A stretch of 37,918 nt of DNA from positions 1 to 37,918 of the forward strand of contig JAOAHY010000013.1 of NCBI GenBank assembly GCA_026414995.1, in the 5' to 3' direction. The stretch comes from Caldisericia bacterium. Its GTDB lineage: Bacteria > Caldisericota > Caldisericia > B22-G15. The notes under the pieces are model-generated. The model ran no database searches and was not told the origin of the DNA. It worked only from the letters and a program-made list of their open reading frames with translations. The first letter of the stretch is position 1; the number at the start of each line of letters is the position of its first letter. The position numbers and the translations under genes were made by a program. This document shows, piece by piece, positions 1 through 37,918 of the stretch.

Positions 1-545
1 GCTTGAGGATCATTAGATGTAAAAGTTATAGTGCCGTTATAGTCACCAACTATATTATTCGATCCATCTTTTGCTGTTACAGTAAAAGTTAAATAATCTC
101 CTGCAGTTACATTTAGAGATGATAAATTAATTGTAAAAAATGATAAGTTGCCTCCTGTAACTTGAAATCCAGATGAAGTACCATTAACTGCGCCATCTTG
201 AACTTTCAAAATAGCATTTGTCCATGCTGGAAGGTTATTTCCTAATATAGTAATATTTCCTGTCCCTATACCGTTAACAAAATTAATGGTATAGGGGGCT
301 AGTGATAAAGTTGGTGAAGGAGAAATTGTAATAGAAAAAGCCCCAGTAGGTGTAAAAGTTGTATCTATTAAATTACTTGCGTCAAGTGCTTTTATAGTAA
401 TATTAAATGGAATGCCAATTTTTACTTTTGATGGCACAATTACTTCAAAATGTGTGGCTGGGCCACCATAAACTTTTGGGATATAAACTGATAAAAGGGT
501 AAAAATAATTATAAAAGTTAGAAGGACTACCCTTCCTTTTTTCAT
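1..545 (-). CDS. Secreted Ig-like repeat envelope protein (3' end beyond window)
   Basis: The reading frame stays open from an ATG at 545-543 down to the left window edge, so about 181 N-terminal residues are visible and the C-terminus is missing. It begins with MKKGRVVLLTFIIIFTLLSVY, a typical Sec signal peptide (two Lys, one Arg, then a long hydrophobic stretch). After it come beta-rich segments of bacterial Ig-like character: one near residues 33-60 (HFEVIVPSKVKIGIPFNITI) and another near 140-181 with a V-T-A-G-D-Y / T-V-T-A-K-D-G pattern and a D-Y-N-G-T-I-T-F-T-S-N-D ending. A Shine-Dalgarno stretch (AGGAGGTTTT on the minus strand, near 550-561) precedes the start. It lies downstream of the large envelope protein on the same strand, separated by a terminator-like palindrome. 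I infer an exported cell-surface or S-layer-associated role. No enzyme domain is visible in this part. Confidence 0.75.
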   Translation of the reverse strand, partial: MKKGRVVLLTFIIIFTLLSVYIPKVYGGPATHFEVIVPSKVKIGIPFNITIKALDASNLIDTTFTPTGAFSITISPSPTLSLAPYTINFVNGIGTGNITILGNNLPAWTNAILKVQDGAVNGTSSGFQVTGGNLSFFTINLSSLNVTAGDYLTFTVTAKDGSNNIVGDYNGTITFTSNDPQ

Positions 546-611
546 TAGTTTAAAACCTCCTTTTCTTGTTTCACTAAAAATCCCCTTGTTTATAAACTAT
601 TTTTACTATTA

Positions 612-648
612 AATTTAAAAAAATCAAGGGGAGAATTAATTCTCCCCT
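612..648 (-). terminator. Rho-independent terminator overlapping a stop codon
   Basis: A perfect 22-bp palindrome spans 627-648 (arms AGGGGAGAATT and AATTCTCCCCT). In the minus-strand direction it is followed by a T-run (TGATTTTTTT, plus-strand 617-626). This is the classic form of an intrinsic terminator. The stop codon of the upstream envelope gene (636-638) lies at the centre of the palindrome, so the last codons of that gene form one arm of the hairpin. It would separate the two minus-strand surface-protein genes into different transcripts. Confidence 0.8.
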
Positions 649-3600
649 GGGTAAGTAATTAAAATTCTTCTTTCCAAAGACCTCCATTCAACTTTTGCGC
701 CAAATGCTTCCATAATAAATCTAACTGGTAAATATACTCTATCATTTTTAATAATAGGTGATGTATCCATCTTATATGGTTTTCCATTTAAAGAAGCAAC
801 ATTAGAATCTGGTGATAATTTTAAAATTTTCTTTAATCCTTCACTATTTTCAATTGTTATTGTAACAATTCTTACAACTGAGTCCCAATCAACTGTTGCT
901 CCAATAGATTCACTAATAAATCTCAATGGAACCATAGTTCTATTATTATAAATAAATGGTGGATAATCTAAAATTTTTGTGTACTCATTTACTTTTGCTT
1001 CAATTTTCCCAATTATTAACTCAATTTTAACCCTTGGATTCCATATAACACCTATACTTTTTCTTGTTGTATTACCAGCCTTATCAATTAAAATAAAATC
1101 TAAAACATTTGTTCCTGCTTTTTTGAGTTCAAAACGCCCATCAAATTTTCCATCTTCTCTAATTAAAATTTCTTCACCATTAACCGTAAGTTTTCCTCCT
1201 ATTTCTCCCTTACCTTTTATTTCTATAATTTTATCATAAACAACAAGCCAAGGTGTTGGATATTCAATAATAAATTCTGGTGGAATTGTATCTCTTATTA
1301 CTTTTATAACTTCAAAAAATTCATTTCCAGCAATATCTATTAATATAAAAGTTATTGAATTTGTTCCCTCAAAAAGTTCAACTTCTGTTATAAAAGTACC
1401 ATCTTCTTTTATATTAACTCTTTTGCCTTGAATAAGTAAAATCGAGCTACTTTCTGAAACAGAACCAGATAGTTCAATTTTTTCTTTATTAAAATACATT
1501 CCATCTTGAATATTTATTGAATTAATTTTTGGAATTGTCGTATCGACCTTAAAACTTTTTTCTTTTATTTCTTCTTCACTTCCTAATTTATCTTTTGCAA
1601 AATAGTACAAAGTGTGTATTCCTTCTGGTGGTGTTAATAGACCTTTATATTCGTTCCAAGGTCCATTATCCCATTTATAAAATATTGTCGGTTCTTTGTC
1701 ATATTTTGAAGATGAGGTAAAGGTGATAACTGGTGTTGTCTTGTAAAATCCATTCATTCCATCTGGTTCAGGTCTTGATAAGATTATTTTTGTTTCAGGT
1801 TGTGGGTAGATAAGAAAAGTTTTTGTATTAATTGGAGTTGGTTCTTTTGATGTATAAACAGTTAAATAATATTCTCCTTCATCGATAAATTTTATATTTG
1901 TGTCCTGAGAAATATAAATAACAAAATCTTCTTCTCTTCCAATTGGAACAGGAGTTTGAATTGTTAACATTGATTTGTCTTTTGAAATATTAACTGATTT
2001 TGACAATGGTATGCCCTTAATTTTTATTAAATCTTGCTTTATGTTTTGTGGAAGTTCAACTTTTTGTGGAAATTTAATGTAAATATAATCATTTACATTT
2101 AATGAACCACCAGGTCCTGTTTTTAAAACAATTTCAAGTGATATTGCTCTTTTTGTTGAAGGTGGAATTGCTTTTGTTGATATAGAAGATAATATTGATT
2201 CAATTAAAGTATATGGTGAAGATAAAACTTCTGTTTTCTCTTTTGATGTCCAAGCCCTTAATCTATATTCTCCTGGATTATCAGGATTTTTTATTCCTGC
2301 TTCCTTTGAAATAATTATTTCAACTTTTTCTTCATTGCCAACTTTAACTGGTATTTTAATAGTTAAAATTTTATTTGAATTATCAACAACAGGAGATTTT
2401 GTTAAATTTATTCCATTAACTAAAATTAAATTTTTATCAATTTCATTTGGAAGTTTTGTATAAGAAGGAAATTTTAAATAAATTTCTTCACCTTCTAACA
2501 AAGAACCATGTTTTCCTGTTTTAAAACTAATTTTATATTCTGCTTCAACTTTTGTAACAGGAGGGCTAACTACAACTTTTAAATCAGAAATAATTGATTC
2601 AACAATTTTATAGGAATAAGATGTTATAAATGTTGGTTCTCTACTTGTTGCAACTTGAAGAGTATAATCTCCACTTTTTGTTGGATTTTTAATTCCAAAT
2701 TTATCTGTAAAAACAATTTTAACACTTGAGTTATTTGAAATATTTATTGAAACTTTTAATGTTATTTTTCTTCCTGTTGAAATAATAAGATCGCTTGGAT
2801 TAAATCCATTAATTGTTACTTCGTTTTTATCTGCAACTCCTGGTATATATGTATCATCAGGAAATTTTATTGTAATTACATCATAATCTTTTATTAAAGC
2901 ACCTGCAGTGCCTGTATTAAACTCAATGGTATATTTTGCTTCTGTATCAACAACATTTGGCTCAACTTCAACTTTTGGTCTAGAGATAACAGAATAATAA
3001 ATTGTGTAAGGTAGAGAGGTAACAGGTGTTGGTTCTTTACTTGTATAAACTTGAAGATTGTATGTTCCAGATTTTGAAGGATTTATTATTCCAATATTTA
3101 ATGGGAATGTTATTATAACAAAAGAGCCATTTGATAATGAATATGGAAAAATTAATCTTATTGTTCTTAAAGAAACATAAGATATAGAAACAGGATATCC
3201 ATTAATTAATGCTCCAAAATAAGGAGGTCCAAAAGGAATAAAAGTGTCAAAAGGAAAAATAATTGTTACTGAATCAACTCCACCTATCACACCTCCATTT
3301 GGTCCAAGATTAAATCTTATATTATATTCTGCAGGAGAACCTGCATAAGGTGGATTTACATCAACTTTTGGTTGGGAAATTTGACTTATTATATAGATAT
3401 CAGTTATCCCATAAATAGTATATGATCCTCCTGGTGGAAATTGTGCTTTTAGTTGAATATGTCCCCAATCTGTCATTTGAATTGATACATTATCAGTATT
3501 AGTGTTCGTTGTTGTAAAAATTGCAGCGCCTGGGTCAGGATCTGATATTGGAATTATAGACCAATCAAATTTATCTTCCCACCCATATAATGTTTGAACT

Positions 3601-4199
3601 TTTGTTCTTTTGTTTCCATACGCATCGTAACTTTCTGCAACAAAATTTTTAGTTTCACCAACAAAACTATTGTATGGATTAGGTGAAATAATTATATTTT
3701 GAATTAAATTTGGAATTACCTTAAAATTATTATTAAAATTTATAATAAAACTTGCTCCTCTTTTTAACTTTAAGTTTCCAATCAAAGAACCTGCTTTTGT
3801 AGTATTAATAGAATTATTTATACTAATCACAACTTGACCTGAAGATGTTTGATTTCCAGTAACAGGGATATTTATAATATTTAAAGATTTGGTTATTACT
3901 CCAAAAGTTGCTCCTATTGTATTTGTTGTAATATTAATTGTTGAACTATTAAAATTGAACCCCAAAGGAAATGTAATTATTAAAATATCTCCATTTTGAA
4001 GAATGGGAAGATTATTATCAAAATTAATTGTAATGCTCCAATTTGCATTAGTTTTTCCTGCTGTATCATCTCCCACTGTAAATTGATTTCCAGGAGTTAT
4101 TGGATTAAAAGTTGCACCTATAACATTTGCATTTACTTTAATTGATAGAAAACTTATTCCTAAAAAAATTAATAGTATAAAAATCAAAATTCTTTTCAT
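636..4199 (-). CDS. Large secreted surface protein with four internal repeats and a copper-amine-oxidase-like C-terminal domain
   Basis: This 1187-residue protein has a signal peptide at residues 1-24 (MKRILIFILLIFLGISFLSI...A). A beta-rich N-terminal region follows to about residue 270. Four tandem repeats of about 132 residues start near 275, 406, 538 and 671. Each opens with a P-K-V-x-V-like strand, contains a 'hydrophobic-FP-x-x-T-x-x-P' strand and closes with a T-S-(K/R)-E-x-T signature (near 383, 516, 650 and 781). Two Ig-like domains that resemble glucodextranase domain B lie at about 890-1060, each with a G-T-N-x-(L/I)-x-F-I-L-I-D-x-A-G-N motif. The last 125 residues form a copper-amine-oxidase N-terminal-like domain (MVPLRFISESIGATVDW and YLPVRFIMEAFGAKVEW). 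In clostridial and thermophilic anaerobe proteins that domain is a common non-catalytic surface module. I infer an exported cell-surface or S-layer-type structural protein. The exact role is unknown. Confidence 0.85.
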   Translation of the reverse strand: MKRILIFILLIFLGISFLSIKVNANVIGATFNPITPGNQFTVGDDTAGKTNANWSITINFDNNLPILQNGDILIITFPLGFNFNSSTINITTNTIGATFGVITKSLNIINIPVTGNQTSSGQVVISINNSINTTKAGSLIGNLKLKRGASFIINFNNNFKVIPNLIQNIIISPNPYNSFVGETKNFVAESYDAYGNKRTKVQTLYGWEDKFDWSIIPISDPDPGAAIFTTTNTNTDNVSIQMTDWGHIQLKAQFPPGGSYTIYGITDIYIISQISQPKVDVNPPYAGSPAEYNIRFNLGPNGGVIGGVDSVTIIFPFDTFIPFGPPYFGALINGYPVSISYVSLRTIRLIFPYSLSNGSFVIITFPLNIGIINPSKSGTYNLQVYTSKEPTPVTSLPYTIYYSVISRPKVEVEPNVVDTEAKYTIEFNTGTAGALIKDYDVITIKFPDDTYIPGVADKNEVTINGFNPSDLIISTGRKITLKVSINISNNSSVKIVFTDKFGIKNPTKSGDYTLQVATSREPTFITSYSYKIVESIISDLKVVVSPPVTKVEAEYKISFKTGKHGSLLEGEEIYLKFPSYTKLPNEIDKNLILVNGINLTKSPVVDNSNKILTIKIPVKVGNEEKVEIIISKEAGIKNPDNPGEYRLRAWTSKEKTEVLSSPYTLIESILSSISTKAIPPSTKRAISLEIVLKTGPGGSLNVNDYIYIKFPQKVELPQNIKQDLIKIKGIPLSKSVNISKDKSMLTIQTPVPIGREEDFVIYISQDTNIKFIDEGEYYLTVYTSKEPTPINTKTFLIYPQPETKIILSRPEPDGMNGFYKTTPVITFTSSSKYDKEPTIFYKWDNGPWNEYKGLLTPPEGIHTLYYFAKDKLGSEEEIKEKSFKVDTTIPKINSINIQDGMYFNKEKIELSGSVSESSSILLIQGKRVNIKEDGTFITEVELFEGTNSITFILIDIAGNEFFEVIKVIRDTIPPEFIIEYPTPWLVVYDKIIEIKGKGEIGGKLTVNGEEILIREDGKFDGRFELKKAGTNVLDFILIDKAGNTTRKSIGVIWNPRVKIELIIGKIEAKVNEYTKILDYPPFIYNNRTMVPLRFISESIGATVDWDSVVRIVTITIENSEGLKKILKLSPDSNVASLNGKPYKMDTSPIIKNDRVYLPVRFIMEAFGAKVEWRSLERRILITYPGEN

Positions 4200-4207
4200 A
4201 ATATATT

Positions 4208-4225
4208 TACCTCCTTTTAATTATA
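4208..4225 (-). promoter_or_regulatory. -10 box and Shine-Dalgarno of the large surface-protein gene
   Basis: On the minus strand TATAAT (plus-strand 4220-4225) lies 20 nt before the ATG at 4199, followed by AAGGAGG (plus-strand 4210-4216). I see no convincing -35 at 16-18 bp; TTGAAA lies 21 bp upstream of the -10. A start site 7 nt after the -10 would fall inside the Shine-Dalgarno, so the leader would be very short. Confidence 0.45.
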
Positions 4226-4289
4226 AACTTCTTTTACTTCATTTAGTTTCAAAAAATTAGAGATTCTGTAAATAAATTTTGTTCCATTG

Positions 4290-4295
4290 TATAAT
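4290..4295 (+). promoter_or_regulatory. -10 box of a leaderless promoter for the dnaB-like gene
   Basis: A perfect TATAAT at 4290-4295 lies 6 nt before the ATG at 4302. There is no purine-rich Shine-Dalgarno between them (the spacer is TTAAAT). Transcription normally starts about 7 nt after the -10, which would place the mRNA 5' end at or next to the A of the start codon. No good -35 is visible; TGTAAA at 4267-4272 is weak. Confidence 0.6.
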
Positions 4296-4301
4296 TTAAA
4301 T

Positions 4302-5840
4302 ATGAGTATTGAAATAGAAAAGAAAATTTTAAAAGGTTTTATAGTAGATAGATTCTCTATATCAAAATCTTTATCAGAAGGGTTTAAGGTTGAATATTTT
4401 GAAGATCCAAAAACAACAACTATTCTTAATGCAGTTTTAGATATTTATGAAGGAAGAGGAGAAATTGATTATATAGATTTTCAAACAGTTAGAAGGCATC
4501 TTGAAAAAAGAGGGGTTTTTGATGATGAAATAAAAAGAACTTTGTCGGAAATAGAAGATATAGAAACACCAGCTCTTGCTCTATTAATGTCTTACATAGA
4601 TATTTTAAGAATAAGAAATGGAGAAAGAAGATTAATAAATATTTCAAATGAGATAAAAGATTTTGTTGAAAGAAGAGGACCACACAAACTTGAAGATATT
4701 GCAACATTCGCTGTAACTATGGCAGAAGAACTTCAAAGAATAGCTCTTGAAAGATTACATAAAAAACTTGTACCTTCTGAAAATATAATTAAAAACATAG
4801 TTAGAGATGTTTTTGAAAAGAGAAAATACCATGGATTTTCTCTTGAACCATTTAACTCTTTAAACAAATCTCTTCTTGGCTTAAGACCAGGCTTTTATTA
4901 TGCACTTGCAGGTGCACCAAGAAGGGGAAAAACAAATTTCTTACTCCATCTTGCTGTAAATATAATAGCAAATGAAAGAGTGCCAGTTTTATATTATTCA
5001 TGGGAACAAACATCAAGAATTTTGAATTTAAGAATTCTTTCTCAAGAATCAAGATTAAATCCTGTAAAAATTATTTCAGGGGAGTTAAATGAAGAAGAGT
5101 TCAAAAGATTTGAAGATGCATATAAAAAACTTCAAGATATTTTTCCGTTTTTATATATTATTGAAGGAAGTAGTAGTGATACTTTAGAAAAAATAGAAGC
5201 ACATGCTTATAATATTATGCAGAGTCATAGATGTGAAACAGTTGTTATATTTCTTGATTATATACAAAAAATTCCTATTGAATCAAAAGGTTATGTTGTT
5301 TTAGAAGAAAAAGTTGATGAAGTTTCAGGTAAAATTGCTATGCTTTCACTTTCTCTTAAATCACCAATTGTTGCAATTTCTGCTCTTGATAAAGAAGGAT
5401 GCAAATTAGACGAAGAAGGAATTGAAAGACCTACAATGTTCCATTCAACTGGGGGTGGTGACATTGAATATGATTCTGATGTTGCAATGGTCTTAGTAAA
5501 AAATCATAAAGAGACGAATGAGTTAAAAGAAAAATTATTAAATCTTGTAAAAAATGGGCAACTTCTTCCAGAGGATATGCCAAATATAGATATAATTGAT
5601 CTTTATATAGATAAAAATAGAGATGCTCCTGAAGGAACTTCAAATGTTATTCAATATCTATTTTTTATTGATTCAAATAAATTTATTGAAATTGGATACA
5701 AAGATCCATCAGAGAAATATACTTATGCAAAAATAAGTGAAATTGTTGAGAGATTAAGAAAAGAAGGTTATTTAAAATTGATAACAAAAGAGGAGCAGAT
5801 AAAAGAAAAACCAAGATTTTCAGGTTTTGAACCTGTATAG
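4302..5840 (+). CDS. DnaB-like replicative helicase, divergent
   Basis: I place the start at ATG 4302, giving 512 residues; an in-frame TTG at 4287 lies within or upstream of the -10 box and is unlikely. The protein has an N-terminal helical region (about 1-170) and a RecA-fold ATPase domain. Walker A is A-G-A-P-R-R-G-K-T-N (about 203-212), Walker B is V-V-I-F-L-D-Y-I-Q (about 314-322), and I-D-K-N-R-D-A-P-E-G-T (about 435-445) corresponds to the K-x-R arginine-finger loop of DnaB. The usual S-Q-L-N-R segment is replaced by S-A-L-D-K-E. The protein therefore looks like a hexameric 5'-3' DNA helicase of the DnaB family, but an unusually divergent one. It could be the only replicative helicase, with the DciA-like protein in the dnaA cluster as loader, or a paralog. 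It stands alone upstream of serS. Confidence 0.75.
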   Translation: MSIEIEKKILKGFIVDRFSISKSLSEGFKVEYFEDPKTTTILNAVLDIYEGRGEIDYIDFQTVRRHLEKRGVFDDEIKRTLSEIEDIETPALALLMSYIDILRIRNGERRLINISNEIKDFVERRGPHKLEDIATFAVTMAEELQRIALERLHKKLVPSENIIKNIVRDVFEKRKYHGFSLEPFNSLNKSLLGLRPGFYYALAGAPRRGKTNFLLHLAVNIIANERVPVLYYSWEQTSRILNLRILSQESRLNPVKIISGELNEEEFKRFEDAYKKLQDIFPFLYIIEGSSSDTLEKIEAHAYNIMQSHRCETVVIFLDYIQKIPIESKGYVVLEEKVDEVSGKIAMLSLSLKSPIVAISALDKEGCKLDEEGIERPTMFHSTGGGDIEYDSDVAMVLVKNHKETNELKEKLLNLVKNGQLLPEDMPNIDIIDLYIDKNRDAPEGTSNVIQYLFFIDSNKFIEIGYKDPSEKYTYAKISEIVERLRKEGYLKLITKEEQIKEKPRFSGFEPV

Positions 5841-7180
<1,340 letters not shown>

Positions 7181-7189
7181 GAGGTAGTT

Positions 7190-7345
7190 ATGATTAAAAT
7201 AATTAAGAATAAACCTTTTTTAAGTAAAAAAAACTTTAATTGTAGAGAATGCGCAACTCCATGTAAATCTGCATGTAAAACATCAATGACAGTTGGTAAT
7301 CAAAATTGTGAGAGAGATAGAGAAGAAAAAAAATTTGTCTTCTAA
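7190..7345 (+). CDS. scfA: SCIFF ranthipeptide precursor (five-cysteine variant)
   Basis: This 51-residue ORF starts at ATG 7190 with a strong GGAGG 5 nt upstream (7181-7185), directly after serS. The cysteines are C18, C21, C25, C29 and C40, in the pattern C-R-E-C-A-T-P-C-K-S-A-C-K-T-S-M-T-V-G-N-Q. The core S-A-C-K-T-S-x-T-V-G-N-Q-x-C-E is the hallmark of the 'six cysteines in forty-five residues' peptide, and the next gene is its radical SAM/SPASM maturase. From family knowledge, the maturase installs a thioether between a core Cys and a Thr five residues on; both are present here (C29 and T34). The sixth family cysteine, between them, is Met33 in this sequence. The biological role of SCIFF is unsettled; a signalling role has been proposed. 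Confidence 0.88.
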   Translation: MIKIIKNKPFLSKKNFNCRECATPCKSACKTSMTVGNQNCERDREEKKFVF

Positions 7346-8597
7346 ACCTCCATTTTTTCATAAATTTTCTTTTTTAGACAGATTTTTTGTTTTTTTTCCT
7401 ATATCTGGAAGTTTAATTGAAATTGACGAAAAATTTTTTTTAAATTTAAATTATGATAGTGAAATAAAAGATCCCTTTTTTGAAGAAGAGAGAAAATTTT
7501 GGGAAAGCTTTGAATTGAGTTTTGATCCACCAAGTAACTTAAAATCTTTATGCCTTCTCATATCACAAACATGTAATATGAAATGTGATTACTGTTTTGT
7601 AAGTGAAGGTACTTATGGAGAAAAAGATAGTTTAATGAATGAAGAAATAAGTTTGAAAGCAGTTGATTTTTTAATTGAAAATTCAAAAACTAAAAATATA
7701 GAAATTGATTTTTTTGGTGGAGAACCTCTTTTAAATTGGATGGTCGTTAAAAAAACAATTGAGTATGGTAATAAAAAAGCTAAAGAAAGCGGGAAAATTT
7801 TAAGATTTTCTTTAACAACAAATGGGATTTTGCTCAATGAAGAGAAATTAAATTTTTTAAAAGAAAATTTTGTTAGTTTAATAATATCGCTTGATGGCCC
7901 TAAAGAGATAAATAATATACACAGAAGACTCAAAAATGGTTTAACTTCTTTCGATATAATTATTAAAAATTTAGAAAAATTAAAAGATTATGATGGTTAT
8001 TACATAAGAGGGACATTTACAAATAAAACTAAAAATATATTTAAAAGTGCAAAGTATTTTTATGAACAAGGTTATAAAAATATTTCTCTTGAACCTGTTA
8101 TTTTAGAAAAAGACAATTCTTTAAGTTTAAAGGAGAGCGATATAGAAGAAATTAAAATTGAATATGAGAAACTTGGAGAATTAATTTATAAAGAGAAATT
8201 AAAAGGAAAAATTTTAAATTTTTATCATTTCAATGTAGATTTATCAAATGGTCCCTGTCTTGGTAAAATGAATTTTGGTTGTGGTGCAGGAGTGGAGTAT
8301 TTAGCAGTTGATACAAAAGGAGATCTTTATCCTTGCCACTTTTTAAAAGAATTTGAAGAGTTTAAAATCGGGAATATATTTGATGGAATTGAGGAAAATA
8401 AGAGAAATTATTTTATTTTTTTAAATGATATTAATTCAAAAGAAAATTGTAAAAGTTGTTGGTCAAAATTTTTATGTGGTGGAGGTTGCATTGCTCATTC
8501 ATATTTCATAAACAAAAATCCTTTAAAAATACCAAAAGATTTTTGTGAACTTCAAAAGAAAAGATTAGAAATAGGACTTTTTTTAAATAGTATATAA
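7335..8597 (+). CDS. scfB: Radical SAM/SPASM thioether-forming SCIFF maturase
   Basis: The enzyme is expected to crosslink the SCIFF peptide through thioether bonds. The radical SAM motif C-N-M-K-C-D-Y-C (CX3CX2C) lies about residues 80-87 from the start used here, followed by the G-G-E-P motif (D-F-F-G-G-E-P-L). The C-terminal SPASM region has cysteines near 308, 317 and 334 and C-K-S-C-W-S-K-F-L-C-G-G-G-C near 371-386, enough for auxiliary 4Fe-4S clusters. The start is uncertain: in-frame TTG 7293, GTG 7308 and TTG 7335 are all possible and all overlap the end of scfA in another frame. I prefer TTG 7335 because the family-like segment (F-H-K-F ... S-G-x-L-I-E-I-D) begins soon after it. None has a strong Shine-Dalgarno, so translational coupling to scfA is likely. 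Confidence 0.9.
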   Translation: MSSKPPFFHKFSFLDRFFVFFPISGSLIEIDEKFFLNLNYDSEIKDPFFEEERKFWESFELSFDPPSNLKSLCLLISQTCNMKCDYCFVSEGTYGEKDSLMNEEISLKAVDFLIENSKTKNIEIDFFGGEPLLNWMVVKKTIEYGNKKAKESGKILRFSLTTNGILLNEEKLNFLKENFVSLIISLDGPKEINNIHRRLKNGLTSFDIIIKNLEKLKDYDGYYIRGTFTNKTKNIFKSAKYFYEQGYKNISLEPVILEKDNSLSLKESDIEEIKIEYEKLGELIYKEKLKGKILNFYHFNVDLSNGPCLGKMNFGCGAGVEYLAVDTKGDLYPCHFLKEFEEFKIGNIFDGIEENKRNYFIFLNDINSKENCKSCWSKFLCGGGCIAHSYFINKNPLKIPKDFCELQKKRLEIGLFLNSI

Positions 8598-8598
8598 T
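8593..8598 (+). promoter_or_regulatory. Possible -10 box before preT
   Basis: TATAAT at 8593-8598 overlaps the maturase stop codon and lies 34 nt before the preT start. No -35 is convincing, so this may be chance in A+T-rich DNA. If real, it would let the catabolic block be transcribed independently of serS-scfAB. Confidence 0.25.
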
Positions 8599-8631
8599 TT
8601 AATTAAAACTAATTAATTTAAGGGGTGATAG

Positions 8632-9891
8632 ATGAATGAAAAGATATTAGAAAAAATAGCCCTTGAAAGGGCAGTGATAGAATCAGAAAGGTGTCTTTTT
8701 TGTTTTGATGCACCCTGTGAAAAAGGATGTCCAATAAATCTTCCAATTTCAAATTTTATCTATTTTATAAAAAATAAAAACTTTAAATCTGCCTATGAAT
8801 TGATAAGAGAAAATCATCCCTTAATTTCTATTGCTGGTTGTGTGTGCCCTGAAGAAATTTTATGTCAAGTCAATTGTACAAGAGGAATGATAGACGAACC
8901 TATAAAAATCAGAGAACTACATAATTTTTTAACTGAATATTTTACTGACAACCGAAATCTATATCTTCCAGATTATAGATATGAAGAGGTTGCCATAATT
9001 GGCGGTGGTCCAGCCTCTCTTTCTTGTGCATTTTACTTAAGAACTTTAGGTTATAAACCAGTTATGTTTTCTGATGAAATAGGTGGTATTCCACTTAAAG
9101 AAATTTCAAACTTTAGATTAAAAGATGATGCTCTCAAAAAAGATTTGGATTTTATAAAAGAAAATTTTATATACAAATTTGAAAATAAAAAAATTGAAAA
9201 ACTTGATGAGGTTTTAGGAATTTATAAAGCGATATTTATAGGAATTGGTCTTTCAGATGAAATTGAACTTCAAATTGATGGAATAGAAAAAAAGGGTGTT
9301 TATAAAGGAAGAGAGGTTTTAAGAAAAATTAAAAGAGGTGATAATTTAGAATTTGGAGAAAGAATAGGAATTATTGGTGGAGGGAATGTTGCTTTCGAAA
9401 TTGCAAATACATTAAAGACAATCTATCCAGATAAAGAAATTTTAATTTTATACAGAAGAGGTGTTAGTGACTTAAAATGTTACCCCGAAGAGTTTAATAG
9501 AGCAAAAAAACTTAAAGTAGATTTCTTTTTTGGAGTAATTCCAAATGAGATAGTAGGAAAAGATAAAGTTGAAGGATTAAAAGTTTGCCAGGTTAGTTTA
9601 AAAGAAGAAGATAAAGATGGTAGAAGGAAACCTGAAAAAATAGAAGATAGTGAATTTATTATTCCATTATCAGATATTATAATTGCAATTGGTCAAAAAT
9701 TAGAAGATGAAATATTTCCTGAACTATTAAGAGAAAATGGATTAATAAAAGTTAATGAAAACTATATGACAAACATAAAAGGAGTTTTTGCTGGTGGTGA
9801 TTGTATAAATGGAGGTGACACAATAACTAGAGCGGCTAATGAGGGAAAGTTAGCAGCATTCAAAATTCATGAATATATGAGGAGGATATAA
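8632..9891 (+). CDS. preT: NAD(P)H-dependent flavin/Fe-S oxidoreductase, PreT-like (dihydropyrimidine dehydrogenase small subunit)
   Basis: This 419-residue protein has the GltD/PreT layout. The N-terminal cysteine-rich region C-L-F-C-F-D-A-P-C-x4-C-P and C-V-C-P-x4-C-x3-C-T-R binds 4Fe-4S clusters. An FAD-binding G-G-G-P-A-S (about 123-128) and an NAD(P)H-binding I-I-G-G-G-N-V-A (about 245-252) follow, with the C-terminal F-A-G-G-D-C motif of the flavin domain (about 386-391). In the known pair PreT passes electrons between NADH and PreA for reversible reduction of uracil or thymine. Related proteins (AegA, YgfT) are linked to anaerobic urate breakdown in enterobacteria, so the substrate here is open. 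GGGGTG precedes the start, and preA begins 2 nt after the stop, so the two are cotranslated. Confidence 0.88.
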   Translation: MNEKILEKIALERAVIESERCLFCFDAPCEKGCPINLPISNFIYFIKNKNFKSAYELIRENHPLISIAGCVCPEEILCQVNCTRGMIDEPIKIRELHNFLTEYFTDNRNLYLPDYRYEEVAIIGGGPASLSCAFYLRTLGYKPVMFSDEIGGIPLKEISNFRLKDDALKKDLDFIKENFIYKFENKKIEKLDEVLGIYKAIFIGIGLSDEIELQIDGIEKKGVYKGREVLRKIKRGDNLEFGERIGIIGGGNVAFEIANTLKTIYPDKEILILYRRGVSDLKCYPEEFNRAKKLKVDFFFGVIPNEIVGKDKVEGLKVCQVSLKEEDKDGRRKPEKIEDSEFIIPLSDIIIAIGQKLEDEIFPELLRENGLIKVNENYMTNIKGVFAGGDCINGGDTITRAANEGKLAAFKIHEYMRRI

Positions 9892-9893
9892 AA

Positions 9894-11129
9894 ATGTTTA
9901 TATTAAAAGATTTATCTATAGATTTTCTTGGCATTAAACTTGAAAATCCTTTTATACTTTCAGCCTCGCCATCTACTGATGAATTAGAAATGATAATAAA
10001 AGGACTTGAGTTTGGTTGGGCTGGAGTTATTCTAAAGACAACTTCTGTGGAAGAAAATCCTGTTCTATTAAAATATCCAATGATGTCTTCATTTGGATCA
10101 TATTCAAAAAAAGTATTTGGACTTGGAAATATAGATTTAATTTCAAAATATCATATCGATGAAGTTGAAAAAAGGGTAAAGATTCTTAAAGAGAAATTTC
10201 CAAACAAAATGATTGGTGCAAGTATAATGGGGAGTAAAAAAGAAGATTGGCAAAATTTAGTTTATAGATTAAAAAAAGCAGAAGTTGATTTAATTGAATG
10301 TTCATTTTCATGCCCCCAAGGAAGCATGGGTGAAGCTCCTGGAAGAATGCTTGCACAATCTGTTGAAGCAACAGAAAAGGTAACATCTTGGGTAAAAGAG
10401 GCTGCTGGTGATACTCCAGTTTTAATTAAAATTACTCCTCAAGTTACAGATATAGTTGAAGTTGCAGAGGCAGTTAAAAGAGGTGGTGCAGATGGAATAA
10501 CAGCAAGCAATACTATACCTTCTCTTCTTGGAATAGATATTTACACATTTGAACCTTATCCTTCTGTCTTTGGTTATTCATCTTATTCAGGTCTTTCTGG
10601 TAATGCAATAAAACCAATAACTTTGAGAACAATTGCTGAAATAAAAAGAAATGTTGATATAGTAATTTCTGGAAATGGAGGTGCATATTCATCAAGAGAT
10701 GCAATTGAATTTATGCTTGTAGGTGCTAGTAATGTCCAATTTTGTACACTTCCAATGGTTTATGGTTTTAGAGTAATTGATGAATTAAAAAGAGGTCTAT
10801 CACATTATCTAGATGAGATGGGTTTTAAATCACCTTTAGAAATAGTTGGCAAAACAATTGAAAAAATTAAAACAAATGAAGAATTATTTATTTTAGATAT
10901 AGTTAAAGCAAAAATTGATGAAGAAAAATGTGTTGGATGTCAACTATGTTTTGTAAGTTGCAGAGATGGTGGACATATGGCAATTGAATTACAAAATGGG
11001 AAAAGGATACCAAAAGTAAATGAAGAAAAATGTGTTGGATGTGCTTTATGTATGCAGGTTTGCCCTGTTGATGCTATTAAGATTTATGAAAAAAGAGGAG
11101 AATTAGAACACTATTTTATAAGAAGATGA
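9894..11129 (+). CDS. preA: Dihydropyrimidine-dehydrogenase-like catalytic subunit PreA
   Basis: This 411-residue protein has an FMN-binding dihydroorotate-dehydrogenase-type barrel (about 1-330) followed by a two-cluster ferredoxin domain (C-V-G-C-Q-L-C-x3-C and C-V-G-C-A-L-C-x3-C-P, about 343-390). The active-site loop keeps the S-C-P motif (F-S-C-P-Q-G-S-M-G), whose Cys is the general acid in dihydropyrimidine dehydrogenases. The family's usual H in S-C-P-H-G is Q here, so substrate preference may differ. Its ribosome binding site (GGAGG at 9881-9885) lies inside the end of preT. The stop overlaps the start of the next gene (ATGA), tying it to the molybdenum hydroxylase genes. Expected reaction: NAD(H)-linked interconversion of a pyrimidine (or related nucleobase) and its dihydro form. 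Confidence 0.87.
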   Translation: MFILKDLSIDFLGIKLENPFILSASPSTDELEMIIKGLEFGWAGVILKTTSVEENPVLLKYPMMSSFGSYSKKVFGLGNIDLISKYHIDEVEKRVKILKEKFPNKMIGASIMGSKKEDWQNLVYRLKKAEVDLIECSFSCPQGSMGEAPGRMLAQSVEATEKVTSWVKEAAGDTPVLIKITPQVTDIVEVAEAVKRGGADGITASNTIPSLLGIDIYTFEPYPSVFGYSSYSGLSGNAIKPITLRTIAEIKRNVDIVISGNGGAYSSRDAIEFMLVGASNVQFCTLPMVYGFRVIDELKRGLSHYLDEMGFKSPLEIVGKTIEKIKTNEELFILDIVKAKIDEEKCVGCQLCFVSCRDGGHMAIELQNGKRIPKVNEEKCVGCALCMQVCPVDAIKIYEKRGELEHYFIRR

Positions 11130-11590
11130 AAAAAATAGTTATAAATTTTAAATTAAATGGAGAAGAAATAGTTGATGAAGTCCCTGTTAATAAAACTTTA
11201 GTTGAATATTTAAGAGATAATTTACATCTTACTGGAACAAAAGAGGGGTGCTCAAAAGGAGAGTGTGGGGCTTGTACAGTAATAATTGATGGTAATATTT
11301 ATGATTCTTGTCTTATTTTAATGCCAGAAGTTAATAATAAAGAGGTAATTACAATTGAAGGAATTAAAGACAAGGCTGATTTTATTGATTATTTAATAGA
11401 TGAAGGTTCATTTCAATGTGGTTTTTGTGCTTCAGGCTTTGTAGTAACTTTATATTCTACTCTTGAAAAAAGAAGGTTAACTAATATAGATGAGTTAAGA
11501 GAGGCTATTTCTGGAAATTTATGTAGATGCACTGGGTATAAGAAAATTATTGATGCAATTAAAAAATATTTAGAAAAATTTGAGGGGTAA
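11126..11590 (+). CDS. Xanthine-dehydrogenase-family 2Fe-2S subunit
   Basis: This 154-residue subunit carries electrons between the molybdenum and FAD subunits. The plant-type 2Fe-2S cluster ligands are C42, C47, C50 and C62 (G-C-S-K-G-E-C-G-A-C). The second, helical 2Fe-2S domain has C98, C101, C133 and C135 (Q-C-G-F-C and C-R-C-T-G-Y). All eight expected cysteines are present and the length is typical. It overlaps the preA stop by 4 nt and is followed at once by the FAD subunit. The corresponding genes are variously named xdhC, hcrC or coxS; I do not choose a symbol because the substrate is not proven. Confidence 0.93.
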   Translation: MKKIVINFKLNGEEIVDEVPVNKTLVEYLRDNLHLTGTKEGCSKGECGACTVIIDGNIYDSCLILMPEVNNKEVITIEGIKDKADFIDYLIDEGSFQCGFCASGFVVTLYSTLEKRRLTNIDELREAISGNLCRCTGYKKIIDAIKKYLEKFEG

Positions 11591-11591
11591 A

Positions 11592-12458
11592 ATGAAAGAG
11601 TTTGAATATTTTAGACCAAAAAATCTTAAAGAAACTTTAGAACTAGCAAAAGAATTTAAAGAAAATAAAAGATTTCTTGCAGGTGGGACAGATTTAATAG
11701 TAAGGTTAAAAGAAAATTTAATTAAAGAAGAAAATATAATTGATTTAAAAGATATAGATGAATTAAAAGGAATAAGAGAAAATGGAGAAAATATAGAGAT
11801 AGGACCACTTGTTACATTTACAGAAATAATTGAATCTGATATTTTAAATAAATATTCACCACTTCTTGTTCTTGCTTCAAAAAAAATGGGTTCACCTCAA
11901 ATAAGAAATAAGGGCACAATTGGTGGTAATTTATGTAATGCATCACCTGCAGGTGATGCAATTCCCCCAATTATGTGTGAAGATGCCAAACTTGTTTTAA
12001 AATCTTTAAATAGTGAAAGAATTTTGAATATTGAACACTTTTTTATTGGACCAGGTAAAACAGTCTTAAATAATGATGAAATACTTTACAAAATTATAAT
12101 TAAAAAGTGGAAAATTTCTCAATTTGGTTATTTCAATAAACTTGGACAAAGAAACGCTTTAACTATATCTATTGCTTCAAATTGTATAAAAATTGACAAA
12201 GATGGTAATTTTATAAAAGATATAAAAATCTCTTTGGGTTCAGTTTCACCAAAAGTAATAAGAGCAAAAAAAGTTGAAGAGGCTATTTTAAATTCAAGAA
12301 AGTTAGATGAAAATGAATTATTTAAAATATCTTCACTTGTTGTAAATGAAATCGATCCAATAACTGATGTAAGAGGCTCAAGAGAATATAGAATGGAGGT
12401 TTCAAAATATCTTCTTTTTGAGAGTTTATTAATTCTATTCAATTATTCTAAGGAGTAA
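11592..12458 (+). CDS. Xanthine-dehydrogenase-family FAD subunit
   Basis: I use ATG 11592 (MKEFEYFRPKNLKE), preceded by AGGGG; an in-frame TTG at 11580 is possible but lies inside the previous gene. The 288-residue product has the FAD-binding motif A-G-G-T-D-L near residues 34-39 and T-I-G-G-N-L-C-N-A-S-P-A-G-D near 112-125, both characteristic of the medium subunit of molybdenum hydroxylases (CoxM/XdhB type). It is placed between the 2Fe-2S and molybdopterin subunits, the usual order in this kind of operon being variable. It passes electrons from the Fe-S clusters to NAD+ or another acceptor. Confidence 0.92.
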   Translation: MKEFEYFRPKNLKETLELAKEFKENKRFLAGGTDLIVRLKENLIKEENIIDLKDIDELKGIRENGENIEIGPLVTFTEIIESDILNKYSPLLVLASKKMGSPQIRNKGTIGGNLCNASPAGDAIPPIMCEDAKLVLKSLNSERILNIEHFFIGPGKTVLNNDEILYKIIIKKWKISQFGYFNKLGQRNALTISIASNCIKIDKDGNFIKDIKISLGSVSPKVIRAKKVEEAILNSRKLDENELFKISSLVVNEIDPITDVRGSREYRMEVSKYLLFESLLILFNYSKE

Positions 12459-12461
12459 AAA

Positions 12462-14792
12462 ATGAGTGTAAAAATTGAAAATATAAAAATTGAAGAGGAA
12501 AGGTGGATTGGTAAAAAAATTAGACAAGTTCTTTCTGAAGAAAAAGTTAAAGGTGAATTGAAATTTCCATCTGATATTTATTTTGAAAATATGCTTTGGG
12601 GAAAAGTATTAAGGAGTAAATATCCACATGCTTTAATAAAAAAAATTGATACTTCAAGAGCTGAAAATTTTCCAGGAGTGGTTAAAGTGTTAACATATAA
12701 AGATATCCCTGGTTTGAATGGATTTGGTATAGTTATTCAAGACCAACCTGTACTATGCTTTAATAAAGTTAGATACCTAGGAGATGCTGTTGCTCTTGTT
12801 GCTGCTGAGACAAAAGATATTGCCGAAAAAGCAATTGAATTTATTGAAGTTGAATATGAACCACTTCCTGTTGTTGATGATCCTCTTAAAGCAATTGAAG
12901 ATAATTCACCAAAGGTTCATGATAGCGGAAATATTCACCTTCATACAGTTATAAGAAAAGGCGACATAGAGAGAGGGTTTAAAGAAGCAGATTTAATTAT
13001 TGAAAATGAATATAGAACTGGAAGACAAGAGCATGCTTATCTTGAACCTGAAAACGGTGTAGCATTTTATGATGAAGAAGAGGATACAATAACTGTTATA
13101 TGTGGAGGACAATATCCTTTTAGAGATCAGTTACAAATTGCAAGAGTTCTTGCTTATGATCCAAGAAAAATAAGAGTTATAAATGAACCAATGGGAGGAG
13201 GGTTTGGAGGAAAGGATGAGATAACAACACAAATTCACCTTGCTCTACTTGCATATTATACAAAAAGACCAGTGAAAATTGAGATATCAAGAGAAGAATC
13301 AATTATTTTCTCATGGAAAAGACATCCAATGATTTTAAGATATAAAACTGGTGTAAAAAAAGATGGAACTCTTGTTGCTAATGAAGTTTACATTTATGCT
13401 GATACAGGAGCATATGCATCTTTAGGTGGACCAGTTGTAAATCTTGCAGTTGAGCACTCTTGTGGCCCATATAGAATTCCAAACACTCATATAGAAGGAT
13501 TTTGCATATATACAAATAATGGTGTTTCTGGTGCTTTTAGAGGTTTTGGTGTAAATCAGGTAACTTTTGCTATGGAATCTCAAATGGATGAAATTGCATA
13601 TAGACTCCAAATTGACCCAATTGAATTAAGAAGAAAAAATATTTTAAAAAGAGGAGAGGAGACAGGTATAGGAAGCAAAATTGAAACAAGCATAGGTTTA
13701 AGTAAAATTTTGGATGAAATAGAAAAACATCCTCTCTATAGACAAAGAGAGAAAATAAAACTTTCTTCAAATAAATATAAAAAATTAGGTGTTGGAATAG
13801 CAATATCTTATCAAGGAACTGGTCTAGGTGTAGGTCTTCCAGATTATGGAGCAGCAATAATTGAAATGAGAAGAGATGGTGGTTTTAATATTTATACTGG
13901 AAGTGTTGAAATTGGTCAAGGCATGAAAACCACACTGAAAATAATTGCTCTTGAATCTTTAAAAATTGTTGATGATAATAAAATTTTTATTTTAACAGGT
14001 GATAGTTTTTTATCTCCTGATTCTGGAACAACAACTGCATCTGGAGCAACATATAGAAGTGGAAAAGCAATAAAGATTGCATCTGAAAAAATTATAAAAA
14101 TTTTAAAAAGAGAGGTTTCTGAAATCTTTAATATACCAGAAAACTATATAAATCTAAGAGACGAAACTTTTTATGATATTAATGGTAAAGAATTAATAAA
14201 TTATGAAAAATTAGGGGGCATTCTTTATGAAAAAAGAAGACTACCCAGAGTTGAAGGTCATTTTAACTTTCCAACATCAAAAACAAAAATTGAAGGAGCC
14301 TTTGGTTTACCACATTTTATTTTTAGTTTTTCTGGAAGCATTGCACTTGTTGAAGTAAATATTTTAACAGGTAAGGTAAACTTAGTTAAAGGTGTTAATT
14401 TAATTGATGGTGGAAGAGTTATAAATAAAATTGGTTTTGAAGGACAATCTGAAGGTGGAATTGTTATGGGGATGGGTTATGCATTAATGGAAGATGTAAT
14501 TATGAAAAATGGTGAATTTTTAACAAAAAATTTTTCAACATATATTATTCCTACATCAATTGATGCTCCATATGAGATTGAAACAATTCCTATTGAAAGT
14601 ATAGAAGAATTGGGACCATATGGTTCAAAGGGAATTGGCGAAACTACTATGGTTCCAATTGCTCCAGCAATAACAAATGCAATTTTTAACGCTACAAAAG
14701 TAAGAATAAACCAAATTCCAGCAATTCCAGAAAGAGTTTTCTTTAAATTAAGAGAAAAAGAAAAGGAGATAAGAAATGAAAATTTTATTTAA
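12462..14792 (+). CDS. Xanthine-dehydrogenase-family molybdopterin-binding catalytic subunit
   Basis: This 776-residue subunit holds the molybdenum cofactor and hydroxylates the substrate. The N-terminal a/b-hammerhead domain (F-E-N-M-L-W-G-K-V-L-R-S-K-Y-P-H) is followed by the molybdopterin-binding domain with G-G-G-F-G-G-K-D (about 245-252), A-F-R-G-F-G (about 355-360) and G-I-G-E-T (about 724-728). The last contains the Glu that serves as base in this family. The Arg in A-F-R-G-F-G matches the purine-orienting Arg of xanthine dehydrogenases. After G-G-F-G-G-K the residue is D (followed by E), where bovine xanthine oxidase has its substrate-contacting E. A purine substrate (xanthine or hypoxanthine) is likely from context but not proven. 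AAGGAG precedes the ATG. Its 3' end overlaps the amidohydrolase gene by 17 nt. Confidence 0.93.
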   Translation: MSVKIENIKIEEERWIGKKIRQVLSEEKVKGELKFPSDIYFENMLWGKVLRSKYPHALIKKIDTSRAENFPGVVKVLTYKDIPGLNGFGIVIQDQPVLCFNKVRYLGDAVALVAAETKDIAEKAIEFIEVEYEPLPVVDDPLKAIEDNSPKVHDSGNIHLHTVIRKGDIERGFKEADLIIENEYRTGRQEHAYLEPENGVAFYDEEEDTITVICGGQYPFRDQLQIARVLAYDPRKIRVINEPMGGGFGGKDEITTQIHLALLAYYTKRPVKIEISREESIIFSWKRHPMILRYKTGVKKDGTLVANEVYIYADTGAYASLGGPVVNLAVEHSCGPYRIPNTHIEGFCIYTNNGVSGAFRGFGVNQVTFAMESQMDEIAYRLQIDPIELRRKNILKRGEETGIGSKIETSIGLSKILDEIEKHPLYRQREKIKLSSNKYKKLGVGIAISYQGTGLGVGLPDYGAAIIEMRRDGGFNIYTGSVEIGQGMKTTLKIIALESLKIVDDNKIFILTGDSFLSPDSGTTTASGATYRSGKAIKIASEKIIKILKREVSEIFNIPENYINLRDETFYDINGKELINYEKLGGILYEKRRLPRVEGHFNFPTSKTKIEGAFGLPHFIFSFSGSIALVEVNILTGKVNLVKGVNLIDGGRVINKIGFEGQSEGGIVMGMGYALMEDVIMKNGEFLTKNFSTYIIPTSIDAPYEIETIPIESIEELGPYGSKGIGETTMVPIAPAITNAIFNATKVRINQIPAIPERVFFKLREKEKEIRNENFI

Positions 14793-16131
14793 AGATGTAA
14801 CTTATATTGGAACTATGGATAAAGATGAAAGAGAGATTGAGAATGGATTTTTATCTATTGAAAATGGAATTATTAAATATGTTGGAGAAGAGGAACCAAA
14901 AGAAAATTTCGATAAAATTATTGATGGAAAAGGAAAATTGCTTCTTCCAGGTTTTATAAATACACACCATCATTTTTATCAAACTTTATTTAGAAATATT
15001 AAAGAGGCAAATGATTTAAAACTCTTTGATTGGTTAGTCTTTCTATATGATAGATGGAAATATATAGATGAAGAAGCAGTATTTACTTCAACTGTTATCG
15101 CAACATTAGAAATGATGAAAAGTGGAGTAACAACAACGACAGACCATTTATATCTTGTTCCTTATGGAAATACAAAAATTTTTGAGGCACAAATTGAAGC
15201 AGCAAAATTAACAAAAATTAGATTTCATCCAACTAGAGGTTCAATGTCGCTTTCAAAAAAAGATGGAGGGCTACCCCCTGATAGTGTTGTTCAAAAAGAT
15301 GAAGAAATTTTAATTCATACTGAGGAGATGATTAAAAAGTATCATGATAACAAAAAGTATTCTATGTTAAGAATTGCAATAGGTCCTTGTTCTCCTTTTT
15401 CTGTAACAAAAAATATAATGGTTGAAAGTTTAAATCTTGCTGAAAAATATGATGTGTTGCTCCATACACATCTTGCTGAAACTCTTGATGAAGAAATTTT
15501 TTGTAAAGAAAAATTTGGATTAAGACCAGTTGATTATATGGAATCTCTCGGATGGTTAAATAAAAGAGTTTGGTTTGCTCATATGGTTCATTTAAATGAT
15601 TTTGATATTGAAAAATTAATAAAAAGTGATGTTGGTATGGCTCATTGCCCAACCTCAAATATGAAATTAGGATCTGGAATTGCAAGAGTAAGTGAGTTTA
15701 AAGAAAAATTAAGAATTGGTCTTGCTGTCGATGGAAGTTCAAGTAATGACACTAATAATTTTATACAAGAGATAAGAAATGCACTTTTACTTCAAAGGGT
15801 TAAATATGGAAGTAGTTCAATTACATCAAGAGATGTTCTTAAATTTGCTACAATAGGTGGTTCAAAAGTTTTAAGAATGGATGATTATATAGGCTCAATT
15901 GAGATAGGAAAGGCAGCAGATATAATAATGTTTGATTTAAATAGATTAGAATTTGCAGGTGGTTTAAATGATCTTATTTCTATTCCTGTTTATCTTGATG
16001 CTAAACAAGTTGATTTTTTAATGATAAATGGAGAAATCTTAATTCAAGATGGCAAATTTACTCATGTTGATGAAAAAGAATTTATTGAAAAACAAAATAA
16101 AATTTCTAAAAAATTAATTTATAAAATTTAA
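14776..16131 (+). CDS. Amidohydrolase, 8-oxoguanine deaminase-like (Atz/Trz family)
   Basis: This 451-residue metal-dependent hydrolase has the N-T-H-H-H metal site (about 62-66), L-H-T-H-L-A-E (about 229-235), a later A-H-M-V-H (about 267-271) and the metal Asp in D-G-S-S-S-N-D (about 318-324). Segments such as [31 protein letters not shown] and P-C-S-P-F-S-V match the 8-oxoguanine deaminase / hydroxyatrazine hydrolase branch rather than guanine deaminase. It would convert 8-oxoguanine to urate and ammonia. AAGGAG precedes the ATG, which lies inside the 3' end of the molybdenum subunit gene. The gene ends convergently with dcd (4-bp overlap). Confidence 0.87.
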
Positions 16132-16685
16132 AAATCTATTTTAGGCAAAACTATACCAATTTGTTTATCGTATTTACCTTTTTTATCTTTATAACTGAAT
16201 TCACACTCTTCATCACTTTCTAAAAAAATTATTTGTGCAATTCCTTCATAAGCATATACTTTTACAGGTAGAGGGGTTGTATTTGATATCTCAATTGTTA
16301 CTTGACCTTCCCATTCTGCTTCTATTGGAGTTATATTAACAATTATTCCGCATCTTGCATATGTTGATTTTCCGATACAAATCCCTAAAATTTTTCTTGG
16401 AATTCTGAGATACTCAATACTTCTTCCTAAAATAAAAGAATTTGGAGGTATTACACAAGTTTCTCCTTTATAATCAACAAAACTTTTGGGATCAAAATTT
16501 TTGGGATCAATTATTGAGTTAAATACATTTGTAAAAATTTTAAACTCATCTGAAAGACGAAGATCATAACCATAGGATGATAGACCATATGAAATTACTC
16601 CTTTTTTTATCTGTTTTTCTTCAAATGGCTCAATCATTTTATATTCAATTGCCATTTTTTTAATCCATTTATCACTTTTTAACAT
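16128..16685 (-). CDS. dcd: dCTP deaminase
   Basis: It deaminates dCTP to dUTP for dTMP synthesis. The 185 residues match the family. Seen motifs: S-D-K-W-I-K-K at the N-terminus, S-S-Y-G-Y-D-L-R-L (about 36-44), the nucleotide-binding [10 protein letters not shown] (about 111-120), then T-P-I-E-A-E-W-E-G with the catalytic Glu region, and a Q-I-I-F-type C-terminal strand. The sequence looks like the monofunctional subgroup with a 'K-K-G-K-Y' C-terminal segment, as I recall it from epsilon-proteobacterial enzymes. I do not see a separate dUTPase in the window, so whether this enzyme also hydrolyses dUTP is open. It overlaps thyX upstream by 14 nt, fitting a dTMP-synthesis pair. Confidence 0.93.
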
Positions 16686-17295
16686 CTTTACTCCTTATAA
16701 AATCATTTTCAATTTCAAAATCTTCAAAAACTGTTGGAGCATATTCTTTTAAAATTTTTAAAATTTTGATAAAAACTTTTCTAATTTCCCATTGGGCATC
16801 TTTACTTCCTCTTAATCTTATCATGTGCCTCAACTCTCTGAAATTTGCAGTCAAAACAATTTCTGTTTTTGTAGCATTTGGAAGAACAAACCTTGCATCT
16901 TCTTTTGGTATTCCTAAATTTACTAAACTTTTATATACTTTCTTACAAGTTTCCATAAAATCTTTGTAAATTTGCAAGGCTTCATCTTTTTTTGATATTG
17001 TTTCAGGAATAATATAATCAAAATTCGACTCATCAACATACCTTTGTGATTTTTGTGTATAAGATGCAATTCTATGCCTTACTAATTGATGAGAAAAACT
17101 TCTTGAGACACCAGAGATTCTAAATGAAGCAACAGCATGTTCTAAAACTGACTCATGACCAAGTTTTAATATCATCCTTATAAATTGTTTGTGACTCTCA
17201 GGTGTTATTCGATCAAATGATTCATGAGCGGTCCTACCCGCTTTTTCTATGACTTTTTCTGGTTCAGGAGTTATATATATTAACTCAACTTTCAA
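16672..17295 (-). CDS. thyX: Flavin-dependent thymidylate synthase
   Basis: It methylates dUMP to dTMP using FAD, NADPH and methylene-tetrahydrofolate. The ThyX motif RHRX7S is present as R73[12 protein letters not shown]85. The other FAD/dUMP contacts lie in S-V-L-E-H (about 49-53) and L-R-H-M-I-R-L-R (about 155-162). The start is TTG at 17295, with GAGG 8 nt upstream and no better in-frame ATG nearby. It begins 3 nt after the ackA stop and overlaps dcd at its end. No ThyA is visible. Confidence 0.96.
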
Positions 17296-17298
17296 AAA

Positions 17299-18645
17299 TT
17301 ATCCTCTATTTGGAGGTCTTACTATAATTTCCTTAAGTTCTGGTTTTTTCTTTAATTCTTCTTTAAGTGCTTCTTCTCTTGCAGGATTTATATAATTTGG
17401 GTCTTCAAAAGAGTATTTGAATTTTGTATGAATATCATATCTCCCCTCAATTAAAGCAACTGTATCTTCAACAAAAACAAGTTCTTCATCTGTTGGAATC
17501 ACAAAAATTCTAACTTTTGAGCCTTCTCCTGTAATTTCAGTTTCAGCATTCCTTGTTTTTGATATCTCATTTTTTCTTTTATCATAAATAATTCCAAGAT
17601 TTTCTAAACCATCTAAAGTTTTACCACGAATTAATGGACTCATTTCGCCAACTCCTGCTGTAAAAACAATTGCATCAACTCTTCCTAAAACTGCATAATA
17701 TGAGCCAATATATTTTTTTAATCTATATGTTTCTATTTCAATTGCAAGCTGTGCCCTTTCATCTCCATCTGCTGCTGCTTTTTCAACATCTCTTCTATCT
17801 GTATATTTTCCAGTAATACCTAAAATTCCACTTTTCTTATTTAAAAGATTATCAAGTTGATCAACTGATAAATTCTCCTTTCTCATAATAAATAAATCAA
17901 TGCCTGCGTCATGATCTCCTGCTCTTGTTCCCATAACAAGTCCTTCAAGAGGGGTTAATCCCATTGAAGTATCAACTGAGATTCCATTTTTAACAGCATT
18001 AGCACTTGCTCCATTTCCTATATGAAGACAGATTAAATTTGTTTCAAAAGGATTTTTTCCTAATAAAACAGCTGCTCTTTTTGAAACATATAAAAATGAT
18101 GTTCCATGAAATCCATATCTTCTAACTCTATATTTTTCATACCATTCATAGGGGAGCGAATAAATATAAGCTTGTCTTGGCATAGTTTGATGCCATGCAG
18201 TATCCATAATGGCACAGTGTGGAATATCTGGCAAAACCTCCATTGCAGCTCTTACACCAAGTAAATTTGGAGGATTGTGAAGAGGAGCAAGATCTGATAA
18301 GGATTCAAATGTTTTTAAAAATTCATCATTTATAATTGTTGATTTTGCAAATTTTTCTCCACCATGTACCATTCTATGACCAACTCCTTTAATGTTTTTT
18401 AGATCTTTTATAACTCCTATCTCTGGGTCAAGAAGAGTGTCAATAATTAGTTTAATTGCAACTTTATGATCTGGACAATCGTGTTCAACTTTGAAACTTC
18501 CCTTTCCATTTGCATAGTGGTCAATAAAAGAACCTCCAATTCCAACTCTTTCAACTATCCCTCTTGCTAATATTTTTCTCTCATTCCATCTATAGAGTTG
18601 GTACTTGACAGATGAGCTTCCACAATTTAATGTGAGTATGTCCAT
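17299..18645 (-). CDS. ackA: Acetate kinase
   Basis: It interconverts acetyl phosphate + ADP and acetate + ATP, the usual substrate-level ATP step of fermenting anaerobes. Seen motifs: N-terminal L-N-C-G-S-S-S-V-K-Y, H-R-M-V-H-G-G-E (about 88-95), F-H-G-T-S (about 174-178), H-I-G-N-G-A-S-A-N-A (about 203-212) and M-G-T-R-A-G-D (about 234-240). At 448 residues it is about 45 longer than typical AckA, because of a lysine- and glutamate-rich C-terminal tail after the conserved I-P-T-D-E-E-L-V end. GGAGG precedes the ATG. No pta lies beside it; thyX follows instead. Confidence 0.96.
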   Translation of the reverse strand: MDILTLNCGSSSVKYQLYRWNERKILARGIVERVGIGGSFIDHYANGKGSFKVEHDCPDHKVAIKLIIDTLLDPEIGVIKDLKNIKGVGHRMVHGGEKFAKSTIINDEFLKTFESLSDLAPLHNPPNLLGVRAAMEVLPDIPHCAIMDTAWHQTMPRQAYIYSLPYEWYEKYRVRRYGFHGTSFLYVSKRAAVLLGKNPFETNLICLHIGNGASANAVKNGISVDTSMGLTPLEGLVMGTRAGDHDAGIDLFIMRKENLSVDQLDNLLNKKSGILGITGKYTDRRDVEKAAADGDERAQLAIEIETYRLKKYIGSYYAVLGRVDAIVFTAGVGEMSPLIRGKTLDGLENLGIIYDKRKNEISKTRNAETEITGEGSKVRIFVIPTDEELVFVEDTVALIEGRYDIHTKFKYSFEDPNYINPAREEALKEELKKKPELKEIIVRPPNRG

Positions 18646-18669
18646 ATGACAAACCTCCTCAAGAAATTT

Positions 18670-19086
18670 TTATATATCAAAAATAATATCAACTTTATAT
18701 AAATTATCAACTTTCTCTATTATCATATCTTCTAATGTGCACGCCTTAATCGCATATTTTATTTTATGTCTCTTTTCATCAAAAGTTTCTCCCCAAAATT
18801 TACCTTTTATTGAATCTTCATTTAATTCTATTATTTTAAATTCTTTTATTAAAAAAAATTTTGAATCAAAAAGATATATGAATTCATTTAAAAATTTATT
18901 AAGAAGCATTTCAATAAATTCTGATTTTATTTCAAAATTTATCTCATCTTTTATTTGAAGACCTTCTTCTTCTCTAATTAAAAAAAGAGCTCCTTCTCCT
19001 GCGTTTTCAAAAAGTTCAAGAAGAGTCTTTCCATAAACTCTTATTCCTATATCAGCAGTATGCGGAAAAATTTCAAATTTTTTCAT
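18670..19086 (-). CDS. Archease
   Basis: The [16 protein letters not shown]-terminus, the [11 protein letters not shown] segment and the C-terminal V-D-I-I-F-D-I are typical of the archease family (about 140 residues). From family knowledge, archease is a calcium-binding co-factor that activates the RNA ligase RtcB by aiding its guanylation. I chose ATG 19086, which matches the family N-terminus; TTG at 19101 would add five residues (MLLIE). The gene overlaps the end of gyrA. No rtcB gene is seen in the window, so the partner must lie elsewhere or be absent. Confidence 0.85.
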
Positions 19087-21487
19087 CTCTATAAGCAGCA
19101 ATTCCTCTTACTTCATCAACTGTATCAGTATTTATCAATTTAACTCCAGATGCATTCCTTTTTTGAATAGGAACTTCTTTTGACTTTATTCTTATAACTT
19201 TACCAAATTTAGTTACTATGAATAACTCATCTTTTTCACTTACACTTCTTATTGCAACTACTCCATCATTTTTTAATCTTATACCCCTCATTCCTGTTAT
19301 TCCTCTATTTTTAAGTGGGATTTCTTTAAAATCTAATCTTTTTCCTTTTCCCTTTTGAGTTATTATAAAAATATATTTATTATCTTCTTCTATATCAAAA
19401 CTAGCAATTTCATCATTATTTTTCAATTTTAATCCCCTTACACCTTTTGCTCCTCTTCCTTGAGGTTTTAACTTCTTCAATGTAAACTTTGCTATATTTC
19501 CATTTTTTGATATAACCACTATATTTTCTTCACCATTAACAACTCTAACTCTTTTTACAAAATCTTCTTTATCTAAATTTATTATTTTAACTCCATTTCT
19601 TCTTAAATTCTTTAAAAATAGATTCTCTACCAACTTAACTTTACCTTTTATTGTAAAAAGAAGAAGATATTTTTTATTTAAATCACCTGTGTAAATGGAT
19701 GTAATTCTTTCATCAGGATGAAGTGGTAATAAAATATGAAGAGCTTCTCCTTTTGCTTTTTTCTCACCTTCAGGAATTTCATAAACAGGAAGAGAATATA
19801 CCTTTCCAAAATTAGTAAATAGATATAAATTTTTATGGGTTGAAGTGAAATAAATATCTGAAATTTCATCTTCTCTTCCTAATGTAATCCCTTTAACACC
19901 CTTTCCACCTCTGTTTTGTGTTATAAAATTATTTAAATTTGTCCTTTTTATGTATCCATCATTTGTTAGAAAAACAATAACCTTTTCATCTTGAATGATA
20001 TCTTTTATAGATAATTCTTCTATTTTTTCTTCTTTTATTTCAGTTTTTCTCTCATCTCCATACTTTTTCTTTATTTCAATCAACTCATCTTCAATTACTT
20101 TAAGAAGTGCGTTTCTATTAGTTAATATCTCATTTAATCTCTTTATATTATCTTCTTTTGTTTTTATATCTTTAATTAATTTTTCAACTTCAATTGACAT
20201 TAATCTTGATAATCTCATATCCAAAATTGCATTACTTTGCTCATCATCAATCTCTAAAAGTAAATTTAATTTTTTTCTAGCGTCTTCTCTATCTTTTGAA
20301 CCTTTAATTATTTCAATTACTTCTTCTAATCTATCGATTCCCTTTTTTATACCTGTTAATATTTTTAATTCTTTTTTCTCTTCTCTTAACTCAAAAATAG
20401 TTCTTTTTGTTATAACTTCCTCTCTAAATTCAAGAAAAGAAAGAAGCACTTCTTTTATAGAAAGTAGTTTTGGTCTACCATTAATTAAAGCAACAAAATT
20501 TACAGGAAAAGAGGTCTTTAGTTCTGTATATTCATATAGTTTTTTTTCAAAAATATTTGTATCAACATTTTTCTTTAACTCAATAACTATTCTTATTCCT
20601 TCTTTTGAAGATTCATCTCTTATATCATCAATTTCTTTTAATTTTCCATTTTTTACAAGTTCAACAATTCTTTTTATTAAATTTGCTTTGTTTACATTAT
20701 ATGGGATTTCATAAATTATGTAAGATAAAACTTTCCCAATTTTTTCAAATTTCCCCTTACCTTTAATTATTACAGAACCTCTTCCTGTTTCAAAGTAAGA
20801 TTTTATTCCATCGTAGTTTAATATGACACCTCTTGTAGGAAAATCTGGACCTTTTAAAACTTTTAAAATTTCATCAATAGACTTATTTCTATCTCTTAAA
20901 AGAAGAATAAGTGCATCAATTACTTCATTTAAATTATGTGGAGGGATATTTGTTGCCATTCCAACTGCAATTCCTGTTGCTCCATTTAAAAGAATATTTG
21001 GTATTTTTGCAGGAAGAACCTCTGGTTCAAGTAGAGTGCTATCAAAATTTGGTCTAAATGGAACAGTCTCTTTTTCGAGGTCACTTAAAAGTTCTAATGA
21101 TATTGGTGCAAGTCTTACCTCTGTATATCTCATTGCAGCAGGTGGATCTCCATCTAAACTTCCAAAATTTCCTTGGCCTTCAACAAGCGTGTATCTCATT
21201 GTAAAATCTTGAGCCATTCTAACAAGCGCTTCATAAACAGGGGCATCACCATGTGGATGGTATCTACCTAAAGTATCACCAACAATTCTTGCACTTTTTT
21301 TGAATGGTGAATTTGGAAGATTTCCCAATTCTTTCATGGAATAAAGTATTCTTCTTTGAACTGGTTTTAATCCATCTCTCACATCTGGAAGTGCTCTTGA
21401 AACTATTACACTTAATGCATAAGAAAGATAAGAATCTTTAAGTTCTTCCTCAATTGGAACTAAAACCTCTTTTTCCTTATATATCAA
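19073..21487 (-). CDS. gyrA: DNA gyrase subunit A
   Basis: This is the DNA-breaking and rejoining subunit of the A2B2 gyrase. Length is 804 residues. The breakage-reunion domain shows [14 protein letters not shown] (about 33-46) and the catalytic Tyr121 in M-R-Y-T-E-V-R-L. The C-terminal beta-pinwheel carries a GyrA-box-like Q-N-R-G-G-K-G (about 524-530), where the consensus is Q-R-R-G-G-K-G. Its presence favours gyrase over topoisomerase IV. The start is TTG at 21487, supported by GGAGGTG (plus-strand 21495-21501). It overlaps gyrB by 11 nt and archease at its other end, so the three are probably one transcript. Confidence 0.97.
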
Positions 21488-23378
21488 GTTCTTTCACCTC
21501 CAGAGCGTGCTCTTCAATAAAGTTTTTTCTTACGAAAACATCTTCTCCCATTAATGTATCAATTATTTCTTTTGCTCTTTCAGCATCTTGAACTTGAACT
21601 CTTTTAAGAATTCTTGTTTCAGGATTCATTGTAGTTTCATACAACTCTTCTGGATTCATTTCTCCAAGTCCTTTGTATCTATTTATAGAATATTTAATTC
21701 CTTGTTTTTCTAGTTCACTTATTATTTTATCTTTCTCTTCTTCAGAATAGGCATATTTTTTATTTTTTCCAAAATTAATTTTGTATAAAGGAGGCATTGC
21801 AACAAAAAGATAACCTTCTTCAATTATTTCTTTAAGATAGGTCCAGAAAAATGCGAGAAGTAAAGTTTTAATATGAGAACCATCAACATCTGCATCAGTC
21901 ATTATAATTATTTTTTTATATCTTAATTTATTAATATCAAAATTTTCAAAAATTCCTGTGCCTAAAGAAGCAATAATCGATTTTATTTCATTGTTATCTA
22001 AAATTTTATGAACTGAAGATTTAATTGCATTAAGAATTTTTCCCCTTAAAGGTAAAATTGCTTGAGTTATTCTATTTCTTCCTTGTTTTGCGCTTCCACC
22101 AGCAGATTCACCTTCGACAATAAAAAGTTCAGCTTTTTCAGGATCTTTTTCTGAACAATCTGCAAGTTTTCCAGGAAGAGTTTCATCAAAAAAGACTTTT
22201 TTTCTTACAAGTTCTCTTGCTTTTCTTGCTGCCTCTCTTGCCTTTTTACTTAATTCAACTCTTTTTAAAATAGATTTAAGCGTATTTGGGTTTTTTTCTA
22301 AAAAACTTATTAAATTGTGGTATAAAAAATCTTCAAACTCTTTTTTTACCCAAGAATTTCCTAATTTAGTCTTTGTTTGACCTTCAAATTGTGGATCAAA
22401 AATTTTTATATTTATTATTGCAAATAATCCTTCTGCTGCATCTTCCCATGTAAAAGAATCATCATTTTTCAAGAAATCAAATTTTTTACCTTCTTCATTT
22501 AAAAATTTTGTTAAACCACTTTTAAAACCTGCAAGATGAGTGCCACCTTCTGATGTATATATTGAATTAACATAAGATAAAATATTGGTTTTTGTTGTGT
22601 TTGTATATGTAAAAATTACTTCAAAAAAATAATTTTCTTTTTCTTCATAAAAATATATTGGAGAAACAGTGCATTCTTTGTCTTTTATTAAATCATCAAA
22701 ATAAGATTTAATACCTCCTTCAAACAAAAATTCCTCTTCTTTTTGTGTTCTCTCATCAATTAATTTTATTTTTACCCCTTTATTTAGAAATGCTAATGTA
22801 ACAACTCTTTCTCTTATTATATTATAATCAAATTCTGTTGTTTCAAAAATATCTGGGTCTGGTTTAAATTTTATATAAGTTCCTGTTTTAATATCATTTA
22901 TCTCTTCTTCTTTTAAATCTGTTATACTAACACCTCTAGAGTAAAATTGAAAATATTTTTTTCCATCTCTATAAACTTCAACATAAAGTTTAATAGATAA
23001 TGCATTAACAACTGAAATGCCTACACCATGAAGTCCACCTGAAACTTTATATGCTTTACCTTCAAATTTACCTCCTGCATGAAGTTTTGTAAGTGCAAGT
23101 TCTATTCCAGATAATCCATATTGAGGATGAATATCTGGTGGAATTCCTCTTCCATCATCAAGAACGGATACAGAGTTATCTTTATGTATAGTAACAATAA
23201 TATTTTTACAAAAACCTGCCATCGCTTCATCTATTGAATTGTCAACTACTTCAAAAACAAGATGATGAAGACCAGAAGAATCTGTTGAACCTATATACAT
23301 ACTTGGTCTTTTTCTTACACCCTCTAAGCCTTCAAGAACTTTTATAAAAGTTGCATCATAATTATTTCTTTCTTCCAT
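21477..23378 (-). CDS. gyrB: DNA gyrase subunit B
   Basis: This ATPase subunit of gyrase has 633 residues. The GHKL ATPase part contains [10 protein letters not shown] (about 43-52), D-D-G-R-G-I-P (about 76-82) and G-G-L-H-G-V-G (about 116-122). The TOPRIM domain has [10 protein letters not shown] (about 421-430) and D-A-D-V-D-G-S-H (about 495-502), with the conserved C-terminal [12 protein letters not shown]. It lacks the about 165-residue insertion seen in enterobacterial GyrB, as in most other bacteria. The gene overlaps the DUF721 gene upstream by 17 nt and gyrA downstream by 11 nt. Confidence 0.97.
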
Positions 23379-23670
23379 ATCCCTTCCTTTTTAAAAGAAC
23401 TTTTACATCTTTTATGACTTCGAAGCCATATATCTCATTTATTTTATTTTTTATTTGAGGAAATAAATTTAAAAAATTTTCACTCCATGTTGGATGGTCT
23501 GAAAAGACAATGAGTGTGCCTTTTTTTACATCTTTTGGAATAATATGGTTTGAAATTAAATTACCTACATATTTCTTCCAGTTTAGAATGATGTCTTTTT
23601 CATATATTTTTTTCTTTAAATCTCTCTCTTCTATAAATCTATCTAAAATTTGAGAGAGTCTTTCTAGCAT
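23362..23670 (-). CDS. DUF721 (DciA-like) protein
   Basis: This 102-residue protein has the DUF721 fold pattern: an N-terminal helix, I-L-N-W-K-K-Y-V-G-x-L-I-S-N-H (about 28-42), then K-G-T-L-I-V-F-S-D-H-P-T-W-S-E-N-F (about 49-65) and a final basic segment K-R-K-G-Y-G-R-K-K. From family knowledge, DciA proteins carry this domain and load the DnaB helicase in bacteria that lack DnaC/DnaI. Its place between recF and gyrB in the dnaA cluster is a known arrangement. I infer a helicase-loading or replication-related role. It overlaps gyrB by 17 nt and starts 3 nt after recF. Confidence 0.8.
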   Translation of the reverse strand: MLERLSQILDRFIEERDLKKKIYEKDIILNWKKYVGNLISNHIIPKDVKKGTLIVFSDHPTWSENFLNLFPQIKNKINEIYGFEVIKDVKVLLKRKGYGRKK

Positions 23671-23673
23671 TAT

Positions 23674-24729
23674 CTATTCTCCTTTTAATTCCAAAAAAAA
23701 AGTGGAACCCTTTGTTTTAAGTTCCACTGGAACAATCTCCTCTGAAAAGGAGGTTATAATTACCTGATTAAAATTATACAATATTTCTAATAAATTTTCA
23801 ATTTTTCTCTTATCAATTGTTTCGAAAAGATCATCTATTAATATTATTGGCTTTTTATTCAAAATTTCATTGATTAACTTATAAAGTGATAAAATTAAGT
23901 ATAAAGATATTTCTTCTATTTCTCCAAGTGAAAAGATATTTTTTATTTCAACTCCTTTATATAAAAAAAGAATATCATCAAGATGTGGACCAATTAATCC
24001 ATAACCTCTCTCTATCTCTTCATTTTTTGTTTTATTTAATTCTTGAAGAGTAATTACTTTTGGATCATAAATTATATCTATTTTATTTAAATATATATTT
24101 AACAGCGCTCCTTTTAATTTATTTATAAAACTATCTCTTTTTTCCTGTATTTTAATTCCTCTATCATAAAGTTTTTCATTTAATGATTCAAGCAGTATCT
24201 CAAAATAAAAATTTCCTCTTTCCTCCTTTAATTTTTTTAAAATTGAATTTTTTGATTGTAAAATATCATTATATTCTAAAATTAAATTTTTATATTCTTT
24301 ATCTATCATAGAGAGGAAATTATCCATAAAACCTCTTCTAAGCTCTGGTTCCTTCAATATAATATCTTTTGTTCTAAAGTTAAAAAAAATTACTGGAATA
24401 ATTCCAACAAGTTCCTTTTGAGACTGAATTGGTTTACCATTTATTGAAATTAATTTTTTTTTATCTTTATAAATTATTTCAATTTTTATTTTAGAATCAT
24501 TATCAAAAAAGGTTCCTCCTAAAAAGAAACTTGATTCAGGAAATTTTGGAAGTTCACTCTCTTTTAAATTATTAAATGTATTGCCTGAAGAAAGATAATA
24601 AATAGCATTGAGTAAATTTGTTTTTCCACTTCCATTTTTTCCAATTATTAAATTTATTTTTTCTTTAAATTCAAGAAAAAAATCTTCAAAATTTCTAAAA
24701 GTTAAAATTTTTATTTCTTTAATTATCAT
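23674..24729 (-). CDS. recF: DNA replication/repair protein RecF
   Basis: This SMC-like ATPase aids RecA loading at gaps in the RecFOR pathway. It has 351 residues. Walker A is I-G-K-N-G-S-G-K-T-N (about 29-38) right after the N-terminal F-R-N-F strand. Near the C-terminus, I-I-L-I-D-D-L-F-E-T-I-D (about 301-312) is the Walker B/D-loop. The S-L-G-E-x-E segment (about 268-273) is the degenerate signature motif. The start ATG overlaps the dnaN stop (ATGA), so translation is coupled. recR of the same pathway lies upstream of dnaA. Confidence 0.93.
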   Translation of the reverse strand: MIIKEIKILTFRNFEDFFLEFKEKINLIIGKNGSGKTNLLNAIYYLSSGNTFNNLKESELPKFPESSFFLGGTFFDNDSKIKIEIIYKDKKKLISINGKPIQSQKELVGIIPVIFFNFRTKDIILKEPELRRGFMDNFLSMIDKEYKNLILEYNDILQSKNSILKKLKEERGNFYFEILLESLNEKLYDRGIKIQEKRDSFINKLKGALLNIYLNKIDIIYDPKVITLQELNKTKNEEIERGYGLIGPHLDDILFLYKGVEIKNIFSLGEIEEISLYLILSLYKLINEILNKKPIILIDDLFETIDKRKIENLLEILYNFNQVIITSFSEEIVPVELKTKGSTFFLELKGE

Positions 24730-25820
24730 TCAGATCTATATGGCATAATAATGTAAAGATGTTTATTGCTATCTTTAAATGTTACTGGCGATTCACCATC
24801 AAAATATATTATTTTAACATTCTCTTCATCCATTGTTTTAATTCCTTCTAAAACCTTCTTATTATCAAGATAGATTTTTTCACTACCTCCTTTACCTTCA
24901 ATTATTTCAATTTCTTCGACTCCCTCTCCTATATCAATTGAACTTCCTTTTAATATTAGTTGTTTATCTTTTATATCAAATTGAACTTTTCCACTACCTT
25001 CTCTTGTAATTAAAAGAAGTCTTTGAAGTGAATCAATTAAATTTTTTCTATTAACAATTATATATTTATCTTCATTTCTAGGAAGAACCATTTCATAATT
25101 TGGAAAATTTCCTTGACCTAATCTTGAAACAAAATAAATAGATCCACCTGTATAAGAAAAACTTTTCATAGAAAATGAAAGTTTAACATATTCTTTCTCT
25201 TCTAATTCTAATATTCTTTCTAGAACAGAAACACTTCCTTTGGGGATTAAAAAAGAAAAGTTTGCTTCGTCTTTTTTAAAATTTTCACTAACAAAAAAAG
25301 ACAATCTATTTCCATCTGTTGAGATCATTTTTATATTTTCATCTTTAAATTCAACAAGACATGAAGAAAATTCTAATCGAGTTTTTTGTGGGTCTCCTAT
25401 AGAAAATGATACTTTTTGGAGACCTTTATATAAAAATTCTTTATTAATAACAAATTCTTTTTCAATTTCATCAATAGTTATAAAAGGGTACTCTTCTTCA
25501 ATGATTCTTATTTTATATTCTTTTCCATCTGAATTTATATTTATAAAACCTTCATTTTTATTTATTTCAATATCTTCTTTATTGAAAGATCTTATTAAAT
25601 TTTGAAATGTTTTAGATGATACAAGAAATCTATCAATAGTTCCTTCATAATCGAAATAATATTTTATACCAACTTCGAGATCTGTTCCAACAATTAAACC
25701 TTTATTATTTTCGCTATCAATCAAAACATTAGAAAGAATAGGCATTGTTGGAGTTGATTTAATTATTCTATTTAATATTGTAAAACCTTTTAATAATTCC
25801 TCTCTTTTAACTTTAAACAT
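24726..25820 (-). CDS. dnaN: DNA polymerase III sliding clamp (beta subunit)
   Basis: This is the ring-shaped processivity clamp. Its 364 residues are typical and cover three clamp domains. It starts M-F-K-V-K-R-E-E-L-L-K-G-F and contains P-I-L-S-N-V-L-I near 43-50, the T-D-G-N-R-L-S-F segment (about 173-180) and a C-terminal H-L-Y-I-I-M-P-Y-R that matches the family's end. GGAGG precedes the ATG at 25820. It lies between dnaA and recF with a 116-bp gap upstream that holds one DnaA-box-like site. Confidence 0.97.
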   Translation of the reverse strand: MFKVKREELLKGFTILNRIIKSTPTMPILSNVLIDSENNKGLIVGTDLEVGIKYYFDYEGTIDRFLVSSKTFQNLIRSFNKEDIEINKNEGFININSDGKEYKIRIIEEEYPFITIDEIEKEFVINKEFLYKGLQKVSFSIGDPQKTRLEFSSCLVEFKDENIKMISTDGNRLSFFVSENFKKDEANFSFLIPKGSVSVLERILELEEKEYVKLSFSMKSFSYTGGSIYFVSRLGQGNFPNYEMVLPRNEDKYIIVNRKNLIDSLQRLLLITREGSGKVQFDIKDKQLILKGSSIDIGEGVEEIEIIEGKGGSEKIYLDNKKVLEGIKTMDEENVKIIYFDGESPVTFKDSNKHLYIIMPYRSE

Positions 25821-25874
25821 AAGTTAATCCTCCTTCTAATTTTTAATATTCTATTTAGTAAATATAATATACTC

Positions 25875-25883
25875 TGTGGAAAA
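25875..25883 (-). promoter_or_regulatory. DnaA-box-like 9-mer between dnaA and dnaN
   Basis: The plus strand reads TGTGGAAAA, so the minus strand reads TTTTCCACA. This is identical to the four boxes upstream of dnaA and one mismatch from TTATCCACA. It lies in the 116-bp gap between dnaA and dnaN. Confidence 0.6.
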
Positions 25884-25936
25884 GTTTAATACCTATAGAA
25901 ATAATTTTTAATAAAGAAAAAAATATCAACAAATTT

Positions 25937-27244
25937 TCAATCACCTATCAACAACCTTTTTAAATCTTCAATACAAGCTCTTAAATTTTCATCTTTCTTT
26001 AATTCTTTTTTTATTTTTTCAATTGAGTGTAAAACAGTAGAATGGTCTCTTCCACCAAAAATTTCTCCAATTTGTGGAAGTGAATAATTTGTTAATTCTC
26101 TTATAAGATACATTGCTATTTGTCTAGGAACAACATAATCTTGTGATCTTCTTTCTCCTTCAAGATCTTTTATAGATAGAGAAAAATAATCTGCAACAGT
26201 TGCTTTTATTTTATCAGGACTCAAATCAACCTTTTTTACTTTATCGTAAATACCAGAAAGAACTTTTTTTGCATAATCAATAGTTATTTCCTGATTACTT
26301 AATGATGCATGAGCAAGGATTCTAATTAATGCACCTTCTAATTCTCTTATATTGCTTGAAATACTTTCTGCTATAAAATTAAAAACATCATCTGGAACAA
26401 ATATTTTTTCTTTTTCTGCCTTTTTCTTCAAAATAGCAACACGAGTTTCAAAATCTGGTGGAGCAATGTCCACCATAAGACCCCATTCAAATCTACTTCT
26501 TAATCTATCTTCAAGTGTTGGTATCTCTTTTGGTACTCTATCACTTGTTATTACAATCTGTTTATAATTATTATGTAAAGTATTGAATGTGTGAAAAAAT
26601 TCTTCCTGAGTTCTTTCTTTTCCTGCTAAAAATTGAATATCATCTATTAAAAGACAATCTATATTTCTATATTTTTCATGAAATTCATTCATTTTATTTT
26701 TTTGAATTGAATTTATAACCTCATTTGTAAAAACTTCACTTGTTACATATGTTACTTTAAGAGCCGGTTTTGTTTTTATTATATAATGACCGATTGCTTG
26801 AATAAGATGAGTTTTTCCTAGTCCAACTCCTCCATAGATAAAAAGCGGATTATAAGATCTTCCAGGATTTTTTGCAACAGCCATACTTGCAGCATGAGCA
26901 AGTTTATTGCTTTCACCTACAACAAAATTTTCGAATGTATAATTTTCATTTAAACCGAAAGAATTTTTTTGTTCTATTTTTAGTTCTTCCTTTTCATCAT
27001 CATCTTTTTTTAAAACAACAAATTCTATATCAATATCTTTTCCAGCAACAGCTCTTAAAACTTCCTTTATTAATGATAAATAGTTACTTCTAAGCCAATC
27101 TTTTGCAAACTCAGATATAACTCCAATTTTTAATTTTTCATCTCCTTCTTCAACCACTTCTGTTGTTTTAAACCAAGTTTCAAATGATGGTTTAGAAAGA
27201 TAATCTTTAATTATTGCAAGAGCTTTTTCCCATATTCCTTTCAT
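25937..27244 (-). CDS. dnaA: Chromosomal replication initiator protein DnaA
   Basis: DnaA binds oriC boxes and opens the origin. The protein has 435 residues. Domain I (M-K-G-I-W-E-K-A-L...F-E-T-W-F) is followed by a short linker. The AAA+ domain starts near 100 (Y-T-F-E-N-F-V-V-G) and has Walker A G-G-V-G-L-G-K-T-H (about 138-146) and Walker B L-L-I-D-D-I-Q-F-L (about 199-207). Domain IV carries the signature G-G-R-D-H-S-T-V-L-H (about 395-404), which reads the DnaA box. The start codon lies 3 nt from two tandem DnaA-box-like sites, and no strong Shine-Dalgarno is present. Autoregulation by DnaA is likely. Confidence 0.98.
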   Translation of the reverse strand: MKGIWEKALAIIKDYLSKPSFETWFKTTEVVEEGDEKLKIGVISEFAKDWLRSNYLSLIKEVLRAVAGKDIDIEFVVLKKDDDEKEELKIEQKNSFGLNENYTFENFVVGESNKLAHAASMAVAKNPGRSYNPLFIYGGVGLGKTHLIQAIGHYIIKTKPALKVTYVTSEVFTNEVINSIQKNKMNEFHEKYRNIDCLLIDDIQFLAGKERTQEEFFHTFNTLHNNYKQIVITSDRVPKEIPTLEDRLRSRFEWGLMVDIAPPDFETRVAILKKKAEKEKIFVPDDVFNFIAESISSNIRELEGALIRILAHASLSNQEITIDYAKKVLSGIYDKVKKVDLSPDKIKATVADYFSLSIKDLEGERRSQDYVVPRQIAMYLIRELTNYSLPQIGEIFGGRDHSTVLHSIEKIKKELKKDENLRACIEDLKRLLIGD

Positions 27245-27265
27245 ATCTTTTCCACATTTTCCACA

Positions 27266-27327
27266 GTTGCTTGTGGAAAACTCTTTTCAAAATTTCAAAA
27301 AAATTTTACATGTTTTCCACAAGCAAC
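27266..27327. repeat. 16-bp perfect inverted repeat containing DnaA-box cores
   Basis: The arms are 27266-27281 and 27312-27327, with a 30-bp spacer. Each arm contains one TTTTCCACA 9-mer plus flanking GCAAC. There is no T-run, so it is not a terminator. I read it as an oriC element with opposed DnaA sites. Confidence 0.75.
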
Positions 27328-27341
27328 AAAATTGCTTTATT

Positions 27342-27370
27342 AGTATATAAAATTTTAATTTTATTTTCAA
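27342..27370 (-). promoter_or_regulatory. dnaA promoter
   Basis: On the minus strand TTGAAA (plus-strand 27365-27370) and TATACT (plus-strand 27342-27347) are separated by exactly 17 bp. A transcript from here would have a leader of roughly 90 nt that crosses all four DnaA-box-like sites before the dnaA ATG, consistent with autoregulation. Confidence 0.65.
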
Positions 27371-27438
27371 CATAAAAACCAATGAAATTATAAATCTATT
27401 TTTTAATCATTTTATCGTTAAAAAGTTGTTAATTAAAT

Positions 27439-28044
27439 TTACTTTTCTTCTTTTCTATCAAGTAGTGCTTGAATTAAAGAAGAGTCATCTATAGATTCAA
27501 GATATGTTGTTCCTGATATTCCTCTTGCAAGTGATGAAATTTTTAAATCATATTTTTTAAGAATTTTTTTTATATATTCTTTTGTAATATCTCCTTCCCA
27601 TGTTGGAGATAAAGCAAAAATTACCTCTTTAACATCTCCACTTTTAACTCTTTCTTCAAGGGAACTTATTGTAAGGTGCTCTATTCCAAGACCTTGTGTA
27701 GTGGAAATATGCCCTCCTAAAACATGATATATCCCCTTATAATAACCCAATGATTCTATTCTAATTAAATCCTTTATATCTTCAACCACAAGAATTATTG
27801 ATTTATCTCTAGTTATATCTTTACATATTAAGCAAGTATCTTCATTTTCAGCTAAATTAAAGCAAATTCTACATGTTTTAACATTTTTTCTTAAATTTTT
27901 AATACTTAAAATTAATTCATCTACTAAATCTTCTTTAGTTCTTAATAAAAAAAGGGAAATTCTTTCTGCGCTTTTTGGTCCAATCCCTGGAAGTTTAGAT
28001 AAAATTTCAATTAATTTGTTTAAACTTTTAGGATATTGATACAT
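27439..28044 (-). CDS. recR: Recombination mediator RecR
   Basis: RecR works with RecF and RecO in gap repair. The 201 residues are the usual length. A helix-hairpin-helix (L-P-G-I-G-P-K-S-A-E-R, about 18-28) is followed by a zinc finger with C58, C61, C71 and C74, then the TOPRIM domain beginning I-I-L-V-V-E-D-I-K-D (about 79-88) and a C-terminal Walker-like segment. The ATG starts 2 nt after the mrp stop with no Shine-Dalgarno, so translational coupling to mrp is likely. The oriC region follows directly. Confidence 0.96.
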   Translation of the reverse strand: MYQYPKSLNKLIEILSKLPGIGPKSAERISLFLLRTKEDLVDELILSIKNLRKNVKTCRICFNLAENEDTCLICKDITRDKSIILVVEDIKDLIRIESLGYYKGIYHVLGGHISTTQGLGIEHLTISSLEERVKSGDVKEVIFALSPTWEGDITKEYIKKILKKYDLKISSLARGISGTTYLESIDDSSLIQALLDRKEEK

Positions 28045-28046
28045 AT

Positions 28047-29087
28047 TTATAAAATATTTTTTAATATTTCTTCAGATATTTTATAAAACTCTTTTGATGA
28101 TAATGAGTCAGGTTCTAATAAAACAATTGGAAATCCACTATCACTCCCTTTTCTTATATTTATTTCAATAGGAATTTTCCCTAAAAGAGGAACATTAAAA
28201 TATTTACTCAATTTCTCTCCACCACCACTTCCAAAAATTTCATATTTTTGTCCTGATTCAGGACAAATAAAATAACTCATATTTTCAATAATTCCAATAA
28301 TCTTTACATTTAATTTTTTAAATGCAATGGCAGATCTTGTAGCATCAAGAATTGAAACATCCTGTGGTGTTGTAACAACTATAACTCCATCTATAGGTAA
28401 AGAGCCACCAACTGTTAAAGTTTCATCTCCAGTTCCAGGGGGAAGATCAATCAACAAAAAGTCAAGTTTATCCCATAAAACATCATCATACAACTCTTCA
28501 ATTGCTTTTGAAATAATTGGACCTCTCCAAAGTATTGGAGAGTTGTCTTTTTCAATAAAAAAGCCAATAGATATAACTTTTATTCCATATTTTTCTATAG
28601 GCAAAATTTTTCCATCTAAAACAGTTGGTTTTTCATCTATCCCTAACATAAGTGGTATATTTGGACCATTTATATCAGCATCAAGAACTCCTACTTTTAA
28701 ATTCTTTTTTGAAAGTGAAACAGCGAGGTTTGTTGTAACAGTTGACTTTCCAACTCCGCCTTTCCCAGAAGCTATTGCAATGATATTTTTTATTCCCCCT
28801 TTTCTTTTTTTAAAAAAGATATTTAATTTTAAAGCATCAATCTCATCTTTACTCATTATCTTTAGATTTATATTAATATTCTCAAAGCCAATCTCTTTTA
28901 ATTTATTTTCAACATCTTTTTTTATTTTATCTTTTAAAGGACAATCTCCGAAAGTTAGAAATAGATCAAGAGAAATTTTTTTATCATTAATTTCTAAATT
29001 TCTAATCATATTTAATTCAATAATACTTTTATTTAATTCAGGGTCTTTAATTTCTTTTAATTTTTCAAATAATTCCTCTTTTGTCAA
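28047..29087 (-). CDS. mrp: Mrp/ApbC-type P-loop ATPase, Fe-S cluster carrier
   Basis: This 346-residue protein has an N-terminal MIP18/DUF59 domain (about 1-85, with L-T-F-G-D-C-P-L-K-D) and a C-terminal ParA/MinD-like ATPase. The deviant Walker A is G-K-G-G-V-G-K-S-T (about 108-116), and D-A-D-I-N-G-P-N and D-L-P-P-G-T-G-D-E follow. Family members assemble or carry 4Fe-4S clusters. The C-terminal C-x-x-C that holds the bridging cluster in many Mrp proteins is C275-P-E-S278 here, so its second cysteine is Ser. The start is TTG, supported by AGGAGG. It is cotranslated with recR. Confidence 0.88.
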   Translation of the reverse strand: MTKEELFEKLKEIKDPELNKSIIELNMIRNLEINDKKISLDLFLTFGDCPLKDKIKKDVENKLKEIGFENININLKIMSKDEIDALKLNIFFKKRKGGIKNIIAIASGKGGVGKSTVTTNLAVSLSKKNLKVGVLDADINGPNIPLMLGIDEKPTVLDGKILPIEKYGIKVISIGFFIEKDNSPILWRGPIISKAIEELYDDVLWDKLDFLLIDLPPGTGDETLTVGGSLPIDGVIVVTTPQDVSILDATRSAIAFKKLNVKIIGIIENMSYFICPESGQKYEIFGSGGGEKLSKYFNVPLLGKIPIEINIRKGSDSGFPIVLLEPDSLSSKEFYKISEEILKNIL

Positions 29088-29098
29088 TTATCCTCCTA

Positions 29099-30475
29099 CT
29101 AATCAAAAACATACCTTTTAAAGTTTGCTTTTTTATTAAAAATTATATAAAGATATATGCCTTTAAACATAATGTCTGTTGCCATAGCAACCCATGCGCC
29201 AAACATACCAAGAGTTAATATTTTCACCAAAACAAATGCAGCGGGTATCCTAATTAGGTACATACCAATAGTTGTTGCCCAAAAAGGAGAAGAAGTATTT
29301 CCTCCCCCTCTTAAACCGCCCATAAAAATTAAAACCATTGCAAAGAAAGGTTGTGCAATTGAAATTATTTTAACTGCAATTCTTGCATAATTTATAACAC
29401 TTCTCTCATCAGTAAAAATTCTTATAAATAAATCTGGGAAAAAGAATAAAAGAACACCAACTCCACTCATAATTAGAAGTGTAATTTTTAAAGAGTTATA
29501 TGTGTATTTTTTTGCAAGATCTTCATCTTCTTTTCCTATAGCTTTACCAACAAGAGTTGTTGTTGCATTTGTGAAGCCAAAGCCTGTATTAAAAGAAAGG
29601 GATTCTATGTTTATTGCAATTCTATGAGCAGCAAAAGCTTCTGTTCCAATTCCAAGAACAATATTACCAAAAAATAGATTTCCAAAAGAAAACATAAATC
29701 TTTCAAGAGATGCTGGAAAACCTATTTTAAACATATTTTTTATAATTTCAAAATTTAACTTAGTAAATTTAAAATCTACATAAAAACTTCTTTTTTTATT
29801 AAAAATCAAAACAAGATAAATTAAAAGAGCAACTCCTTTAGAAAGAGAAGTTGCAATAGCTGCTCCTTTAACACCCATTGCAGGAAATCCAAATTTACCA
29901 AAAATTAATACATAATCAAGAAAAACATTAATAGTGTTTGAAATTAGTGATAGATAAAATGGAGTCTTTGTATCACCTATTCCTCTAAAAATAGCACCAA
30001 ATATTATTGGTGAAACAAAAACAATTGAAGGAGTAATTATATAAAAGAAGTAATCACCAGCTAATTTTTTTAAAGCAACTTCACCACTAAATAAATAAAA
30101 AACTCTATATGAGAATAAAATACCAAAAATGAAAAACAAAATCGATAGAAAAATTGAAAAATATATTCCCTGCCAAACTATATCTTTAGTTTTCTCTATT
30201 TTTCCAGCACCATAATTTTGTGCAACAAGTACATTAACACCAATATTAATTGCAACCATAAGAGCAAGAAAAACAAAAATTAATTGATTTGCGAGCCCAA
30301 CTCCAGCTAGTGAAAGAGCTCCCAATCTTCCAACAAATGCCATATCAACAAATGAGAATACAGTATGTAATAAATTCTCACCAACTGCTGGAATAGATAG
30401 ATTTAATATTTCTTTGTTAATATCAACATCTTCTTCTTTAAAAATTTTCTTATGATTCAGTAATAACAAATTCAT
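29099..30475 (-). CDS. MATE-family efflux transporter
   Basis: This 458-residue membrane protein has about twelve hydrophobic segments in two similar halves. The first half begins near residue 27 with L-S-I-P-A-V-G-E-N-L-L-H-T-V-F-S-F-V-D, the MATE/NorM hallmark region, followed by G-R-L-G-A-L-S-L-A-G-V-G-L-A. The G-A-I-F-R-G-I-G-D-T-K-T-P-F segment (about 165-178) is conserved in the family. Members export drugs, metabolites or organic cations using Na+ or H+ gradients; the substrate here is unknown. The ATG lies 11 nt after a TATAAA-like -10 and has no Shine-Dalgarno. Confidence 0.93.
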   Translation of the reverse strand: MNLLLLNHKKIFKEEDVDINKEILNLSIPAVGENLLHTVFSFVDMAFVGRLGALSLAGVGLANQLIFVFLALMVAINIGVNVLVAQNYGAGKIEKTKDIVWQGIYFSIFLSILFFIFGILFSYRVFYLFSGEVALKKLAGDYFFYIITPSIVFVSPIIFGAIFRGIGDTKTPFYLSLISNTINVFLDYVLIFGKFGFPAMGVKGAAIATSLSKGVALLIYLVLIFNKKRSFYVDFKFTKLNFEIIKNMFKIGFPASLERFMFSFGNLFFGNIVLGIGTEAFAAHRIAINIESLSFNTGFGFTNATTTLVGKAIGKEDEDLAKKYTYNSLKITLLIMSGVGVLLFFFPDLFIRIFTDERSVINYARIAVKIISIAQPFFAMVLIFMGGLRGGGNTSSPFWATTIGMYLIRIPAAFVLVKILTLGMFGAWVAMATDIMFKGIYLYIIFNKKANFKRYVFD

Positions 30476-30486
30476 ATCAATCTTTA

Positions 30487-30517
30487 TTTATATTAATTTA
30501 AAATAAAAATTTGTCAA
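30487..30517 (-). promoter_or_regulatory. Probable promoter of the MATE gene
   Basis: On the minus strand a consensus TTGACA (plus-strand 30512-30517) is followed after 19 bp by TATAAA (plus-strand 30487-30492), 11 nt before the ATG. The spacing is longer than ideal. The -35 overlaps the -35 of the divergent rplS promoter. Confidence 0.45.
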
Positions 30518-30539
30518 CTTTTTAAATGTGTGATATTAT
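30511..30539 (+). promoter_or_regulatory. rplS promoter
   Basis: TTGTCA (30511-30516) and TATTAT (30534-30539) are 17 bp apart, and the -10 is preceded by TG at the extended position (TGATATTAT). The transcript would carry a leader of about 44 nt with an AAGGAGG site at 30577-30583 before the start at 30590. The leader also holds a short inverted repeat (TAAAAGA / TCTTTTA, 30555-30570). Confidence 0.7.
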
Positions 30540-30589
30540 ATATTAGATTTTCTTTAAAAGAAGTCTTTTACTACTCAAGGAGGAATAAG

Positions 30590-31009
30590 ATGAGAGAGAT
30601 TAAACTTGTTGAAAACAGTTTTTTAAGGAATGATTTACCTCAATTTAAACCAGGAGATACATTAAGGGTATATATAAAAATAAAAGAAGGCGGAAAAGAA
30701 AGAATACAAATTTTTGAAGGAATATGTATTGCAAGAACTGGTGGAGGAATAAGAGAAACATTCACAGTAAGAAAAGTTTCATTTGGTGTTGGTGTTGAAA
30801 AGATATTCCCACTTCACTCCCCATCAATTGATAAAATTGAAGTTGTAAGATTTGGTGATGTTAGAAGAGCAAAACTCTATTATCTAAGAGAACTAAAAGG
30901 TAAAAAAGCAAGAGTTAAAGAAAAGATAAAAACAAAGAAAATTTTTGAAGAGATATTAACTGAAGAAAATCAGGAAGAAACAACTAATAATGAAGAAAAT
31001 TTAAATTAA
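30590..31009 (+). CDS. rplS: 50S ribosomal protein L19
   Basis: This large-subunit ribosomal protein lies at the 30S-50S interface. The true start is ATG 30590 (M-R-E-I-K-L-V-E), with AAGGAGG 6 nt upstream. A longer in-frame reading from 30530 would begin inside the promoter. The 139 residues contain [18 protein letters not shown] and the typical [17 protein letters not shown] (about 88-104). A Lys- then Glu/Asn-rich tail of about 30 residues follows. It leads an rplS-lepB-rnhB operon, a common order, but trmD is not upstream. Confidence 0.96.
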
Positions 31010-31012
31010 TTT

Positions 31013-31537
31013 ATGAATAAAGTTGTAAGAGAAATTATTAGTTGGATTCTTACTTTTGTTATTGCTTTTGTCTTAGCATTTGGAATAAGAACATTTATAT
31101 TTGAACCATATAGAGTGCAAATGTCTTCAATGAACCCAACTTTGTATGAAAATGATCTTATAATGGTTAATAAACTCATCTATAGATTTAGAGATCCTAA
31201 AAGAGGAGAAGTTGTTATTTTTAAACCACCTTATGGAGATAAAGATTATGTAAAAAGAGTTATAGGTCTTCCAGGCGAAACAATAGAAATTAGGGATGGT
31301 TTTGTTTATATAAATGGAAATAAATTAAATGAAAGTTATATAAAAAATTCTACCCCTGGGATTTATGGACCACTTGAAATTCCAGAAGGAACTGTTTTTG
31401 TTATGGGAGATAATCGAGGGAATTCCCTTGATTCAAGAGAATTTGGACCAATTGATATAAAAACAATAGATGGTAGAGCGGATTTTGTATTTTGGCCTTT
31501 AAATCATATAAAAAATTTAAACAATGTTAAATGGTGA
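31013..31537 (+). CDS. lepB: Signal peptidase I
   Basis: This membrane protease removes Sec signal peptides. The 174-residue protein has one N-terminal transmembrane segment (about 8-28). The catalytic Ser39 lies in S-S-M-N-P-T and the general base Lys81 in Y-V-K-R-V-I-G-L-P-G-E. The G-D-N-R-G-N-S-L-D-S-R-E-F-G-P-I box is near 129-144. The start has no clear Shine-Dalgarno and lies 3 nt after the rplS stop. It would process the secreted proteins at the left of this window. Confidence 0.95.
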   Translation: MNKVVREIISWILTFVIAFVLAFGIRTFIFEPYRVQMSSMNPTLYENDLIMVNKLIYRFRDPKRGEVVIFKPPYGDKDYVKRVIGLPGETIEIRDGFVYINGNKLNESYIKNSTPGIYGPLEIPEGTVFVMGDNRGNSLDSREFGPIDIKTIDGRADFVFWPLNHIKNLNNVKW

Positions 31538-32189
31538 TAAATTATATATTGGAATTGATGAAGCTGGAAGGGGCGCTATTGCTGGGCCACTTGTTGTTGC
31601 ATCATTTTTATACAATAAAGAAATACCTTTATTTGTAAAAGATTCTAAAAAATTATGTGAAGAAAAAAGAGAAGAGATTTTTAACTATTTTTTAAATGAA
31701 AAATTTTCTTTTGGAGTTGGTATAGTTAATCCTTCTTATATTGATAAAGAAGGAATAATTGAAGCCTTAAGATTAGGCATTGAACTATCTATAAATTTTG
31801 TATTAGGTAAAGAATCTACAGTTTATTGCGATAAATTTTTTGTTAATTACAAAATTTTTGAAAATTATTCTCTTTATTATGGTGAAAAAAAGAAAGATTT
31901 CGAAATTATAATTTTTATAGATGGAAATACACCTTTTTTAAATAGATATAAAATCATTTCAATTATTGATGGAGATAATAAAATTCCTTTAATTAGCGCT
32001 GCATCAATTGTAGCCAAAGTAATAAGAGATAAAATAATGATGAAAATAAGTAATATTTATAAAGATTATGAATTTGAAATAAACAAGGGATACGGAACAA
32101 AATCACATTTTGATAAATTGAAATCTCTTGGTTTTACAAATTGTCATAGAAAAACTTTTTTAAAGAATTTTATAGGAGGTAATTTATGA
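31524..32189 (+). CDS. rnhB: Ribonuclease HII
   Basis: It cuts RNA in RNA-DNA hybrids and at single ribonucleotides. The 221-residue protein has the G-I-D-E-A-G-R-G motif at 10-17 with catalytic D12 and E13, another catalytic Asp likely in V-Y-C-D near 103, and S-A-A-S-I-V-A-K-V-I-R-D (about 154-165) followed by the C-terminal G-Y-G-T-K-x-H. It overlaps lepB by 14 nt and the next gene by 4 nt (ATGA), indicating translational coupling. Confidence 0.95.
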   Translation: MLNGDKLYIGIDEAGRGAIAGPLVVASFLYNKEIPLFVKDSKKLCEEKREEIFNYFLNEKFSFGVGIVNPSYIDKEGIIEALRLGIELSINFVLGKESTVYCDKFFVNYKIFENYSLYYGEKKKDFEIIIFIDGNTPFLNRYKIISIIDGDNKIPLISAASIVAKVIRDKIMMKISNIYKDYEFEINKGYGTKSHFDKLKSLGFTNCHRKTFLKNFIGGNL

Positions 32190-33430
32190 AAATTGGCCTT
32201 ATTCCAATAAGTTCAGATGAATCTAAAAGAGCTCTTGAATTAAATTTTTTAAATGAAGTTAAATCTTATTTAGAGAAAAAAGGATTTCATTCTGAAGAGG
32301 TGAAAGAAAGCGAAAAATATGATTTTAATATATTTATAGTTGTTACAGGTGGAAGTGAAAAGAAGTTTTTAGATTTACACAAAAAATTAAGACCACCATA
32401 TTTTTTTATTGCAAATAAATACAACAACTCTCTTCCTGCAACTATGGAAATAATAGCTTATCTTAAAGGAGAAGGTAAAGTTTTTTTATGGGATAAAAAA
32501 AGTGAAAAAAAAGATTTATTAAGAGCACTTAATGTACTTTCAATTAAAGAAAAAATTTTTGGTAAAAAAATTGGACTTATTGGCAATCCTAGTTATTGGT
32601 TAATTTCATCTACTCCAGAATTTAAATATGTTAAAGAAAGATTTGGAATTGAAATAGTAAATTATCCTATAGAGGAGATAATTGAGAGATTTAATAAAGA
32701 GGAGATAGATAGTGAGGTTGATGATGCTATTAAAAATTTAAAAAAAAGAGCAATAGAATTAAAAGATATAGATGAAGAAGATATAAAAAAAGCATTTAAA
32801 TTTTATAAATTATTAAAAGATGTAGTAATAAAAAATAACTTTGATGCAATTAGTGTTGAGTGTTTTAGAATAATAAAGCCTCTTGATACTACAGGTTGTC
32901 TTGCTCTTTCACTTCTTACAAGTGAAAATATTATTTCTGGATGTGAAGGTGATATTCCATCAACATTAACAATGTATATAGTTAATAAATTAACTAATAA
33001 ACACCCATTTATGGCTAATATTGCATCAATAGAAAGAGAAGGAGAAAAAACTACTGATTTGATACTTGCTCATTGTACAGTGCCCATTTCTCTTGTAAAC
33101 TCATATTTACTAACAACACATTTTGAAACAGGGAAAGGAGTTGGAATAAAAGGATTTTTCAACAAAGAGGTTGGTACATTAGTAAGAATTGGTGGAGAAA
33201 AACTAGATAAAATATTCTTTTCAAGAGCAAAAATATTAGACAATTTAAGAGAAAATTTTATGTGTAGAACTCAAATTAAAGTTAAAGTGAATGCGAAATT
33301 TGACTATTTCATCAAATATCCTCTTGGAAATCATCACATATTTATTCCCGGAGATTATACTGAAGAATTAGAGATGCTTTCAAAAATCTTTAATCTTTCT
33401 TATTACTCCCCTCAATCCTTAAAGGATTAA
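32186..33430 (+). CDS. L-fucose isomerase-like family protein
   Basis: This 414-residue protein resembles the fucose/arabinose isomerase superfamily (COG2407 type). An N-terminal alpha/beta region (about 1-170) is followed by a C-terminal catalytic-type region. Candidate metal ligands lie in I-S-V-E-C-F-R (about 224-230), G-C-E-G-D-I-P-S-T-L-T-M (about 251-262), A-H-C-T-V-P (about 296-301) and G-N-H-H-I-F-I-P-G-D-Y (near 382-392). The family includes ketol isomerases, but no sugar catabolism genes are nearby, so the substrate is unknown. GGAGG precedes the ATG, which overlaps the rnhB stop. It ends convergently with the first EamA transporter, overlapping by 41 bp. Confidence 0.75.
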   Translation: MKIGLIPISSDESKRALELNFLNEVKSYLEKKGFHSEEVKESEKYDFNIFIVVTGGSEKKFLDLHKKLRPPYFFIANKYNNSLPATMEIIAYLKGEGKVFLWDKKSEKKDLLRALNVLSIKEKIFGKKIGLIGNPSYWLISSTPEFKYVKERFGIEIVNYPIEEIIERFNKEEIDSEVDDAIKNLKKRAIELKDIDEEDIKKAFKFYKLLKDVVIKNNFDAISVECFRIIKPLDTTGCLALSLLTSENIISGCEGDIPSTLTMYIVNKLTNKHPFMANIASIEREGEKTTDLILAHCTVPISLVNSYLLTTHFETGKGVGIKGFFNKEVGTLVRIGGEKLDKIFFSRAKILDNLRENFMCRTQIKVKVNAKFDYFIKYPLGNHHIFIPGDYTEELEMLSKIFNLSYYSPQSLKD

Positions 33431-34283
33431 CAAGAAAAAGGCCAAGTATAATAAAAATTCCTCCTATTAAAGATAAATTAGAAAGTTTTTCTTTTAAAAA
33501 AACTATTCCACTTATTGTTCCAATTATTGGATTTAAATAAATAAATGAACTTGCAGTTGAGGCCTCTTTGTATTTTAAACCTTTATACCAAAATATATAA
33601 CCAAAAAGAATTGAGAGAAAGCCAAGATAAAATATAGAAATTAGTGTTAAGTGATTTATGTTTAACAATTCTTTTATATTTGAGGTTCTTATAAAAGGAA
33701 ATAGCATTATTGTGCCTATAAATATAATCCAAATTGTTGTATCTAAGGGGTCATATTTTTTAAAAAGAGGTTTTGACAAAATAGTTGAAGTAACCCAAGA
33801 TAATACTGATAGTAAACTAAAAAAAGCACCTAAAAAACTTTCTATTTTAAAACCATATGATATTCCATATGTTAAAAAAATAACACCTACAAAAGAAATA
33901 AATAGACCAAATCCTTTTTTAATAGATATTTTTTCTTTTAAAAATATTGAAGATAAAAAGGTAGTTAAAACTGGATTAAGCCCTGATATAAGAGATGCAG
34001 TTGAAGCATTTATTAATGTCTCTGCCTTATTAATTGAAAGATGATAACCTGGAACATTCAAAAATGAAAGAAGAATTATTTTAATAATATCCTCTTTTTT
34101 TATAATTTTAATTTTATAAAGTGAGGGAAAGCAAAACAAAAAGGGAAAAATAATAAAAAACCTTGATGCTGCTAAAGATAAAGGAGAGAGTTCTCTTGTT
34201 GCAATTTTTATCATAACATAAGAATTTGCCCAAATAATTAACACTATAAAAAGCATAAGATTTATAAAAACAACTTTTTTCAT
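33390..34283 (-). CDS. EamA/DMT-family transporter (copy 1)
   Basis: This 297-residue integral membrane protein has about ten hydrophobic helices in two EamA repeats. The first opens with L-I-I-W-A-N-S-Y-V-M-I-K (about 16-27); the second ends with L-N-P-I-I-G-T-I-S-G-I-V-F-L-K-E-K-L-S, the classic EamA repeat end, and G-G-I-F-I-I-L-G-L-F-L-V. Family members export amino acids, metabolites or nucleotide sugars; the substrate is not predictable. A TATAAT lies 9 nt upstream of its start. A second EamA gene lies next upstream. Its 3' end overlaps the fucose-isomerase-like gene. Confidence 0.92.
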   Translation of the reverse strand: MKKVVFINLMLFIVLIIWANSYVMIKIATRELSPLSLAASRFFIIFPFLFCFPSLYKIKIIKKEDIIKIILLSFLNVPGYHLSINKAETLINASTASLISGLNPVLTTFLSSIFLKEKISIKKGFGLFISFVGVIFLTYGISYGFKIESFLGAFFSLLSVLSWVTSTILSKPLFKKYDPLDTTIWIIFIGTIMLFPFIRTSNIKELLNINHLTLISIFYLGFLSILFGYIFWYKGLKYKEASTASSFIYLNPIIGTISGIVFLKEKLSNLSLIGGIFIILGLFLVNPLRIEGSNKKD

Positions 34284-34292
34284 AGATTTTTA

Positions 34293-34298
34293 ATTATA
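34293..34298 (-). promoter_or_regulatory. -10 box of a near-leaderless promoter for EamA copy 1
   Basis: On the minus strand TATAAT (plus-strand ATTATA at 34293-34298) lies 9 nt before the ATG at 34283, with no Shine-Dalgarno between them. The predicted leader is 0-3 nt. No good -35 is visible. Confidence 0.55.
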
Positions 34299-34317
34299 AT
34301 ACAAAAATTTAAAAATC

Positions 34318-35157
34318 TTATTCTTTTTCTGAAATAGTTATTCCTAAAATAATTAAAATTGCACCTAAAATTTCTAATGTTTTTGGAATTTCATTAAAAA
34401 ATATTATCCCAAGTAAAGTAGCACCAATAGGTTCTCCAAGAATTGTTAAACTTATAAAAATTGGCGAGAAAAATTTTAAAGAAAAATTTATGATTGAGTG
34501 TCCAATTACTTGTGGTAAAAGTGCTATTAAAAATAAAAGAAAAAACTCTCTTTTTTGTAAATATATAAGATTTTCTTTTAATATTAAAGATAAAGATAGT
34601 AAAACAAAAAAACTTATTAAATAAACTCTAAATATTATATTTATTAAATCATATTTTTTTCTTAATGAATAATTTGTAATTATATAAAGTGATGCAAAAA
34701 TTGCACCAATTAGTGCAAGTGAATTTCCTTTTATATTTGCTGAAAATTCTCCGACATAAGACATAAGAAAAATACCAAATATTGAAAGAATGATTGCTAA
34801 GAAAGTTTTAATTTTTAATCTCTTTTTAAATAAAAAATATGAAAAGATTGAAACAAAAATTGGATTTGTTGTTACAAGAACTGTTGAACTCATAATTGTT
34901 GTAAATTTTAATGAAGTAATCCATGTATAGAAATGTAATGCTAGAAAAATTCCTGATAATAAAAACAAATAGCCTTCTCTTTCAATCTTTTTCTTTTTTA
35001 AAATAAAAATTGGAAGTAAAATAAGTGAACTTATTCCCATTCTATATGTTGCAATAACAAGTGGAGTTGATTCTGACATTTTTATAAATATTGCTGAAAA
35101 AGAAATCGTTAAAATTCCTATAAATAATAAAATATAAAGAAACCATTTTTTCTCCAT
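34318..35157 (-). CDS. EamA/DMT-family transporter (copy 2)
   Basis: This 279-residue, roughly ten-helix membrane protein has two EamA repeats. The first half ends with V-S-I-F-S-Y-F-L-F-K-K-R-L (about 103-115) and the second with T-I-L-G-E-P-I-G-A-T-L-L-G-I-I-F-F-N-E-I-P (about 237-257). It is related in family to, but clearly different from, the neighbouring copy, so it is an old duplication or two independent members. Substrate unknown. The ATG has no Shine-Dalgarno; a TATAAT lies 7 nt upstream. It is divergent from mnmG. Confidence 0.92.
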   Translation of the reverse strand: MEKKWFLYILLFIGILTISFSAIFIKMSESTPLVIATYRMGISSLILLPIFILKKKKIEREGYLFLLSGIFLALHFYTWITSLKFTTIMSSTVLVTTNPIFVSIFSYFLFKKRLKIKTFLAIILSIFGIFLMSYVGEFSANIKGNSLALIGAIFASLYIITNYSLRKKYDLINIIFRVYLISFFVLLSLSLILKENLIYLQKREFFLLFLIALLPQVIGHSIINFSLKFFSPIFISLTILGEPIGATLLGIIFFNEIPKTLEILGAILIILGITISEKE

Positions 35158-35164
35158 AAGTTAA

Positions 35165-35170
35165 ATTATA
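35165..35170 (-). promoter_or_regulatory. -10 box of a leaderless promoter for EamA copy 2
   Basis: On the minus strand TATAAT (plus-strand ATTATA, 35165-35170) lies 7 nt before the ATG at 35157. There is no Shine-Dalgarno. Its expected -35 region would overlap the mnmG start codon. Confidence 0.6.
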
Positions 35171-35173
35171 ATA

Positions 35174-35182
35174 TGATATAAT
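35174..35182 (+). promoter_or_regulatory. Extended -10 of a near-leaderless mnmG promoter
   Basis: TGATATAAT at 35174-35182 is a perfect extended -10 (TGnTATAAT). The -10 ends 9 nt before the mnmG ATG at 35192. No -35 match and no Shine-Dalgarno are visible. Confidence 0.65.
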
Positions 35183-35191
35183 TTAATTCCT

Positions 35192-37081
35192 ATGGAGAGT
35201 TTTGATGTAATTGTGGTTGGTGGAGGACATGCTGGTTGCGAAGCAGCGCTTGCCTCTGCAAGAATGGGGGCTAAAACACTACTATTAACAATAACAATAG
35301 AATTTATTGCACACCCTCCATGTAATCCAGCAATAGGTGGTGTTGGTAAAGCACAAGTTGTAAGGGAAGTTGATGCTTTAGGAGGAGAGATTGCAAAAAA
35401 TGCAGAAAGATCACTAACTCAAATTAAACTTCTAAATACAACAAAAGGACCTTCTGTTTGGTCATTGAGAGTTCAAATTGATAAAGCAAAATATAGAGAG
35501 GAGATGAGAAAAGTTATTGAAAATGAGAAAAATCTATATTTAAGACAGGGATTAGTTGAAGAACTTATAATAGATAAAGATAAAATTTCAGGGGTAATTA
35601 CAAAAACAGGTGAAGTATATTTAGGAAAAGCAATTATTTTAACTCCTGGAACCTTTTTAAGAGGTATAGTTCATATAGGAAAAGAGATGATTGAATCTGG
35701 AAGATGGGGAGAACTTCCATCAATTGGTTTAGCAGAATCTTTAAGAAGAATTGGTTTTTCAATTAAAAGATTTAATACAGGAACTACGCCAAGAGTAGAT
35801 ATTAATTCAATAGATCTTAAAAAACTTGAAATTGATGAAGGAGAAAAAATTCCTCTTTCATTTTCATTCGAAACTAATCCTAAAGTTTGGGAAATACAAC
35901 TACCATCTTATAAAGGTAAAACAAATGAAAACACAATTGAAGTTACTAGAAAATATCTAAATTTTGCACCCTCTGTTCTGGGGTTAATGGTTAAGGTTGG
36001 TCCAAGAACTTGTCCTTCAATTGAAGAAAAAGTAAGATGGTTTCCTGATAGAACAGAACACACATTTTTCCTTGAGAGAGAAGGGTTTAATACAAGTGAA
36101 ACTTATGTTCAAGGTATGTATATGAGTGTTCCATACGAATATCAAATTGAAATTTTAAAAACTCTTCCTGGATTTGAAAATGTAAAAGTAATAAGACCTG
36201 GTTATGCAATTGCATATGACCTTATAGATCCAAGAGAACTTCTTTCAACTCTTCAAACAAAAAAGTTTGAAAATCTTTTTCTTGCTGGACAAATAAATGG
36301 AACAACAGGATATGATGAAGCAGCAGGTCAAGGAATAATTGCTGGAATAAATGCAGCTCTTTTTGTTCAAGGAAAAAAACTTATTGTTTTAAAAAGAGAA
36401 GAAGCATATATAGGAGTAATGATTGATGATTTGATTAATAAGGGAATTGATGAACCCTATAGAATAACACCATCTCATGTTGAATATAGAATTTTATTAA
36501 GACAAGATAACGCAGATTTAAGATTAACTCCTATTGGATATGAAGTTGGTTTAATTAGTTTTGATAGATATAAAAAAGTTTTAGATAAAAAAGAAAAAAT
36601 TAACTCTCTATTAAATATTTTAATTAATAAAAAAATTACACCATCAATAGAAAACAATGAGCTTTTGAAATCAATAGAAGAAGATACAATAAATACACCA
36701 TATTCTCTTTTTGATCTTTTAAAAAGACCTTCATTTAATATTGAAAAACTTAAGAAAATATTCCCTGAAGCAGAAAATTTTTCAGATGATATTCTTTTTG
36801 AAGTGATGATAGAAGCAAAATATTTTGGTTATATTAAAAGACAACAAAGGGAGATTGAAGAGTTAAAAAAATATGAAAAAATAAGAATTCCTGAGGATAT
36901 AAATTATAATCTTGTCCCAAACCTTTCAAAACAAGCAATTGAAAGATTAACTTATTATAAGCCTAAAACATTAAAAGATGCAAAAGAGATTACAGGAGTT
37001 ACTCCAGCTGACCTTGTAAATTTAATTATGTATATTGAAAAAAAGGATTATAAACCAAAAGAAAAAGATTTTGATCAATAA
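35192..37081 (+). CDS. mnmG: tRNA uridine-5-carboxymethylaminomethyl(34) synthesis enzyme MnmG
   Basis: Together with MnmE it modifies U34 of several tRNAs. The 629 residues are the standard length. The FAD-binding V-V-G-G-G-H-A-G-C-E (about 8-17) is followed by the family motifs P-C-N-P-A-I-G-G-V-G-K (about 43-53), L-T-P-G-T-F-L-R-G (about 150-158) and A-G-Q-I-N-G-T-T-G-Y-D-E-A-A-G-Q-G (about 366-382), and by the C-terminal helical MnmE-interacting domain with Y-I-K-R-Q (about 548-552). No mnmE is beside it. gidA/mnmG is often found near oriC, as here (about 8 kb away). The 3' end overlaps the penicillin-binding protein gene by 7 bp. Confidence 0.97.
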   Translation: MESFDVIVVGGGHAGCEAALASARMGAKTLLLTITIEFIAHPPCNPAIGGVGKAQVVREVDALGGEIAKNAERSLTQIKLLNTTKGPSVWSLRVQIDKAKYREEMRKVIENEKNLYLRQGLVEELIIDKDKISGVITKTGEVYLGKAIILTPGTFLRGIVHIGKEMIESGRWGELPSIGLAESLRRIGFSIKRFNTGTTPRVDINSIDLKKLEIDEGEKIPLSFSFETNPKVWEIQLPSYKGKTNENTIEVTRKYLNFAPSVLGLMVKVGPRTCPSIEEKVRWFPDRTEHTFFLEREGFNTSETYVQGMYMSVPYEYQIEILKTLPGFENVKVIRPGYAIAYDLIDPRELLSTLQTKKFENLFLAGQINGTTGYDEAAGQGIIAGINAALFVQGKKLIVLKREEAYIGVMIDDLINKGIDEPYRITPSHVEYRILLRQDNADLRLTPIGYEVGLISFDRYKKVLDKKEKINSLLNILINKKITPSIENNELLKSIEEDTINTPYSLFDLLKRPSFNIEKLKKIFPEAENFSDDILFEVMIEAKYFGYIKRQQREIEELKKYEKIRIPEDINYNLVPNLSKQAIERLTYYKPKTLKDAKEITGVTPADLVNLIMYIEKKDYKPKEKDFDQ

Positions 37082-37918
37082 ATATAAAACTCTTTTTCAA
37101 AAACTCCTAATTTTTCACCATATATATTATAAACCTGAAATATTATTTTATGTTTTCCTATTTTTTTCTCTCTATATTTAAAAATAAATGGTTTCTCAGT
37201 TATTATTTCTTTCATAACACCATCTACTAAAACTATAATAGAAAAAGCATCTTCAGGTGGATCAATTAATGTAAAAATTATTAGTTCATTTGCTTTTGGT
37301 TTTTCTGGTTCAATTTGAATAAAACTTTCTTTTATCTCTTTTAATACAGATACTCTTAACCCACCTTTCCCTTTAAGAGTTCCATCTTTTCCCCAAAGAT
37401 AAACTGAAATATAGTATTCACCACTTTTTTCAGGATACCACATATATTTTAATGGTGGAGAATCTATAAAGGTTTTTTCACCATTTATATCAATTTCAAG
37501 AGTGTCACCAATTTTAAAATCTGTTTTTATTTCTAAATCTACCACCTCTTTTTCATATATTTTTTGAGGAACTATAATTTTTATTTCTACAAATTCATAA
37601 CCTAGACCTGTACAATAATTCTTTGGAATATCATCTGGATCATAAAATATTTTAAGAATTTTTTCTTCTTCAATAAGATTTTTAGGAGCAAGAAGTTTTT
37701 CATTTTCTTTACAAACATAAACTTTATATTCTCTATGATAATTACACACTGGAACACTTTTTCCTAAAATAAAAAGGTCAACTCTTCCACTTTTACAAAA
37801 TGAATTTTTAGTTAAACCTGTTTTAGTGCAGTAATTTCTATAAATAACTCTCTCTGGCCTTTCCCAATCAGTTGGATTTTTTATTTTTATAAGTTCTTTA
37901 AATATATTTCTCCATATC
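37075..37918 (-). CDS. C-terminal part of a class A penicillin-binding protein with extra beta-domains (5' end beyond window)
   Basis: The frame is open from its stop at 37075 to the right window edge, so at least 281 C-terminal residues are visible. A GTG at 37749 could be taken for a start, but coding clearly continues upstream of it. That upstream part reads I-W-R-N-I-F-K-E-L, P-T-D-W-E-R-P-E-R-V, C-T-K-T-G-L, C-K-S-G-R-V-D-L-F-I-L-G and P-V-C-N-Y-H. This matches the end of PBP1A-type transglycosylase/transpeptidases, where 'P-x-x-V-x-x-x-x-C-x-x-S/T-G ... C ... F-I-x-G-x-x-P-x-x-x-C' follows the transpeptidase domain. After about residue 90 of the visible part come two beta-sandwich-like domains (about 37075-37600). 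The catalytic domains lie outside the window. I infer a peptidoglycan-synthesis role on the outer face of the membrane. Confidence 0.7.
   Translation of the reverse strand, partial: IWRNIFKELIKIKNPTDWERPERVIYRNYCTKTGLTKNSFCKSGRVDLFILGKSVPVCNYHREYKVYVCKENEKLLAPKNLIEEEKILKIFYDPDDIPKNYCTGLGYEFVEIKIIVPQKIYEKEVVDLEIKTDFKIGDTLEIDINGEKTFIDSPPLKYMWYPEKSGEYYISVYLWGKDGTLKGKGGLRVSVLKEIKESFIQIEPEKPKANELIIFTLIDPPEDAFSIIVLVDGVMKEIITEKPFIFKYREKKIGKHKIIFQVYNIYGEKLGVFEKEFYIY

Follow-up and report, generated by a model that had tools for sequence, protein, structure and literature searches.

A 51-residue SCIFF precursor peptide with five cysteines, encoded at 7190-7345 (+) of the 37,918-nucleotide contig analysed here (the window; contig 13 of a 1.27 Mb genome), and an overlapping maturase gene probably form a working SCIFF (ranthipeptide) pair in this Caldisericota bacterium, with a thioether from Cys29 to a threonine and no need for the fifth cysteine of the family, whose place is taken by Met33. 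The Met33 peptide itself holds little surprise for a specialist: sequence comparisons point to an ordinary variant of a known family, one of many such. Taken together, natural variants show how much each cysteine is needed: the first three and the last come ahead of the fourth, and the fourth far ahead of the fifth. Among the relatives we found a family of peptides devoid of the published donor cysteine. The function of SCIFF peptides is unsettled despite their presence in about 80% of sampled Bacillota (203 of 250 evenly drawn genomes), and the ring of the best-studied member is disputed, the acceptor being Thr37 or Thr34.

The precursor gene and its maturase

The open reading frame 7190-7345, read directly, translates as MIKIIKNKPFLSKKNFNCRECATPCKSACKTSMTVGNQNCERDREEKKFVF*. 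The product scores 51.0 bits with TIGR03973 (cut-off 50) and 51.8 bits with PF13165 (cut-off 27). A ribosome-binding site, AGGAGG, was read directly at 7179-7184 (+), where it overlaps the serS stop codon, and each of the four genus members has an AGGAGG ahead of its SCIFF gene. Cys18, Cys21 and Cys25 (codons 7241-7243, 7250-7252 and 7262-7264, spanning 7241-7264, +) are the family's first three cysteines, Cys29 (7274-7276, +) is the equivalent of the CteA thioether donor Cys32, and Cys40 (7307-7309, +) is the sixth cysteine. The fifth-cysteine position is occupied by Met33, encoded by ATG at 7286-7288 (+). These readings agree with the initial annotation, which had reported cysteines at 18, 21, 25, 29 and 40, one family cysteine replaced by Met33, and a core otherwise intact, with C29 and T34 kept as donor and acceptor; both candidate acceptors, Thr31 and Thr34, are in fact present. 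Six cysteines within about 45 residues are expected of a SCIFF peptide. The window peptide has five, and the count fails likewise in 8 of 147 Bacillota members scoring over the family cut-off, so that the six-cysteine count serves to name the family and is not a strict criterion. An AF2 model of the peptide, built from a 61-sequence alignment, had a pLDDT of 53, too low for use.

The maturase gene, 7308-8597 (+), starts with a GTG inside the SCIFF gene, giving a 38-nt overlap. This GTG falls within TGT-GA at the last SCIFF cysteine codon and is kept throughout the four-genome genus, unlike the TTG at 7335. The stretch 7308-7345 is read in two frames, one of which gives the SCIFF tail, and this overlap is conserved in the genus. 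Out of 76 families, TIGR03974 gave the best match to the maturase, with 391.3 bits, a score that does not reach the cut-off of 425 and covers model positions 93-448 only. Among the relatives tested, the maturases of families f4 and f5 are also below this cut-off, and a Caldisericum-type one is above it. PF04055 and PF13186 are both over their cut-offs. The closest PDB sequence is CteB (5wgg, E 2.8e-99), and the AF2 model (pLDDT 91.7) matches CteB (5why/5wgg) in Foldseek with a TM of 0.83 over its length, its N-terminal domain being short, with three strands and two helices. The window maturase keeps every position that is invariant across an alignment of 65 maturases in which it is included, the CxxxCxxC and SPASM cysteines among them. 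The three domains expected of such an enzyme (RRE, radical SAM and SPASM), along with their cluster cysteines, were all recognised, by AF2 and Foldseek, by the invariant cysteines and by Pfam.

The known systems nearest to this pair are the SCIFF, or six-cysteine ranthipeptides (TIGR03973, PF13165), such as CteA of Clostridium thermocellum and Tte1186a of Caldanaerobacter subterraneus. The window peptide shares with them the core C-x2-C-x3-C-x3-C-K-T-S-x-T-V-G-N-Q-x-C, the leader length and a maturase alongside. It differs from them by having five cysteines with Met as the fifth, Lys instead of Gln before SACKTS, an 11-residue charged tail ending in FVF (ERDREEKKFVF, 7310-7342, +), and the overlap with the maturase gene. 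The maturase resembles CteB/ScfB (TIGR03974; 5wgg, 5why) in its RRE-like N-terminal domain, radical SAM CxxxCxxC motif and SPASM cysteines, and differs by a shorter, divergent RRE region and by its score under the family cut-off. Freyrasin (PapA/PapB) and QhpD involve related radical SAM/SPASM enzymes making thioethers from Cys side chains; their families score 296 bits (NF047865) and 216 bits (TIGR03906) against the window maturase, both below their own cut-offs, and their substrates and ring spacing differ from those of the window system, the PapA spacing being Cys-x3-Asp (PMC8172795). The leader of the window peptide would bind the RRE domain of the overlapping maturase, which would then form the thioether. 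In favour of such a pairing, peptide and maturase are missing together in five Caldisericia genomes.

Two weaker SCIFF-like matches in the same genome were discarded. One, at C11:3531-3617, lies out of frame within an unrelated gene; the other, on C9 (18.5 bits), sits in a 370-aa frame, and matches at such a loose threshold also occurred in 9 of 14 control genomes. Just upstream of serS, at 4287-5840, lies a DnaB-like helicase gene (TIGR00665, 145.9 bits against a cut-off of 385), which by sequence looks like a divergent replicative or phage-like helicase.

Met33 and the fifth-cysteine position

The four genomes of the genus (G000-G003), all separate assemblies, share TGT AAA ACA TCA ATG at codons 29 to 33, which makes a sequencing error at the ATG very unlikely. 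From Cys18 to Gln38, the sole amino-acid difference among the four is Ala or Pro at position 22, while synonymous changes are many. In the four genus pairs with computable dS, dN/dS over codons 1-39 was 0.07-0.16. The ATG shared by four genomes and the low dN/dS establish Met33 as genuine and show purifying selection on the gene.

Relatives were found with the exact core pattern, and are named Caldisericota or Caldiserica bacterium, Caldisericum exile and Candidatus Cryosericum. Within Caldisericia, the fifth position is Met in the family of the window peptide (f1), Ser in f2, Val in f3, Asn in f4 and Cys in f5 and f6. Family f3, the Caldisericum-type, includes Caldisericum exile isolates and has Val in every SCIFF read; f2 corresponds to Cryosericum, and has Cys instead of Ser in one member, L041. 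A core scan of 84,980 genomes, in which the fifth codon had to have a second base other than G, hence no Cys, returned 44 contigs (14 Val, 13 Ser, 13 Leu, 2 Met, 1 Ile and 1 Ala), an undercount as the pattern requires V/I-G/A-N-Q after the Thr. Caldisericota accounted for 26 of them; the 18 others were labelled Bacillota/Firmicutes, Clostridia, Peptococcaceae, Desulfotomaculum, Desulfovirgula, Defluviitaleaceae, Oscillospiraceae and, for one, a 'Deltaproteobacteria' MAG.

The evenly drawn Bacillota sample, from which 147 SCIFF peptides were read, gave a measure of how each cysteine is kept. The first, second, third and sixth were present in 147 of 147, the fourth in 146 and the fifth in 139, with Leu (4) or Ile (4) in the remaining peptides. 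On a tree of 99 maturases, the fifth position underwent at least nine changes between Cys and non-Cys, and at least 13 residue changes, the count of nine being a parsimony minimum on one quick tree in which 29 of 96 inner branches are weakly supported. These repeated changes, together with 139 of 147 against 146 or 147 for the other cysteines, make the fifth cysteine dispensable to a far greater degree than any other. The initial suggestion that the variant tells which cysteines are needed was thus upheld by the survey, with the first three and the last as the likely load-bearing ones; the idea of Met33 as an exceptional variant was not, since every genome of the genus has Met, other SCIFF peptides show Val, Ser, Leu, Ile, Ala or Asn there, and at least nine changes between Cys and non-Cys are needed on the tree. 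It had also been anticipated that Met might prove common in close relatives, and this is true inside the genus, where all four genomes have it, and does not extend beyond, where other residues are found. No literature on radical SAM peptide systems of Caldisericum turned up in a search, although five-cysteine SCIFF peptides may have been noticed earlier.

The most likely reading of these data is that the fifth thiol is unneeded for the thioether or for peptide function, and would have been dropped many times, usually for a hydrophobic residue. Alternatively, the change from Cys to a hydrophobic residue (Met, Val, Leu or Ile) could have been selected because the mature product then differs, for instance in lacking a free thiol or a disulfide partner, or in how it binds metal. 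This would account for the hydrophobic nature of all 8 replacements in the Bacillota sample, and of those in other non-Caldisericota contigs, as well as for the maintenance of replacements within lineages (Met in the genus, Val in f3), which is unexpected under pure drift. However, Ser in Cryosericum beside Cys in L041 of the same genus looks like tolerance, and no maturase column was tied to the change, in a comparison that had no power as it comprised five supported independent pairs. We consider such a specialisation unlikely. That cysteine loss marks the early degeneration of a system whose peptide is no longer matured is highly improbable: five Caldisericia genomes lack both the SCIFF and the maturase gene, and the window maturase has a low family score and a short N-terminal domain, but low dN/dS, a near-identical core in four genomes, the retention of all catalytic and cluster cysteines and a full predicted CteB fold argue against it.

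Geometry of the thioether ring

Reviews (PMC8326336, PMC8172795) give the ring of Tte1186a and of CteA modified in vitro as Cys32-Thr37, with Thr37 as acceptor in Bruender 2016 and Grove 2017. They give Cys32-Thr34, with a bond to the gamma-carbon, for CteA co-expressed in E. coli (Hudson 2019, a later study). The equivalents in the window peptide are Cys29-Thr34 and Cys29-Thr31, respectively, Thr31 being encoded at 7280-7282 (+) and Thr34 at 7289-7291 (+).

The Thr31 position is Thr in all 147 Bacillota SCIFF peptides, and is invariant in alignment A1. The Thr34 position is Thr in 144 of the 147, Gly in two and Ser in one. The two peptides with Gly (KTSCG; L135:1501-1641 and L160:201-344) keep all six cysteines, and as Gly lacks a side-chain carbon to which the bond could be made, only the Thr31 position can serve in them. 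Such peptides are substrates able to decide between the two ring assignments. Conservation therefore favours Cys29-Thr31 as the likelier ring in the window peptide, which would place Met33 outside it. The initial annotation had placed the lost cysteine between the bond partners; this holds under the Cys32-Thr37 assignment only, and not under Cys32-Thr34. The invariance of Thr31 is no proof of an acceptor role, as Thr31 is also invariant in a lineage without a donor cysteine (f4, below).

The first three cysteines, present in every Caldisericota SCIFF read as in the Bacillota sample, are also invariant in alignment A1. The crystal structure of CteB shows the first core cysteine (Cys21, here Cys18) as a ligand of the open SPASM cluster (PMC8326336, PMC6231123), and the invariance of Cys18 is in line with this role.

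SCIFF peptides without the donor cysteine, and the Caldisericia tail

Family f4 of Caldisericia comprises five genomes (G007, G011, G015, G019 and G023) from two genera, with SCIFF genes at L042:2995-3153, L043, L044, L045 and L046:2077-2235. Their core reads CRECQTPCKSAAKTANT(I/T)(S/G)NQ(I/V)CE, in which the published donor Cys is replaced by Ala, and the fifth Cys by Asn. The maturase gene lies directly 3′ of the SCIFF gene (at L042, 3123-4445) and is complete, with all cluster cysteines. Strong purifying selection acts on both peptide and maturase: for the peptide, dN/dS was 0.05-0.10 in the more divergent pairs, and 0.25 in two pairs with two changes each; for the maturase, it was 0.07-0.09. 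No further SCIFF was found in the five genomes, and the neighbourhood of the f4 locus contains ABC transporters and housekeeping genes, with nothing accounting for donor loss. At 40-45 bits, these peptides fall under the TIGR03973 cut-off of 50 and are therefore missed by cut-off-based annotation.

A second case was found in Bacillota genome G132, with Ser at the donor position (QSASKTSCS; L166:189-329, −) and a canonical maturase scoring 760 bits (L253:2441-3850, −). A pattern search of 399 Bacillota genomes, with a pattern that omits residues with T-initial codons, detected no further donor loss.

Loss of the donor in f4 is a stronger and more informative natural variant than Met33. A tentative interpretation is that the f4 maturase must use another sulfur, from the first, second, third, last or an extra leader cysteine, or another chemistry. 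The conserved purpose of SCIFF would then lie not in the Cys32 thioether but in the first three and last cysteines, for instance as a scaffold for a metal cluster or for several rings. In any case, f4 offers a natural substrate-enzyme pair lacking the donor, which makes the question of what the SCIFF maturase is for experimentally approachable.

Finally, the tail of the window peptide is of a type found across Caldisericia. SCIFF peptides of this class (loci L003-L046) extend about 10-12 residues after the last cysteine, and end in RWIW, RFIW, KWIW, WMF, FVF, YIF or PWIL, an aromatic-aliphatic-aromatic or similar motif. The 147 Bacillota peptides end 1-8 residues past the last cysteine, nearly all 1-5, and the aromatic motif is absent from them; in L047-L049, three SCIFF peptides from the same phylum but not the class, the ends are short and non-aromatic. 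Conservation of the Caldisericia tail suggests a putative binding or processing signal.
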